From the NCBI GenBank assembly GCA_024689485.1, contig JAILDK010000012.1:1-59301 (forward strand): 59,301 nucleotides of DNA, read 5' to 3'. A program made the position numbers and the translations under genes. Numbering within the stretch: the stretch's first letter is position 1; the number at the start of each line of letters is the position of its first letter. Origin of the DNA: Fibrobacter sp. (GTDB taxonomy: Bacteria; Fibrobacterota; Fibrobacteria; Fibrobacterales; Fibrobacteraceae). Below the pieces are notes generated by a model that worked only from the letters and a program-made list of their open reading frames with translations, was not told where the DNA came from and did not search any database. Positions 1 to 59,301 of this stretch are shown in pieces.

Positions 1-147
1 AACGGTTGGATGAAGGAATACGTTTGGAAGTATGCGGACCGCTTGGATTCCAAGGCTTGGATTAAAAAGATCACCGGCCGCGAATTCACGGCGAACGACT
101 TCCTCGATTACATTGAACAGAAGTACGGCGAACTTTACGGCGTTTAA
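1..147 (+). CDS. Carboxypeptidase Taq (M32 family), C-terminal end only
   Basis: The window opens inside an open frame that ends with TAA at 145-147 and gives 48 residues. The last part (ITGREFTANDFLDYIEQKYG followed by ELYGV) resembles the extreme C-terminus of M32 metallocarboxypeptidases, which typically ends in a 'tGe.l....fl.YL..KYgelYg' pattern. Those cytoplasmic enzymes trim amino acids from peptide C-termini using a zinc site that lies upstream of this fragment. The catalytic HEXXH motif is outside the window, so the assignment rests only on this tail. ttcA follows 41 bases later on the same strand. Confidence 0.6.
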   Translation, partial: NGWMKEYVWKYADRLDSKAWIKKITGREFTANDFLDYIEQKYGELYGV

Positions 148-188
148 TTCACCGTTTCAATTTAGAGGCGAAAACCTGGGAAGGTAAA

Positions 189-1073
189 ATGTCGGAAGCG
201 GAAACGAAGAAGAAAAGAGAATTGCATTTGACGCCCGCAGAAATGGCGGAGCGGAGCATTTCTAAACGATTCCGCAGCAAGCTGTGGAGCCCTTTTGTTT
301 CGGCGATTAAGACGTACCGGATGATCGATGCGGGCGATAAAATTGCAGTCTGCATTTCGGGCGGTAAGGATTCGATGCTGCTCGCAAAGATGATGCAGAT
401 GCTGCACCGTTATACGGAAAAGCCGTTCGATTTAAAATTCCTGGTGATGGACCCGGGGTACAATCCCAAGAACCGTCAAAAGATCGAAGAGAATGCCAAG
501 CTTTTGGAAATTCCGATTACGATTTTTGAAACGGATATTTTTGAACAGACGGACAAGGTGGAACATTCGCCGTGCTACGTCTGTGCGCGCATGCGCCGTG
601 GGCATTTGTACAGCCAGGCGAAAAAGCTTGGCTGCAACAAGATCGCTTTAGGACATCACTTTTCCGATGTAATCGAAACGACCGTGATGAGCATGTTCTA
701 CGCTTCGCAGTTGCAGGGGATGCTCCCGATGCTCCGCAGTCAAAATTATCCGGGAATGACGCTTATCCGCCCGCTGTACAAGATTCACGAAGACGATATC
801 ATCGCCTGGAGCCGTGCCAACAATTTGAGCTTTATCCAGTGCGCTTGCCGCGTGACAGAAAAGAACTTTGAAAATGAAGAAGGCGCCCATTCGAGCAAGC
901 GCCAAGAAGTCAAAGAGATTATTCGCAAGTTGAAGCGTGAAAATCCGAACATTGAAAAGAGCATTTTCAACAGCCTTCACGCGGTCTGCATCGAAACGTT
1001 CCCCGGATTCAAGGCGAATGGAAAGCTTCATTCCTTTTTGGAACGCTTCGACGAAGAAAGTTCCGAAACGTAA
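189..1073 (+). CDS. ttcA: tRNA 2-thiocytidine biosynthesis protein TtcA-like
   Basis: A 294-residue PP-loop ATPase. The ATP pyrophosphatase loop SGGKDS is at residues 57-62. A CxxC pair is at C129/C132 and further cysteines at C218 and C220, matching the cysteine arrangement that holds the Fe-S cluster in TtcA. The family thiolates cytidine 32 in certain tRNAs in the cytoplasm. The ATG at 189 has a good ribosome binding site (GGAAGG, four bases away). The N-terminal 25 residues are charged and variable. The stop codon directly abuts the convergent upp stop with no bases between. Other TtcA/TtuA-type thiolases cannot be excluded, but the cysteine spacing favours TtcA. Confidence 0.85.
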   Translation: MSEAETKKKRELHLTPAEMAERSISKRFRSKLWSPFVSAIKTYRMIDAGDKIAVCISGGKDSMLLAKMMQMLHRYTEKPFDLKFLVMDPGYNPKNRQKIEENAKLLEIPITIFETDIFEQTDKVEHSPCYVCARMRRGHLYSQAKKLGCNKIALGHHFSDVIETTVMSMFYASQLQGMLPMLRSQNYPGMTLIRPLYKIHEDDIIAWSRANNLSFIQCACRVTEKNFENEEGAHSSKRQEVKEIIRKLKRENPNIEKSIFNSLHAVCIETFPGFKANGKLHSFLERFDEESSET

Positions 1074-1712
1074 TTACTTCGTTCCGAAAATGCGGTCACC
1101 GGCGTCGCCGAGGCCCGGGCAAATGTAGGCGGCTTCGTTCAGTTCGCGGTCCAAATGCCCCACGTAAATCTGCACGTCCGGATGAGCTTCGTGCAAACGC
1201 TTTAAGCCTTCCGGGGCGGCGATGATGCACATAAACTTGATTTTCTTTCCGCCGTGCTTTTTGATCATGCTGATGGCGTCAACAGCAGAGCCGCCTGTGG
1301 CGAGCATCGGGTCGGTTACAACAATGACGCGTTCTTCAATCGGAGTCGGCAGCTTGCAGTAATATTCCACGGGTTCGTGGGTTTCTTCGTTGCGGTAAAG
1401 TCCGATGTGACCGATCTTTGCCGACGGGACCAGAGCCTGTACGCCCGAGACCATGCCGAGGCCCGCGCGGAGAATCGGGACAATGGCGAGTTTTCGACCG
1501 GCGAGCTTCGGGGTTTTGCACTTTTCAATCGGCGTTTCGATTTCCACGTCGTGAACAGGGAGGTCGCCCAAGGCTTCAAAGGCTTCGAGCATGGCGATTT
1601 CTTCGACGAGTTTGCGGAAGATGTTGGTGCCGGTTTCCTTGTCGCGCAAAATGGAAATTTTGTGTTGGATCAGGGGATGTGTGAAAATGGTGATGTTTTC
1701 CTGATTGTTCAT
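1074..1712 (-). CDS. upp: Uracil phosphoribosyltransferase
   Basis: Converts uracil and PRPP to UMP in pyrimidine salvage. The 212-residue protein has the PRPP-binding loop [13 protein letters not shown] and the C-terminal uracil-binding stretch [12 protein letters not shown] typical of UPRTase. I place the start at 1712 ([10 protein letters not shown]) because AGGAATATTAAAATG gives a ribosome binding site and the length then matches the family (about 208-210); an upstream in-frame extension to 1757 lies inside uraA. It is the last gene of a minus-strand operon lrgA-lrgB-uraA-upp, one base after the uraA stop, so uracil uptake and conversion are co-expressed. Confidence 0.95.
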
Positions 1713-1713
1713 T

Positions 1714-3084
1714 TTAATATTCCTGCGGTTTTTCTCCGGAGAGCATTGCATTGACAAGGATTCCGAGGATGAGGGCCGTGGCGATGCTTGTGAGCGTAAC
1801 TGCGCCGACGGTAATGGTCAAGCCTCCGATTCCGGTGATAAAGATGGTCGATGCGACGAACAGGTTGCGGTTCTTGTCGAGGTTCACCTGTTGGAGCATC
1901 TTCAGACCCGAAACAGCGATAAAGCCGTACAGGGCTACGCAAACACCGCCCATGACGCAAGCGGGAATCGAGTCCACAAAGGCGACGAGAGGCGTCACAA
2001 ACGAGAACAGAATGCAGCCGATTGCGGCGACAAAGATTGTGATCGTCGAAGCGTTTCCGGTAATGGCGACGCAGGCGATGGATTCTCCGTAGGTCGTGTT
2101 CGGACAACCGCCAAAAAGCGTTCCGACAAAGGATCCAATGCCGTCGCCCCGGAGCGTTCTCGAAAGGCCCGGCTTTTTCAAAAGGTCCTTGTGGATAATG
2201 GAGGAAAGGTTCTTATGATCTGCAACGTGCTCCGCAAAAACGACAAAGGCGACTGGCACATACGCCACAAAGATCGTGGCGATGTAAGAAAGGCTCAGTT
2301 CCGAAACACCGTGGAACGCGTGCAAGAAGATAAAGTCCGGAACGCTCACAAACGATCTTAAGGAAAGGCTTCCGTTTTCAAGCATGTAATTTCCAAAAAC
2401 AGAAAAGTCGATGACGCGGAAGGCTTCGATACCCGCCAGGTTTCCAATGACCGTAAAAATGGCTGCGGTCGCGTAGCCTGCAAGAATTCCCAAAATAAAA
2501 GGAATCAAACGGACACGCTTATTCCCATAAGTGGAACAGAGCATTGTCACGAACAGCGTAATCAGTCCGCAAGCGAGAGCGATATAAGACGGGGAAGCTG
2601 CACCGTGACTTGGAACGACATCAATTCGAATCAAATCTCCGATGGCGTTGCGGGCAAGTCCAAGTCCGATAATCGCCACGGTCGGTCCAATAATCACTGC
2701 GGGCATTAAACGGTTCAACCACTGCACGCCCGTAAAACGGATGACGATCGAAATAATCACATAGACAAGGCCTGCGAAAAAGGAACCGATCACAAGACCG
2801 AGCATGCCAAGGCTCATCGAAACACCCCCCGCAAAGGCGGCGAACATGGAACCGATAAAGGCAAAAGAGGATCCTAAAAATACAGGACTTCTCCATTTGG
2901 TAAAGAACAAATAGACAAGTGTTCCGCATCCCGCTCCGAACATGGCGGCGGCAGGGGTAAGTCCATTTCCAATGATGGCGGGTACCGCAATGGTGGCCGC
3001 CAAAATGGCGAGCATCTGCTGAATGGCAAAAAAGATCAGCTGACCGGCTTTAGGCTTAGAAGAAACGCTGTATAGAATCTGCAT
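1714..3084 (-). CDS. uraA: Uracil/xanthine permease (NCS2 family)
   Basis: A 456-residue inner-membrane protein with about 14 hydrophobic segments. It resembles the NCS2 nucleobase:proton symporters in the N-terminal [14 protein letters not shown] region, the [16 protein letters not shown] stretch, and the C-terminal substrate region ([18 protein letters not shown]), which carries the conserved glutamate of the uracil-binding helix. It sits one base upstream of upp, which makes uracil the likely substrate. It starts at ATG 3084, three bases after the lrgB stop. Confidence 0.92.
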
Positions 3085-3087
3085 GGG

Positions 3088-3783
3088 TTAGCCTGCAAGT
3101 AGATGTAAAAGAATGGGAGTGATGACCGAGGTGACGACGCCCGTGACGCCAATGGCGAGAGAGCTCATTGCGCCCTGAGTTTCACCCATTTCCAAAGCTT
3201 TGGCGGTGCCGACTGCGTGCGAAGCGGTTCCCACGGCAATGCCTTGCGCCACGGGATGCTTGATTTTACAGACTCGGCAAATGATCGGGGCAACGACGCC
3301 GCCCGTAATGCCTGTAATCACAATGGAAGCGATGGTGATCGCCGGAATGCCGCCGATGCTCTTTGAAAGTTCCACGCCCATCGGAATCGTGATCGACTTC
3401 GGCAAGAGCGAAAACTTCAACACTTCTTCAATCTGGAAAATTCCCGCGCAGAGCATCACGATGGCAAAAGATGTCAAGGTTCCCACGAGAATCCCGATCA
3501 AAATCGGAACGAGATGCGCTTTCAGCTGATCGAGCTGCTTGTACAGCGGCACGGCGAGCACAGCCGTTGCTGGCCCAAGGAAAATCGCAATGTAATCGCC
3601 GCCGAGATTGTAAGTCTCAAGTTCAATTCCGCTGATGAGCAAAAAGCCAATGATCAAAACGGCGGCGATCATCATCGGGTTGCAAATCGAAAGCTTGAAT
3701 TTTCGACTGCAGGCGACGCCGACTTCATAAGCGACAATCGTCAGAACAATTCCAAAGAAGGGGGTATTCAAAACTTCACGCAT
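3088..3783 (-). CDS. lrgB: LrgB/CidB family membrane protein
   Basis: A 231-residue polytopic membrane protein of the LrgB family, with the conserved C-terminal half (SKSIGGIPAITIASIVITG and HPVAQGIAVGTASHAVGTAK). LrgAB/CidAB proteins are described as holin/antiholin-like modulators of murein hydrolase activity and, in some organisms, as transporters of small organic acids. Its start overlaps the end of lrgA by eight bases, so the pair is translationally coupled. Its place in an operon with uracil salvage genes is unusual and its role here is not clear from sequence. Confidence 0.88.
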   Translation of the reverse strand: MREVLNTPFFGIVLTIVAYEVGVACSRKFKLSICNPMMIAAVLIIGFLLISGIELETYNLGGDYIAIFLGPATAVLAVPLYKQLDQLKAHLVPILIGILVGTLTSFAIVMLCAGIFQIEEVLKFSLLPKSITIPMGVELSKSIGGIPAITIASIVITGITGGVVAPIICRVCKIKHPVAQGIAVGTASHAVGTAKALEMGETQGAMSSLAIGVTGVVTSVITPILLHLLAG

Positions 3784-4141
3784 CTTTTTTCCCCTTTTCT
3801 TGAATATTCACAAGAATATCAGTGACTTTGCCCGTGACCGCGAGCGTGACGATAGTCGCTAGGACGCTGAGCAAGAAGAAGAGAATCAAGTTTCCCTTCA
3901 AAACGCCGTAGACGGCCAAAATACCGATGGTCGGGGGGAGAAAAAAGAAGGGAAGTCGCTTTAGGAAGAAATCCGACATTTCTGCAATTTGATCCACTTT
4001 GACGATTTTCGTACAAAGTAACAGAAATAGAATCAACATTGCTAAAATATTACCGGGCAGGGGTATCCCGCATACTCGGTGAAGAAAGTCTCCGATAAAG
4101 CAAACAGAAAGAATCAGAGCTAATTGGAGTAATAAACGCAT
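3776..4141 (-). CDS. lrgA: LrgA/CidA family holin-like protein
   Basis: A 121-residue protein with four hydrophobic segments and the CidA/LrgA signature around GIPLPGNILAMLILFLLL and FFLPPTIGILAVYG. It is the first gene of the lrgA-lrgB-uraA-upp operon. Its ATG (4141) is only 35 bases from the ATG of the divergent radical SAM gene, so the promoters of the two must overlap or lie inside the opposing gene. The family forms membrane oligomers with its LrgB partner. Confidence 0.88.
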   Translation of the reverse strand: MRLLLQLALILSVCFIGDFLHRVCGIPLPGNILAMLILFLLLCTKIVKVDQIAEMSDFFLKRLPFFFLPPTIGILAVYGVLKGNLILFFLLSVLATIVTLAVTGKVTDILVNIQEKGKKDA

Positions 4142-4176
4142 TGTGCGCCAAAGATAAAATTTTTATTTTTAGGACT

Positions 4177-6768
4177 ATGAATATTTTTGACAAATTGGGA
4201 CAAGTTTTGCCCTCCGTAGAAAGCCCAGCCCGTTATATGGGTGGTGAAGCGAATAGCGTTGTGAAAGATCCTTCTAAAATGGTAGGAACTTGTGCGTTTG
4301 TCTTTCCCGATTTGTACGAAATAGGCCTTTCGAATAACGGCTTACGAGTCCTGTATCACGTGGTGAACCGCGAACCGGATTTGTATATGGACGTCGCATT
4401 TGCGCCGTGGGACGATATGGCGGAACAGATGCGCAAGCATGATATTCCGCTGTACACGCATGCGACCTGGAGACCTGTCCGCGAATTCGATGTTGTGGGT
4501 ATGTCGCTGCAGACGGAACTCAATTTTACGAATGTCCCATATGTGCTTGAACTTGCCGGAATCAGCGCCTTTTCCAAAGACCGCAAAGAAGACGATCCGA
4601 TTATTTTGGCGGGTGGTCCTGCAATGGCGAACCCGGAACCTGTTGCCGACTTTTTTGACGCCTTCAACATTGGCGACGGCGAAGAGATGTTCCCGAAGAT
4701 CGTGCGTACGGTGGGCGAAGGCAGAAGAAAAGGCTTGCGCCGTGTGGAAATCCTCGAAGAAATTGCGAAGATCGATGGCGTGTATGTGCCTGCTTTCCGC
4801 CGAGTCGTTGAAGGCGAATTTAAACAGCTCGTGCCTGCGGAACCGGCAGTCGGTTCTTATGAACATACAAACGGTGTGCGCCGTATCTTTATTCCGGAAC
4901 TTAAAAAAGAAGATTATCCGGTCAGGAACTTGATTCCGAACATGCGACTGGTTCACAACCGCTTTAGTGTGGAAGTGATGCGCGGCTGTGCGCAGGGTTG
5001 CCGATTCTGCCAGGCGGGTGTTTGGTACAGACCGTGCCGCGAACTGAATCCGGACGATGTGATTGACCTTGCGAAGGAAGGCTTGAAGGCGACTGGCGAA
5101 CGGGAACTGGGTCTTTTGAGCCTTTCCACGGCAGACTATAAACCGATTGAATCTTTGACGGATTCGATTATCGATGACGCTTACTTTGATACGGTGGACG
5201 TTTCACTTCCGAGTATCCGCGTAAGCAGCTTCGGTCAGCACCTTGCAGAAAAAGTCGCCGCGTTAAAAGGTGGCCGCAGTGCAACCTTTGCACCGGAAAC
5301 CGGTTCGGAACGTATCCGCAAGATGATCAACAAGACGATCACCGACCAGGACATGTACAATGCGGCGGAATACGCCTTTTCGTCGGGCTTGAACAAGATC
5401 AAGCTTTACACGATGATCGGCTTTCCAACAGAAAACGATGAAGACATGGAAGCCTTTTGCAATCTCATCGAGAACCTGGTGAAGATTGGACGTAAACACA
5501 TGCGCGGAATTCAGATTTCCGTGAGCATGGGCATTCTCATTCCGAAATCTTTCACAGGCTTGCAGTGGGCAGGCTTTATGGATGAAGAAACGTCTTGGAA
5601 TCACATCCAGTATGTGCGCAAGCGATTCTTTAAGCATCCGAATGTGAAGGTGCAATGGGCAGACTGGAATACTTCCCGTTTGGAAGCGTTCTACAGCCGT
5701 GGCGACCGTTCCCTGGCTCCGATGATTTATGAAGCTTACAAGCGCGGTATGATCTTTGAAAGCGATGGACATCGCATTCGTGCCAAGGACTGGGAAAAGA
5801 TTTGGGAAGACTTCCATTACGACGTCAGCTGGATTTACGAAACCCGTCAAAAGGATACCGTTTTCCCGTGGGACTTTATGCATATCGGCGTGACCAAGTC
5901 CTTCCTCTGGCGAGAATACCAGAAGGGCTTTAACCCGGAGATTTTGAAAACGGCAAAGCCTGTTCCGAACTGCAAATGGGGCGATTGCCAGCATTGCGGC
6001 ATTCCGGGCAACGGTAAGGAAGTACGCTTGGCGAATGACCCGGTTCGTTATGCAGCCCCAAGCCGTACACCGGAAGAAATCAAGAAGCTTGTGGCAGAAC
6101 GTCGCCCGGTTTACGATCAGCGTTACGCGTATAAGATTACGTTCCAAAAGACGGGCCTTAGCCGTTTCCTTCCGCACCAGAATATGCTCGGCGCCTTTGT
6201 CCGTTCCTTTGGAAAAGTGGGAGTTCCTCTCCGCTACAGTGAAGGCTTTAGCCCGAAACCGCGCATCATCAACATGGGCGCTCTACCGCTTGGCCTCGAA
6301 ACGGTCTGTGAAATCCTCGGCGCAGAAACCTTAAAACCGCTGGACATTTCCCCAGAAAATTTGCCAAAGCTCATGGAAATGCTCAGCGAGCCGTTCCCGA
6401 TGGGCATGAAGGTTCTAAACATTGAACCGCTCACGTATAAGCTCTCTTCCCGCTTCCCGAAGTCGATGACGTATTCCTTTAAACCGGAAGTCATGCCGGA
6501 AGGCCTCGTGGAAAAGTTCCAGTCGAAGACACTCCCGGTCGTGCTGAATCACCGCGGACAGGAAGTGAATTTGAACGAACACATTCTGGATTTGCAGATC
6601 CGCGATGAAAAAATCTTCATCCGTGTGAAGTGCAATGAACAGGGCGGTACCGCAAGCCCGTATCCGCTTTTTGGCGGACTCATGGGCGTTAAAACGGCAA
6701 CGGCGACGGTCGATGATGTGACGCGTCAGTATCTGATTCGCAAAGAATCGATGGAATTCGACGACTAA
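4177..6768 (+). CDS. Radical SAM protein fused to DUF2344 (TIGR03960/TIGR03936 type)
   Basis: An 863-residue protein. The N-terminal part has a B12-binding-like region, then a radical SAM core with the cluster motif C271-x3-C275-x2-C278 (RGCAQGCRFCQAG) and a SAM-binding stretch (FAPETGSERIRKMINKT). A cysteine-containing linker (CKWGDCQHCGIPG, near residue 610) precedes the C-terminal DUF2344 domain, which begins near residue 650 (YAYKITFQKTGLSRFLPHQN). In many bacteria these parts are separate genes next to ribosomal or RNase G genes; the substrate is not known to me. I chose ATG 4177 over an upstream TTG at 4141, which overlaps the lrgA start codon. The ribosome binding site is weak (AGG close to the ATG). 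Confidence 0.85.
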   Translation: MNIFDKLGQVLPSVESPARYMGGEANSVVKDPSKMVGTCAFVFPDLYEIGLSNNGLRVLYHVVNREPDLYMDVAFAPWDDMAEQMRKHDIPLYTHATWRPVREFDVVGMSLQTELNFTNVPYVLELAGISAFSKDRKEDDPIILAGGPAMANPEPVADFFDAFNIGDGEEMFPKIVRTVGEGRRKGLRRVEILEEIAKIDGVYVPAFRRVVEGEFKQLVPAEPAVGSYEHTNGVRRIFIPELKKEDYPVRNLIPNMRLVHNRFSVEVMRGCAQGCRFCQAGVWYRPCRELNPDDVIDLAKEGLKATGERELGLLSLSTADYKPIESLTDSIIDDAYFDTVDVSLPSIRVSSFGQHLAEKVAALKGGRSATFAPETGSERIRKMINKTITDQDMYNAAEYAFSSGLNKIKLYTMIGFPTENDEDMEAFCNLIENLVKIGRKHMRGIQISVSMGILIPKSFTGLQWAGFMDEETSWNHIQYVRKRFFKHPNVKVQWADWNTSRLEAFYSRGDRSLAPMIYEAYKRGMIFESDGHRIRAKDWEKIWEDFHYDVSWIYETRQKDTVFPWDFMHIGVTKSFLWREYQKGFNPEILKTAKPVPNCKWGDCQHCGIPGNGKEVRLANDPVRYAAPSRTPEEIKKLVAERRPVYDQRYAYKITFQKTGLSRFLPHQNMLGAFVRSFGKVGVPLRYSEGFSPKPRIINMGALPLGLETVCEILGAETLKPLDISPENLPKLMEMLSEPFPMGMKVLNIEPLTYKLSSRFPKSMTYSFKPEVMPEGLVEKFQSKTLPVVLNHRGQEVNLNEHILDLQIRDEKIFIRVKCNEQGGTASPYPLFGGLMGVKTATATVDDVTRQYLIRKESMEFDD

Positions 6769-6771
6769 GCT

Positions 6772-9700
6772 TTACTGCATCCAGGTGTTGTTGAAGTCGA
6801 ATCCGATGGTGAACGAAATCTTCGTCGGAGAAATCGCCTTCGGCAAAACCGGAATGTCGATCGGGTTTAGCTTGCTTCCGCCTTCGCCGTTCTCATCTTC
6901 GCCTGCACGGTCTAAGCCGCGGGCAAGGTTCAGCGAAATGTTGAAGGGCAACGTGTAGAACAGCTTGTTCGCCAAGCGGAATTCTAAGCCCACACTGCGA
7001 TCCCAGAATTCGCGCGATTTGAACTTGGACATCGGAATACCGTGATCGTTCCATGCCGCGCCGACTTGCGCATAAAGGTTCAAGAAGAAGTCACGCGTCG
7101 AGAAAATCCAGAATTCATTGCGCCAGTCTTCAAAGATCGGGAAGAGGTAGTGGATTTCTGCCTTTGCCATTTTGAGACCGCTGCGATTAAAGTCTTCACT
7201 TGTAATCAGGTACGGATAGCCTTCGAGCAAGAGAGGCGTGTAATAGTAGCTGTCGAGGGTATCTTTAGAATCTTTAGCGCTCCAGGCTCCAATGCCTGCG
7301 ACAGTCGCGCCCACGGCAAAGCGGGAACCGTCTCGAATCGGCGCGGCAATGCTTCCGTGCGTGTTGAAGTAGAAACTGTGCAAGTTGAAGTTCCGATACT
7401 TCGGCTCGATCTTTCCGCTCGGGCTAATGGTAAAGCTTTCTGCAAAAGTACCCGGACGGAATAAGTCCGAATTTGCAAATTGATAGCTCGCCGAAATTCC
7501 GTTTCCAACGCCTGCGGTATTCGTCGCAGTCGCTTCTGCTGCCCCGCCGTCGAGAGTAAATCCAACGCTTACGGCCAGGCGCTTCTGGTACGTCCATTCC
7601 AAGTTTTCGTCATACAGATTGAAGTTCGCCCAGTCGTAGCCACCGCTCACAAAAACGCTGTCACCCGATTTGAAGATGCTGTAAGAAGCCGAAGCCTGAA
7701 TGGCGTTCAGCGGAACAGAATAATGGGTCGTTCCCACGGAGTCGTCGTAGCTTCTCGGATCTTCGTAGCGGACCGTATCTTTGGAACGGTAGTTCGCATT
7801 CGTATAAGAAATTCCAAGCGTCACCGGAGTTGAATGATTTTCCAAGGAGGCGACAAATTCACGTTCGATTTCCGGATTCAAACCGTCGCCATTAATGTAC
7901 TTCCAACCGTTGCCGACTTCGAGCAAAAGGCCTGCAGAAATGATGTTCTTTTTTAACGGATCGGAAAGCGACATGGCAAAGCCGAGTTTTGGAGTTGCCT
8001 GTCCATCGCCTTTGACGCCAAAGTCCGGAGCGCGTTCCTGCACCATAAAGATCGGGGCGAGTAGGAACTGCGTCGGAATCGGTTTGTAATCGCGTTCACT
8101 GCCCGCAAATTCAATGTCCGCGTATTCGAGTTCCTTTTGAATCTTTTGCGGAAGTGAGCCTGTGAGAACAATCGGCGGCATCGCGGGCTTTTTCAAAACA
8201 GAGTCCCGCTTGGAAATGAGTGTGTCGATTTTGCAAGCGGTCAGCACTACAGCGGAATCTGCCTCTGTGGAATCTTTAACGGCGACCGTAGAATCTTGGA
8301 CGGTAGAATCTGCCACCGTCGAATTTGCAACGGTAGAATCTGCCACCGTGGAATCCTGCAACGCGATCTGCGGTTCCGGACAAGTCGTGAAGGTCGTATC
8401 GTAAAGGACTATCACGGAATCTTTCGTCGCATCGTAATCCGTAAGCTCAATCGAGTACAGCGAAAAACCGTCTTTATCGTAGTTCGTGTAATAAACGGTT
8501 CCCGAATCGACGACCGGAGTAAAGGCGCCACCGACGACGTTTGTCAGCGGATGTTCTGCGCCGCCGTTCAGCTTTTTGGAATACAGGTTAAAGATGCCGT
8601 TTTTGTTGCTGGAATATACAAGCGTTTCGTTGTCAATCCAGTTCGGGTCGCGGAGGTCAAAGCCCTTTTGCGTCAAATCCTGTAAGCCCGAACCGTCGCT
8701 GTTGATCACGAGAATGCCGCGGACGGAATCGTCAAAGTAGCTGAAGGCGATCTTCTTTCCATCGGGGCTGAACTTGGGAGAAAAGATGTTGTAATAAAGG
8801 AGCTTGGAATCTGGAATGTAAAGATCCTGATATTCGGCAGGGCCTTTTGCCCCGGAATCCGGCACGGTCGTTTTGCTAAGAACGAAACGGGTCGAGTTGA
8901 TTTCACGGCGGGTAAAGACAATCTCTTTACCGTCCGGGGAAATGTCCGGGTAAACGGCGTCCGCTAAAGCGGTCGCGAGTTGCACGTTGCCGTTCGTATC
9001 GGCAATCGCGATGTCAAAATGAGCGTGTCCGTTGCGGTCGCGCTTCTTGTAAGTGGTATAAGCGAGGACCGGGCCGCGGCCTGGAATTTCGCGAACAGAA
9101 ATGCCCTTGTCGAACCAAGGCTTTTCCGGTTTGAAACCGCTCTTGGCAAAGTTCGCAAGGTCAATGATCGAATCCTGCACGGTAATGGTTATGCCCGAAG
9201 CGGAATCCGTCACTGTTGTTGAGTCTTCGGCGTGGGTCGGAATCTTAAAAATGCCTCCGTCGAACCAAGGGCCTCCAAAGTTCGAAACGCCGTAGATGTT
9301 TCCGCCGGCGATTATCGGAAAATCGTTGTAGAAGGCGTCTTCCGTCCATTTTTTACCGGTCACGAGAACGCCAAGGCTCTTTTCCTGTTCCTTGTAGTGC
9401 GCGGTGATTTCTTCTTTCCAATTCTTGTACAGCGTTTCTTCATCGATGCCGAGAACTTTTTTGATTGCGGCAGAAAGCGTCACGCGGTAAGGCTTTGAAA
9501 GCTCTGACCAAATATTTGGCATGGCTTCGGGACCGTATTTGGCATCGATATAACGCACCAGGGAAAATCCCTGCGTGTACGGACCAAGTTCCGCATCCAG
9601 GGAATTGTCCGCAAAGTCGTGCATGTATTCGAGGTCCAAAAGATCATCGTTCAACGCGGCTACGCGCAAAAGCATATCGCGGTGCGAATCCCAGCCGTCA

Positions 9701-10284
9701 AAACCCATGCGGGAAGATTCAAACTGGGCCGTGCCTTCTGCGAACCAAAGCGGTTGCAAAGTAAACGGTAAAACGACGCTTGCGTTCTGGACATTGCGCT
9801 CGTTGTAATAATCGATGTAAGAGACTTGAAGCCCGTAAACCCAGTAGGGGAGTTTGCTTCCGCTTTCAATGCTCACGAGGTGCGAAAATTCATGCGTCAC
9901 CACATCCGAAATCCAAGGGTGCGTGCTGCGGATCTTAAAATCCCAGTTCGAAAGGAACAGGTTCACCGCATTTTCATTCGGCACCGCAGAACCGTTTGCG
10001 TACAGAGCGTTCTGCAGCGAAACGTCAATCTTGAGCGGCATCTCGATTTTGTACCGGGAAACGATCGAATCGTAAACCGCTTCCGCCGTGGACGCGACAA
10101 TCCCCGCATGAGTGCTGTACTCAGCCGGGTACGCATAATTAAAATGGGCAGACGAAGCGGCTTTCCAATGAATGTCGCTGTTATTGCCCGAAAAACTGAG
10201 TTCCGTCGCCAAAACGGAACTGCAAATTGCCAGGGCGGCAAAAGAAACAGAACGCAAATATCTCACAATAGGATTAATATACAA
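6772..10284 (-). CDS. Exported metallopeptidase / TolB-like propeller / outer-membrane barrel protein
   Basis: A 1170-residue protein with an N-terminal signal peptide (hydrophobic residues 12-26). Residues 30-310 hold a gluzincin-type peptidase region: HEFSH at 131-135 (HEXXH) and a downstream WFAEGTAQ (glutamate near 183), the usual third zinc ligand. Residues about 420-620 carry PD40/TolB-like blades (YPDISPDGKEIVFTRRE, FSPKFSPDGKKIAFSY). A serine/threonine/valine repeat linker follows near 650-690. The last 400 residues are rich in alternating hydrophobic and aromatic strands, as in a surface-antigen (Omp85-type) beta-barrel. It is probably an outer-membrane protein with periplasmic or surface peptidase activity; the substrate is unknown. 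The start is a TTG two bases from the mutL stop with a poor ribosome binding site, so the exact start is uncertain. Confidence 0.72.
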   Translation of the reverse strand: MYINPIVRYLRSVSFAALAICSSVLATELSFSGNNSDIHWKAASSAHFNYAYPAEYSTHAGIVASTAEAVYDSIVSRYKIEMPLKIDVSLQNALYANGSAVPNENAVNLFLSNWDFKIRSTHPWISDVVTHEFSHLVSIESGSKLPYWVYGLQVSYIDYYNERNVQNASVVLPFTLQPLWFAEGTAQFESSRMGFDGWDSHRDMLLRVAALNDDLLDLEYMHDFADNSLDAELGPYTQGFSLVRYIDAKYGPEAMPNIWSELSKPYRVTLSAAIKKVLGIDEETLYKNWKEEITAHYKEQEKSLGVLVTGKKWTEDAFYNDFPIIAGGNIYGVSNFGGPWFDGGIFKIPTHAEDSTTVTDSASGITITVQDSIIDLANFAKSGFKPEKPWFDKGISVREIPGRGPVLAYTTYKKRDRNGHAHFDIAIADTNGNVQLATALADAVYPDISPDGKEIVFTRREINSTRFVLSKTTVPDSGAKGPAEYQDLYIPDSKLLYYNIFSPKFSPDGKKIAFSYFDDSVRGILVINSDGSGLQDLTQKGFDLRDPNWIDNETLVYSSNKNGIFNLYSKKLNGGAEHPLTNVVGGAFTPVVDSGTVYYTNYDKDGFSLYSIELTDYDATKDSVIVLYDTTFTTCPEPQIALQDSTVADSTVANSTVADSTVQDSTVAVKDSTEADSAVVLTACKIDTLISKRDSVLKKPAMPPIVLTGSLPQKIQKELEYADIEFAGSERDYKPIPTQFLLAPIFMVQERAPDFGVKGDGQATPKLGFAMSLSDPLKKNIISAGLLLEVGNGWKYINGDGLNPEIEREFVASLENHSTPVTLGISYTNANYRSKDTVRYEDPRSYDDSVGTTHYSVPLNAIQASASYSIFKSGDSVFVSGGYDWANFNLYDENLEWTYQKRLAVSVGFTLDGGAAEATATNTAGVGNGISASYQFANSDLFRPGTFAESFTISPSGKIEPKYRNFNLHSFYFNTHGSIAAPIRDGSRFAVGATVAGIGAWSAKDSKDTLDSYYYTPLLLEGYPYLITSEDFNRSGLKMAKAEIHYLFPIFEDWRNEFWIFSTRDFFLNLYAQVGAAWNDHGIPMSKFKSREFWDRSVGLEFRLANKLFYTLPFNISLNLARGLDRAGEDENGEGGSKLNPIDIPVLPKAISPTKISFTIGFDFNNTWMQ
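8251..8357 (-). repeat. Degenerate tandem repeat encoding DSTV-type units
   Basis: Within the 1170-residue gene the DNA repeats units such as GTAGAATCTGCCACC. They encode a run of roughly eight Asp/Asn-Ser-Thr-Val tetra- to pentapeptides between the propeller and the barrel. This looks like a flexible linker expanded by slippage, so its length is likely to vary between strains. Confidence 0.8.
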
Positions 10285-10285
10285 A

Positions 10286-12187
10286 CTAGCGCTTGAAACG
10301 CTTATGAATTTCGCTCAATGGAAGCCGCATCAAGGTCGGACGTCCGCTTGGCGAACTCATCGGATCCTGGGTCGTGAGAAGGGACGCCATCAGCTGCGTC
10401 ATTTCTTCGGTACTGAGCTTGTCCCCAGCCTGGATCGCGTTGCTCTTTGCCCAAGCCTTTGCCAGCGTTTCCTGGGACGGATTTCCCGGATCATCCCCTT
10501 CAAAAACCGCCGAAACGAGCTCCCTTAAAGATTCCACGGAACGGGAGAACGGCAAATCGCGAGGCGTACCGCGGAGCTGGTAAGTATTTTTGCCAAAAAG
10601 CTCCAAATGGAAGCCCAGCTGGTCAAAGGTTTCGAGAAGGCTCGGAATCACGCTCGCTTCCGCTGCCGAAAATTCCACAATTTCGGGAAAGAGCAGTTCC
10701 TGACTTTCCAGAGCCGCTTGCGCGCCTAAAGAATTCAAAGCCTGTTCATACAGGATTCTCTGATGCGCTGCATTCTGATCGATTAACAAAAGACCTTCGC
10801 TGTCTTCGCACACAAGGTATGTATTTGCCAGCTGAAAGAATTGCGGCGGCGTCGACTTGTCCATGCGAGTGGGCGGACGCAGATTCTGCGGCGTGAGCGG
10901 AATAATGTTGCCGTTTTCCGGCAACGAGAAAAGATCTTGGATGATATCGTCCGGATCGTCGGAGCGGTACTTCGAAGGCTTTTCCCGAACCGTTTTTTCC
11001 GCGGGCTTGGGGCAGGGGAAAGGCATCGGCATGGGAGCGCTTTCCTTTTCGGGCAAAGACGGTGCCGGTTCTGCGGCAGGAGCCTTCCGGGTAAAGAGAG
11101 GCTCGGGGTGGAGCGTCGGCATGCTCGGCGCGGGAGCGCTCGGCATCGGGCTCGGAGCTGTAATCTCTTCAAGGCTTATCGTCGGATGATCTTCTTCCGG
11201 CTTTTGGAACGCATCGCGAATGGCGTGGTGCACAGCGAGAAAAACATCGTTTTCGTTTGCAAATCGCACTTCGCGCTTGTTCGGGTGCACGTTCACGTCC
11301 ACAGCGACGTCTTCCATTTCCAAAAAGAGAACGGCGATCGGAGCGTTCGTAGAACCATAAGGCTCATAAGCCCGCGTCACGGCCTTCGTCATCACCGGAT
11401 TCCAGATTGGACGCTTTTGTACATAAAAATAAAGTTTGCTTCGTTTGTTCTTTAAAGCATCCGGCGGAACGGCAAAGCCCGAAACGCGAATGCCCGCTTC
11501 TTCATAATCGACCGGGAGCATGGTGCGGGCAATTCCTGCGCCCAAAGCTTCGGCGATACGGCTGCGCAAATCGTTTCCTTCAACGCCCGTAAAAACATCG
11601 CGTCCGTTTACTTTATAATCAATACGGACGTTCGGGTTCGCCATGGCAAGGCGCGTCACCGTGTCGAGAATGCGCGAAGCTTCTAAGGTATCGCTACCGA
11701 GGAAGGTCTTGCGCACGGGCGCGTTAAAGAACAAGTCTTCAATGAGAAAGCTCGTGCCTCGGGGAGAAGCGTCCGTGGCTTTGCAGTCCGGCGTGCCGCC
11801 GGTTAAATGCACTTGGTGCGCTTCGGCCGCGTCTTCTTCACGGCTTGTAATGGTGAGCTTTGAAACCGCAGCAATCGATGCGACCGCTTCTCCGCGGAAG
11901 CCGTTTGTCGCTAAATGAAAAAGATCTTCGGCGGTTTTTAATTTGGACGTCGTATGCGGCAAGTAGCACATGTCGAGATCCGCTTCCGACATACCGCAAC
12001 CGTTGTCACGGATTAAAATAGAGGATTTTCCTCCGTCCGAAATCTGCACTTCGATGCGGGAAGCTCCTGCATCTAAAGCGTTTTCCATCAATTCTTTAAC
12101 GACGGATGCGGGGCGTTCCACCACTTCGCCTGCGGCGATTTGGTTGATGACGTCTTCGGGAAGTGCATGAATTCGGGAATTTTCCAT
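10286..12187 (-). CDS. mutL: DNA mismatch repair protein MutL
   Basis: A 633-residue GHKL ATPase that couples mismatch recognition by MutS to strand removal. The N-terminal ATPase motifs are intact: ENALDAGA, RDNGCGM and TNGFRGEAVASI. A proline-rich linker (about residues 345-400) leads to the C-terminal dimerisation domain. The motif that is DQHA-x2-E in endonuclease-type MutL reads DQNAAHQ here (D470), and the usual C-terminal cysteine/histidine metal ligands (ACK and CPHG) read as AKS and SPSG. This suggests the nicking activity has been lost. I start at ATG 12187 (MENSRIHALPEDV) rather than an upstream TTG at 12211. Confidence 0.93.
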   Translation of the reverse strand: MENSRIHALPEDVINQIAAGEVVERPASVVKELMENALDAGASRIEVQISDGGKSSILIRDNGCGMSEADLDMCYLPHTTSKLKTAEDLFHLATNGFRGEAVASIAAVSKLTITSREEDAAEAHQVHLTGGTPDCKATDASPRGTSFLIEDLFFNAPVRKTFLGSDTLEASRILDTVTRLAMANPNVRIDYKVNGRDVFTGVEGNDLRSRIAEALGAGIARTMLPVDYEEAGIRVSGFAVPPDALKNKRSKLYFYVQKRPIWNPVMTKAVTRAYEPYGSTNAPIAVLFLEMEDVAVDVNVHPNKREVRFANENDVFLAVHHAIRDAFQKPEEDHPTISLEEITAPSPMPSAPAPSMPTLHPEPLFTRKAPAAEPAPSLPEKESAPMPMPFPCPKPAEKTVREKPSKYRSDDPDDIIQDLFSLPENGNIIPLTPQNLRPPTRMDKSTPPQFFQLANTYLVCEDSEGLLLIDQNAAHQRILYEQALNSLGAQAALESQELLFPEIVEFSAAEASVIPSLLETFDQLGFHLELFGKNTYQLRGTPRDLPFSRSVESLRELVSAVFEGDDPGNPSQETLAKAWAKSNAIQAGDKLSTEEMTQLMASLLTTQDPMSSPSGRPTLMRLPLSEIHKRFKR

Positions 12188-12293
12188 GGCAAAAAATATA
12201 GAAAACTGCAAAAAAACGCAAAAAAGGCGGCAAAATGCACGCTATCCTGATGGGAGTGTAACCAAAGGATGCAAAAAAAAGTAAATTATAAGT

Positions 12294-13604
12294 ATGCAGG
12301 ATACAGAAAATAAAATACCGAATGTTTTTTTGAAATTGGCGTATAGCGAGCTTCTCCTTTCGTATCGTACGGAAGATTTGGTTCCTTTAGTCCAAAATGC
12401 AAGCATTTCCAGCCGGAAATTGATTGAAAATGCCTGGCAGGAAGATGAAATGGTGAGCGTTGAAGATAACGCTCTCATCATCGAAGGCTTCTCGAACTGG
12501 TTGCTCTCCAAGGGTGAAAATCTCGACACCTTTGCCGACCGCATGTTCGAAAAACTGAAACATTTGAATTCTGTTCCAAAACGCGCTATTTTGCGTTCTT
12601 ATCTCCCGTACATTCATGATTTCTATGAAATGCAGGACCAGCGTCAGGGCATTTTGCGTTGCAATGAAAAGCGCAATCTGTTCCACGAAGATCTTCGCTT
12701 TGTGGAAGGACCGGTAGACGGGGATAATCGCCATGACTTTTTAATCGGTCTCGATAACGGAGCCAATCATCCGGCTGCGGTCTATTCTGCATGGTTGTTG
12801 CGTTCTTTACAGCAAGCACCTTGCCTGCTGGATCTCCCTGCTTATGAATCCATCAACCAGCGTTCTTGCGTGTGTTCTGCAGAAGAAGCTTTGCTCGGCC
12901 GTTTGGCAGGAAGCCAGGAAGGCGACACGTTCTATGTCAGCGGGATTGCTGTGGGTAAAATCGTCAAGTTCTCGGAATGCATTGAAAAGCTTCCGATCAA
13001 TTTGGGCGTTGACAATCTCGGCGATAAGCTTTGCGTTCGTGCAGACACCGATGTGATCGATACGTTCACGGGTACGCATCTTCTGTATAAGGATCGCTAC
13101 TACGGCGCTCCGGTTTCCATTGCGGAATTCATTTATACGAAGGACGTTCGCACCAAGGATCCGTTTGCGGGCCTGATTTCTTCCCTGGTTCAAGAAGAAT
13201 ACAGTGTGTGGCCGCCGGTTCAGAAGGCACACGACGAACTTCTCCACAAGATCAACCATGTGGCAGAAATCGTTTACTACGAAGCAGACGATTCGATTTC
13301 GGTGAACGGAAAGCATTTGATGCGCAACGTGCCGGCTCGTATTCTTCGCAACGTGCTGCGTGAATATTCGAAGACGGGTCGTGAAGAATTCGAAAACCGC
13401 GAATTCAAGCGTGATCCGGAAATTTGTATTGACCCGGTGAACCCGAACTTTGAAAGCCGCTTGAACCGTGTCGTGGATCATTTGGAAAAGGTTTCCGACG
13501 TGATGAGCTTGAATCGCCATCGCCGCGGTGGTTTCCGATTTGAACCGCATTGCCATATCGATTTCCGCGAGGAACCGGCTGTGGCACGTAAGGTGAAAAA
13601 ATAA
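12294..13604 (+). CDS. Uncharacterised 436-residue protein, winged-helix-like C-terminus
   Basis: I do not recognise the family. No signal peptide or membrane segment is visible, so it is probably cytoplasmic. The N-terminal 150 residues are helical and charged. The middle (about 190-300) looks like an alpha/beta region with several cysteines. Residues about 325-415 contain a strand-like SISVNGKHLMRN, helices, a second helical stretch (NFESRLNRVVDHLEK) and a closing RRGGFRFEP, an order reminiscent of an OmpR-type winged helix ending in the 'RGxGYrF' hairpin. This is only a resemblance. It starts at ATG 12294 with no clear ribosome binding site, 106 bases from the divergent mutL start. It stands alone, followed by a tRNA-like relic and a terminator. 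Confidence 0.75.
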   Translation: MQDTENKIPNVFLKLAYSELLLSYRTEDLVPLVQNASISSRKLIENAWQEDEMVSVEDNALIIEGFSNWLLSKGENLDTFADRMFEKLKHLNSVPKRAILRSYLPYIHDFYEMQDQRQGILRCNEKRNLFHEDLRFVEGPVDGDNRHDFLIGLDNGANHPAAVYSAWLLRSLQQAPCLLDLPAYESINQRSCVCSAEEALLGRLAGSQEGDTFYVSGIAVGKIVKFSECIEKLPINLGVDNLGDKLCVRADTDVIDTFTGTHLLYKDRYYGAPVSIAEFIYTKDVRTKDPFAGLISSLVQEEYSVWPPVQKAHDELLHKINHVAEIVYYEADDSISVNGKHLMRNVPARILRNVLREYSKTGREEFENREFKRDPEICIDPVNPNFESRLNRVVDHLEKVSDVMSLNRHRRGGFRFEPHCHIDFREEPAVARKVKK

Positions 13605-13659
13605 GCAATAAATAAGAGTGTGCCTATACGCTACGATTCTATATTATACATGTAGAATT

Positions 13660-13731
13660 TGGCGGAAAGGTAAATCCTCTAACAACTCTATCATTGCTCC
13701 CCTCCTGGTAAGTTCGGGGTTCGATCCGCCA
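13660..13731 (+). other. tRNA-like relic or small structured RNA
   Basis: A perfect 7-base inverted repeat TGGCGGA/TCCGCCA bounds 72 bases, like a tRNA acceptor stem. The 3' part contains GGTTCGATCC, which resembles a T-arm, and a short AGG-TAAAT-CCT hairpin lies where a D-arm would be. A proper cloverleaf cannot be drawn: the T-stem does not pair and there is no clean anticodon arm. It may be a decayed tRNA/tmRNA end, an attachment-site remnant or an unrelated small RNA. A strong terminator follows eight bases later, which would fit a transcribed unit. Confidence 0.3.
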
Positions 13732-13738
13732 GCTTTTT

Positions 13739-13776
13739 GAAATCCTGTGATATATATCGCAGGATTTCTTTTTATT
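13739..13776 (+). terminator. Rho-independent terminator
   Basis: A 15-base inverted repeat (GAAATCCTGTGATAT against ATATCGCAGGATTTC, one wobble pair) is followed by TTTTTATTT. It ends either the 436-residue gene or the tRNA-like unit. Confidence 0.85.
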
Positions 13777-13825
13777 TCTATATACATTTGTAAAGGTTAT
13801 TAAACAAAATGGTGGTGGAGAGACT

Positions 13826-14095
13826 ATGGTAAAAAAAATTGATGCTGTTGGATTGGATCGCGAAGGATATACGTTTATCGTCGCGAAAGATGGAACTGTT
13901 TATTATACAGGGGAATTAACGCGTCACCTGTCGCTGATGTCGAGAACTTCTTGTCAAATGGATGATATCGCATGGGGCGGTATTTTAAATGACCGTGGGG
14001 ACTGGGTTCGTCGAAGCTATGACTTTGGCGACGCTCCGACGGTCGAAATTCGCAATGAAGTGATTTCTGCGATTCAAGAAGAAATTTATGCGTAA
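13826..14095 (+). CDS. Small uncharacterised protein, 89 residues
   Basis: Start ATG 13826 has a good ribosome binding site (GGTGGAGAG, then ACT). The product is soluble and acidic, with no signal peptide. Motifs that stand out are GYTFIVAKDGTVYYTGELTR and a short tryptophan-rich middle (AWGGILNDRGDWVRR). The protein is not one I recognise. It is flanked by terminators on both sides, so it appears to be a monocistronic unit. The reading frame, ribosome binding site and flanking terminators support a real gene. Confidence 0.65.
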   Translation: MVKKIDAVGLDREGYTFIVAKDGTVYYTGELTRHLSLMSRTSCQMDDIAWGGILNDRGDWVRRSYDFGDAPTVEIRNEVISAIQEEIYA

Positions 14096-14100
14096 TTGAC

Positions 14101-14170
14101 GTTGTAACCAATGGGTTGCAACGTGAGAGGGGAAATAAAATCCGTATTCAGGTAGAATACGGATTTTATT
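14101..14170. terminator. Two hairpins, the second a strong bidirectional terminator
   Basis: A 9-base stem at 14101-14122 (GTTGTAACC/GGTTGCAAC, one wobble, 4-base loop) is followed at 14134-14170 by a perfect 16-base inverted repeat AATAAAATCCGTATTC/GAATACGGATTTTATT. The A and T runs on its two sides make it look like a terminator in both directions, isolating the 89-residue gene from the TIGR02147 gene. Confidence 0.8.
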
Positions 14171-14216
14171 ATGGAATCTTATAGAAAGAAGTGTTCTAGG
14201 CTAGATTTATCCTCGC

Positions 14217-15044
14217 ATGAAAAGCGTGTTCGAATACAGGGATTATCGAGAGTATTTGAAGGATGTGCATGATTGCGGAAATCGTGCGAGCTTTTCGTGG
14301 CGTGCGATTGCTTTGCGGGCAAAAATATCCAATCCAAATTTTTTACGCCAGGTCATGCTCGGGGAAAGAAATCTGAGCGAAAAGACCGTGGACGTCGTGG
14401 GGAAGGCGATCGGGTTACAAGGGGCGGATCTTGAATTCTGGATTTTGCTTGTAAGATATTGCCAGGCCGATAAAGAGGTGTCCAAGAAGCATTATTTGCA
14501 GGAATTGGCCGCTTTGCGGGGTTCTGTTTGCCCTGTGAAAATCAATGAGGGTTTTTCCGAGTATTACCGGCATTGGTATATGCCTGTGGTTCGGGAACTG
14601 GTGACGCTTTTTGATTTTCGGGATGATTATGCGTTGCTCGGCAGATCTGTTTACCCGCCGATTACGGAAAGCGAAGCGAAATCGGCTGTTCTTATTCTAT
14701 CGCGTTACCATTTTATTCGTAAAGACGCTTGTGGACGTTGGGTAGAAACCCACCGTTCTGTGCGCAGTGGAACTCCCAAGCAACGTTCCGCTTTGGTGCA
14801 TTATCACCGGGAAATGCTTGGAAAGGCATCCGAGGCACTTCTTTCATTGGATCGAAATAAGCGTTTTGTGGGAGGGGTCACTTTAGGGGTTTCGAAGGAA
14901 TGTTATTGGAGAATCCTTGCGGAAGCGGAAAAATTCAAGAACCGCATTACGGCGCTAGCGTTGAATGATTTGAATGGAGATAATGTAATTCAAGTTGCAG
15001 TCCAAATTTTTCCGACGGGGCATTCTCCGGATGGAGTTCTATAA
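14217..15044 (+). CDS. TIGR02147 family protein (DUF4423), putative DNA-binding regulator
   Basis: A 275-residue protein of the paralogous family first noted in Fibrobacter succinogenes and also expanded in Bdellovibrio-like bacteria. The N-terminus FEYRDYREYLKDVHD and the following region (SWRAIALRAKISNPNFLRQV, then LSEKTVDVVGKAIGL, residues about 24-64) fit a helix-turn-helix of the Xre/Cro kind. The C-terminal half is the DUF4423-type region. The family is thought to be regulatory, but this is not established. It heads a plus-strand cluster: a small lipoprotein gene follows after 20 bases and an exported protein after that, which may be its targets. Confidence 0.82.
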   Translation: MKSVFEYRDYREYLKDVHDCGNRASFSWRAIALRAKISNPNFLRQVMLGERNLSEKTVDVVGKAIGLQGADLEFWILLVRYCQADKEVSKKHYLQELAALRGSVCPVKINEGFSEYYRHWYMPVVRELVTLFDFRDDYALLGRSVYPPITESEAKSAVLILSRYHFIRKDACGRWVETHRSVRSGTPKQRSALVHYHREMLGKASEALLSLDRNKRFVGGVTLGVSKECYWRILAEAEKFKNRITALALNDLNGDNVIQVAVQIFPTGHSPDGVL

Positions 15045-15064
15045 GGAGAGAGTATCGCAAAAAA

Positions 15065-15304
15065 ATGATTCGATGGCTATTTCGTTTTGTTGTTTTGGGG
15101 GGTCTGCTGGCATTTGTTTCTTGTGGAGAAAATGTCGCAGGGGGGACCAGCGAGCATGAAAACGTGCTGAATTCCAAACAGGATTCGAAATCGTCGGATT
15201 CAACAGTTCATTATCGAGTGGAAGCCGGCCACTGTCGGGACATTGGTTTGGTTGTGCAATCTCATCATGCCGGCTCCACTTTAACATGCAAAGTTGCCGT
15301 ATAA
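15065..15304 (+). CDS. Small lipoprotein, 79 residues
   Basis: The N-terminus has two arginines, a hydrophobic stretch and the lipobox LAFVSC with lipidated Cys at residue 20. The mature part is only about 60 residues, Ser/Asp/His-rich, with two further cysteines (near residues 57 and 75) that could form a disulphide. A Shine-Dalgarno-like AAGGAGAG lies rather far (about 14 bases) upstream. It sits between the TIGR02147 gene and the exported 485-residue protein and is probably co-transcribed with both. No known family is recognised. Confidence 0.65.
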   Translation: MIRWLFRFVVLGGLLAFVSCGENVAGGTSEHENVLNSKQDSKSSDSTVHYRVEAGHCRDIGLVVQSHHAGSTLTCKVAV

Positions 15305-15321
15305 AAGATTATCTTTTGACT

Positions 15322-16779
15322 ATGCGTCAAACGATTTTATTCTCTTTGCTTTTGGCGGCGAGCCTTTTCGCTGAAAACGATTCAACTGTAGCGGCTGTCG
15401 CTTTGCCGGCGGATACGACGGTAAACGTTGCAGATACAGCGGCGCCTGTGCAGAATACGGTGGTAAGTGCTACAGATACAGCGGCACCTGTGCAGGATAT
15501 GGTTGCGCCTCAGAATATTGAACAGGCGATCCTTGCGGAGCCGATGCCTGCAGGTGAAATGGTTCGCCGTGCCCGTTCCTATTTGTTAAAGGCTTTGATT
15601 TCGCATAACAAGGAACAGGCCGTTCAGACGATTGAATATTTACGGTCCCAGTATTCGTCCGTGCTCTGCCCGTTCAGCGGAATGGAAGAAGGCTTGGCCT
15701 ATATGCATGCGGCCGCATACGATTCGGCGCTCACGACCTTGGTCAAGGAACGCCGCTTGTTCGCGCCGAAGGCGAGAAAGGCGGTGACGTATGAAGATCA
15801 ATGCGTCGTCGATGCCCGCAGCAACAATTTGCGCTCGGCTCGCCTGATTCAAGATGAACTGTACGTCTATCTCGCGGACAATTTCCCCAAAACGGCTTCT
15901 CAAATCGACAGCCTTGTTCTCGAAATTCAGAACTCGTCTGTCGAAACCTTCTACAAGGATGCCGCTCCTGCGTTTGTCCCGGTCGTCTTTAACGCATCTT
16001 GGGGCCGCACAGAGGCTTCGACCATTCAAAAGGTTTCTTCGGCAGGTTCTGCTTTTGTCGCTAAATATCCGGCGAACGAAAACGGCGCATGGCTCGAAGC
16101 GAACTTTGTAGAACCGTTGCAAAAGCGCGCTTCCAACGAAGCAAAGGCTTCGAACGATCCGATTCAGAACCACCTGTACACAAGCGGCGTCGGCTTTGAA
16201 TTCTTGAGCGGCATCGGAATGCTCGCCGGAGACTTGAAGGATGAATTCCATCACAAGTACTGGAGCTATTACGCCGCGGTTCCCATCCAGATTTCCCGCT
16301 TTGTCTTTACCCCGTTCCTTTCCTTTGGCACTTTGGAAACGCGTAACAACCGTCAGTTCTCGGACGTACTTTGGGAAGAAGACAGCGACCTTTACGTTTA
16401 CTCGGGCGGTATCAGTCTTGGATTTGTCGCGTTTGACAGTCGCTATGTAAAGCTTGAACCGTTTGTAGGAATCGCTTCGGCGGAATCCATTTTGCCGGAT
16501 GACAATAACGATTATTACTACTACGCCGATAAGCCGAACAACAACTACTACCGTTTAAGAAAACATGTGAAGCATGAAAATTCCGTCGAATACCTTTTAG
16601 GGGCAGCGGGTGAAGTTCGCCTTCTCACGATCGCCTCTCGGAATGTACATGCTCCGCTGAATTCGATTTCCTTGCGCGTCAAGTATATGGCTCAATTCCT
16701 GGACCATGACTTTGGCTATAAAAAGATCAAAGGCGTCTCGCATAAGGTTCTTGCGGGCGTCGGATTCTTTATCTGGTAA
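15322..16779 (+). CDS. Exported protein, probably outer-membrane associated, 485 residues
   Basis: Start ATG 15322 gives a clean signal peptide (MRQTILFSLLLAASLFAEN); an upstream in-frame extension would overlap the lipoprotein gene and hide it. After it comes an Ala/Thr/Val/Pro region with an imprecise repeat (two TDTAAPVQ/ADTAAPVQ units, residues about 30-60). Residues 70-240 are helical, possibly TPR-like. The last 200 residues are rich in alternating aromatic strands (YYAAVPIQISRFVFTPFLSF, ending in GVGFFIW), like a small beta-barrel with an aromatic C-terminus. The function is unknown. It is the last gene of the TIGR02147-lipoprotein cluster. Confidence 0.72.
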   Translation: MRQTILFSLLLAASLFAENDSTVAAVALPADTTVNVADTAAPVQNTVVSATDTAAPVQDMVAPQNIEQAILAEPMPAGEMVRRARSYLLKALISHNKEQAVQTIEYLRSQYSSVLCPFSGMEEGLAYMHAAAYDSALTTLVKERRLFAPKARKAVTYEDQCVVDARSNNLRSARLIQDELYVYLADNFPKTASQIDSLVLEIQNSSVETFYKDAAPAFVPVVFNASWGRTEASTIQKVSSAGSAFVAKYPANENGAWLEANFVEPLQKRASNEAKASNDPIQNHLYTSGVGFEFLSGIGMLAGDLKDEFHHKYWSYYAAVPIQISRFVFTPFLSFGTLETRNNRQFSDVLWEEDSDLYVYSGGISLGFVAFDSRYVKLEPFVGIASAESILPDDNNDYYYYADKPNNNYYRLRKHVKHENSVEYLLGAAGEVRLLTIASRNVHAPLNSISLRVKYMAQFLDHDFGYKKIKGVSHKVLAGVGFFIW

Positions 16780-16790
16780 AGTGAAAAAAG

Positions 16791-16840
16791 AAAGGCGAAT
16801 CAGTCGTCGATAAACTGATAGACGGCTTCGCCTTTTTTGG
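16791..16840. terminator. Terminator overlapping the end of ftsB
   Basis: AAAGGCGAA (16791-16799) pairs with TTCGCCTTT (16827-16835), with an inner TCAGT/ACTGA stem, followed by TTTTTT on the plus strand. It would terminate the exported-protein cluster while lying inside the last codons of the convergent ftsB gene. Confidence 0.6.
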
Positions 16841-17093
16841 ACATGCCGAACTTGGTGCGGGCAATGGATTCGATGTAGAAGGAATCCTTTTGAAGGCGTT
16901 CGCCTTCGTGCTTGCGAAATTCCAGAATCTTTTTCAGAGAATCGGTTTCAAATTCCAGGTGAGCAATCTGCTTTTTCAGCTTGTGCTGATTCCAAAGCCC
17001 CGTTTCTCCAAACGAAAACGACCACGCCATCGCCGCTAAAATGGTGGCGACCGCCGTGATGGTGAGTTGGATAAGACGCTTCCGAATATTCAA
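16800..17093 (-). CDS. ftsB: Septum formation initiator FtsB/DivIC family
   Basis: A 97-residue bitopic protein: short basic cytoplasmic N-terminus, one transmembrane segment (about residues 9-27), then a coiled coil (HKLKKQIAHLEFETDSLKKI) and the IARTKFGMSKKGE motif typical of FtsB/DivIC. In the divisome it bridges FtsL and FtsQ and helps trigger septal peptidoglycan synthesis. It follows dprA by three bases on the minus strand and is probably co-transcribed with it. Confidence 0.85.
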   Translation of the reverse strand: MNIRKRLIQLTITAVATILAAMAWSFSFGETGLWNQHKLKKQIAHLEFETDSLKKILEFRKHEGERLQKDSFYIESIARTKFGMSKKGEAVYQFIDD

Positions 17094-17096
17094 AGA

Positions 17097-17996
17097 TTAC
17101 TCCGCTGATGAAAAGTGAAATGCGTTCCCGTCTTTGGAATGGACGAGCCCCACGATTTCCAGCTCTGTCAATATAGCTAAAAGCTCCGAAATCGGAAGAG
17201 AGGAACTTGTGCATAACTCGTCTAAAGAGTGGGTAAATCCTGCATTTTGGGAAAAGAGTTCTTGGGCGGCTTCGCGGATTTGGATGCCCATGTGGGGAAG
17301 GTCCCGTGGCGTGATGTCGGTGAGGCGTTTTGTACCGCTCAGGTCCGCAAAATCTTCGGGTTTCCAAATAGGAGTGGCGATGCCTAAAGCGAGGCATTCG
17401 AGCGGACCTTGGGCATTTGAAGAAAGCAGGTTCCCCGGTACGGCAAGAATCTTTCGTCCGAATTTTTGGGCGTAATCCACGGTGATCATGCCGCCGCCGT
17501 GTTTTTTGCTTTCGACGATCGTGATGCTCTTGGAAAACCCTGCGATGATGCGGTTCCGCGTTGGGAACATAAATTTGAGGGACGCTGTGTCGTGTGGATA
17601 TTCCGAAACGATTGCCCCGCCGGATTCGAGGATTTTGTGCGCGAGAATTTTTCGCGATCCGGTGATTTCCGCTTCGATTCCCTGGGCGATAATCGCGACT
17701 GTCGGAATGGAAAACCGGATTGCTGCGCTGTGACAGAAACTGTCAATCCCTTGGGCGAGTCCCGATACGACGACGGCGTCGGTTCCGCAGAGGCTTTGCA
17801 CAAGCTTTTGGCAAATTTCTTCGGCGGAATCGCTTGCGCGTCGTGTGCCGACCATGCCGATCCAGGACTTTTCAAAGCTCGGCAGGGTTCCGCGGTAATA
17901 GAGCACTTCGGGGGCGCCTGGAATTTCGCGGAGGGCGGCGGGGAAGTCTTTGCGCTTGAGTTCTTGGACGGGGAAATTATTAGTTTTGATTTCCAT
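17097..17996 (-). CDS. dprA: DNA processing protein DprA/Smf
   Basis: A 299-residue protein that in other bacteria loads RecA onto incoming single-stranded DNA. The Rossmann-like core shows GMVGTRRASD, VSGLAQGIDSFCH and FPTRNRIIAGFS. A C-terminal winged helix (SLDELCTSSSLPISELLAIL) is present, while the N-terminal SAM domain of longer DprA proteins is absent. The start at 17996 has an excellent ribosome binding site (AAGGAATATTTC before ATG); an upstream extension to 18158 would run through mazG. Its ATG overlaps that of divergent mazG by two bases within CATG. Confidence 0.92.
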   Translation of the reverse strand: MEIKTNNFPVQELKRKDFPAALREIPGAPEVLYYRGTLPSFEKSWIGMVGTRRASDSAEEICQKLVQSLCGTDAVVVSGLAQGIDSFCHSAAIRFSIPTVAIIAQGIEAEITGSRKILAHKILESGGAIVSEYPHDTASLKFMFPTRNRIIAGFSKSITIVESKKHGGGMITVDYAQKFGRKILAVPGNLLSSNAQGPLECLALGIATPIWKPEDFADLSGTKRLTDITPRDLPHMGIQIREAAQELFSQNAGFTHSLDELCTSSSLPISELLAILTELEIVGLVHSKDGNAFHFSSAE

Positions 17997-18816
17997 GAAA
18001 TATTCCTTTGCAGATTTGGTAAAGATTATGCAGCGGCTCCGTTCCAAGGATGGCTGCCCGTGGGACAGAAAGCAGACGACGCAGAGCCTTCTCCCGTATT
18101 TGATTGAAGAATCTTCGGAATTTATCGACGCGGCCCAGGCGAATGACAAGGCGCACATGTGCGAAGAACTCGGCGACGTGCTCTTTCAGGTGGTGTTTCA
18201 TTCCCAGGTTGCCAGCGAACGCGGCGACTTTGACATTGATGATGTGACGGATGCGATCTGCGCCAAGATGATGCGCCGTCATCCGCACGTGTTCGGCGAT
18301 GCCCATGTGAAAAATGCGGGCGAGGTTTCGAAACGCTGGGAAGAAATCAAGGCGACGGAAAAGAACAACGTGGGAATGAAGGACAAGTCTGTGATGGACA
18401 AAGTCTCTCGCAGTATGCCGACGCTTGCCCGCGCCCAGGACATGGGACGCCGCGCCGCCAAAAACGGCTTTGACTGGAAGGAAAACGAACCGGTCTTTGC
18501 CAAGGTTCACGAAGAGTACAACGAATTCTTGGAAGAATACAAGAAGGCGACAGAAGAAGATCCGAACCGCGACCGCATGGAAGAAGAATTCGGCGACTTG
18601 CTGTTTACGCTCTGCCACTTGGCGCGTCACGTCGGGCTGAACGCCGAAACCGCCTTGAACCGCGCCACGCACAAGTTCGACGCCCGCTTCCGCACCCTGG
18701 AAAAGCTCGCCAAGGCCCAATACGCCGAAAAATCCCTGCGGGAACTTTCTCCCGAGGAATTGCTCGCTCTTTGGAGCGAAGCCAAGGCGGAGACTAATCA
18801 AAAATCAGGTTATTGA
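17995..18816 (+). CDS. mazG: Nucleoside triphosphate pyrophosphohydrolase MazG
   Basis: A 273-residue tandem-domain MazG that hydrolyses NTPs to NMP and pyrophosphate. The N-terminal repeat has IMQRLRSKDGCPWDRKQT and the metal-binding EESSEFIDA...EELGDVLFQV pattern; the second repeat has EEYNEFLEEY and EEEFGDLLFTL. The start ATG 17995 aligns with other MazG N-termini. Its own ribosome binding site is poor (a GGGGAA more than 20 bases upstream). The promoter and leader must lie inside dprA. The 3' end overlaps a convergent small membrane-protein gene by 23 bases. Confidence 0.93.
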   Translation: MKYSFADLVKIMQRLRSKDGCPWDRKQTTQSLLPYLIEESSEFIDAAQANDKAHMCEELGDVLFQVVFHSQVASERGDFDIDDVTDAICAKMMRRHPHVFGDAHVKNAGEVSKRWEEIKATEKNNVGMKDKSVMDKVSRSMPTLARAQDMGRRAAKNGFDWKENEPVFAKVHEEYNEFLEEYKKATEEDPNRDRMEEEFGDLLFTLCHLARHVGLNAETALNRATHKFDARFRTLEKLAKAQYAEKSLRELSPEELLALWSEAKAETNQKSGY

Positions 18817-19009
18817 CGGAAAGACCTACGAAAAAGACGAGCAGGTAGCCGTACCAGAGAACCGTCAGCGGGTAATTCATCACGCGCTTCGGCTTGCTTT
18901 CGATCGTCTTGTTTTTTTCTGCAATACGGATCAAGTTCCGTCTAAAATAGAAGACGGTGACGGCTGTGCCGATGAGACTTGCCAAAATGCAGAGGATTGT
19001 CGAAAGCAT
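18794..19009 (-). CDS. Small two-helix membrane protein, 71 residues
   Basis: Two hydrophobic segments flank a basic loop: MLSTILCILASLIGTAVTVF and, near the C-terminus, VLWYGYLLVFFVGLSVN. No family is recognised. ATG 19009 is preceded by GGAG, but only one base away; a TTG at 19066 would extend the protein by 19 residues. The 3' end overlaps mazG. The hydrophobic pattern supports a real protein, but the start is uncertain. Confidence 0.5.
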   Translation of the reverse strand: MLSTILCILASLIGTAVTVFYFRRNLIRIAEKNKTIESKPKRVMNYPLTVLWYGYLLVFFVGLSVNNLIFD

Positions 19010-19136
19010 GCTCCAAAGATAGATATTTTTCGGATTTGAGATGGATAATTGCCAAATCAAGGCCAAAATGCCCTAATTTGGAACCGCTCAGTTGCCCGAT
19101 TCCGTCAAATTTTCTCTATTTGTTGCTGTTGACGGC

Positions 19137-19152
19137 TCGTTTATGTAAACGA
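19137..19152. promoter_or_regulatory. Perfect 16-base palindrome upstream of the rimP operon
   Basis: TCGTTTA-TG-TAAACGA lies 17 bases before the rimP GTG and directly after a TTGACG that could be a -35 element. The spacer is too short for a stable RNA hairpin of this size, so a protein-binding site is more likely. No regulator is identified. Confidence 0.4.
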
Positions 19153-19168
19153 TCCTTTCTTTTATGAG

Positions 19169-19624
19169 GTGTTTTTGGATAACCGGGAAAAACTGAATTC
19201 CTTGATTGCCGCGGCTTGTGAAGCCGTTGGAGCTGAACTTGTCGAATTCGACATGTTCAAGGCTGGCAAACGCGAAGTCCTTCGCATCTATATTGATAAG
19301 GCAAACGGTGTGGACGTGGAAGATTGTGCGGCGGTGAGCCGTCGTCTTTCCGATGCACTGGACCAGGATGAATCCCTCATCGAAGGCGCATTTACCCTGG
19401 AAGTCTCTTCTCCCGGGATCGACCGTCCCCTCAAGTCCACTCGCGATTTTGAACGCAACCTGAACCAGCTGTTGCGCATTACCCGTGAAACCGGCAAGCC
19501 GCTTACCGGCACTCTGACCGCGGTGGATGAACAGAATTTAACCCTGTCTGTAAAAGGCGTGACAGACGCGGTCTTGGTTCCTCGGTCCGAGATCCTCTCT
19601 GCCAAAGTAGAAGTTCAATTCTAA
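19169..19624 (+). CDS. rimP: Ribosome maturation factor RimP
   Basis: A 151-residue protein needed for 30S subunit maturation. It shows the family pattern VLRIYIDKANGVDVEDCAAVSR and LEVSSPGIDRPLKS. The start may be GTG 19169 or TTG 19175; the sequence GAGGTG is better spaced (five bases) for the TTG. It is the first gene of the rimP-nusA-infB-rbfA-truB-ribF operon, followed by nusA 13 bases later. Confidence 0.93.
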   Translation: MFLDNREKLNSLIAAACEAVGAELVEFDMFKAGKREVLRIYIDKANGVDVEDCAAVSRRLSDALDQDESLIEGAFTLEVSSPGIDRPLKSTRDFERNLNQLLRITRETGKPLTGTLTAVDEQNLTLSVKGVTDAVLVPRSEILSAKVEVQF

Positions 19625-19637
19625 AATAAAGGCTCTT

Positions 19638-20921
19638 ATGACAACGAAGAATAAGGAACCCCAGATCAATTTGCTCGATGCGTTCAAGACCGTCGTCGAT
19701 ACAAAGAACATCGACAACTCTATCGTCGAAGGCGCTTTGAAGGATGCCTTGATTACGGCAGCTCGCAAGTATCTGAACATCGACAAGCACTTTGATGTGA
19801 AGATCGACTGCGAAACGAATGAAATTTCGATCGCTCTCGTCGTCGACATTGTGGACGACTATCCGGACTACGACCCGTCGCTCGATGCAGAAACCGTTCA
19901 GGAAATGGACGAACACTACATGCTCGTCGAACAGGCTCGCGACTTGAACCCGGACGTCCAGCCGGGCGACCACCTCGAAATGGAACTCCCGGTCTCCGCA
20001 TTCGGCCGTCAGGCAATCCAGACTGCAAAGCAGTTCCTCATCCAGCGTATTCGCGATGCAGAACGCAGCAAGATCGTGGACACCTACCGTAGCCGTATCG
20101 GCTCGATCGTGAACGGTGAAGTTCTCCGCATCGAAAGCCGCAACGCAATTGTTTCGATCGGTCGTCAGACCGAAGCTGTTCTCCCGTTCAAGGAACAGCT
20201 CCCGAAGGAACGCTTTGCTCAGGGCAGCTCCGTGAAGGCTGTCATCAAGGACGTCGCCGACTCCGCCAAGAACGGTGCCCAGGTGATCCTTTCCCGTACA
20301 AGCGAAATGTTCCTCTATGAACTCTTCCGCCAGGAAGTGCCTGAAATCTTCGAAGGCGCAGTGGAAATCCGTGGTGTTGTCCGTGATCCGGGCTACCGCG
20401 CTAAGATTTCCGTTGCCGCTCGCGATGCTCGTATTGACCCGGTCGGCGCCTGCGTCGGCATGAAGGGTGCTCGCGTTCAGGCTGTTGTCCGTGAACTCGG
20501 TAACGAACGTATTGATATCGTTCACTGGGATCCGGATCTGATCACGTTCATTCGCCACGCCCTTTCTCCGGCGAATATCGTGAAGTACTTTGAAATCCCG
20601 GGCATCCGTCGCATCGTCATCGTGATCGCTGACGAAGACCTCGCCCAGGCAATTGGCCGTAACGGTCAGAACGTCAAGCTCGCTTCCCAGCTCGTGGAAC
20701 GTGATCTCGACGTGTTTGGAGAAAAGGAATGGTCCGAAAAGAGCGATGAAGAGAAGCAGAAAATCTTGACCGCTCGTCCGAGTGAAATCGCTAAGGCAGA
20801 AGAACTCCGCGCTCACGAAGCCGCCTTGTTCAAGGATGAAGCTCCTAGCGAAGTCGAACCGGCACCGGCAGATGAAGCTGTGTCGGCTGAAGAAAATTCG
20901 GATCAGGAAGGTCAGGTTTAA
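19638..20921 (+). CDS. nusA: Transcription termination/antitermination factor NusA
   Basis: A 427-residue RNA polymerase-binding factor that modulates pausing, termination and antitermination. An N-terminal polymerase-binding domain (residues about 8-125) is followed by an S1 domain (GSIVNGEVLRIESRNAIVSI, about 136-200) and two KH domains (DPVGACVGMKGARVQAVVRE and EDLAQAIGRNGQNVKLASQL). The C-terminal tail is short and acidic, without the acidic repeats of E. coli NusA. The position between rimP and infB is the classical one. Confidence 0.96.
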   Translation: MTTKNKEPQINLLDAFKTVVDTKNIDNSIVEGALKDALITAARKYLNIDKHFDVKIDCETNEISIALVVDIVDDYPDYDPSLDAETVQEMDEHYMLVEQARDLNPDVQPGDHLEMELPVSAFGRQAIQTAKQFLIQRIRDAERSKIVDTYRSRIGSIVNGEVLRIESRNAIVSIGRQTEAVLPFKEQLPKERFAQGSSVKAVIKDVADSAKNGAQVILSRTSEMFLYELFRQEVPEIFEGAVEIRGVVRDPGYRAKISVAARDARIDPVGACVGMKGARVQAVVRELGNERIDIVHWDPDLITFIRHALSPANIVKYFEIPGIRRIVIVIADEDLAQAIGRNGQNVKLASQLVERDLDVFGEKEWSEKSDEEKQKILTARPSEIAKAEELRAHEAALFKDEAPSEVEPAPADEAVSAEENSDQEGQV

Positions 20922-20952
20922 GGAATAGAAGCTTATTGGAGCAAAAGCATAG

Positions 20953-23900
20953 ATGAGTAATGAAATCAAAATCACCCCGGGTGAATGGGCCAAGAAACAT
21001 GGCGTAGATGCCAGTCGAGTCGTTGCACTGTTGCACGAAAATGGAGTGCAGGTGTTGACGCCGTTTACCCCAGTTCCCCAAATGGCTTTTGCTTCGATCG
21101 AAGCTCAAGTGATGGAAGAAAAGGCAAAGGCTGACGCTCGTAAGGCGAAGGCCAGCGGTCTCCGCAAGAATTTGAAAAAGAATTCGACGGAAGAAAAAGA
21201 AGCCGAAACGCCGGCTAAGCCTTCGACTCCGTCGACCTTGACTGGACGCCGTACGATTACGGGTAAGTTTATGGGTGGAAAGGTGAAGGTGACGCGTTCG
21301 ACGACCGCACGTCCGGCTGCCGCTAAGGTGACGAAGACGACGGTGACGCCTGCCGCCCCGAAGCCTGCTCCGGCCCCTGTCGCAAAACCGGTGGCTCCGG
21401 CAGCTCCTGCTGCTCCGGTGGCGCCTGTCGCAGCATCTGTGGCGGCTCCTGCCGCTGCTCCGGCGCCTGCCGTGAAGCCGACTCCGGCTCCGGTGGAAGC
21501 TCCGAAGCCCGCAGCTCCTGCACCTGTCGCTAAGCCTGCTGCCCCGGCTTCTGCCGCTCCGGCTGCTGCGCCTGTCGCAAAGCCCGCTGCTCCGGCAGCT
21601 CCTGCCGCTGTAAAGCCTGCCGCTCCGGTGACCCCGAAGCCGGCTGCTCCGGCTGCAAACCCGGCCGCTTCCGTTGTGAAGGCTGCTCCGGTGGGTGAAC
21701 TTCGCCAGGTCGAAATGAAGGCTCAGGTCTTTAAGCCGGATGCCGCAATCCTCGCTCGTATTGAAAAGTCTCGCCAGCAGGCCGCTGCTCAGCACCGTTC
21801 TCGTAATAACGGTTCCGGTCAGGGCTATACCGGTCACTTTGGACCGGGTGCAAACGGCGGTAACTACCGCGGTGGCGCAGGCAACAACAACCATTACCGT
21901 GGTAACGGGGATGGTAATAATGGTGGTGCACGTTCTTTTGGCGGTGGTCAGTCCCGCGGTCCGCGTTTCCCGGGTCAGAACATGCAAGACGTTTTTGCCA
22001 ATGCGCAGAACAATGCGAATGGCGCTAGCAACAACCGTTTTGGCAACAACAGCAAGCCGGGCCAGAACCGCGGCGGTAACAATGACCGCTTCGGCAAAAA
22101 CAAGCACGGCGGCAAGAACGGTCGCGATAGCAAGGACAACCGCTTCGATCAGAGCGAACAGCAGGATTCGATCCGTCAGAACGTTTCCCGCGTGATGGCT
22201 TCGCTCTCGAAGAACCCGGTGAAGAAGGTCTATCACAAGGATAAGGCCGCTTCGAACGACGGTGAACAGAAAAAGATTTTGAAGACCTCTGACTTCATCA
22301 CGGTCGGCGAACTCGCCGGTATGATGGATCAGATGCCCGCCCGTGTCATTGCAAAGTGCATGGAAATGGGCATGATGGTCACCATCAACGCTCGCTTGGA
22401 CTTTGAAACGATTCAGGTTCTCGCCGACGAATTCGGCTATGAAGCGCAGCTGATGGAAGAATATGAAGAAGAAGTCCTCGGCGTGGAAGAAGAAAAGGCC
22501 GAAGACCTCGAACCGCGTCATCCTGTGGTTACCGTGATGGGCCACGTGGACCACGGTAAGACTTCTCTTCTCGACTGGATTCGTAAGACCCATGTGGTGT
22601 CGGGCGAATCGGGTGGTATTACTCAGCATATCGGTGCTTACGAAGTCACGACTTCTGTGGGCAAGGTGACGTTCCTTGATACGCCGGGTCACGAAGCATT
22701 TAGCGCAATGCGTGCTCGCGGTTCCCAGGTGACGGACGTGATCGTGCTCGTTGTCGCTGCGGACTCCATGGTGATGCCGCAGACGGTGGAATCGATTGAA
22801 CTCGCTCACCGTGAAAAGGTGCCGATGGTCGTCGCCATCACGAAGATTGACCTTCCGACTGCAAACCCGGACAAGATCCGCGCTCAGCTCGCTGAACGTG
22901 GCGTCGAAGTGGAACAGTGGGGCGGTAACGTGAGCTGTATCGAAGTTTCGGCTCGTACCGGTCAGGGTATGCCGCAACTTTTGGAAACCCTCGCTCTCGA
23001 AGCGGAAGTCTTGGAACTCAAGGCTTCGAAGTCCGCACGTGCCCGTGGCGCGGTCGTGGAATCCAAGCTCGATGCGGGTAAGGGTTCTATGGCAACCGTC
23101 TTGATTCAGAACGGTACTCTCCACATCGGTGACCCGTTTGTTTGCGGTGTCTATGCCGGTCGTGTCCGTGCCATGTTCGATGATCGCGGCAAGCAGATGA
23201 AGGAAGCGGGTCCGTCCGCTCCGTGCCAGGTCCTCGGCTTTGACGGTACTCCGCAGGCGGGTGACGAACTCAGCGTGGTGGAAGATGAAAAGACCGCACG
23301 TGAAATCGCTTCCAAGCGTCGTATGGCTGCCCGTGAACGCGATCTCCGCGCTCGTAAGTCGATTTCTCTCGAATCCGCTTATGAAGGCGTCAAGAACGGT
23401 ACGGTTTCTGAACTCAATTTGATTATCAAGGCAGACGTGGGTGGTTCTTCTGAAGCTATCGCTGCAAGCCTTGAAAAGCTGTCGAACAGCGAAGTCAAGG
23501 TCAACATTATCCGCAAGGGCGTCGGTGCCATTACCGATTCCGATATCTTGCTCGCCTCGACTTCTCAGGCTGTGATCGTTGCGTTCCACTTGATGCCGTC
23601 GCTCTCTGTGCGTGAAATGGCTCAGAAGGAAGGCATTCAGATCAAGACTTACCGCATCATTTACGAAATCATCGACGATATCAAGAACACGGTGGAAGGC
23701 CTCTTGAAGCCGACGACTCGTGAAGAGCTCACCGGCGAAGCGGAAATCCGTCAGCTGTTCAAGATTCCGAAGGTCGGTATCATCGCCGGCTGTATGGTTA
23801 CGGATGGCGAAGTCGACCGCAACAGCCATGTGCATGTTTATCGCAACGGTGTCGAACTCGGTTCTACCGTGGTCCAGTCGCTCAAGCGTCACAAGGACGA

Positions 23901-24093
23901 TGCGAAGTCTGTTGCCCGCGGCTTTGAATGCGGTATCGGTCTTAAGGGTTATGACAACCTCCAGGAAGGCGATATGCTTATGTTCTTCAAGGAAGTTACC
24001 GTTGCCCGTACACTCGCAGACGTCGCACGTGATGAAGCTGCCGCCAAGGCCGCTGCAGAAGCGAAGAAGGCTGCTGAAGAAAAGGATGCTTAA
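20953..24093 (+). CDS. infB: Translation initiation factor IF-2
   Basis: A 1046-residue GTPase that delivers initiator tRNA to the 30S subunit. An N-terminal IF2_N-like domain (residues 1-50, TPGEWAKKHGVDASRVVALL) is followed by a very long low-complexity linker. That linker is first Ala/Pro/Val/Lys-rich (about 110-245) and then Gly/Asn/Arg-rich (about 275-400). A second IF2_N domain lies near 435-500, and the G domain has GHVDHGKT at 530-537, DTPGHE and TKID. C-terminal domains II-IV are complete. The linker is longer than in many bacteria and likely disordered. The stop codon overlaps the rbfA start by one base. Confidence 0.97.
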   Translation: MSNEIKITPGEWAKKHGVDASRVVALLHENGVQVLTPFTPVPQMAFASIEAQVMEEKAKADARKAKASGLRKNLKKNSTEEKEAETPAKPSTPSTLTGRRTITGKFMGGKVKVTRSTTARPAAAKVTKTTVTPAAPKPAPAPVAKPVAPAAPAAPVAPVAASVAAPAAAPAPAVKPTPAPVEAPKPAAPAPVAKPAAPASAAPAAAPVAKPAAPAAPAAVKPAAPVTPKPAAPAANPAASVVKAAPVGELRQVEMKAQVFKPDAAILARIEKSRQQAAAQHRSRNNGSGQGYTGHFGPGANGGNYRGGAGNNNHYRGNGDGNNGGARSFGGGQSRGPRFPGQNMQDVFANAQNNANGASNNRFGNNSKPGQNRGGNNDRFGKNKHGGKNGRDSKDNRFDQSEQQDSIRQNVSRVMASLSKNPVKKVYHKDKAASNDGEQKKILKTSDFITVGELAGMMDQMPARVIAKCMEMGMMVTINARLDFETIQVLADEFGYEAQLMEEYEEEVLGVEEEKAEDLEPRHPVVTVMGHVDHGKTSLLDWIRKTHVVSGESGGITQHIGAYEVTTSVGKVTFLDTPGHEAFSAMRARGSQVTDVIVLVVAADSMVMPQTVESIELAHREKVPMVVAITKIDLPTANPDKIRAQLAERGVEVEQWGGNVSCIEVSARTGQGMPQLLETLALEAEVLELKASKSARARGAVVESKLDAGKGSMATVLIQNGTLHIGDPFVCGVYAGRVRAMFDDRGKQMKEAGPSAPCQVLGFDGTPQAGDELSVVEDEKTAREIASKRRMAARERDLRARKSISLESAYEGVKNGTVSELNLIIKADVGGSSEAIAASLEKLSNSEVKVNIIRKGVGAITDSDILLASTSQAVIVAFHLMPSLSVREMAQKEGIQIKTYRIIYEIIDDIKNTVEGLLKPTTREELTGEAEIRQLFKIPKVGIIAGCMVTDGEVDRNSHVHVYRNGVELGSTVVQSLKRHKDDAKSVARGFECGIGLKGYDNLQEGDMLMFFKEVTVARTLADVARDEAAAKAAAEAKKAAEEKDA

Positions 24094-24476
24094 TGCCTCG
24101 TAATTCTCACAGTCATTCCAACCGCCGTGTGCCGCGTACCGTCCGTTTGGACGAACAGTTCCGCGAAGAAATCAGCAAGCTCCTGATGAAGGGCTTGAAG
24201 GATCCGCGGATCGGTTTTGTGACGATTAGCCGTGTGGAAATCACGAACGATCTGAGCTATGCGAAAGTTTATATTTCCGTGCTCGGTTCCGATCGTGAAA
24301 AGGCGGCGTCCTTGATTGGACTCCGCAATTCCGCGGGCTTTATTCGCACGTACCTCGGCAAAGCTTTGAAGATTCGCAAGATCCCGCAGCTCTCGTTCCA
24401 GCTGGACGAAAGCCTTGACCATGCGATGCATATCGAAGAAATTCTCGCAGAATTAAAGGAACAGGGTGAACTCTAA
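24093..24476 (+). CDS. rbfA: Ribosome-binding factor A
   Basis: A 127-residue KH-type protein that assists maturation of the 30S 5' region of 16S rRNA. It shows VRLDEQFREEISKLLMKGLK and DPRIGFVTISRVEITNDLSY, then the C-terminal RKIPQLSFQLDESLDHAM. ATG 24093 uses the last base of the infB stop (TAATG), indicating translational coupling, and truB starts 11 bases before its end. Confidence 0.95.
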   Translation: MPRNSHSHSNRRVPRTVRLDEQFREEISKLLMKGLKDPRIGFVTISRVEITNDLSYAKVYISVLGSDREKAASLIGLRNSAGFIRTYLGKALKIRKIPQLSFQLDESLDHAMHIEEILAELKEQGEL

Positions 24477-25386
24477 CCTTCCTCCTTCTGGACTGATTCT
24501 TTTAGATAAAACAGCGGGTGTTACCTCGTGTAACGCCCTTTTCCCTATTCGCAAGATTTTTAAGACGCGTCGCGTCGGTCATGCGGGCTCGCTCGATATG
24601 CGAGCATCCGGTTTGATCGTGGCTGCAGTTGGCAGAGCGACTCGTCTTTTGCCGTTTGTGGAAGCGGGCGAAAAAACGTATTCGTTCTGCGCGCATTTTG
24701 GCTATTCGACGATCACGGATGAATGGGACGGGGAACTTGCTGAACAGGATCCGTGTTCGGAACCGATTTCAGAAGAAGCGGTGCGCCAGATTTTGCCACA
24801 GTTCATCGGTGAAATTGACCAGGTTCCGCCGGACTTTAGCGCGATCAAGCTGAACGGCAAGCGCGCTTCGGATTTGAAGCGCAAAGGCCGTGATGTGGAA
24901 CTCAAGGCGCGCAAAATTACGATCAAGAATTTGCGTTTTGAAGGCAAGTGCGAAGCTCCGGAAGGCATTTCGGGCCGTATCCGTAGCTCGTATCGGTTTT
25001 CGTGTGACTGTTCCAAGGGAACGTATATCCGTTCGCTCGTTCGCGATATGGCGAAGGCCTTGGGAACGGTCGGTGCGGTTTCGGGAATTCGCCGGACGCG
25101 CATTGGACACTTGAATGTGGCAGATGCAGTCAAGTCGGAAGAGCTTTGCGAAGGTTCCCTGATGAAGCCGCAGGACTGCATGAAGTTCCCCGTGGTGAGC
25201 TTAACCGATAAGCAGGTTGAAGCTTTGCGTCAGGGCCGTGAAATGACGTGGAACAAGGAGCCAATCCAAATTGAAGAAGGCGCTCCGAATATGGTTCTCG
25301 CCGTCGACAAGGACGGCGATTTAAAGGCGGGTTGCTCGTTTGAAAATGGAAAGCTCGCTCCAAAATTCTACCTGGGATCGGACTGA
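24466..25386 (+). CDS. truB: tRNA pseudouridine-55 synthase TruB
   Basis: A 306-residue pseudouridine synthase that modifies U55 in the T-loop of tRNAs. The catalytic motif reads GHAGSLDMRASGLI with Asp near residue 44, a variant of the usual GHTGTLDPLATGVL. The KTYSFCAHFGYSTITDEWDG and SCDCSKGTYIRSLVRDMA regions are also typical. The start is GTG 24466 with AAAGGA upstream, inside rbfA. The stop TGA overlaps the ribF ATG (TGATG). Confidence 0.93.
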   Translation: MNSNLPPSGLILLDKTAGVTSCNALFPIRKIFKTRRVGHAGSLDMRASGLIVAAVGRATRLLPFVEAGEKTYSFCAHFGYSTITDEWDGELAEQDPCSEPISEEAVRQILPQFIGEIDQVPPDFSAIKLNGKRASDLKRKGRDVELKARKITIKNLRFEGKCEAPEGISGRIRSSYRFSCDCSKGTYIRSLVRDMAKALGTVGAVSGIRRTRIGHLNVADAVKSEELCEGSLMKPQDCMKFPVVSLTDKQVEALRQGREMTWNKEPIQIEEGAPNMVLAVDKDGDLKAGCSFENGKLAPKFYLGSD

Positions 25387-26267
25387 TGACGGACAAGGTT
25401 CTACGTGCCGCAACAGTGGGAAATTTTGACGGTTGCCATCTTGGGCATCAGCAGATTTTCCAGATTCTTCGCAACGAAGCGAAGGCGCACGGACTTGTGC
25501 CGACGGTGATCTCTTTTGAACCGCATACGCGCCATGTGCTCGGCATTCCCGGTCATCCGGCGCTGCTCACGACCACCGAAGAAAAGGGCGCGTTTGTGCG
25601 TTCTCTCGGTTTGGATTTTGTGGCGCTTCCGTTTTCGCGAGAAGTGGCGGAACAGCCGTATCAGACTTTTATCCAGAACGAAATTTTAGACAATCTGAAT
25701 GTGAAGTTTTTGGTGCTCGGACACGATCACCGCTTTGGCGCTGCAGGCAAGGGAAGCTTTGATGCGATTTTGCAGACCTTCCCCGAACTCCCGGCGATTC
25801 AGGTTTCTGCCAAGTATAAGGATGGGGAAGTCTTAAGCTCTTCCCGTATTCGCGATGCTTTGGAAAAGGGCGCTGTCGAACGGGCAACGACTTTCTTAGG
25901 GCGTCCATACCGCTTGCATGGCATTGTCGTTGCCGGTAAACGTATCGGTAGAACAATCGGATTTCCGACGGCGAATGTGCAGACCGGCATGTTCAAATTG
26001 ATTCCCAAATACGGAGCCTATGCCGCCGTCGTTCGGCTTCAAGACGGGTCTGCGCACCGGGCTGTGGTGAACATTGGACTTCAGCCTTCGATTGGCGATT
26101 TACCGCTGGCTGTCGAAGCGCACATTCTGGATTTTAACGCAGACATTTACGGTCAAATGATTGACGTGGACTTGCTCACGTTCATTCGTGCGGAACAGAA
26201 GTTCAATTCGATCGACGATTTAAAACGGCAGATCGGAATGGATGCGGACTTTGCCCGCAACTATTAA
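25386..26267 (+). CDS. ribF: Bifunctional riboflavin kinase/FAD synthetase
   Basis: A 293-residue enzyme that phosphorylates riboflavin to FMN and adenylates FMN to FAD. The N-terminal nucleotidyltransferase domain has NFDGCHLGH (13-21) and SSSRIR (151-156). The C-terminal flavokinase domain has GRTIGFPTAN (188-197) and the NIGLQPSIGD region. It is the last gene of the rimP operon, coupled to truB. Its stop codon shares bases with the stop of the convergent metal ATPase (TTAA at 26264-26267). Confidence 0.95.
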   Translation: MTDKVLRAATVGNFDGCHLGHQQIFQILRNEAKAHGLVPTVISFEPHTRHVLGIPGHPALLTTTEEKGAFVRSLGLDFVALPFSREVAEQPYQTFIQNEILDNLNVKFLVLGHDHRFGAAGKGSFDAILQTFPELPAIQVSAKYKDGEVLSSSRIRDALEKGAVERATTFLGRPYRLHGIVVAGKRIGRTIGFPTANVQTGMFKLIPKYGAYAAVVRLQDGSAHRAVVNIGLQPSIGDLPLAVEAHILDFNADIYGQMIDVDLLTFIRAEQKFNSIDDLKRQIGMDADFARNY

Positions 26268-28153
26268 ACTTTTTGACTGACCCAAAGATTACGGACCGCA
26301 TTGAGCACGGCGAGAATCATCACGCCGACGTCTGCAAAAATGGCCATCCACATATTGGCAAAGCCGAACGCACCGAGTAAAAGGCAGAGCACTTTGATGG
26401 TGATGCAGAAGATAATGTTCTGATGCACAATGCGCATGCACTTTTTTGCCACGTTCATCGCGGTCGCAATTTTTAACGGATCGTCGTCCATCAGCACGAT
26501 GTCGGCGGCTTCGATGGCGGCGTCCGAGCCCATGGCGCCCATTGCAATTCCGATGTCTGCACGGGAAAGGACGGGCGCGTCGTTGATGCCGTCGCCGACA
26601 AACGCCAAGGTTTCGACGGGGGACTTTTTCGCCTTCAACAGTTCTTCGACTTTTTGAACTTTCCCTGCCGGGAGAAGCTCTGCGTAGAAGGCGTCCATGC
26701 CCAAAGCGTTTGCCACGTTTTCCGCGACCTTTTGCGTGTCACCGGTCAGCATGATCATCTGGCGGATGCCCTGTTTTTTGAGAGCGGAAATCGCTTGCTC
26801 GGAATGTTCCTTAATGATGTCGGAAATCACGATGTGACCCGCGTATTCTCCGTCGATTGCAACGTGGATGCAGGTGCCGACGCGGTGGCATTCGTGCCAT
26901 TTGGCTCCGACGTCATCCATCATTTTGCTGTTGCCGACGCAGACGATTTTGCCGTTGACAAGTGCCTGAATTCCGCGGCCCGAAATCTCTTTGACGTCAT
27001 CGACTTCGCAGCCGTCTGCTTCATCGCCGTAGGCCTTTCTTAAAGAGTTTGCAATCGGATGCTTGGAGTAGCGTTCTACGTGAGCGGCCAAATGCAGCAG
27101 TTCTTTTTTGTCGAGCTTTTCCGGGTGAATGGCGGTGACTTCAAAGTTTCCCTTGGTCAAGGTTCCGGTCTTGTCAAAAACAAGCGTATTCGTTTTGGCG
27201 AGGATTTCTAAATAGTTCGCGCCTTTGATTAAAACGCCTGCGCGCGAAGCGCCTCCGATGCCTGCGAAGAAGGAAAGCGGAACGCTCACCACCAGAGCGC
27301 ACGGGCAGCTGATTACAAGGAAGATCAAGGCGCGGTAGAGCCATTCTGTCCACAGGGGATCTTTGCCGATCGCAAACAGGACGAGCGACGGCAACGTGGC
27401 AAGTGCAAGTGCAGAAAGGGTCACGATCGGCGTGTAAACCTTGGCGAACTTGGTAATAAATTTTTCGGATTTGGACTTTTGGGAACTCGCGTCTTCGATG
27501 AGCTCCAGGATCTTGGCGACGGTGGATTCTCCGAATTCTTTGGTGGTGCGGACTTTCAAGACGCCGCTCAGATTGATGCTGCCCGAAATGATTTCGTCGT
27601 TTTCGTTTACATCACGCGGTAAAGATTCGCCGGTAAGAGCGGCCGTGTTGAGCGTTGAAGAACCTTCGATGACGACACCGTCGATGGGAACCTTTTCGCC
27701 CGGCTGCACTACGATGATCGTGCCGACTTCCACATCGTCCGGGTCGACTTGTTCGAGCTTGCCGTCTGCGGTTTCGATGTTTGCATAGTCGGGGCGAATG
27801 TCCATGAGCTTCGCAATATTTTGTCGGCTCTTTCCCACGGCATAGCCTTGGAACCATTCCCCGATCTGATAAAAGAGCATCACCGCGATCGCTTCGACAT
27901 AATCGCCTGTCTTAAACAGCCCAAGGCAAATGGCGCCTAAAGTGGCGATCGCCATCAGAAGATATTCGTCGAACGGCTGCTTGTGCCAAATGCCTTCCGC
28001 CGCTTTCTTCAGTACGTCGTAGCCGACGATCAGATAGGGAATGACATACAGAGCAAAACGCAGATAGCCTTCGACAGGCACAAAATGCAACGCGATTAGC
28101 ATCACGGCGGCGGTGATGATTCGAATCAGATTTTTCTTTTGCTTTTTGCTCAT
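26264..28153 (-). CDS. zntA: P1B-type zinc/cadmium/lead-exporting ATPase
   Basis: A 629-residue heavy-metal pump of the inner membrane. Motifs are the actuator TGES (174-177), the metal-site CPC (283-285), the phosphorylation site DKTGT (327-331), the HP motif within SKHPIANSL and GDGINDAP. The last membrane helices carry a lysine in ITIKVL and an aspartate in IFADVG, the pattern of the Zn/Cd/Pb subclass. The N-terminal HMA metal-binding domain usual in ZntA/CadA is absent: the protein begins directly with membrane helices. That domain is encoded as a separate gene just upstream, in the same operon. A divergent ArsR/SmtB regulator indicates metal-induced expression. Confidence 0.9.
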   Translation of the reverse strand: MSKKQKKNLIRIITAAVMLIALHFVPVEGYLRFALYVIPYLIVGYDVLKKAAEGIWHKQPFDEYLLMAIATLGAICLGLFKTGDYVEAIAVMLFYQIGEWFQGYAVGKSRQNIAKLMDIRPDYANIETADGKLEQVDPDDVEVGTIIVVQPGEKVPIDGVVIEGSSTLNTAALTGESLPRDVNENDEIISGSINLSGVLKVRTTKEFGESTVAKILELIEDASSQKSKSEKFITKFAKVYTPIVTLSALALATLPSLVLFAIGKDPLWTEWLYRALIFLVISCPCALVVSVPLSFFAGIGGASRAGVLIKGANYLEILAKTNTLVFDKTGTLTKGNFEVTAIHPEKLDKKELLHLAAHVERYSKHPIANSLRKAYGDEADGCEVDDVKEISGRGIQALVNGKIVCVGNSKMMDDVGAKWHECHRVGTCIHVAIDGEYAGHIVISDIIKEHSEQAISALKKQGIRQMIMLTGDTQKVAENVANALGMDAFYAELLPAGKVQKVEELLKAKKSPVETLAFVGDGINDAPVLSRADIGIAMGAMGSDAAIEAADIVLMDDDPLKIATAMNVAKKCMRIVHQNIIFCITIKVLCLLLGAFGFANMWMAIFADVGVMILAVLNAVRNLWVSQKV

Positions 28154-28208
28154 GGGAATTCTCGAATGCTAAAGAGGAAAAAGACCGCATCGCTGCGGTC
28201 TAGGAGTT

Positions 28209-28427
28209 TTAGAAGAAGACTTCGCAGTCGGATTCGACTTTCTTGCAGTTTTCGCGGACGGCGGTCATCACGGCAGCTTCATCGGCGCCTTCGTCAAATT
28301 CCACCTTCATCTTGAGCAGCATGAAATTTACGGAAGCGTCTTTGACACCGGCGGTGTTTTTGGCGGCGGTTTCCATTTTGCCTGCACAGACCGGGCAGTC
28401 CACATCGATCTTGTAACTCTTTTTCAT
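28209..28427 (-). CDS. Stand-alone HMA-domain metal-binding protein, 72 residues
   Basis: A complete heavy-metal-associated domain: YKIDVDCPVCAGKMETA with the CxxC metal site (C15 and C18, after an aspartate, as in zinc-type HMA domains) and the strand VKDASVNFMLLKMKVEF. An additional Cys pair lies near the C-terminus (ENCKKVESDCEVFF). It probably hands Zn, Cd or Pb ions to the ATPase encoded 55 bases downstream, which lacks this domain. Ribosome binding site GAGG precedes ATG 28427. Confidence 0.85.
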   Translation of the reverse strand: MKKSYKIDVDCPVCAGKMETAAKNTAGVKDASVNFMLLKMKVEFDEGADEAAVMTAVRENCKKVESDCEVFF

Positions 28428-28466
28428 CTCAAACCTCGAGTTTCAAACGTTGACCTTAAAATAACG

Positions 28467-28549
28467 ATTAAACAATCGTTTAATTGAACTGCCTATAATA
28501 TAAATTCTAAATAGGCGGTTTGGCAAGATGATTAAGCAAATGTTTAATC
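28467..28549. promoter_or_regulatory. Divergent metal-regulated promoter with two SmtB/ArsR-type operators
   Basis: Two near-identical inverted repeats of pattern ATTAA(A/G)C-N4-GTTTAAT occur at 28467-28484 and 28531-28548, 64 bases apart. They flank the AT-rich TATAATATAAATT centre (28494 onward) that could supply -10 elements in both directions. The symmetry and placement between the HMA/ATPase operon and the arsR gene fit binding sites of the ArsR/SmtB repressor. Confidence 0.7.
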
Positions 28550-28615
28550 GTTTGGAGCGATTTGCGTCGGAATATTGCTATTTTAAAGAAAAAGTGGATC
28601 TAGATGAAGGGTAAA

Positions 28616-28975
28616 ATGGTGCATCACGAACATCCGGTGACTGAAAAAGAGCTGATTTTAGCGAAACGCATGCCGACAGAACGTGCGGCAACTCAGGTGG
28701 CAGACGCCATGAAGCAGCTGGGTGACGTTTCGCGCTTGCGCATTTTTTGGTTGCTTTGCCACGCCGAGGAATGCGTGACAAATATCGCGGAACTCGTGAG
28801 CATGTCGAGCCCGGCGGTTTCGCATCATTTGAGGCTTCTCAAGGCGGCGGGCCTGATCGAATCGCACCGTGTGGGAAAAGAAATGCTTTATACCGCATCG
28901 GATACACCGCTCGTGCGCCAGTTGCACCATACGATTGAATCCGTTGCAGAAATCACTTGCCCGGAAGAAGATTAG
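28616..28975 (+). CDS. ArsR/SmtB family metal-sensing repressor
   Basis: A 119-residue winged-helix repressor. The recognition region is ECVTNIAELVSMSSPAVSHHLRLLKAAG (two segments: N-terminal helix and SPAVSHHLRLL). The C-terminal helix DTPLVRQLHHTIESV contains Asp and His residues as in the alpha5 zinc site of SmtB/ZiaR, and a Cys lies in the CHAEEC segment (alpha3N-type ligands) with a His-rich N-terminus. Metal binding would release it from the operators upstream. I prefer ATG 28616 (AAGGG, four bases away) to ATG 28604, which has no good ribosome binding site. Confidence 0.88.
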   Translation: MVHHEHPVTEKELILAKRMPTERAATQVADAMKQLGDVSRLRIFWLLCHAEECVTNIAELVSMSSPAVSHHLRLLKAAGLIESHRVGKEMLYTASDTPLVRQLHHTIESVAEITCPEED

Positions 28976-28986
28976 AGGCTTTTCAG

Positions 28987-29913
28987 ATGCAAAAAATTCA
29001 AAAAGTTGCCGTCGTCGGTCTTGGAGCGGTCGGTGCAGTCGTCGCCGAACAACTGCAATCGGTTCTCGGAAAGGAACTCTACTGCGTCATGGATGCAGGC
29101 CGAAAGGCGCGTTATGAAAAAAGCGGCATGTTCATCAACGGCAAAAAGATAGACTTTCACTATGTGACGCCGGAAGAAGTTCTCCCGGTTGATCTTTTGA
29201 TTTTTGCCACGAAGAATCTACAGTTGAAAGAAGCGCTGGACGTTGCCAAAAAGGCGGTCGGTCCGCAGACGGCCATTCTTTCGCTGCTCAACGGCGTTCA
29301 TTCCGAAGTCGAAATTGAAAAGGCTTTTGGCGCAGAAAAAACGCTCTACGGCTTTATTGTGAATTTGCAGTCCATCAACAAGAGCGGCGTTATCGATTGT
29401 GCTGCGAAGGGAATCATTCTTTTCGGTGAAAAGGACAATCGGATTTCGGAACGGGTGCAGGCGATTTCGAACCTGTTTGAAACGGCACATGTGACGCACA
29501 AGGTTCCCGAGAACATCCGTTTTGAAATGTGGAAAAAACTGTTGATGAATACGGTCTTCAATTCGCTCGGTGCGATTTGCCGTTCTACATTCGGCGGGTT
29601 CCATTCCCCGGTGATGCAAAAAATGGCCCGTCAGGTGGGCCGTGAAGTGATTGCCGTGGCGAATGCCGAAGGATTCCCGCTCACGGAAGAACATTTGGAA
29701 GAAGATCTGCGTATTACGTGTAATTATACGCCTCTCGGCAAATGTTCCATGCTCCAGGATGTGGAAGCGGGTCGTAAAACGGAAAACGCTTTTTTCTGCG
29801 GCACGATCTGCGAGCTTGGAAAAGCGCACGGCATTCCGACCCCTTATTGCGAATTCTTGGGCGGCCTTTTGGAAGGCGCCGAATTCGCCAGGGATCTGCG
29901 GGAAAAAGCTTAG
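28987..29913 (+). CDS. panE: 2-dehydropantoate 2-reductase family (ApbA/PanE)
   Basis: A 308-residue NADPH-dependent reductase of the PanE fold, which in pantothenate synthesis makes pantoate. The Rossmann motif GLGAVG is at residues 10-15, followed by ATKNLQLKEAL and LLNGVHSE, and the catalytic-lysine region WKKLLMNTVFNSLGAICR. Start ATG 28987 follows TAGAGG nicely. It sits 11 bases after arsR, so may be read through from the metal-regulated promoter. Several relatives of this family act on other 2-keto acids, so the substrate is not certain. Confidence 0.85.
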   Translation: MQKIQKVAVVGLGAVGAVVAEQLQSVLGKELYCVMDAGRKARYEKSGMFINGKKIDFHYVTPEEVLPVDLLIFATKNLQLKEALDVAKKAVGPQTAILSLLNGVHSEVEIEKAFGAEKTLYGFIVNLQSINKSGVIDCAAKGIILFGEKDNRISERVQAISNLFETAHVTHKVPENIRFEMWKKLLMNTVFNSLGAICRSTFGGFHSPVMQKMARQVGREVIAVANAEGFPLTEEHLEEDLRITCNYTPLGKCSMLQDVEAGRKTENAFFCGTICELGKAHGIPTPYCEFLGGLLEGAEFARDLREKA

Positions 29914-31133
29914 ATCAGAGTGCGCACGACTTGAGGCTTGTAGCCTTCTTCGTCAAGCTTTTTCAAAATCTGCTTTTTGTGTTCCGGGCCGTAAGCTTCC
30001 ATCGTAATCTGAAGTTCCACAGCCGACTGACGGTTGATCGTAAAGAACTGATTGTGTTCCAGCTTGATCACGTTGCCGTTCGCCTTTGCCACCACGTCCG
30101 AAACCTTGGAAAGCGTTCCCGGACGGTCCGGCAAATGCACCGCGACAGTAAAGATTCGGTCGCGCAAGATCAGGCCCTTCTGCACCACGGACGACATGGT
30201 AATCACATCCATGTTACCGCCCGAAAGGATCGAAACGATCTTCTTGCCTTTGACGTTTAATTGCTTTAACGCGGCGACAGAAAGCAGTCCCGAATTTTCC
30301 ACGACCATCTTGTGATTTTCCACCATATCGAGGAAGGCGAGAACGAGTTCTTCATCTTTCACGGTGAGAATATCGTCCAGGTTCTTGCTGACGAACGGGA
30401 AAATTTTTGAACCCGGCGTTTTGACCGCTGTACCGTCGGCAATCGTATCAACGTTCGGCAATGTGGTGACTTGGCCCGCTTTGATAGAACGCAGCATACA
30501 GGCGGCGCCTTCCGGCTCCACCCCGATGATTTTGATGTTCGGATTCAAAAGCTTGGCAAGTGTCGAAACGCCTGTCGCAAGGCCACCGCCGCCGATCGGA
30601 ACTAAAATGTAGTCGACCAGCGGAAGCTCTTTAAAAATTTCCATGGCGATCGTTCCCTGGCCAGTCGCCACGGCGAGATCGTCGAACGGATGAATAAAGG
30701 TGTAACCGTGTTCTTTGGCAAGTTCCAAGGCTTTGGCGCAGGCATCATCATAGACGTCGCCGTACAACACGACTTCTGCGCCGTAAGATTTGGTGCGGTT
30801 CACTTTGATGAGCGGAGTGGTCGTTGGCATCACGATCACCGCTTTTGCACCATAAGCCTTTGCCGCATAGGCGACGCCTTGAGCGTGGTTGCCTGCGGAT
30901 GCGGTAATCAAGCCTTTCGCGCGTTCTTCCGGAGAAAGCGTGCTGATTTTATAATAGGCGCCGCGAAGCTTGTACGCTCCGGTCAGCTGCATATTTTCCG
31001 GCTTAAAATAAACCTTGTTACCGGTACGCTTAGAATAGAAGTCTGAATAGATCAGCTTCGTTTCGAGCGTGACTCTTTTGACCGCTTCGGAAGCTTCTTC
31101 AAAAGCTTCGAGCGAAAGCATTTCCTTGCTCAT
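29910..31133 (-). CDS. ilvA: Threonine ammonia-lyase with C-terminal ACT domain
   Basis: A 407-residue PLP enzyme that deaminates threonine to 2-oxobutanoate, the entry to isoleucine synthesis. The PLP lysine is in TGAYKLRGAYYKI, the glycine-rich phosphate loop is PIGGGGLATG, and SAGNHAQGVAYAA binds substrate. Residues about 325-405 form one ACT-like regulatory domain (VAVHLPDRPGTLSKVSDVV). This is the medium-length form, close to TIGR01127 and the catabolic/biosynthetic intermediate type. The stop shares bases with panE's stop (29910-29913). Confidence 0.92.
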   Translation of the reverse strand: MSKEMLSLEAFEEASEAVKRVTLETKLIYSDFYSKRTGNKVYFKPENMQLTGAYKLRGAYYKISTLSPEERAKGLITASAGNHAQGVAYAAKAYGAKAVIVMPTTTPLIKVNRTKSYGAEVVLYGDVYDDACAKALELAKEHGYTFIHPFDDLAVATGQGTIAMEIFKELPLVDYILVPIGGGGLATGVSTLAKLLNPNIKIIGVEPEGAACMLRSIKAGQVTTLPNVDTIADGTAVKTPGSKIFPFVSKNLDDILTVKDEELVLAFLDMVENHKMVVENSGLLSVAALKQLNVKGKKIVSILSGGNMDVITMSSVVQKGLILRDRIFTVAVHLPDRPGTLSKVSDVVAKANGNVIKLEHNQFFTINRQSAVELQITMEAYGPEHKKQILKKLDEEGYKPQVVRTLI

Positions 31134-31297
31134 GGTAATCTCGTCGAGTTAATTGTTTTACGGTGGGAATGTAGTTTTAACGGCCTTAAATGTCAACTAA
31201 AATCGTAGGAGTTAGAAAGCCTTAACTTAGATAAAGTACATCTTTTTAAGGAAGAAGGGTATTTGCCTCGAAACCAAAAAAGCTATCTTGCTTGCCC

Positions 31298-32731
31298 ATG
31301 AGCAATTTAGAAGCGGATAGTAAATTCTTAAAGAAAAGCGTGATCATCAATGTCATCGGGACCATTCTCAAGGTTTGCGGCCCGTTGCTCACGATTTTGC
31401 TCGCCCGAATTTTTGGCGCGGCGGATTTCGGTGTTTTTGTTTCGACGCAAACGCTTCTTTTGACGATTTCACGTTCGTCGACGCTTGGCCTGGATAAAGG
31501 CTTGTACTGGTATTTGCCGCAGAACCGTTTGAACGGTCGCCCGGCACACGAAGGGGTGATGGAATCCTTCTGGGTTGCGGCGCTGGTGGCACTGATCTGT
31601 ACGCTGGTGATTTTTGCAGGTTCCTTTACGCCACTCATTTCCAAGGAACTTCCTTGGTATGCTCTTTCGCTCGTGTTCTATGCGGTCTCCTATGTTTTAA
31701 GCAATACTTCGGAAGGAAACCGCAAGCCGCAAAATGCGGTCTTTATCAATTCGTTCTTCGTCGCGGTGCTTTCTCCGCTTTCGTCGATCGTGATGCATTT
31801 TTTGGGAATTCCGCATGCGCTGCCGCTCGGCCTTTTGATCGGCCAGATCTGCGGTTTTTTGCTGCACTTTATTCTAGTGCGCAAGCAGTTCCCGGAAATG
31901 CCTTTGATTCCGGTGAAGAAAATTTCCAAGGCTCTGCTCGTTTATTCTTTACCGCTCGGTTTTAACGAATTCGTTTCTTCGTTCCTCATTCGTTCGAGCC
32001 TTTGGATGGTGATGCTTTTCCTCGGGCCGGAAAAAGCGGGCGCTTACGGCATCATGGTGACGATTTCGAATGCCTTGCAGACAATCCGAGTAGGCTTTAC
32101 CCCAATTCTCACGCCTGTTGTCGCCGGAATGGACAAGGAACGTTTGCATACCGATTTAAAACCGGTGTATTCTTACTGCGTTTCGATGGTGACGTATATT
32201 CAGCTGCTGATCGGATTCTTCATTATCCTTTTCCCGAACGAGATTTTGAACATTGCGGGTAAAGACTTTATTGTGCAGCCAGAAACGCTCGGCATTTTGC
32301 TGCTGGTGCATTTGCTCGCCGGATTCTGGGGCATGGCGATTGTGATTATGAACGGCCTTGGCAAAAGCCTTTACACGCTCAAGATGAATATCTTCTCGCT
32401 TGGAATTGCCCTCGTGTCGGGATACTTTTTGGTGCCGGCGTTTGGCCTTGTGGGCGCCGCGCTTTCGATGCTCTGCTACAACGTGGTCGCGATGATCTGG
32501 AACAACGTTTATTTGGCGAAGATGAAGCTCTGGCCGTATTCGAGCAAGCTCATCAACCGTTTCGTTTGGATCTGCGTGCTGATCGCCTGCTACGTGGTGC
32601 TGAATTTGCAGATTGTGGAACTGAATCTTTGGCAGAAGGCCGTTGCCTATTTGGTCGCCCTCGCTGCCTTAGGACTTCAGTGGCTTTACGACAAAAAGAG
32701 CTCGAAGCCTATTCCTTCCACCAAGCGTTGA
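31298..32731 (+). CDS. Oligosaccharide flippase (Wzx/MATE-like)
   Basis: A 477-residue polytopic membrane protein with about 12-14 segments, typical of the polysaccharide biosynthesis (Wzx) branch of the MOP superfamily: ILLARIFGAADFGVFVSTQT near the N-terminus and GLVGAALSMLCYNVVAMIWN near the C-terminus. It would flip undecaprenyl-linked glycan units across the inner membrane. Start ATG 31298 is preferred to TTG 31292. It opens the surface-glycan region and overlaps convergent licD by 23 bases. Confidence 0.85.
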   Translation: MSNLEADSKFLKKSVIINVIGTILKVCGPLLTILLARIFGAADFGVFVSTQTLLLTISRSSTLGLDKGLYWYLPQNRLNGRPAHEGVMESFWVAALVALICTLVIFAGSFTPLISKELPWYALSLVFYAVSYVLSNTSEGNRKPQNAVFINSFFVAVLSPLSSIVMHFLGIPHALPLGLLIGQICGFLLHFILVRKQFPEMPLIPVKKISKALLVYSLPLGFNEFVSSFLIRSSLWMVMLFLGPEKAGAYGIMVTISNALQTIRVGFTPILTPVVAGMDKERLHTDLKPVYSYCVSMVTYIQLLIGFFIILFPNEILNIAGKDFIVQPETLGILLLVHLLAGFWGMAIVIMNGLGKSLYTLKMNIFSLGIALVSGYFLVPAFGLVGAALSMLCYNVVAMIWNNVYLAKMKLWPYSSKLINRFVWICVLIACYVVLNLQIVELNLWQKAVAYLVALAALGLQWLYDKKSSKPIPSTKR

Positions 32732-33518
32732 AATCGTGCGTGATGCGCTTTTCTTCGGGCGGAAGCTTCATATAGTCGCCGTATAACTGCGTCAGGTAGG
32801 CATCGTAATTTTTGAAGCCGGTATAGGTTCTGTCTTCAAACGGATATTCCGCCTGCGGCAAAAGCTTTTCCTTTTCAAAGATCGCGTCAAAGTTGTGACC
32901 TGAAAAGAGGATTGCGACAAGCTTGGAATCTTGAATCTTGTAACGGTGGAAAACCCATTCCACAAAACGGCAGACGCGCTTCTTTCCAATGATCGTCGAA
33001 ATCGCGTAGAAGAAACGCTTGTACAAAAGCGTCCACTTGCTGAGAGTCTTGGACGAAAAGTCTGTGCTCATCGCAAGTCCCACCACGCGGAGGAAACTGC
33101 AGAAGAAGATAAAGGCTTTCGCCTTGAACATCGAATTCGGCAGACCGTCGATCGGGAAAATATCCACCCAGATTCCCTGGTAACCTTGGTGACGGTCGCT
33201 CTTGATTTCGGTGCGGTTGTCGATCGCCTTGGCGAACGGGTAATAGTAATCGGCGGCGGTGTCGTCGATGGCCGAAAGCCATGCGGGCTTGTTTGCCGTT
33301 TCGTCTTTTAAGATGGAAAGCAACTTGTCATAGTCTTCGCGGGTCATGGCGATGTCTACATCGTCGTCCCAGGGAATGTAACCTTTGTGACGTACCGATC
33401 CGATTAAAGAGCCGTATGCCAAGTAATACTTGAGATTGTTTTCTTTGCAGAGTTGGGCGATTTCGTCCAGAATGGACATCTGAATTTCGCGGATTTCGTG
33501 CGGAGCGATTTTTCTCAT
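32709..33518 (-). CDS. LicD family phosphotransferase
   Basis: A 269-residue protein of the LicD/FKTN nucleotidyltransferase-like family, which transfers phosphocholine or other phospho-alcohols from CDP-activated donors to glycans. The signature YGSLIGSVRHKGYIPWDDDV (near residues 33-52) contains the metal-binding aspartates. Start ATG 33518 overlaps the stop of the cytidylyltransferase gene (ATGA), so the two are translationally coupled. The pairing suggests that enzyme makes the CDP donor for LicD. The actual phospho-alcohol is not deducible. Confidence 0.88.
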   Translation of the reverse strand: MRKIAPHEIREIQMSILDEIAQLCKENNLKYYLAYGSLIGSVRHKGYIPWDDDVDIAMTREDYDKLLSILKDETANKPAWLSAIDDTAADYYYPFAKAIDNRTEIKSDRHQGYQGIWVDIFPIDGLPNSMFKAKAFIFFCSFLRVVGLAMSTDFSSKTLSKWTLLYKRFFYAISTIIGKKRVCRFVEWVFHRYKIQDSKLVAILFSGHNFDAIFEKEKLLPQAEYPFEDRTYTGFKNYDAYLTQLYGDYMKLPPEEKRITHDFNAWWKE

Positions 33519-33922
33519 GATTTTTTGCTCAAAATTTCTTTGATCAGCGAAGTGGAAATTCCTTCGGTACGCGGAAGGATGACGACTTCCTTTTGATGGG
33601 CGGCGCACCATTTTTCGGCAGCGAGGAAGCTCGAGTTTGTCTGGTCAGGGCCGCGGGCGAAAACATCGAAGTCGACTTCTTGAACGATGCTTTCTGCGTT
33701 CTTGTACACCACCACTTCATCTACATAGCGGATCGAAGCGACCATGTAGCAACGCTGTTCCGTGTTGTAGGTCAGTTTTGTTCCCGGTTTGAACTTGACG
33801 ACGTTTTCGTCATCTTGAACGGCAACAATCAGATGGTCGCCGAGAGCCTTGGCCTTGCGGAAAAGTTCCATGTGCCCAAAGTGTAACAGGTCAAAGACCC
33901 CGACGGTTAGAATTTTTTTCAT
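33515..33922 (-). CDS. Cytidylyltransferase, glycerol-3-phosphate type (TagD-like)
   Basis: A 135-residue nucleotidyltransferase with GVFDLLHFGHMELF (HxGH motif) and RTEGISTSLIKE, both hallmarks of the TagD/CCT cytidylyltransferases that produce CDP-glycerol, CDP-choline or CDP-ethanolamine. Length matches TagD. Ribosome binding site GAGG precedes ATG 33922. It leads the two-gene operon with licD. The alcohol substrate is inferred from family only; glycerol-3-phosphate, phosphocholine and phosphoethanolamine all remain possible. Confidence 0.85.
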   Translation of the reverse strand: MKKILTVGVFDLLHFGHMELFRKAKALGDHLIVAVQDDENVVKFKPGTKLTYNTEQRCYMVASIRYVDEVVVYKNAESIVQEVDFDVFARGPDQTNSSFLAAEKWCAAHQKEVVILPRTEGISTSLIKEILSKKS

Positions 33923-34025
33923 ACAAACCTCAAATCGCCTTAAATATAGAATTGGGACGAAAAGTTCCTGTTTGCTGGCAGATAAAACGGCGATTTTGAG
34001 GCTTGAAATGTATTAAAGAGAGAAT

Positions 34026-35015
34026 TTAGAGCTCGAAACTGGATTTTTCAGGGAAGATTTTTTCAAAGGCGTCTTGAACAGCCTTCTTTTCGGCATCGAA
34101 ATCGATCTGATTTTCGAATTCGTTAATGCAGATCATCTTGTAAGACTGTTTCAGAATTGCTTCGCAAATCGGAAGGTTTTTGCTGTGATCGTTGTAAACG
34201 TTGAATTTTTTCCCAAGAACCGGGGCCGGCTTGAATTTCCCCGTGGCAAATTGCCAGTAACGGCAGAGCAAATGGCTGCAATCCTCTCTGGAACGGAAAC
34301 GGGCCTCGCTTGTGCGAGAAAGCAGTTCCGGTTCCGCTTCCCAAACCTTTTCGAAGGTTTCCTTCAAATAGGGGACGGGCAAATGCGGATAAACAAATCG
34401 TGCAAAACCATTCCAAAAGGAGAAAAGGAAATTGGCAAAGTTCTGGCCGCCGTAAATAGGATTGTACCATTTGGAACGGTTTTCTTGCATGACTTTTTTC
34501 AGCTTGAAATGCCTGTTGATCGCCATCATGTTGTTAAAGTCGATATAGCTGAACAGTCCGAGAGGAACGAAACTGTTGAGAATTGCCTGGTCGCAGGGAA
34601 GACCGTTTTTGAAAAAGTCGGTTTTGCTTACTTTGTTTGTGATGAACATGTCGTCGCAGAAGAGGACGAATTGTTCCGAAAGATCCGGAAGCCTGTGAAT
34701 GTTGACTTCGACTGCGTTGGAATTAAATACGGGAATGTTCTTTGGGTCAAGAAAATCATTCTGGTTGACGCAATTCAATTTAGGATGATTTTGATTGAGC
34801 CAAGCGGGAAAATGCCCGGGTGTCACAAAATGGATTTTGCGAACCCATGGGGCGTACTTTTCGACGCCGCGGAACCAGTATTGCAAATTATCCCAGCTAC
34901 GATAGCGCATCGCGGATGCATCTGCATCATGACCGGGCAAAAATTTTGCTTTTTCTTGTTGCCAGGTGATGTTGCTGCCGTCTACCCAGAGAATGACAAA
35001 ATCAATTTCGTTCAT
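34026..35015 (-). CDS. Stealth family hexose-1-phosphate transferase
   Basis: A 329-residue protein with the Stealth conserved regions in order: CR1 IDFVILWVDG (residues 4-13), CR2 around RYRSWDNLQYWFRGVEKYAP with WVRKIHFVT, CR3 near FVLFCDDMFI and CR4 near the C-terminus. Stealth proteins polymerise or modify surface glycans by transferring sugar-1-phosphates, giving phosphodiester links. It lies upstream of the cytidylyltransferase-licD pair on the same strand, 103 bases away. This fits a phosphate-decorated surface polymer. Confidence 0.87.
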   Translation of the reverse strand: MNEIDFVILWVDGSNITWQQEKAKFLPGHDADASAMRYRSWDNLQYWFRGVEKYAPWVRKIHFVTPGHFPAWLNQNHPKLNCVNQNDFLDPKNIPVFNSNAVEVNIHRLPDLSEQFVLFCDDMFITNKVSKTDFFKNGLPCDQAILNSFVPLGLFSYIDFNNMMAINRHFKLKKVMQENRSKWYNPIYGGQNFANFLFSFWNGFARFVYPHLPVPYLKETFEKVWEAEPELLSRTSEARFRSREDCSHLLCRYWQFATGKFKPAPVLGKKFNVYNDHSKNLPICEAILKQSYKMICINEFENQIDFDAEKKAVQDAFEKIFPEKSSFEL

Positions 35016-35065
35016 GAAAGTAATGTATAAAACGTCTTATTTTGCTCAAATTTCTCTCTATCAAA

Positions 35066-35081
35066 AAAAAGTGTACTTTTT
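35066..35081. promoter_or_regulatory. Palindrome in the divergent Stealth/GT8 promoter region
   Basis: AAAAAGT-GT-ACTTTTT, a perfect 7-2-7 palindrome, lies in a very AT-rich 137-base gap between divergent genes. It could be an operator or a weak bidirectional terminator. The gap holds no other gene that I can see. Confidence 0.35.
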
Positions 35082-35152
35082 CATTGTTTTTCTAGATTCT
35101 CTTTCTAAAATTTCAAAGTGAAACAAAAAACCTCTTTTTTATCTTTTGAAGT

Positions 35153-36166
35153 ATGGTAAAGTATCTCTTTGTACTCACGAGTAATCCGAAGGATTTCTAT
35201 TGCGAACAGACTCTGGTGGCGATTGCCTCTTTGCGCGATCATAACCCCGGCGCTTTCGTAACCCTTTTGACCGACGACAAAACGGCGGAAACGCTCACCG
35301 GTCCGCGTGCCGCTATCAAGGATGCGGTCGATGAACTGAAGGTGTTGACCTTGGACGAAAAGTTCACGCCGATGCTCCGTTCCCGCTATCTGAAAACGGT
35401 GATGCGCAATGTCGTCGACGGAGATTTTCTTTACATGGATTCGGACATCGCGATCGTGGGCGATCTTTCGATTCCAAAAGAATGGGAAGGCGGCATTTAC
35501 GCCGTTCTCGATTTCCACACGAACCTTTCGAAGGCGATCAATCGCAAGAAGGTTTTGAACAATGCGAAGAGGATGGGCTTTTCGCCGATTCTGAACGACG
35601 AAATCTTTAACGGGGGCGTGATGTTTGCCGCCGATACTCCCGAAGCCCGCAAGTTCTTCGAAACGTGGCACGAACTTTGGCTCTACTGCGTCTCCAAGAA
35701 TTTTCCGTATGACATGGCAAGCCTTGCCGAAACGAACTTCAAGTTCGGTTACATCACTCAGAAGATGCCGGGTGGCTGGAACTGCCAGCTCGCTTACGGT
35801 AACCGCTTTTTGCCGACGGCGAAGGTTTTGCACTTCTTTGGTTCTCGCATCGTGGACACGCGCGGTCACAAGGTTCCGGAAGGCATGAACCTGTTCTTGC
35901 CGAAGATCCTTCGCAAGGACTTTTACACGAATTTAAAGAACATTCCGGTGACGGTGAATGCAGACAAATCCATTCATATTAACGAATACTATGACGATGT
36001 GATTCTGCATGCGAAGGAAGCGTTTGAATACCAGACGAAAAAGGTCGGTGCTGCAGGCGCATACATCATTCGCAGCTATGCATTTGCCAAGTCTCTCGCT
36101 TGGCTGTACAAGAAAATGCCGATCCTTGTGAAGCCTTTGGCTTTGCTCGGAAAGATCCTTGGATAG
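35153..36166 (+). CDS. Glycosyltransferase, GT8-like (GT-A fold)
   Basis: A 337-residue cytoplasmic glycosyltransferase. A DxD metal/nucleotide-sugar site is in FLYMDSDIAIVGDL (about residues 94-107), followed by a NGGVMFA stretch and a conserved histidine region (LHFFGSRIVD), the layout of GT8-like enzymes. A basic, hydrophobic C-terminus (AFAKSLAWLYKKMPILVKPL) may attach to the membrane. It heads the plus-strand glycan operon with a GT-B enzyme (three bases later) and an LtaS-like transferase. Confidence 0.8.
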   Translation: MVKYLFVLTSNPKDFYCEQTLVAIASLRDHNPGAFVTLLTDDKTAETLTGPRAAIKDAVDELKVLTLDEKFTPMLRSRYLKTVMRNVVDGDFLYMDSDIAIVGDLSIPKEWEGGIYAVLDFHTNLSKAINRKKVLNNAKRMGFSPILNDEIFNGGVMFAADTPEARKFFETWHELWLYCVSKNFPYDMASLAETNFKFGYITQKMPGGWNCQLAYGNRFLPTAKVLHFFGSRIVDTRGHKVPEGMNLFLPKILRKDFYTNLKNIPVTVNADKSIHINEYYDDVILHAKEAFEYQTKKVGAAGAYIIRSYAFAKSLAWLYKKMPILVKPLALLGKILG

Positions 36167-36169
36167 CCT

Positions 36170-37321
36170 ATGAATCTGCTTTTTAACTTGGTCGCGGTCC
36201 AGCCGATTCACAGTGCCAAATTTCACGGTGGCGGAAGCTATGGCGAAGTAATCTTTTGGGCGCTTGTCAAACGCGGCGCAAAATTTTCTTGCGCTTACGA
36301 CAGCCAAAAGTATTTGGACCCGAAGATCGTCGAAGCCTGTGAAGAACACGGCATTCCGCTGCACGACATTCAAAAACGTTCGCCGCAGCAGATCATTGAC
36401 GAAAATCAGATCGATACATTTTATACGCCGCTGTATTCGCTCGAAGCCAAGTGGCAGATTCAGGTCAAACGCTTTGTGTTCACTTGGCACGGCGTGCGCG
36501 CTTTGGAACTGCAATACAGCCCGCTCGGCATTTCGTTTGCCAAAAAGTTCGGCCAAAAGATGGAAGCGCTTGTGCGCTACCGTGAAAGCTGGAAAAAGTA
36601 CTTCTATAAGCCGAAGTATGCGGAACTCGCCGCAAGGATTGCGAAGGGCGAAGTCCAGACGATGACTGTGAGCGAACACAGCCGCGCATCGATCAAAGCG
36701 TTTTTCCCGGAACTTTTGGACAAGGAAATCCCTGTATTCTACAGCCCGATGACGGAAGTCGAAGGCAAGGGAAATCTGCCCGCCGGAGTTTTGCCGAAGA
36801 AGTTCTTTTTGCTCACCAGCGGCGCCCGTTGGGAAAAGAACAATTTGCGGGCTGCCAAAGCCTTTGACGATTTGATTTCGATTCAGCCGAATCTGGATAT
36901 GAAGCTTGTGATTACAGGCGCGACGAATCCGAAGGTGTATCTGCAGGCGGTGAAGAACCGCGACCATTTTGTTCTGCTGAATTATGTGGAAACGGAAGAA
37001 CTTGAACTTTTGCACGAGAACGCTTACGCTTTTGTTTTTCCGTCGCTGAACGAAGGCTTTGGCTATCCGCCGATGCAGTCGATGCGCTACGGCGTACCGG
37101 TGACGGCAAGCGGTACCACGTCAATTCCGGAAGTCTGCGGGGATGCGGCGATTTACTTTGACCCGTATTCGGTGAGCGAAATCGAAAATCGCCTGATTCA
37201 GCTGTTGGATCCGTCGATTTACAAGACTTATGCGGAACGCGGTCTTGCGCGGTATGCGGAAGTGCACCGTCGCCAAAATGAAGATTTGGAAAAAGCTGTA
37301 GACTTTATTTTGAACCTATGA
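36170..37321 (+). CDS. Glycosyltransferase, GT-B fold (GT4 family)
   Basis: A 383-residue glycosyltransferase with a glycine-rich N-terminus (FHGGGSYGEVIFWALVKRG) and a C-terminal donor domain, TSGARWEKNNLRAAKAF and the E-x7-E type stretch NEGFGYPPMQSMRYGVPVTA. It is followed by IPEVCGDAAIYFDP, as in GT4 enzymes. It presumably adds a sugar to the lipid-linked glycan. The ATGA overlap with the next gene couples it to the LtaS-like enzyme. Confidence 0.85.
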   Translation: MNLLFNLVAVQPIHSAKFHGGGSYGEVIFWALVKRGAKFSCAYDSQKYLDPKIVEACEEHGIPLHDIQKRSPQQIIDENQIDTFYTPLYSLEAKWQIQVKRFVFTWHGVRALELQYSPLGISFAKKFGQKMEALVRYRESWKKYFYKPKYAELAARIAKGEVQTMTVSEHSRASIKAFFPELLDKEIPVFYSPMTEVEGKGNLPAGVLPKKFFLLTSGARWEKNNLRAAKAFDDLISIQPNLDMKLVITGATNPKVYLQAVKNRDHFVLLNYVETEELELLHENAYAFVFPSLNEGFGYPPMQSMRYGVPVTASGTTSIPEVCGDAAIYFDPYSVSEIENRLIQLLDPSIYKTYAERGLARYAEVHRRQNEDLEKAVDFILNL

Positions 37322-39264
37322 AAAAGATTTTAGAACTGTTGAAGAATCCGTTTGTTCAGATTACGCTGTTTGCCTTTGTGCTGCAAACGTTCTTGTTTGC
37401 TGTCTTTTATGCGCTGCCGGATCCGCTGGGACTTTCCATGACGGAAATGTTCTCGGGGAGAATGCTTTGGCAGTTCACGATGACGTACGGAGCGATTCTT
37501 GCATTGTCGGCGCTGTTTGCTTTTGCCAAGGCTCCGCGTGCGCTTTCGATCTTCTACGTGTTTTACTTCTTTTTTGCGATTGTGGATTATGAAGTTTTTC
37601 GTTTTACGCACCAGAGGCTTTCGTATTCTTACTTGCGCACTTATTTTCACTGGTCGAATGTTTCGGATGCGACGACAACTTCGACTCTTGGCGGAGAACC
37701 GGGAACGGTTTTGTATTTGGGAGCGCTTTTTGCGACGGTTGCTGCGGCGATTTTCTTTTGTGTGTATTGGACGATTCGCCAGTACCGTTTGAAAAAGGCG
37801 GGAAAACCGACCAAGCTTGTTTTTGCAAAGAAGATTCCGGTGACGATGCTCGTTTCGGGCCTTGTGCTTTCGGTAATTCCGCTGATTCTCTTTTTGGCGG
37901 GAACGCGTGGCACGGTGACGGTTCCGTTGATCAACTTCCCAGTGGATATGCGTTTCACACTTGGCAAGCATACGGTCACCGCTCCGATTTTGCATATTGC
38001 GGCGGAAGAATCGTTTGAATTTGTGCGGGACAATTACAAGATTACCGATGAACTCGTAAAAGATTTGGACGCCTTTTTGCCCGCGGACTTTGCAGAAAAA
38101 CGGGTGAGCCTCGAATATCCAGGCTTCCGCAAGGCTTCTTCGGGGGAGTTCAAGGCGACGCATCCGTATAACATCGTCTTCATTTTCGGGGAATCTTTCA
38201 AGGGCCGCATTTTCAATCAGATGCTTGAAGGAGATACGACACTTGCGCCGAATGTTTGGAAGTTGGCAAATGGCGGTGCCATTTGGTTCAAGAATGCGTT
38301 CAGCGGTGGATATCCGACGGTGCGCGGCACCATGGCAACGTACTTGGGATTCCCTTCGCATCCGAATCGTGACTTGCCGAGCTTTTATGCGTCGAATCAT
38401 TTCAAGGGTTTCCCGGAATATTTGACGGATTACACCCGCGCCTATGTGACGATTTCGAATCCGATTTTTGACCATACGCTCCCATTTGTGGAACGCTTTT
38501 ACGGTGATCATTGGCTTGTGGCTCCGGAACCGGAAATCCACGGTTCCATGGATAGCTTGGGGGCAAATCTCGCGATTGAAACGCTTGCCAAGATGCCGAC
38601 CGATAAGAATTGGTTCTTGCTCTTTAACACGATTGCTTCGCACATTCCGTTCCAGAATTATCCGGAATCGTTTGACGCCAAACCGGACGATGCGATGTAC
38701 CGTTACCGTGCCGCGGTGCGTTATACCGATCAGCAGTTGGGACGCTTCTTTGAAGAGCTCTCCAAGCGCCCGGATTATGAAAATACGGTGGTGATTTTGC
38801 TGGGCGATCACGATACGCCTGTGGATTCGGTGGACTACCGTGTTCCGCAGCCACTCGGCGTTTCCGCGTCGCAGATTTTTATGGGCATTTTCTCGACGGA
38901 TACGAACCTCGTGAAAGGCTTGACTGTGCGGGAAGATGTCGCTTCGCAGCATGACATTGGACCGACCGTGATGGATTTGGCGCAGGTGCGAGATGCAAAT
39001 CACTTCTGGGGCTATGATCTTTTGACGGAGCAACGCCCGAAAAATCAGCCTTCGATATTCCTGACGCAGAACGCTTATTACCTCGGATTCCAGGATTCCG
39101 TGATTGTTGGCGGCCTTGAAAATGAGGACGTTTTCGTCGGTAAGAACTATGAATTTGCCCTGTCCACGGCGGATTCGGCGAAGGTTTGGCGTGAACGGGC
39201 AATCGGTGCAAGCAAAGTGCTCCGAACTTTGCTCCGAAATGACAAAATGATGCCGTCCAAGTAG
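37318..39264 (+). CDS. LtaS/MdoB-like membrane phospho-transferase (alkaline phosphatase superfamily)
   Basis: A 648-residue protein: about five transmembrane segments in the first 190 residues, then a large periplasmic sulfatase-fold domain. Catalytic features are VFIFGESFKG (metal ligand Glu), the putative nucleophile Thr334 in GGYPTVRGTMATYLG, and the metal pair in LLGDHDTP. In LtaS, MdoB and EptA-type enzymes this fold moves phosphoglycerol or phosphoethanolamine from phospholipids to glycans or lipids. It is the third gene of the glycan operon, overlapping the GT-B gene by four bases, so it likely decorates the product of that operon. Confidence 0.85.
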   Translation: MKKILELLKNPFVQITLFAFVLQTFLFAVFYALPDPLGLSMTEMFSGRMLWQFTMTYGAILALSALFAFAKAPRALSIFYVFYFFFAIVDYEVFRFTHQRLSYSYLRTYFHWSNVSDATTTSTLGGEPGTVLYLGALFATVAAAIFFCVYWTIRQYRLKKAGKPTKLVFAKKIPVTMLVSGLVLSVIPLILFLAGTRGTVTVPLINFPVDMRFTLGKHTVTAPILHIAAEESFEFVRDNYKITDELVKDLDAFLPADFAEKRVSLEYPGFRKASSGEFKATHPYNIVFIFGESFKGRIFNQMLEGDTTLAPNVWKLANGGAIWFKNAFSGGYPTVRGTMATYLGFPSHPNRDLPSFYASNHFKGFPEYLTDYTRAYVTISNPIFDHTLPFVERFYGDHWLVAPEPEIHGSMDSLGANLAIETLAKMPTDKNWFLLFNTIASHIPFQNYPESFDAKPDDAMYRYRAAVRYTDQQLGRFFEELSKRPDYENTVVILLGDHDTPVDSVDYRVPQPLGVSASQIFMGIFSTDTNLVKGLTVREDVASQHDIGPTVMDLAQVRDANHFWGYDLLTEQRPKNQPSIFLTQNAYYLGFQDSVIVGGLENEDVFVGKNYEFALSTADSAKVWRERAIGASKVLRTLLRNDKMMPSK

Positions 39265-39347
39265 GCTTGTACGAAATGGAGTGGAATCATTTTGCCTTCA
39301 AAGATGTATATTCATTTTTGAGAAAGGATTTTAAGGAGGGCTTGAAA

Positions 39348-40055
39348 ATGTGTTCTCGTTCTTCAAAACATGGTTTCAGCTTGATTGAATTGATGGTCGT
39401 GATTGTGATCGTCGGTATATTGGCCGCGGTGGCTGTGCCAAAATTGTTTGGCATGAGTGAAAAAACGCGTGAAAAAACGGATTTGGCGTTCTTGCATTAT
39501 ATCGCGCATGCGGTAGAACATCAGCTCGCTTTGAATGGCGATAATATGCAGGCGGCGACAAGCGATAGCGCGTCCGCAAGTGATCGGTATTACGGCTGGA
39601 CGACGGTGAGCAGTTGGCTTAAGGATAAATCGGGCATGATCTTATTCCGCGTTGAAAGACGCTCGCAGCCGAAGCAGCCGAATGAAACCACGTACTGGTT
39701 TGGACGTGGAACCGCGTCAGAAACAAGCGCTTATCGGGAAGGCTTCTTTTACGATGTGATGAACGAACTCGGCTGGGCCGATATCTATCGACATTTGTCT
39801 ACCAGCGATAAGTACTACACGTATTCCGGTCCGTTCTTTGAATCCAAGGCTTTGACGCGTAAGCCGAGTGAAGGTGGTGCGGGTTCGAGGGATTTGTACC
39901 ACGTGCGCATTCGCTGGCAAAGCGCAAATCCGAATCGAAACCAGGTGGAAGAAGGGAAGAGCGTGATCGTTTGGCTCGGCAACGGGGACTGGAATGCGCC
40001 TTTGGTGAGTGACAACGGAACGTGCTTCTCGACCGAACCGAAGGCGTGCCAGTAA
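39348..40055 (+). CDS. Type II secretion / type IV pilin-like protein (pseudopilin)
   Basis: A 235-residue prepilin. The leader MCSRSSKHG ends at the prepilin-peptidase site G/FSLIELMVV, with glutamate at position 5 of the mature protein, then a 20-residue hydrophobic helix (IVIVGILAAVAVPKLFGM). The C-terminal domain is hydrophilic with a possible disulphide (C in NGTCFSTEPKAC). ATG 39348 has a near-consensus ribosome binding site (TTAAGGAGGG); in-frame TTG starts upstream are less suitable. No other pilus or secretion genes are in the window, so it is an orphan here. Confidence 0.88.
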   Translation: MCSRSSKHGFSLIELMVVIVIVGILAAVAVPKLFGMSEKTREKTDLAFLHYIAHAVEHQLALNGDNMQAATSDSASASDRYYGWTTVSSWLKDKSGMILFRVERRSQPKQPNETTYWFGRGTASETSAYREGFFYDVMNELGWADIYRHLSTSDKYYTYSGPFFESKALTRKPSEGGAGSRDLYHVRIRWQSANPNRNQVEEGKSVIVWLGNGDWNAPLVSDNGTCFSTEPKACQ

Positions 40056-40096
40056 CCCTCCCTTTGCCCCGCAAATCCGTTACTTTGTCGGTGAAA

Positions 40097-40125
40097 ATTC
40101 CCCTTTCAGGCGTGAAAAGGGGAAT
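40097..40125 (+). terminator. Terminator after the pseudopilin gene
   Basis: Stem of TTCCCCTTTC and GAAAAGGGGAA (one bulge), 6-base loop CAGGCG plus T, followed by an AT-rich run ATTTATATATTTG. It ends the glycan/pseudopilin transcript, and leaves only about 18 bases before the next gene. Confidence 0.6.
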
Positions 40126-40142
40126 ATTTATATATTTGCACC

Positions 40143-42731
40143 ATGGATACTCAAAAGTCGCTCATCGAAAGATTTTCCAATTGGTACATCCCTTTAATTT
40201 GCAAGCACCCGTATAAGGCGCTTGCTTTTTATATTCTGCTCGCTTTACTGCTCGCATTCCCGATCCTCGTGTATCCGGGATTAAAGCTCGATGCAGACCT
40301 CGCTCATTTGTTACCAGAAGAAACGCCGAGCGTAAAGGCGCTGAATGAATCTTACGAAAGATTCGGCAGTACCGACAAGTTCATGATCGCCATCCAGAGC
40401 GAAGATGTAGAACTCGTTGCCGCGTTACAGGATTCTATTGCGGACTATATCCACAAAAACTGGGAAGGCGATTACGTTTCGACTCAGGTGGACAACGAAA
40501 ACCAGTTCTTTAAGGACAACGGTCTTCTGTACCTTCCGCTGCACCATTTGGAATCTTTGCGCGACAACTTGGAAGATGTACAACAGGAAATCGGCCGTAA
40601 AAATGGTCCGCTCGTGGTGGACCTTTTGGGCGATATCGCTCCGGCAGAAAAGAAGGAACGCGTTTGGTTCGATGCGAGCATTCCGCAGGAACTCGGTCTT
40701 CCGGATGAAGCGTTGAGCGCATTTGACACTTTCTTTAAAAAGGACTCTTCCAAGGCAGAAGAAAAAAGTTCGGGCGAATGGAATGCAAAGTCCACGGTCC
40801 CGTCGCACTTGAAGAATCGCCTGATCGGCTCTCCGAATCCGGAAAACTTTGACGGCAAAATTCTTTTTAACGGCGTCGTGAATGCAAAGCTTTTGAAGCC
40901 TTCGACGGATTATGAATTTGTGACGCACATCCTTGCCCGTACCGATACGCTGTTGCAATACTTTAACGGCAAGCAGTATCCGGTGCCGACCCGCTTTACC
41001 GTGGAAGGAACTTATGAAGGTTTGAAGGAAGTGGATGATGTTGCAAACGACAGTATCTTCTCCTTTGCCATCAGCCTGGTTTTGATCTTCTTCTTGACTG
41101 CATTCTTCTTCCGCAGCGTGAAGGGCCCGATACTTGTGACGGCTTCTGTGCTTTACGCTTGCATTCCGACTCTCGCGTTTACGGCGCTTTTCTATGGAAA
41201 GTTCAATCCGTTTACGGTGTTTGTCGCTTCGATCATTTTGGGTATCGGTATTGACTATTCGATCCATATTTTGGGAACAGCGCAAAAGCTTCTCCACAAG
41301 TATGCGACTCTCGAAGAAGTGCTCGAACACGCTCAAAAGAAGATGATCAAGCCGTTCATTTTGGCAAGCTTTACGACGATTGCGGCGTTCCTCACGCTCC
41401 TCGCTTCGAGCTTCCGCGGCTTCTACGAATTCGGCATTGTCGCTTCGACGGGTGTGCTCTTTAGTATGCTCACGTCGGTGCTTGTGCTTCCGGTTTTTGT
41501 GAAGTGCATGGGCGGTATTCCGAAGGCTCCGGATAACAGCTTGCTTCCGAAGTCCTGGAGTGAACAGAAAATTTTCAAGTTCTTCAAGGTGGCGGCGATC
41601 ATCGGTTTTGTGGTCGGCGCGCTTTCTCTGTATTACTGCCAGTATGTGGACTTTGAACACAACCTGCGCAATTTGCGCCGTGTTTCTACGGAAAAGACGC
41701 AGAAGAAGAACAAGATTTCGACCAAGGTGACGACGGCTTCGGGCAAGGCAAAAACTTCGACGCCTGCCGCAGTGATGGGCAGCAAGCCGGAACAGCTCGA
41801 CAAGCTTTACGATACTTTGATGGTGCGCCTGCTCAAGGAAAAGGATCCGATGCTCGGAAGTTTCCTGACGCTCAAGACCTTTGTTCCGCCGAAGGATTCT
41901 CAGGAAGCGCGCCTTGAAATTATTGAAGAAATCCGTGAACTTGCGAACGCCCGCGTCTTTGACCGTGCAACGGGTGAAGATTCGGCAAACATCGCAACGC
42001 TTCGAAAGCTCGCCCAGGTGGAAGAAACCTTTGGCCCGGAAGATATTCCGGCGTGGACCTTGGACATTCTCCGTGAAAAGGACGGTTCTTACGGTAAGAT
42101 TGGCTTTATCTACGGCGACTTCCCGAGCTGGGATGCGCATGCGCTGCACGACTTCCAGAACCGTTATGGACATTGGAATTTCGACGGCGAAAATCTGCGC
42201 ACCTTCTCGTCGCAGTTCATTCTTTCGGACGTGATCGAATCGGTGAAGGCGGACAGCTTTAAGCTTGCCGCAGCGATCATTGTGGTGATCTTTGCCACGC
42301 TTGCGATTTCGTTCCGCAAGCCGAAACTCTTTATTTCGGGCTGTATTTCGTTCGGCTTAGGCTTCTTGATTACGCTCGGAATTCTCGGCTTCTTGACGCA
42401 TGCGATTGAATTCGGCAAGATCAGCATTTATAACGTGATCGTGATTCCGATGACCCTCGGTATCGGTATCGATGCGACGATCCACTTTATTTCCGCTTGG
42501 ATTTCGGATAAGAACTTGACGCTGCGCGGACTTTTGGACAATACAGGCCGCAATGTGATGGCGAGCTCCACGACGACGATTGCGGGCTTTGTGGGCTTCC
42601 TCTTTACGACGCACCGTGGCTTGCAGGGAATTGGTCACTTGGCCTGTGTCGGCCTTGCGGTATTCCTCATCACGAGCGTCGTCTTCAGTATGTTCCTTTG
42701 CGGAAGCCTGCTGAAGAAAGATTCGAAGTAA
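40143..42731 (+). CDS. MMPL/RND family transporter
   Basis: An 862-residue inner-membrane protein with the RND/SSD layout: one N-terminal transmembrane helix, a periplasmic domain (about residues 50-300), a block of helices including GIGIDYSIHILG, a second periplasmic domain (about 510-690) and a second block with GIGIDATIHFIS. The two GID motifs carry the proton-relay aspartates. Members of this family export lipids, hopanoids, fatty acids or glycolipids. The substrate is unknown, but neighbours that modify surface glycans or lipids (LtaS-like enzymes on both sides) point to an envelope lipid. No clear ribosome binding site precedes ATG 40143. Confidence 0.83.
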   Translation: MDTQKSLIERFSNWYIPLICKHPYKALAFYILLALLLAFPILVYPGLKLDADLAHLLPEETPSVKALNESYERFGSTDKFMIAIQSEDVELVAALQDSIADYIHKNWEGDYVSTQVDNENQFFKDNGLLYLPLHHLESLRDNLEDVQQEIGRKNGPLVVDLLGDIAPAEKKERVWFDASIPQELGLPDEALSAFDTFFKKDSSKAEEKSSGEWNAKSTVPSHLKNRLIGSPNPENFDGKILFNGVVNAKLLKPSTDYEFVTHILARTDTLLQYFNGKQYPVPTRFTVEGTYEGLKEVDDVANDSIFSFAISLVLIFFLTAFFFRSVKGPILVTASVLYACIPTLAFTALFYGKFNPFTVFVASIILGIGIDYSIHILGTAQKLLHKYATLEEVLEHAQKKMIKPFILASFTTIAAFLTLLASSFRGFYEFGIVASTGVLFSMLTSVLVLPVFVKCMGGIPKAPDNSLLPKSWSEQKIFKFFKVAAIIGFVVGALSLYYCQYVDFEHNLRNLRRVSTEKTQKKNKISTKVTTASGKAKTSTPAAVMGSKPEQLDKLYDTLMVRLLKEKDPMLGSFLTLKTFVPPKDSQEARLEIIEEIRELANARVFDRATGEDSANIATLRKLAQVEETFGPEDIPAWTLDILREKDGSYGKIGFIYGDFPSWDAHALHDFQNRYGHWNFDGENLRTFSSQFILSDVIESVKADSFKLAAAIIVVIFATLAISFRKPKLFISGCISFGLGFLITLGILGFLTHAIEFGKISIYNVIVIPMTLGIGIDATIHFISAWISDKNLTLRGLLDNTGRNVMASSTTTIAGFVGFLFTTHRGLQGIGHLACVGLAVFLITSVVFSMFLCGSLLKKDSK

Positions 42732-42743
42732 TGTCGGAATCGT

Positions 42744-44732
42744 TTAGAAGCCGGTTTCGAGCGTGTAATCAGAGATTTTGATGAGCGTATCAATCAGAGC
42801 TTCTAAGCGTTTAACCTCGTCTGCTTTTTCTGCGGCGAGGTCTTTCTTTTGATGCGTGTCGCCTTCGGCAAAAAGACCGTCCACGCTTCCTGAATTCAGC
42901 GGGTAACGATCGATTAAGCGGTAACCGTCAAAGCCGATGTCCGCGACCTTGGAATAGGCACCGAGAGAAAGTCCGCTGCCGTAACCGCGCAAAAGGTTAT
43001 GGCCCATGGAAACGCTCGGAACCGCCAAACCGGCGAGTTCAAGAATCGTGACACCCACATCGATCTGCGCTGTGGTGGCGGTATCGATCGCCGGTTCCAA
43101 GCCTTTGCCGTGGATGATAAACGGAATCCAGGTGGCATTCGAATATGCGCTGCCGTTCATCGTGGAAACGTCGTTTTCACCCAGAGGAAATCCGTGGTCT
43201 GCCATGATGATCACATAAGTGTTTTGGTACCATGGTTCGTTTTCAATCGAATGGATGAATCTGGCGAGTTGACGGTCGGTGTAGTGCATCGTCACCTTGA
43301 TGCGTTCCTGCAACGGGCGATTCTTTTCTTCTTCTGTCATGCCGGCGGCAAAGTTGAACGGGTAATGGTTCGAACGGCTCATGACCGTGGCGAGGAAAGG
43401 CTTTTCGCCGGTGGCCAAAGAATCCCGGATAGCGGAGACGGTCTTGTCGAAGAAGCTCGAATCGTCTTCAAAGTTGCGGTCGTAATGCTGTGCGGTGTAC
43501 CATTTTGCCATCCACACGCCGAGATTGTCCCAAGCAGGATCTGCAGCCGAGAAATAATGCGTGGAGTATCCGGAATCCGTGAGGACGGAGGCGAAGCTCG
43601 GCAAATTCACATGGGCAAGGTCAGTCGCTTCGGCGAGCTTTGAATGGTGCGGCATGCCGAGATGCGTGGAAAGAACGCCGCCGGTGGTTGGGAGTCCGCT
43701 CGCGTGCATGCGCACCCAGGCGTGGGAATGTTTGGCAATTGAATCGAGGAACGGTGTCGGGGAAGGTTCGTTCGGATTCATAAATCCGACGTTTAAGCCG
43801 CGGTGCGATTCAAGAAGGAAGAAGATAATATTTGGCTTTTCTGCACGGCGAGCCTTGAGCGCTTCGCTTTCGACGAGAGCTGTTTTCGGGATGCGGTACA
43901 GGGGAAGCTTTTGTCCGAGTTCGGAAGAGTCAAATGCCCACAGCGAATCGCCCTGAACGTTTTGCCACAGCTGTCGGTAAGCGTTGCCGAGAACGGCGAC
44001 GTCGTTTGCGTTCAAATGCTCGGCCTTTTTCGCAGGGAACAGGTCGTTGTAAACGAGAGAAACGACCGGGCGGAGCTTTGTCATGCGGGCGTTACCCGTC
44101 CAAATTACATAGACGAACAGGTGCGAAGCGACGTAGAAAATGAGCATCGCAATCAGCGGTACTTTTAACGAACGATTTCCAAGGCCCTTGCGGATCAAAC
44201 GGTAAAGTCCATAGGTCGCGGGCAAGATCAGCGCAAGCACAAAGAACTGCAAAAACGGCACCGAGAGATCGTTCGCCACGTAATCGTAGAACATCACAAT
44301 GGAAGACGTGTCCTTGTAAGTGTTTGCAAGTCCAAAGGAAAGGTGGCTTCCCAAAAAACGCTGCACTTCGTTGTCGAGGAGCGTTGTCAGCAAAATCGCG
44401 GAATGGAAAACCGTGTATAGCACCGTGCAAATGCGATGCTTGTTATCGGAAAGCTTTTTAGAAAGCTTGGTACGGATCCATTCGAAAAGGGCTGTGAGCA
44501 GAGCAAAAACGACAAGCGCCTTGCCGATCCACAAAAAGTCAAGACAGATGGCATGGAAAATGTACCAGTCCGGTTTACTGACAAACGGAAATCCGTAAGG
44601 GTTATTGCGGAACAAAAGCAGGAATCGCAAAAAGATATGCGAGCCCCAGAACGCAAGAGAAATGAAAACGAGACTTTTCCACGGAGCAAGCTCCGCCATT
44701 TTGCCGATGACGGCTGATACAAACTTTTTCAT
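42744..44732 (-). CDS. Membrane-anchored sulfatase/LtaS-type phosphotransferase
   Basis: A 662-residue protein with about five N-terminal transmembrane segments and a periplasmic alkaline-phosphatase-superfamily domain. Catalytic stretches are IIFFLLESHRGLN (Glu ligand), the nucleophile Thr in ASGLPTTGGVLSTHLG, and the metal-binding IMADHGFPLGEND. It is a paralogue in architecture of the 648-residue enzyme at 37.3-39.3 kb but diverged. Likely roles are transfer of phosphoglycerol or phosphoethanolamine, or hydrolysis of sulfate or phosphate esters. It is convergent with the RND gene, 12 bases apart. Confidence 0.8.
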   Translation of the reverse strand: MKKFVSAVIGKMAELAPWKSLVFISLAFWGSHIFLRFLLLFRNNPYGFPFVSKPDWYIFHAICLDFLWIGKALVVFALLTALFEWIRTKLSKKLSDNKHRICTVLYTVFHSAILLTTLLDNEVQRFLGSHLSFGLANTYKDTSSIVMFYDYVANDLSVPFLQFFVLALILPATYGLYRLIRKGLGNRSLKVPLIAMLIFYVASHLFVYVIWTGNARMTKLRPVVSLVYNDLFPAKKAEHLNANDVAVLGNAYRQLWQNVQGDSLWAFDSSELGQKLPLYRIPKTALVESEALKARRAEKPNIIFFLLESHRGLNVGFMNPNEPSPTPFLDSIAKHSHAWVRMHASGLPTTGGVLSTHLGMPHHSKLAEATDLAHVNLPSFASVLTDSGYSTHYFSAADPAWDNLGVWMAKWYTAQHYDRNFEDDSSFFDKTVSAIRDSLATGEKPFLATVMSRSNHYPFNFAAGMTEEEKNRPLQERIKVTMHYTDRQLARFIHSIENEPWYQNTYVIIMADHGFPLGENDVSTMNGSAYSNATWIPFIIHGKGLEPAIDTATTAQIDVGVTILELAGLAVPSVSMGHNLLRGYGSGLSLGAYSKVADIGFDGYRLIDRYPLNSGSVDGLFAEGDTHQKKDLAAEKADEVKRLEALIDTLIKISDYTLETGF

Positions 44733-44851
44733 TTCCTAAAAATATTAAAAAGGGTTCGTGAAAAATCCGAGTTTTTGACGAGAGAGCGTTTTTCGTTTCT
44801 AGGAGGAATGCTTATATTGACATGCGACACTTGAATTTGGAGATTGTCCGC

Positions 44852-45358
44852 ATGATTTCGATTCTGTTTGTTTGCCATGGAAATATTTGCCGCAGCCCGA
44901 TGGCGGAATTTGTGATGAAAAAGATCGTGGCGGATGCAGGACTAGAACATGAATTTCACATTGAAAGCGCGGCGACCAGTACAGAAGAAATCGGGAATCC
45001 GGTGTACCCGCCTGCCCGCAGAATGTTGCAAAAGCACGGAATCCATTCCGATGGAAAAACGGCTCGCCAGATGACGGTCAAGGATTTGGAAACCTTTGAC
45101 TACATCATTTTGATGGATGAAAATAATCTGCGCAACCTGAAATGGATTTTGCCCCGTTCAATACTTCAAAATTTGAATATTTCGAATGATCCAAGTGGAC
45201 GTCGCCTGCAAAAGGTTTCCCTGTTGATGGATTACACGGATGAGCCTCGGGAAGTCGCCGATCCTTGGTATACGGGCGATTTTCAGGCGACTTGGGATGA
45301 CGTTTGGGACGGTTGCTCGGAACTTTTAAAATTCTTGAAACCGCATTTTTCAAAATGA
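44852..45358 (+). CDS. Low-molecular-weight protein-tyrosine phosphatase
   Basis: A 168-residue phosphatase of the Wzb/LMW-PTP family. The P-loop CHGNICRS (C8 to R14) is at the N-terminus and the general-acid motif is DPWYTGDF near the C-terminus. Start ATG 44852 keeps the P-loop at the usual position (residue 8); the in-frame ATG 44822 would add ten residues. In many bacteria such enzymes control exopolysaccharide synthesis by removing phosphate from tyrosine kinases, which would suit the nearby glycan genes, but no Wzc-type kinase is in the window. It is followed by a diguanylate cyclase after 15 bases. Confidence 0.88.
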   Translation: MISILFVCHGNICRSPMAEFVMKKIVADAGLEHEFHIESAATSTEEIGNPVYPPARRMLQKHGIHSDGKTARQMTVKDLETFDYIILMDENNLRNLKWILPRSILQNLNISNDPSGRRLQKVSLLMDYTDEPREVADPWYTGDFQATWDDVWDGCSELLKFLKPHFSK

Positions 45359-45373
45359 GAGTATTTTGATAGC

Positions 45374-46369
45374 ATGGAATTTGAAAGATTAGAAACGTTA
45401 CCCATTTCGCGTAGTGATTTTGATAAGTTGGATGTCTTTCGAAAGGTTTCTTTCGAAAGTTTAGCGGGCTATTTGCTCAGCTGTCGGACTTTTGTCGCAG
45501 AGCCGGGGACTGTTTTGATTGATCCCGATCATCTTGAACGAAATTTGGTCGTGGTGCTGGATGGCTCGCTGGAAGCGCGTTCGGTGAACGGCAAGGGCCT
45601 TGTTTACAGTACGATCGGAGTGGGGCAGTGTGCGGGTGAAATGTCGGTGATCGACAATGTGCAGCCCAGTGCACGCGTTGTGGCCAGGGAAAAGAGCCGC
45701 GTTTTGATGATCCCGGCAGATGTCGCGATGGCGATGCTCCATGCTTCGCATGATCTCTGCTTGAACTTTTTGCACATTCTGAGTAACCGCGTGCGCGTAA
45801 ATAGCAATATGGTGGTGGAAGAAGAATTCCACATCCGCTGCATCGAAGAAACTTCCAAGGTGGATTCTTTGACGGGCTTGCACAATCGCCGTTGGCTCCA
45901 AGAAATGTATACGCGTGAAATTCAGCGCAGCAATGCGGGCAACTATCCGTTAGCCGCTCTGATGATTGACGTCGATCTTTTTAAGGATGTGAATGATACT
46001 TTTGGACATCTCGCCGGCGATCAGGTTCTGATTGCGGTGGCACAGGTGATTGCGGACAATATGCGCCCGACGGATATGCCTGTGCGTTACGGCGGTGAAG
46101 AATTCTCCATCTTCTTACCGGAAGCGACGATTGAAAATGCTCGGATCGTGGGGGAACGTTTGCGCAAAGGCGTAGAATCCACTCCGATTCAGCTGGATTC
46201 GGGCGAAGTCATCAAGGTGACGGTCAGCGTCGGAATTTCGGAACGCCGTCAGAATGATTCTGTCCAGGATCTGATCGACCGTTCGGATAAAGCGCTTTAC
46301 CATGCAAAGCAGAACGGTCGAAACCGCGTCTGCTTGAATGTGGAAGACGATTCGCTTTTCCTTGTGTAA
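45374..46369 (+). CDS. Diguanylate cyclase with N-terminal cyclic-nucleotide-binding-like domain
   Basis: A 331-residue protein. Residues about 20-150 match a cNMP-binding/CRP-like beta-roll (EPGTVLIDPDHLERNLVVVL and IGVGQCAGEMSVIDNVQPSA). The GGDEF domain starts near 160 (DSLTGLHNRRWL), with the active site GGEEF at 240-244. An inhibitory I-site RxxD (RPTD, 231-234) lies exactly five residues before it, so feedback inhibition by c-di-GMP is likely. It makes c-di-GMP from GTP. No membrane helix is present. It is probably co-transcribed with the upstream phosphatase. Confidence 0.92.
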   Translation: MEFERLETLPISRSDFDKLDVFRKVSFESLAGYLLSCRTFVAEPGTVLIDPDHLERNLVVVLDGSLEARSVNGKGLVYSTIGVGQCAGEMSVIDNVQPSARVVAREKSRVLMIPADVAMAMLHASHDLCLNFLHILSNRVRVNSNMVVEEEFHIRCIEETSKVDSLTGLHNRRWLQEMYTREIQRSNAGNYPLAALMIDVDLFKDVNDTFGHLAGDQVLIAVAQVIADNMRPTDMPVRYGGEEFSIFLPEATIENARIVGERLRKGVESTPIQLDSGEVIKVTVSVGISERRQNDSVQDLIDRSDKALYHAKQNGRNRVCLNVEDDSLFLV

Positions 46370-46378
46370 TTCAAAAAT

Positions 46379-46789
46379 TTATTTCGCCTGCGGATTCTCT
46401 TTTTGGTAACAGCGCGAGCAGTAACCGAAGAGGCAAGATTCCTGCTGGTTTACGTAAAAGTCGCATTCCTTGAGAATCGACTTTTTAATTTTTTGCAGAG
46501 CGTCTCCTTCGAGGTGAAAGAACTTGCCGCACTTTCTGCAGATCAGGTGAATCTTGTTTTGGCAGTCGCCGGGGCCGATGTAGCGGTAGCAGATTTCCTT
46601 GTTTTCGTCGGTACCAAAAGATTGGATGTAGCCGTTCTTTTCCATCAGCTGCAGATTGCGGTAGATGGTGCTGAGGGAAGAATTGGAAAGTTCCTGGGCG
46701 AGTTCCGAAGCCTTGAAGATTTTGTCTTTCTTGTGCGCGATCAGTTCGGCGAGTTCTGCGCGAGCTTTTGTTTTGTAACCAGTGGTCAT
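46379..46789 (-). CDS. Fur family regulator, probably zinc-responsive (Zur-like)
   Basis: A 136-residue Fur-type winged-helix protein: recognition helix in SNSSLSTIYRNLQLME, structural zinc cysteines CRKC (84-87) and CSRC (124-127), and the metal-site IHLICRKCGKFFHLE. The ribosome binding site GAGGG precedes ATG 46789. It is divergent from a His-rich membrane protein, a His-rich lipoprotein and a TonB receptor, which suggests Zur; Fur or PerR specificity is not excluded by sequence. Confidence 0.85.
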   Translation of the reverse strand: MTTGYKTKARAELAELIAHKKDKIFKASELAQELSNSSLSTIYRNLQLMEKNGYIQSFGTDENKEICYRYIGPGDCQNKIHLICRKCGKFFHLEGDALQKIKKSILKECDFYVNQQESCLFGYCSRCYQKENPQAK

Positions 46790-46838
46790 ATTCCCTCATT
46801 CAAAACGTTTCTATTAAAATAAAAAATTCAACAGCGCT

Positions 46839-46941
46839 TTGAAATAGGGAACTGCAAGCGAAATATAATTTGGGAACTGTTTGCAAATTCATCCTTGCAA
46901 AATTCCGACTAAAATTGTAAATTTTGCGAGTGATTCGCAAA
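46839..46941. promoter_or_regulatory. Promoter and inverted repeats of the putative zinc-uptake locus
   Basis: TTGAAA (46839-46844) and TATAAT (46864-46869), 19 bases apart, could be a plus-strand promoter. Two inverted repeats follow: TTTGCAA-N8-TTGCAAA (46880-46901) and TTTGCGA-N5-TCGCAAA (46923-46941). Both share the half-site TTTGC(A/G)A and are placed where a Fur/Zur repressor would block transcription of the downstream genes. The second overlaps the proposed start of the His-rich gene. Confidence 0.55.
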
Positions 46942-47214
46942 TTCAACCTCTTTCTCGTCGTATTTCTGGTTGCTGGGCTGCTTGCCATATCTCAGCATCA
47001 CCACGATGATTTAGAGCATCACGACGATTGCGCTATATGCCAGGTCCTTGATTGCGGTTTTGAAGCGGTCGAACCTTTAATTGTATCTCTCTTTATTGGC
47101 TTAGCGTGGATTCTTCCGCGAATCCAGAAACGGTTCGTTTCTTATCCTAGAATCGTCCTTCATTTTTCTCGGGCACCGCCGCAGTTTAAGCGATTTGAAA
47201 TTCAAAACGTTTAA
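46930..47214 (+). CDS. Histidine-rich membrane protein (DUF2946-like), 94 residues
   Basis: The N-terminal hydrophobic segment (FLVVFLVAGLLAIS) is followed by a metal-binding-looking stretch QHHHDDLEHHDDCAICQVLD (residues about 23-42), then a second hydrophobic segment (PLIVSLFIGLAWILP) and a basic tail. The pattern of a His/Asp/Cys cluster after a leader helix resembles DUF2946-type proteins found near metal transport genes. No Shine-Dalgarno is visible before GTG 46930 (or TTG 46924), so the start is uncertain. It is the first gene of the plus-strand cluster with the lipoprotein and the TonB receptor. Confidence 0.65.
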   Translation: MIRKFNLFLVVFLVAGLLAISQHHHDDLEHHDDCAICQVLDCGFEAVEPLIVSLFIGLAWILPRIQKRFVSYPRIVLHFSRAPPQFKRFEIQNV

Positions 47215-47300
47215 CTGAAATCTTTTACAAACAAATTCACCTATCGGAAAGGACTCTAGGAAAGTCCTTGTGTCCGAACTTTAAATAAAGAGAAGAGAAA

Positions 47301-47792
47301 ATGAAAAAAATTTGGATGATCGCTTTCGCCGCATTGGCCTTCTATGCATGCAGCAGCAACAGTGCTAGCTCGGATCAGGAAGAACATTTTGAAGCAGACG
47401 GTTGGAACCTTTATTGGCCGGATTGGACTCTCGCTTACAGCGTTTTCCAGGGCAAGATTGACAGCACTCTCGAAACCATGAGTGTGAATGCAAACTGCTT
47501 GAGCGAACACATCAACATCAAGTTCCTCGACGAAAACAAGGAACAGATCAGCGGCCCGACCGATGAAGAACATTCCCTCGGCTGGGTGGTGGCAGACACT
47601 TCCATTTTGGACATCGAATGGGAAGGCGGCTGGGGCTTCCATCTGCACGGCCTTCAGGAAGGCGAAACGACCCTTCAGTTGCAGGTCAAGCACCACGATC
47701 ATGCGGACGTGAAGACTCCGGAAATCAAGATCATTGTGGATAAGAAGCTCGCTGCAGAGGATTGCCCGTTCCAGGAAGATGAAGAAGAATAA
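47301..47792 (+). CDS. His-rich lipoprotein of the putative zinc-uptake locus
   Basis: A 163-residue lipoprotein: signal MKKIWMIAFAALAFYAC with lipobox FYAC (C17). The mature protein is acidic and shows a single beta-sandwich-like domain with two histidine clusters (HLHG and KHHDHADVK), plausible metal ligands. The C-terminus is acidic (EEDEEE type). The ribosome binding site AAGAGAAGAGAAA precedes ATG 47301. It overlaps the start of the TonB receptor by 14 bases, indicating translational coupling. It may bind zinc or another metal at the cell surface and pass it to the receptor. Confidence 0.72.
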   Translation: MKKIWMIAFAALAFYACSSNSASSDQEEHFEADGWNLYWPDWTLAYSVFQGKIDSTLETMSVNANCLSEHINIKFLDENKEQISGPTDEEHSLGWVVADTSILDIEWEGGWGFHLHGLQEGETTLQLQVKHHDHADVKTPEIKIIVDKKLAAEDCPFQEDEEE

Positions 47793-49761
47793 TCGCTTTT
47801 TTTCAGCGATGGTGAAGAGCCTCCTTTTTTTAGGAGGCTCTTTTTCCGTGCTTCCCGCTGAAGAAATCATTTTGGATTTAGGAAGCAGTACCGTCCAAGC
47901 GGAAGCGGCCAAAGAATCCCGCTCCGAAACGCTTCGCGCCGATGACGCTTTGCAAAATATCGATTTGGACGAAGAAAAGGCTTCGACGATTGCGGAAACC
48001 TTAAAAAATCAGCCGAATATGGCGATCCGTTCCATGGGACCGGCTCCCGCTCGCCCGGTGGCAAAGGGCCTTTCCGGAAATCATGTGACGGTTGTCGAAG
48101 ATGGCTCTGTCGGCGGAGATCTGAGTGCGACTTCTCCCGACCATGCGATTGCAAGCGAAGCGCTGACGCTGCAAAAGATTCGCATTCTGCACGGGCCTCG
48201 CGTTTTGCTGTACACCTATTCGCAGGCAGGCGGTGTCATTCAAATGGACCGCTCCGAAATTCCGTTTGAAGACGATTCGTTGCACGGCTCGATTTGGGCT
48301 TATGCGGAAAGCGGTCAGCCGGGTTATGCGAATGCGGTGGAATTGAACGTTCCTGTTTGGAAGGGAGCGATCCATGCTGAAATTTCTTCGCGGAAAGCGG
48401 ATGATTTAGAGACGCCGCGTGGAGAATTGAAAAATACGGATCTGCTGAATGAAGGCGGCTTTGTCGCAGGAGCCTTGAAGTTTGGAAACTGGAGCCTTGG
48501 AAGTTCGTTCCGCTGGTTTTTGACGGATTACGGGATTCCGGGAGGCTTTATCGGCGGGCATCCGAACGGCGTCGATATTGAACTTTCGAAGTATGATTTT
48601 TCGACGGTGGCGAAATATTCCCCAAGTGATCGGCAGGCGGATTCTTTGCAGATCCGATTCCGCGCGAACCGTTACCATCATTACGAATACGAAGCCAAGG
48701 ATTACGTGGGCGCGGAATTTGCCTCGAACGAAGAAGAAGTCCGCATCGACAAAGCCTTTGGCCATGTCGGGAATTTTTTTGACATTCACACGGGTGCAGA
48801 ACTGCACACGCGGCGGCTCGAAATGGGAGGCTACGTTTTTACACCGCCCACGAATGAATATGACGGAGCCGCCTTTGCAAGCGCATCCACGCGCATTTTT
48901 AACCGTACCGAACTTTCGTTTTCGGGAAGGCTCGGAGGCGCGTCCTTTACACCGAAAAAGAGTGTCGTTGCCAAGGATGAAGATATTTGCGACCGAAAGT
49001 TCTTGCTGTACGCCGTGGACGTGGAACTTTTACAGCCGATCGGTTCGGGAAAGTTCTTGATTGCAAACGTTTACCGCACCACGCGGGCCCCTTCGATCGA
49101 AGAACTTTACAACCAAGGGCCCCATCTTGCCGCATACACATACGAAAAGGGCGACAAAGATCTTGATGCGGAAAGCGGCTACGGCGGGGAAGTTGAATTC
49201 AAGGCTTACACGCTCGACATGGAGGTTTCTGCAAGCGCATACGGAACCTGGTTTGACAATTACCTCGCGCCGCGTGCGACGGGAGACACGAACTGGTCCC
49301 AGCTTTTGCCGATTTATCAAGTGCAGGGCGACGCGGCGCTTCTTTTTGGCGGTAGCGTTTCGGTCAAATGGAATCCGGAAAAGGGCCTTTATGGAGAAGG
49401 CTCGGCGAGTTACGTTCGCGGCTATTACCAGAATGAAGACTGGGGCGATATGCCGCAGATTCCGCCGTTCAAATTCTACGGTGAAGTCGGCTACCGAATG
49501 CTCGGCGTCAAGGTTGGCACGTTTGGAACTTACCTCGCAAAACAATCCCATGTGGACAAGTTTGAAACGGAAACGCCTCAGTCGTTTTGCTGGGGAGCGC
49601 TTCTCGAATTCAAATGGAAGTGGGAACGTTCCGAATATGCCTTGATTTTACGCGGCGAAAACCTGCTCGACGCAGAAATCGAAAATCACCTTTCGAGGCT
49701 CAAATCGGTGATGCCCGAAAAGGGGCGAAGCTTTAGCGGACTTTTGAAGATTGCGTTCTAG
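47779..49761 (+). CDS. TonB-dependent outer-membrane receptor, probably metal
   Basis: A 660-residue receptor with a signal peptide (MKKNNRFFSAMVKSLLFLGG), a plug domain (ALTLQKIRILHGPRVLLYTY is near the usual IeVlrGPas motif) and a C-terminal barrel whose last strand ends in KGRSFSGLLKIAF, a terminal Phe typical of outer-membrane proteins. The start ATG 47779 has AGGAAG upstream. Its cargo is not shown by motifs; the linked His-rich proteins and Fur-type regulator suggest zinc. No TonB or ExbBD genes are in the window. Its stop shares CTAG with the stop of convergent ygiQ. Confidence 0.85.
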   Translation: MKKNNRFFSAMVKSLLFLGGSFSVLPAEEIILDLGSSTVQAEAAKESRSETLRADDALQNIDLDEEKASTIAETLKNQPNMAIRSMGPAPARPVAKGLSGNHVTVVEDGSVGGDLSATSPDHAIASEALTLQKIRILHGPRVLLYTYSQAGGVIQMDRSEIPFEDDSLHGSIWAYAESGQPGYANAVELNVPVWKGAIHAEISSRKADDLETPRGELKNTDLLNEGGFVAGALKFGNWSLGSSFRWFLTDYGIPGGFIGGHPNGVDIELSKYDFSTVAKYSPSDRQADSLQIRFRANRYHHYEYEAKDYVGAEFASNEEEVRIDKAFGHVGNFFDIHTGAELHTRRLEMGGYVFTPPTNEYDGAAFASASTRIFNRTELSFSGRLGGASFTPKKSVVAKDEDICDRKFLLYAVDVELLQPIGSGKFLIANVYRTTRAPSIEELYNQGPHLAAYTYEKGDKDLDAESGYGGEVEFKAYTLDMEVSASAYGTWFDNYLAPRATGDTNWSQLLPIYQVQGDAALLFGGSVSVKWNPEKGLYGEGSASYVRGYYQNEDWGDMPQIPPFKFYGEVGYRMLGVKVGTFGTYLAKQSHVDKFETETPQSFCWGALLEFKWKWERSEYALILRGENLLDAEIENHLSRLKSVMPEKGRSFSGLLKIAF

Positions 49762-51686
49762 GATCTGCCGAGGCGTCTTCCGCGGCGGCGGATGTTGCGA
49801 TCTCGGCGGACCTGTTCGCGTTCGTCTGCACGTTCAAGGCTCGGTTCGTATGTACGGCCTTCCTTGTACGAGGTACGCGAAAGCAATAGGCGGGAAATCT
49901 TTCCGAGCTTGAGGCGTTCGAGAGTCTTTCGAATCCAGACGCGGTTTTCGGGAATGTACCAGAAGAAGAAACGCTTTTGGTTCGCTTTTTGTTCGGGCGT
50001 TTTGGCGACGTAAACCGGTTTTCCGTCCGGGTACATTTCGGCGTAATACATCTCGGTCGCAATCGTCATCGGGGTCGGGGTAAAGTCCTGAACCTGTTCC
50101 AGTTTAAAGCCGAGCTGTTTCGTTTCGAGTGCGAGTTCGGCCATGTCCTTTTCGGTGCAGCCCGGATGGCTCGAAATAAAGTACGGAATCAGTTGCTGAC
50201 GTTTTCCGACTGCCGCGCTTTCCTTGTCAAAAAGCTCCTTGAACTTGTAGAAAAGGCTAAAGGACGGTTTGCGGATTAGGCTTAAGACCGCGTCCGAGGT
50301 ATGTTCCGGCGCGACTTTCAAACGACCGCTCACATGGTGGTGAATCAGCTGCTTCGCGTATTCCATGTGATCCTGTTGCAGATTCTTGTCGGTCGTTTCT
50401 TGCAAAATCAAATCGTAGCGGACGCCGCTTCCAATGAAGAGGTGCTTGATTTTGGGATTCTTGGCGACTTCCTTGTAAAGCTCCGTCAGGTCGTGGTGAC
50501 GCGTGTTCATGTTGTCGCAAATGCGCGGAAACACGCAACTCGGGCGGGCGCATTTTTCGCAACGGGAACGGTCCTTGCCGCGCATCTTGTACATGTTTGC
50601 GCTGGGTCCGCCGAGGTCCGAAATTGTGCCGGCAAAGCCCGGCATGTTCGTCACAATTTCCACTTCGCGGAGAATGCTTTCGCGGGAACGGCTCGCGATG
50701 AATTTGCCCTGGTGTGCGTTGATCGCGCAGAAGCTGCAACCGCCAAAGCATCCGCGATGCGTGTTGATCGAGAACTTGATCATTTCGAACGCGGGAACCG
50801 GACCGCGCTTTTTGTAACGCGGGTGCGGAGCTCTCATGTACGGGTATTCGTAACTTTCGTCGAGCTCGCCGTATTCGAGAGGCGGGTAAGGCGGATTGAT
50901 GACGATCGTCTGTTCGCCGGTATCTTGTAAAATACGGCGAGCGTGGATGCGGTTCGTTTCAATTTCCGTTTTGCGGTAGGCGTCGAGCTGGGTGCGCTTG
51001 TTTTGTAAGCAGTCTTCGTAGCTCGGCAGTACCAGATCCTGCACGTCGCGGTTCTTGGGAACGCGGCCTTTGGGGGCGAGGTATGCCGTCTGCGGAATGG
51101 AGTTCATGTTCGAGAACGGAACGCCTTTCTTGAGCAGATGAAGCAGCTCTTTCATCGGCTTTTCGCCCATGCCGTAAAGCAGTAAGTCCGCTTGTGTCGT
51201 GGCGAGAATCGAGGGGAAAAGCTTGTCGTCCCAGTAGTCGTAATGGCTAATGCGGCGCAGGCTCGATTCGAGCCCTCCGATGACCACAGGAACGTCCGGG
51301 TAGAGCTTTTTCAGAATCTTTGCGTAAACGGTAGTGGCTCGGTCTGGGCGGAACCCAGCCTTTCCGCCGGGGGTAAAAGCGTCATCGCTGCGGAGGCGCT
51401 TTGCCGCGGTGTAATGGTTCACCATGCTGTCCATGCCGCTGGAAATGGCAAAGAACAGGCGCGGCTTTCCGAGCTTTTTGAAGTCTCTTAAGTCATCTCG
51501 CCAGTTGGGCTGGGGGAGGATGGCTACACGATAGCCTTCGTGTTCAATCAGTCGTGCCATGACGGCGTGGCCAAAAGAAGGGTGGTCGACGTAGGCATCT
51601 GCGGAAATGACGATTACATCGACAAAATCCCAGCCACGCGCTTCCAAGTCCTCTTTGGAAATCGGCAAAAAATCGTGAGCATCCAT
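49758..51686 (-). CDS. ygiQ: YgiQ family radical SAM protein (UPF0313)
   Basis: A 642-residue radical SAM protein with an N-terminal UPF0313 region (AYVDHPSFGHAVMARLIEHE) and the cluster motif C313-x3-C317-x2-C320 (THRGCFGGCSFCAINAHQGK). A second cysteine set (RCEKCARPSCVFPRIC) may bind another cluster. The C-terminus is Arg-rich. The substrate of YgiQ is not established. It starts at ATG 51686, 59 bases from divergent pgi. Confidence 0.92.
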   Translation of the reverse strand: MDAHDFLPISKEDLEARGWDFVDVIVISADAYVDHPSFGHAVMARLIEHEGYRVAILPQPNWRDDLRDFKKLGKPRLFFAISSGMDSMVNHYTAAKRLRSDDAFTPGGKAGFRPDRATTVYAKILKKLYPDVPVVIGGLESSLRRISHYDYWDDKLFPSILATTQADLLLYGMGEKPMKELLHLLKKGVPFSNMNSIPQTAYLAPKGRVPKNRDVQDLVLPSYEDCLQNKRTQLDAYRKTEIETNRIHARRILQDTGEQTIVINPPYPPLEYGELDESYEYPYMRAPHPRYKKRGPVPAFEMIKFSINTHRGCFGGCSFCAINAHQGKFIASRSRESILREVEIVTNMPGFAGTISDLGGPSANMYKMRGKDRSRCEKCARPSCVFPRICDNMNTRHHDLTELYKEVAKNPKIKHLFIGSGVRYDLILQETTDKNLQQDHMEYAKQLIHHHVSGRLKVAPEHTSDAVLSLIRKPSFSLFYKFKELFDKESAAVGKRQQLIPYFISSHPGCTEKDMAELALETKQLGFKLEQVQDFTPTPMTIATEMYYAEMYPDGKPVYVAKTPEQKANQKRFFFWYIPENRVWIRKTLERLKLGKISRLLLSRTSYKEGRTYEPSLERADEREQVRRDRNIRRRGRRLGRS

Positions 51687-51745
51687 AAGAGTAAAGATAG
51701 AAAAAAGCTATACTTGTCCAAAACTCATTTTTACAAGGACACATT

Positions 51746-53410
51746 ATGAGCCGTTTGACTGAATCGAATGAATGGAAGGCCCTCGAAGCGAAAGCTGCGG
51801 AAGCCAAGAAGTGGAACATGCGCGAAATGTTCGCGAAAGACGCAAAGCGTGCTGAAAAGTTCAGCGCAGAAGCTTGCGGCATTTTCCTCGACTACTCCAA
51901 GAACTTGATTGATGACGAAACGATGGCGAAGCTCCAGGACCTCCTGAAGAGCGCTAAGTTCGAAGAAATCCGCGCCAAGTATTTTGGTGGCGAAAAGATC
52001 AATACCACGGAAAAGCGCGCAGTGCTCCACACCGCTCTCCGTTACAAGGGTAACGATCCGATTTGCGTCGACGGCAAGGATGTGATGCCGGAAGTTCGTG
52101 CTGTGCTCGAACACATGAAGGAATTCACGAAGCTCGTCCGTACCGGTAAGTGGAAAGGCTACACCGGCAAGTCCATCAAGTACGTGGTGAACATCGGTAT
52201 CGGTGGTTCTGACCTCGGTCCGGTCATGGTGACCGAAGCTCTCAAGCCGTATGCAGACAAGCCGGCTGAAGGCGAATATTCCCCGGCCGTTTACTTCGTT
52301 TCGAACATCGACGGCACCCACATGGCTGAAACCTTGAAGAAGGTCAACCTCGAAGAAACCCTCTTCATCGTGGCTTCCAAGACGTTCACGACTCTCGAAA
52401 CCATGACGAACGCCCAGACGGCAAAGGACGCTGTCCTCAAGGCCTTCAACGGCGACGAAAAGTCCATTGCAAAGCACTTCGTGGCTCTCTCCACGAACAC
52501 CGAAGCTGTTTCCGCTTTCGGTATCGACACCGCGAACATGTTCGAATTCTGGAACTGGGTTGGCGGCCGTTACTCTCTCTGGTCTGCTATCGGTCTTTCC
52601 ATCGCTCTCCGCATCGGCTTCGAAAACTACATGAAGCTCCATCAGGGCGCTTATGAAATGGATCAGCACTTCAAGACCGCTCCGGTCGACAAGAACCTCC
52701 CGGTGATCCTCGCTCTCATCGGCGTCTGGTACAACAACTTCTTTGGCGCATCGAGCTATGCCATGCTCCCGTATGACCAGTATCTGCACCGCTTGACCGC
52801 TTACTTCCAGCAGGCAGATATGGAATCCAACGGCAAGACCGTGGATCGCGATTCCAAGCGCGTCGATTATCAGACGGGCCCGATCCTCTGGGGCGAACCG
52901 GGTACGAACGGCCAGCACGCCTTCTACCAGCTCATTCACCAGGGCACAAAGCTTATTCCGTGTGACTTCATCGCTCCGGCCAACAGCCACAACAAGGTCG
53001 GCGATCATCACCAGAAGCTCCTCTCGAACTTCTTTGCTCAGCCGGAAGCTTTGATGAACGGTAAGACTCTTGCCGAAGCAACGGAAGAACTCCGCAAGGA
53101 CGGCAAGTCGGAAGAAGAAATCAAGTTCCTCGCTCCGCATAAGGTGTTCGAAGGCAACAAGCCGACGAACTCCATCATGATGGACTACGTTTCTCCGGAA
53201 CGTCTCGGCGCTCTCATCGCCATGTACGAACACAAGATCTTCACCCAGGGCGTGATCTGGAACATCAACAGCTACGACCAGTGGGGTGTTGAACTCGGCA
53301 AGCAGCTCGCGAAGAAGATCCTCCCGGAACTTGCAAAGGCTGACGCCGAACTCCACCACGACAGCTCCACCAACGGGCTCATCAAGTGGTTCAAAGCACA
53401 CCAGGCTTAA
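51746..53410 (+). CDS. pgi: Glucose-6-phosphate isomerase
   Basis: A 554-residue glycolytic enzyme interconverting glucose-6-phosphate and fructose-6-phosphate. It shows [19 protein letters not shown], the [14 protein letters not shown] phosphate loop, [20 protein letters not shown] and the C-terminal GVELGKQLA. Start ATG 51746 follows AAGGA at good spacing. Codon choice is biased towards C-ending and gaa/aag codons, suggesting high expression. A terminator with GC-rich stem follows at 53515. Confidence 0.97.
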
Positions 53411-53429
53411 GTTAGACGAAATAAACGAT

Positions 53430-53510
53430 ACTTGGAGCTTTAGCTCCTTAGTAGAGTTATCCTCTTTGAGGAGAACGCTCGCAAGCTCGCTACAGACGAG
53501 AGACGAGAGA
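53430..53510. repeat. Dense small repeats after pgi
   Basis: The gap contains GGAGC-TTTA-GCTCC (inverted), CCTC-TTT-GAGG (inverted), GCTCGC-AA-GCTCGC (direct) and GACGAGA-GACGAGA (direct) within about 80 bases. It holds no gene. It may be a dispersed intergenic repeat element; the window contains only one copy that I can see. Confidence 0.45.
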
Positions 53511-53514
53511 AAGG

Positions 53515-53546
53515 CCGCGACAACAAAAGTCGCGGTTTTCTTTATT
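53515..53546 (+). terminator. Rho-independent terminator of pgi
   Basis: CCGCGAC (53515-53521) pairs with GTCGCGG (53529-53535) around a 7-base loop AACAAAA, followed by TTTTCTTTATTT. Confidence 0.9.
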
Positions 53547-53548
53547 TG

Positions 53549-54085
53549 TCAAATAGCCATGACGATGCGTCGAATAGATGTTTTTTCATGACCTGTTTCA
53601 TGGCCTGTTGCATGACCTGTTGCATCATCTTTTCCAGCATTCTTGCACCAAAGAATAGAAAGAAAATTCTCGTCTTGGCGAAATTCTGGACGCCGCAAAC
53701 CAAGATCTTGGCATCGCTTGATAAGGTCAGCAGCACCCGTGCCAAGCTGTTCTATGTAGCCAGCAAGATAAACAGCCTTGTCAACCACTTCAAATACGAT
53801 GCCGTCGTATATTTGTTGCGAAAGAACCGGCTTTTCCATTCTTGAGCCGTAGAACTGAGCGCATTTGACAGAAGCTGACGGAAACCATTTTTGTACATCA
53901 CGGGCAAAAAGCAAGAGAGCGGCATTGGTTATACCTTTAGTATCATTGATTAGATGCAAGTTGCTTAAAATGGTGTGGACATTTTCTTCATATACTGCAA
54001 CGGAAAACGGCGCTGTTCTATGCAACCCTCTTATTAAACTCCTGCATGTTCCACTTATGTAAAATCGTACCAGTCCAACTGGCGG
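53549..54085 (-). pseudogene. Decayed AlbA_2/Schlafen-like regulator gene (internally deleted)
   Basis: An open frame on the minus strand keeps only pieces of a long AlbA_2-type helicase-like regulator. KGITNAALLLFARDVQKWFP and CAQFYG match the region after the AlbA domain. AGYIEQLGTGAADLIKRCQDLG is the later 'GYIE.LGTG' region, yet the roughly 100 residues that normally lie between are missing. The fusion VVDKAVYLAGYIEQ reads in frame. The AlbA domain and the C-terminal winged helix are absent. The tail GHATGHETGHEKTS comes from a short DNA repeat of the type often expanded in these genes. There is no normal start: the first in-frame start is TTG 54025, and a stop (54086) lies just upstream. 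Confidence 0.75.
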
Positions 54086-54181
54086 TCATTTCATCATTTT
54101 TTATTATTAATCTGATATAAATAATCTATTAGTCATTATCAATTTTCTATGCTAAATTTGCGAGCAAAAAAAGGATGTTTT

Positions 54182-54748
54182 ATGAAAAAATTTTCTAAAA
54201 TGATTTACGTGACAGTTTCAGCCGTAGCCGCAATGTCGGCACTTATTGCTTGCGATGCATCAAATGCATGTACCTACGACGAATCTTCCCATAAGCTTTT
54301 ATGTTCCGAAAAAACATATTCAACAACAAATCTTCATGGCGAAATTTGGATGGCCGAGAATTTATCTGCATACATTCCCGATTCCAGCGTCTGCTACGGC
54401 AATGACCATGCAAACTGCGATACTCTGGGCCGCCTCTATACTTGGGGAGCCGCGACAAACGGACTTTGCCCAAAAGGCTGGGAGCTTCCCTCGCAGCAGG
54501 ATTTCAAGAATGCTTTTGGCAGCGCGGTTCCTGCAGAGCTGAAAAAAGATCGTCCGTTTGGTTTATTGTTCGCCGGGTTCCGCTATTTCGATGGAAAATT
54601 TGCGGACAAGAACGCAAGTGCAAGTTTTTGGACTCGCGACAGCTATGATGATTCGAGAGCTTACCTTGTTCGCGTGACGGATTCGACTATTACTTATGAG
54701 CATTTTAACAAGAACATCGCCGCGTCTGTTCGCTGCGTAAAAAATTAA
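54182..54748 (+). CDS. Fibrobacter major paralogous domain lipoprotein (TIGR02145)
   Basis: A 188-residue lipoprotein with signal and lipobox SALIAC (Cys near residue 24). The domain has the family pattern: GEIWMAENLSAYIPDSSVCYG, LGRLYTWGAA, CPKGWELPSQQDFKNAF, FASFWTR-like, and the terminal AASVRCVKN. This paralogous family is very large in Fibrobacter; members are surface or periplasmic, sometimes linked to plant cell-wall work, but this one has no catalytic domain. ATG 54182 has AAAGGATG upstream; a longer in-frame start at 54149 has none. The AT-rich 100 bases before it likely hold its promoter. Confidence 0.88.
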   Translation: MKKFSKMIYVTVSAVAAMSALIACDASNACTYDESSHKLLCSEKTYSTTNLHGEIWMAENLSAYIPDSSVCYGNDHANCDTLGRLYTWGAATNGLCPKGWELPSQQDFKNAFGSAVPAELKKDRPFGLLFAGFRYFDGKFADKNASASFWTRDSYDDSRAYLVRVTDSTITYEHFNKNIAASVRCVKN

Positions 54749-54757
54749 TATTACAAG

Positions 54758-56422
54758 ATGGATTGGTTAATTGATTTATTTGCAAAGCCCTCCGTAGGGC
54801 AACAGGTTTTGGCGCTTTCGCTTACGGCAGCCGTGGGCATTATGCTCGGCAAAGTCAAGGTGAAAGGTATTAGCCTTGGGGGAGCTGGCGCTCTGTTCGT
54901 AGGAATCCTTCTCGGTCATATCGGAATGCGGATCGAGCCCAGCGTTCTCCATTTTATGCAGGAATTCGGTCTTATTTTATTTGTTTATACTATCGGTATG
55001 CAAGTAGGCCCGGGCTTTATCGACTCCATAAAGCGGCATGGTCTGGTGCTCAATATTCTTGCGGTGAGCATCGTCCTCCTGGGTGTACTTGCTACCGTTC
55101 TTATTTACTTCACGACGAGCATGCACGATAACGTGCCGGTGCTGATTGGCATGCTTTGCGGTGCCGTGACGAACACTCCCTCGCTCGGGGCTGCTAATTC
55201 TGCACTTACGGCGGCTGGCGTCGATGCTTCCTTGACAGGGGTTGGCTATGCGGTGGCGTACCCGTTTGGCGTGATTGGCATTATTCTTGTGATGATTCTT
55301 GTGCGTGTGTTCTTTAAGCAAAAGCCCGAAGTCGCTGCCACGGAATACCAGAAAGAAATTGCGGAACAATCCAAGGAAATCATGTCGTGCACGCTACGTG
55401 TGGATAACGTAAATCTTGTGGGCTGCAAGATCAAGGACATTCCGGGCCTTATCTCTTCGGGAGCCGTGGTGACGCGCCATGCTCGCGACCAGGTGATTAA
55501 CATGCCGAAGGGTGATATGACACTTGAGCTCCATGACTTGGTGCATGTCGTCGGTATGCCGGATGCGATTGAAAGCTTGCAGAAAATTATTGGCGAAAAG
55601 CAAGAAAATCCGATTACGCTCCAAAAGTCGAATTTGGCGGTCAAGACGATTCTCGTGACGAACAAGAAAATTCTTGGCAAGAGCATCCAGCAGCTTGCGC
55701 TCAACGACCGCTTTGGTGTGACCGTGAGCCGCGTGACGCGTGGCGGATTCAAGTTCACCGGTCGCCTCGATATCCGCGTGAAGTTTGCAGATAAGTTGCT
55801 CGTGGTCGGTACGCCGGAAAGCATTGCCGCTGCTGCAAAGGAATTGGGTGACTCGCTCACGGCGCTTGACCATCCGGAAATTCTCCCCGCATTCCTTGGC
55901 ATTTTCCTTGGCGTGATTGTCGGTAGCATCCCGCTTGCGATTCCTGGAATGCCGACCCCGCTCAAACTCGGCCTTGCAGGCGGTCCGCTGATTGTCGCGA
56001 TTATCCTTAGTCGCAAACGCAAAATGGGTCCGCTCAACTTCTTCATGGCTAACAGCGCAAACCTCATGCTGCGTGAACTTGGCATTACGATATTCTTAAG
56101 CTGCGTGGGCCTCAATGCCGGCATCAAGTTCTTCGATGTGCTCCTGAACGGCGACGGATTCTACTACATGGCGCTCTCGGCGATTATCACGTTCTTCCCA
56201 CTGATGATTGTGGCGATTGTTGGCAAGGCTGTGTTCAAGGTCAATTACCTCTCGCTTTGCGGTGTGCTTGCAGGTGCAACGACAGACCCTCCGGCGCTTG
56301 CGTTCGCAAACGGTCTCAGCAATTCTGAAGCGACGAACGTTGGTTACGCATCTGTTTATCCGCTTACGATGCTGCTTAGAATTTTGAGCGGTCAGGTGCT
56401 TGCGATACTCTTGATTTCTTAA
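54758..56422 (+). CDS. AspT/YidE-type transporter with two TrkA-C (RCK_C) domains
   Basis: A 554-residue membrane protein: an N-terminal hydrophobic block of about five to six segments (LGGAGALFVGILLGHIGMRI, VYTIGMQVGPGF), two cytosolic TrkA-C-like domains (about residues 205-290 and 290-380) and a C-terminal hydrophobic block (GVLAGATTDPPALAFANGLS). This is the aspartate:alanine exchanger/YidE family layout. The repeated G-A-x-T-x-(T/D)-P motifs near the start and end of the two blocks (CGAVTNTPSLGAAN, AGATTDPPAL) are typical. Substrate unknown; possibly an amino acid or dicarboxylate. It follows the lipoprotein by nine bases and may be co-transcribed. A strong terminator follows. Confidence 0.87.
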   Translation: MDWLIDLFAKPSVGQQVLALSLTAAVGIMLGKVKVKGISLGGAGALFVGILLGHIGMRIEPSVLHFMQEFGLILFVYTIGMQVGPGFIDSIKRHGLVLNILAVSIVLLGVLATVLIYFTTSMHDNVPVLIGMLCGAVTNTPSLGAANSALTAAGVDASLTGVGYAVAYPFGVIGIILVMILVRVFFKQKPEVAATEYQKEIAEQSKEIMSCTLRVDNVNLVGCKIKDIPGLISSGAVVTRHARDQVINMPKGDMTLELHDLVHVVGMPDAIESLQKIIGEKQENPITLQKSNLAVKTILVTNKKILGKSIQQLALNDRFGVTVSRVTRGGFKFTGRLDIRVKFADKLLVVGTPESIAAAAKELGDSLTALDHPEILPAFLGIFLGVIVGSIPLAIPGMPTPLKLGLAGGPLIVAIILSRKRKMGPLNFFMANSANLMLRELGITIFLSCVGLNAGIKFFDVLLNGDGFYYMALSAIITFFPLMIVAIVGKAVFKVNYLSLCGVLAGATTDPPALAFANGLSNSEATNVGYASVYPLTMLLRILSGQVLAILLIS

Positions 56423-56459
56423 CGGTTTAATACTCGTTCGTTTTCCTGGTCATAACAAG

Positions 56460-56485
56460 GGGCGGCTCGAAAGGGCCGCCCTTTT
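56460..56485 (+). terminator. Terminator after the transporter gene
   Basis: GGGCGGC (56460-56466) pairs with GCCGCCC (56475-56481) around an 8-base loop, followed by TTTT. Confidence 0.85.
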
Positions 56486-56586
56486 CCGTGTATTTCTTGT
56501 TGTAAAAAAACATATTACAAAGTAATAAGACTAAAAAAAGATTATAAATATATAAAAGGTCATAGAAAGCCAAGGAGAAAATAACA

Positions 56587-58110
56587 ATGACTATAGACAA
56601 ATACTTTGATTCCATCAAGCATAACAAGGCAAAACTACGCCAGTTTATCGCTGATATGCCTAAGGGCGCTGAATTGCACCACCATCTTACCGGTGCTGTT
56701 TATGCGGAAACGCTTTTTGCGATAGCTTATAATCAAGAACTTTACGTTAATCCTGATACGGGAAGGTTGAGCGTAGATGCACCTGATCCCAAGAAGTACC
56801 CTGATGCAGACAAATACATTCAGCTGACCGCAAAAACTTTCGAACCGGATGAAAATGGATATAAAAAATACGATTTCCATTTTACGCGAATATCCCTGAT
56901 AGATAAGTGGAGCGTAAGGGATTACCAACCTTACAAATATCCTCTTGGCCCTGATGAATATTTCTTTTCGCTTTTTGGGAATTTTATTGCCGCCGCAGGT
57001 AATAAGTATTTGCCTACAATTGTTCATCGGTTGAAAGTTCGGGCCAAGGAAGAAAATCTACAGTATATCGAAACCATCGGTATTGCCCCTTCCATTCCTA
57101 AAAATGCTTTTTTGGAACAAGTCGATTATGATGGGTATAACGAAGAATTTAATCTTGCATGCTTGAATTTTTATAAAAACCCGGAAAATTATACAAATGT
57201 AATTTGCAATCTTGTTTATAAAATTCTTAAAATCTATGAACAGCAATATGAATCAAAGACATCGCTTATTTACAATGCTGTTAAGCAGTATGTTCTTGAT
57301 AACCAAAATATACTTAGCGTTGATAAACCTGACGATAATAAGCAGGATGCCATTGCTGGCAAATTTGATACCACATCGGTATCTGATTCTGATGTTGTGA
57401 TAAGATTACAGGGCTATGCGTCTCGCGGAGGCGAACCGGTAGATGTTTTGGCTCAGTTGTATATTGTTCATAGGGCGATGTGTCTTGCTCCTGATTTGAT
57501 TGTCGGTTGCAACCTTGTTGCTGCTGAAAATTCTGAAAATTCCATGCTTTATTACAAAGCGCATATGATGATGCTTGCGATATTGAGAAATGTATTCAAA
57601 AACAAAACAGGGAAGGACTATCCCAATGTCGCACTCCATGCAGGCGAACTGACAATGGGGCTTGTTCCGCCAGAACAACTTACCTATCACATTACAGATG
57701 CTGTGAAAATCGCTCATGCAAAAAGAATTGGCCATGGTGTCGATATTGTTTTCGAACATGACAGCGCTGAACTTCTTGAATACATGAAACAGAATAATAT
57801 TGCAATAGAGATTAATCTTACCAGCAACGAGTTTATTCTTGGCGTGAAAGGCGATTCTCATCCGTTCTCTATTTATAAGGACAGTGGTGTGCCAATGGTG
57901 ATTTCTACGGACGATCCAGGAATTCTTCGTACTTCTATTACGGAAGAATATGCTCTTGCTGCGTACAGATATGATTTGACTTATGGTGATATAAGGGAAC
58001 TTGTATATAATAGCATTACTTACAGTTTTCTTGATGATGACGGAAAAGCAATGGTTAAGAAAATGGTTGACGCTAAATTTTCTGAATTTGAAACGAAATA
58101 CGCAAACTGA
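56587..58110 (+). CDS. Adenosine deaminase family protein, long form
   Basis: A 507-residue metal-dependent deaminase. Zinc ligands and catalytic residues are visible: HHH at 31-33 (HxH), NVALHAGELT (His351, Glu354), KRIGHGVDI and STDDPGI. The family deaminates adenosine (or related purines/adenosyl compounds). It is much longer than classical bacterial ADA (about 330-350), closer to the secreted ADA2/ADGF type in length, but has no signal peptide. An unusual insertion of about 100 residues lies between the first and second motif. The gene is visibly AT-rich compared with neighbours, suggesting recent acquisition. AAGGAG precedes the ATG at 12 bases. Confidence 0.83.
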   Translation: MTIDKYFDSIKHNKAKLRQFIADMPKGAELHHHLTGAVYAETLFAIAYNQELYVNPDTGRLSVDAPDPKKYPDADKYIQLTAKTFEPDENGYKKYDFHFTRISLIDKWSVRDYQPYKYPLGPDEYFFSLFGNFIAAAGNKYLPTIVHRLKVRAKEENLQYIETIGIAPSIPKNAFLEQVDYDGYNEEFNLACLNFYKNPENYTNVICNLVYKILKIYEQQYESKTSLIYNAVKQYVLDNQNILSVDKPDDNKQDAIAGKFDTTSVSDSDVVIRLQGYASRGGEPVDVLAQLYIVHRAMCLAPDLIVGCNLVAAENSENSMLYYKAHMMMLAILRNVFKNKTGKDYPNVALHAGELTMGLVPPEQLTYHITDAVKIAHAKRIGHGVDIVFEHDSAELLEYMKQNNIAIEINLTSNEFILGVKGDSHPFSIYKDSGVPMVISTDDPGILRTSITEEYALAAYRYDLTYGDIRELVYNSITYSFLDDDGKAMVKKMVDAKFSEFETKYAN

Positions 58111-58149
58111 GCGTCTTGCTAAAAAAACTTGTATGTAAAAAGTGCAGAA

Positions 58150-58176
58150 AGGCCTCCCTGTAAGGGAGGTCTTTTT
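58150..58176 (+). terminator. Terminator of the adenosine deaminase gene
   Basis: Nine-base stem AGGCCTCCC/GGGAGGTCT (one wobble), loop TGTAA, followed by TTTTT. Confidence 0.9.
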
Positions 58177-58217
58177 GCTATATAGAATGTAAAGTCTGTA
58201 CCTATGACGTTTTATTC

Positions 58218-59213
58218 TTACACAGCTTTCTTTTTGTCCATGTGCGCGAAAATTCCGGCGAGGATTGTACCGCTGATGGAATGGTAGGCACAGCTGATGG
58301 CGCACGGCACGACGCTGAGGGCCGCTTCCGGGTGGAGGGCTACGTTCTCTGGATTTGCAAAGAACGCTGCCGCGAGGACGGTTGCCATGCCTGCGTTCTG
58401 CACACCGACTTCGATGGAAATGGTGCGTTTCTTGGCGGTGCTGAACTTGAACAAACGACCGACGCTATAGCCGAGCACATAACCGAGTCCGTTGTGGCAG
58501 AACACGACGGCGAGCATGAGCGCCAAAAGTCCAAAGCCATTTGCCAAAAGATGCGGACGCACGGTCACGATGACACCGCCCACGATTAGTGCGAGGCCGA
58601 TGACGCTCACGGCAGGCATGTTCGATTGGAATTCCTTGAAGCCTGCACGCTTGCCAAAGAAATAGTTGCAGGTGAAACCGATAGCAATCGGGAAAACGGT
58701 CACGTAAAGGATGTTGAGGAACATGCCTACGGCGTTCACTTCGATGCTTGTGTCGGCAAGCCAAAGGACCAAAAGCGGTGTCATAAGCGGTGCGAGGAGC
58801 GTGCTTGCCATGGTCATGCTCACGGAATATGTCACATCGCCTTTTGCCAAAAAACTCATGACGTTGCTCGAAACACCGCCCGGACAGCAACCGACGAGAA
58901 TAATGCCGATAGCCAAATACGGGTCAAGCCCGAAGACCTTCGTAAGCGTAAACGCGACGAGCGGCATGATGGTGTATTGCGCGACCGCACCGAGGAAGAT
59001 GTCGCCGGGACGTTTCATCAAGTTGCGGACGTCGTCCATGGTAATAGTGAGGCCCATGCTGAGCATGATGATGCCGAGAATAATCGAGCTTGTGTTGCCG
59101 TGAACCCAGCCAAAGAGCGTAGGAATGAAAAATGCGATGACTGCGCATGCGATGACGAAAAGCGATGTGTATGTCGATAAAAAGCGGCTAACAGCCCTTA
59201 TTAAATTAAGCAT
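58218..59213 (-). CDS. Bile acid:sodium symporter family protein (BASS-like)
   Basis: A 331-residue inner-membrane protein with about ten hydrophobic segments. Features are LGIIMLSMGLTITMDDVRNL near residue 50 and the conserved CCPGGVSSNVMSFLAKGDVT, the Na+-site signature of the SBF family, plus SIEVGVQNAGMATVLA. Bacterial members often carry pantothenate, pyruvate or other organic anions, so the substrate cannot be named. The ribosome binding site GAAGGA precedes ATG 59213. The last 88 bases of the window hold its promoter region, with AT-rich stretches but no element I can name with confidence. Confidence 0.88.
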   Translation of the reverse strand: MLNLIRAVSRFLSTYTSLFVIACAVIAFFIPTLFGWVHGNTSSIILGIIMLSMGLTITMDDVRNLMKRPGDIFLGAVAQYTIMPLVAFTLTKVFGLDPYLAIGIILVGCCPGGVSSNVMSFLAKGDVTYSVSMTMASTLLAPLMTPLLVLWLADTSIEVNAVGMFLNILYVTVFPIAIGFTCNYFFGKRAGFKEFQSNMPAVSVIGLALIVGGVIVTVRPHLLANGFGLLALMLAVVFCHNGLGYVLGYSVGRLFKFSTAKKRTISIEVGVQNAGMATVLAAAFFANPENVALHPEAALSVVPCAISCAYHSISGTILAGIFAHMDKKKAV

Positions 59214-59301
59214 TGTAATATCCTTCTTTGAGTGATTTAAATATAGGCATATATGCGGGGTGTGGCTAGGCAGTAATTTATCTATATTGTCGGTATGATT
59301 C

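Follow-up and report, generated by a model that had tools for sequence, protein, structure and literature searches.

The gene cluster studied here, which lies in a window of 59,301 nucleotides from a Fibrobacter genome, raises two questions, namely, which cargo its TonB-dependent receptor imports and what the histidine-rich lipoprotein encoded just before the receptor contributes. A preliminary description of the DNA had proposed a Fur-family regulator gene divergent from genes for a His-rich membrane protein, a His-rich lipoprotein and the receptor, with the last two translationally coupled. All four genes were found in the window sequence, in this divergent arrangement, at the coordinates that had been given for them. 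The features of the locus are as follows:

46379..46789, minus strand: Fur-family regulator of 136 aa, putative zinc regulator Zur (Pfam FUR, 58.7 bits; best PDB relative, 3MWM)
46813..49755: block absent from a relative, comprising both operators, the His gene, the lipoprotein gene and the receptor gene
46869..46887: predicted operator 1, TTTGGGAACTGTTTGCAAA (TTTGGGA-ACTGT-TTGCAAA), 1 mismatch to TTTGCRA-N5-TYGCAAA
46895..46923, plus strand: possible promoter TTGCAA-17-TAAATT, weak, found by eye
46923..46941: predicted operator 2, TTTGCGAGTGATTCGCAAA (TTTGCGA-GTGAT-TCGCAAA), perfect to the 7-5-7 pattern
46930..47214, plus strand: small His-rich membrane protein, 94 aa from GTG (96 aa from TTG 46924), with homologues at the same operon position in Fibrobacter
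47301..47792, plus strand: His-rich lipoprotein of 163 aa, predicted Ig-like beta sandwich with seven invariant His
47779..49761, plus strand: ZnuD-like TonB-dependent receptor of 660 aa, with D121, H122 and H449 at zinc-ligand positions of ZnuD in the alignment

The receptor gene has its ATG at 47779 and its stop at 49761, and the lipoprotein stop codon (47790-47792) falls within the receptor start region; this 14-bp overlap makes the proposed translational coupling plausible. The segment 46813-49755 is cleanly missing in one relative, whose flanking sequences are about 80-95% identical. The promoter candidate was not flagged by the promoter scan; it would start a transcript near GTG 46930, which would possibly be leaderless.

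Both inverted repeats noted in the preliminary description are present, but the register of one, operator 1, was corrected. The predicted operator is a 7-5-7 palindrome, TTTGCRAATNATTYGCAAA, occurring twice in the window, and the 8-bp-spaced reading TTTGCAA...TTGCAAA of operator 1 was dropped in favour of the 7-5-7 form, which recurs at other zinc genes. The two sites are spaced 54 bp apart within a 32-nt direct repeat (72% identical), and operator 2 overlaps the start codon of the small His-rich gene, a placement also seen in the znu operon of the window genome. When 46790-46950 was subjected to 2000 dinucleotide shuffles, two sites within one mismatch never arose (0/2000) and one site arose in 4/2000; perfect 7-5-7 arm pairs, whatever their sequence, turned up in 67/2000, so that the motif is convincing through its recurrence elsewhere. 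Perfect matches to TTTGCRA-N5-TYGCAAA number two in the 2.5-Mb genome, one in the window and the other 85 bp upstream of a COG0523 zinc-GTPase gene, which is also preceded by a second site with 2 mismatches. The COG0523 product contains CobW and CobW_C domains and, compared with the ZigA/ZNG1 group, fits the zinc chaperone ZigA best among the NCBIfam models, at 297 bits of the 600 set as the equivalog cut-off. The znuACB operon of the window genome opens with a small His gene, whose start is overlapped by a further copy; the distance of 3 mismatches between this copy and the consensus counts against the zinc reading. The expectation that the repeat would precede other zinc genes held for COG0523 and znuACB but not for ribosomal proteins, as no operator was seen with a zinc-free ribosomal-protein paralogue in its vicinity. 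Other matches with 1-3 mismatches (near uvrA at C4:2733, inside a gene start at C116:1379, at C122:23457, and most extras in Fibrobacter) were regarded as background, since they lie mostly within genes or without zinc genes nearby.

The regulator carries the winged helix and CxxC pairs of the FUR domain (Pfam PF01475), with C84/C87 and C124/C127 invariant. Its closest solved relatives are headed by S. coelicolor Zur (3MWM, 1.6e-10), with 2O03 in the top four, and it shares 47-52% identity with the regulator at the head of the znu operon in Fibrobacter. PerR 2FE3 was also near in the PDB comparison. The curated NCBIfam Zur equivalog (PRK11639) gave 25.9 bits against a cut-off of 167; this model looks as though it was built on a narrow group, and the regulator is therefore assigned to the family at the level of the fold, not to this subfamily. 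The metal-site residues match those of Zur in part: C76, H81 and H92 are conserved in the Fibrobacter clade, though not all of them line up with the residues of S. coelicolor Zur. Also against the zinc reading, the cassette occurs in a dozen Fibrobacter genomes that lack this Zur.

For the receptor, the best NCBIfam model was ZnuD (E 4.5e-37, 128 bits), and the sole PDB match was ZnuD 4RDR; because the score falls far below the curated cut-off of 950 bits, the protein is named ZnuD-like. The zinc ligands of ZnuD include Asp99, His100 and His499 (PMC4557270). In the HMMER alignment, these residues correspond to D121, H122 and H449 of the receptor, which were invariant in 30/30 receptor homologues and represent three of the four zinc ligands of ZnuD; the alignment stops short of the fourth, E340. 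In a check for the His/Asp-rich external loop 3 clusters of ZnuD, none of the 30 receptors showed a His-led run of His, Asp, Glu and Gly. The predicted receptor structure was too poor for use (pLDDT 54).

In Fibrobacter, the cassette of His protein, lipoprotein and receptor forms the late part of a long operon with the operator in front, in the order (cobW)-zur-small His gene-znuA-znuC-znuB-DUF1980-like gene-His protein-lipoprotein-receptor-(cobW), where parentheses mark the two cobW positions. Upstream sequence was available for 30 loci, among which a few genomes are represented twice; 27 of these loci have an operator with no more than 3 mismatches before the first gene, as compared with 1.9% of 370-bp background windows, which include true sites. 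The predicted box is common to the window cassette, COG0523, znuACB and the Fibrobacter operon. ZnuA has a long His-rich loop, and its best NCBIfam fits are the zinc models AdcA and AztC. The locus had been described as self-contained, which did not hold, since the inner-membrane ABC system is encoded elsewhere in the window genome and, in Fibrobacter, within the operon that holds the cassette.

Of 111 Fibrobacteraceae genomes, 35 have the lipoprotein, and precisely these 35 have the receptor; across 168 genomes of the phylum neither was found elsewhere, except for marginal lipoprotein matches, all of them fragments outside Fibrobacter and the window genome. A scan of a genome collection for the lipoprotein, pattern-based and reaching close relatives, returned Fibrobacter only. 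By sequence, the lipoprotein matched nothing in Pfam, NCBIfam or the PDB. Its predicted structure is of moderate quality (pLDDT 77.7), and the best Foldseek matches of the model are Rib and Ig-like domains (E 2e-4). Seven His residues (H29, 70, 91, 114, 131, 132 and 134) are invariant in the homologue alignment, and a His/Asp tail is present in many homologues. The invariant His, the His tails and the strict pairing with the receptor make a metal carrier plausible, and the protein, which is of no described family, may represent a novel type of partner for zinc capture. The small His-rich protein carries the motif HHHDD-x4-H-x2-C-x2-C.

Taken together, gene order, common operators, ZnuD-type ligands, lipoprotein-receptor pairing and the operon fusion with znuACB and COG0523 in Fibrobacter suggest that the locus is very probably a zinc-scavenging module, in which a Zur repressor governs an outer-membrane zinc receptor and a lipoprotein. 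Judged from these sequence-level data, zinc uptake under Zur is highly probable, and the best explanation of the whole, and a likely one, is a Zur-controlled module that takes up zinc across the outer membrane. The zinc and Zur assignment of the preliminary description is thereby strongly supported, the operator preceding COG0523 and znuACB and homologous loci being linked with ZnuABC and COG0523 rather than with haem or cobalamin. When zinc is sufficient, Zn-loaded Zur would bind the palindromes and turn off zur and the cassette, both of which would be expressed under zinc shortage. The lipoprotein, anchored beside the receptor, would gather Zn2+ through its His residues, and the His/Asp tail if present, and hand it to the receptor, which would import it with TonB energy. 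Periplasmic zinc would then be taken over by ZnuA and carried inward by ZnuCB, and the COG0523 GTPase would pass zinc to client proteins.

The part played by the lipoprotein is less certain than the cargo. As a candidate, a receptor-bound zinc collector, on either face of the membrane, has about an even chance. As the receptor is without the His-rich loop clusters of neisserial ZnuD, the lipoprotein may provide zinc gathering in trans; a two-component importer of obligate partners, in which a surface Ig-like His lipoprotein captures zinc and a loop-less ZnuD-like receptor imports it, is put forward tentatively, at somewhat less than even chances. A periplasm-facing chaperone that passes zinc from the receptor to ZnuA, working like ZinT or AztD, is likewise a minority possibility. 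The His tails do resemble those of periplasmic zinc carriers, and in Fibrobacter the lipoprotein shares an operon with znuA, but it goes with the receptor rather than with ZnuA: the window genome has znuA on a separate contig and yet keeps the lipoprotein coupled to the receptor, and sister genomes having znu genes but no receptor are missing the lipoprotein too.

Other cargoes appear less probable. Cnt/Zrm-type systems provide examples of TonB receptors that take zinc chelates (PMC6103462), and the receptor might take up a zincophore or zinc-bound peptide that the lipoprotein binds; this is improbable, as none of the operon genes was recognised as serving metallophore synthesis and the ion-binding residues of ZnuD are conserved in the receptor. 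A haem receptor with an HmuY-like haem-binding lipoprotein and an iron or peroxide regulator would agree with a weak receptor match to the haem-receptor model TIGR01785, with the resemblance of the regulator to PerR/Fur models in NCBIfam, and with the fact that ZnuD itself was at first misread as a haem receptor. The linkage to ZnuACB and COG0523, the common operator and ZnuD as the sole PDB match, with no haem-handling genes nearby, make this very improbable. OprC-like copper uptake with a DUF2946-type small protein is hardly to be expected either: the DUF2946 match of the small His-rich protein (19.4 bits) is under the Pfam gathering cut-off of 23.7 and, with the GTG start, there is none at E 0.001; the TonB-copper model gives the receptor 28.9 bits as against 128 for ZnuD, and the zinc-gene linkage and common operator again speak for zinc. 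Haem, copper and cobalamin were rejected as cargo, with no linked genes and weaker family scores.

Compared with neisserial and Acinetobacter ZnuD (PMC4557270, PMC2895646), the zinc-uptake module proposed here has a TonB-dependent receptor with three of four zinc ligands in place and a probable zinc role under Zur control. However, this receptor group, about 55% identical internally, is far from ZnuD (128 of 950 bits), lacks His-rich loop clusters and has an obligate lipoprotein coupled upstream. As in Zur regulons with znuABC and COG0523 (PMC6103462; PMC2770081), a Fur-family regulator lies beside its targets and palindromic boxes precede zinc import and COG0523 genes, whereas the operator TTTGCRAATNATTYGCAAA, the very few known targets and the lack of any ribosomal-protein target found are different. 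The zinc exoprotein ZepA, which is under Zur control in cyanobacteria and others (PMC10957091), appears to work in a similar way: it too is secreted, has conserved His in an Ig-like beta sandwich, and is encoded near zinc genes together with Zur, COG0523 and TonB receptors, which does not imply relatedness; unlike ZepA, the lipoprotein has no PEP-CTERM, second domain or H-x2-9-H-F/Y-H motif, and it is tied to one receptor.

The regulator, receptor, ABC transporter and GTPase are of known kinds, and only the lipoprotein, which is the new part, and the small His proteins belong to no described family. The locus had been called undescribed; this is true of the gene set, which was not found in the Fibrobacterota literature, but most of its parts are familiar. 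In that literature, no zinc uptake route, Zur box or ZnuD was found described for Fibrobacter or Fibrobacterota. In TbpA/TbpB and HmuR/HmuY, a lipoprotein is encoded beside and paired with a TonB receptor, the cargo being transferrin iron and haem, respectively. No sequence relation to these was found, and the present lipoprotein is predicted to be a single small Ig-like domain. If true, the two-component importer would do for zinc what the TbpB/TbpA or HmuY/HmuR pairs do for their cargoes, and it would bring with it a new protein family.

Fibrobacterota are major cellulose degraders of herbivore guts, and the window genome is from a gut-type member of the Fibrobacteraceae. The lipoprotein represents an undescribed family whose proposed role is specific and testable; it also suggests a means of ion gathering for a receptor without His-rich loops. 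The proposed operator, the small regulon and a complete outer-to-inner zinc path are now testable in Fibrobacterota.

The preliminary description had placed a Fur-family regulator divergent from a cassette of three genes, and all four genes were found in the window as described; the ATG of the receptor, at 47779, sits 14 bp within the lipoprotein gene. The inverted repeats reported between them proved real but differently spaced, and are better read as two 19-bp 7-5-7 palindromes.

46379-46789, minus strand: Fur-family regulator
46869-46887: operator 1, TTTGGGA-ACTGT-TTGCAAA, 7-5-7 palindrome, 19 bp
46923-46941: operator 2, TTTGCGA-GTGAT-TCGCAAA, 7-5-7 palindrome, 19 bp
46930-47214, plus strand: small His-rich gene
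47301-47792, plus strand: lipoprotein
47779-49761, plus strand: TonB receptor

Among 2000 dinucleotide shuffles of the operator region, none contained two such sites and four contained one. Operator 2 extends over the GTG with which the small His-rich gene begins. The operators at 46923-46941 and at 2149-2167 of locus L068 both cover start codons of small His-rich genes and have -10-like sequences just upstream, an arrangement that would fit leaderless transcripts.

The repeat had been expected before other zinc genes, and this was borne out in the 2.5-Mb window genome. The form TTTGCRA-N5-TYGCAAA occurs perfectly at only two places, one in the window and the other 85 bp upstream of a COG0523 gene encoding CobW and CobW_C domains (best fit, zinc chaperone ZigA, 297 bits, under the 600-bit cut-off), whose promoter carries a second palindrome, TTTGAGAATCATTCTCAAA. 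A copy with three mismatches, TTTGCGAATGATTCTCATT, overlaps the start of another small His-rich gene, which heads a znuA-znuC-znuB operon on contig C13, a placement like that in the window; the ZnuA encoded there has a long His-rich loop and is fitted best by zinc models. This znu operator is letter-for-letter identical in the close relative G100, whereas it is altered at several positions in G101, where no Zur was found; one case each, the comparison is suggestive only. The extended consensus TTTGCRAATNATTYGCAAA matched 25 places with up to three mismatches, versus 5 for the reversed control, so that some weak matches elsewhere are background, as borne out on inspection. The COG0523 gene is separated from metE by a toxin-antitoxin pair (L018 3673-4282) that we take, by sequence impression alone, to be HigB/HigA-like.

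The lipoprotein is present in 34 more genomes, all of one genus (Fibrobacter, as named in the genome collection), where the three genes close one long operon.

Gene order of the Fibrobacter zinc operon: [cobW] zur, small His gene, znuA, znuC, znuB, DUF1980/TIGR03943-like (weak), His protein, lipoprotein, receptor, [cobW]

Not every one of these loci had a detected His protein, and zur is missing from a number of them. An operator within three mismatches precedes the first gene in 27 of the 30 loci with upstream sequence (a few genomes entered twice), against a background of 1.9% of 370-bp windows. Each zinc operon, counting that of the window, has its own small His-rich membrane protein, and a second family of these heads znu genes (L068 2146-2460; L056 6082-6348). 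After znuB in every znu operon seen comes a conserved secreted protein with the motif ACCSQG and weak DUF1980/TIGR03943 resemblance (L068 5023-5532; L052 8782-9246).

The set of genomes with the lipoprotein and the set with the receptor coincide exactly, at 35 of the 111 in the family, and a receptor profile run against 168 genomes of the phylum found no genome beyond those 35. As many Fibrobacter have Zur without either gene, this identical distribution marks the two as a paired add-on module. In G100, whose flanks align with the window at 80-95% nucleotide identity by segment, the block 46813-49755, comprising the whole cassette and both operators, is cleanly missing (L188), and zur directly adjoins the neighbouring YgiQ-type gene; the difference is either a gain in the window genome or a loss in G100. 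Only fragments of the receptor gene were seen in two of the Fibrobacter genomes (G025 C2:137651-138884; G089 C19:64773-65272), one with a stop, as if decaying or misassembled.

The regulator carries a FUR domain (58.7 bits) and stays below the cut-off of the NCBIfam Zur model; C76, H81 and H92 are conserved within its clade. Among solved structures S. coelicolor Zur is nearest to it, and M. tuberculosis Zur and PerR are not far behind; we assign it to Zur because of the operator and gene company. About a dozen Fibrobacter genomes have the zinc operon and lack the Zur orthologue (L184 4765-5190, L185 4648-5064, L186, L187, L191). In these, the COG0523 gene is immediately preceded by another Fur-family gene, about 26% identical, and the zinc operator has shifted to the form TTTGCGAATGATTCTCAAA or ATTGAGAATNATTCTCAAT; from sequence, a regulator swap may have occurred.

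For the receptor, ZnuD was the best NCBIfam model (E 4.5e-37, 128 of 950 bits) and ZnuD 4RDR the only PDB match. The zinc ligands of ZnuD are Asp99, His100, Glu340 and His499 (PMC4557270). Aligned against the PDB chain, with its numbering taken as offset by 14, D121, H122 and H449 fall at three of these four places and are invariant across 30 receptors; E340 lies outside the alignment. The His clusters of ZnuD external loop 3 had no evident counterpart among the 30 receptors.

The lipoprotein (163 aa; lipobox end A16-C17 invariant) had no family or PDB match. Its homologues share seven invariant histidines, and many carry a C-terminal tail rich in His/Asp/Glu. AlphaFold2 with 22 sequences predicted a beta sandwich (pLDDT 77.7; residues 1-28 unreliable), for which Foldseek returned Rib and other Ig-like domains (E 2e-4 or worse, TM-score about 0.4-0.6), matches that show a fold class, not a relationship. 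In behaviour the lipoprotein is similar to ZepA, an Ig-like zinc exoprotein under Zur control (PMC10957091), but it lacks the PEP-CTERM, second domain and histidine motif of ZepA, and was therefore not filed under that name.

A literature search covering papers outside subscription found no work on Zur or zinc uptake in Fibrobacter. In the scheme we propose, Zur-Zn would block the operators and zinc shortage would open them; the lipoprotein would collect zinc and hand it to the receptor for TonB-driven entry, ZnuA and ZnuCB would import it, and COG0523 would deliver it. The weakest steps are the collecting role of the lipoprotein and its side of the membrane. The system would be of the same kind as ZnuD with ZnuABC under Zur. 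The receptor has no His-rich loops and its obligate lipoprotein partner bears histidines, which suggests that the two may divide the labour of zinc capture and import.
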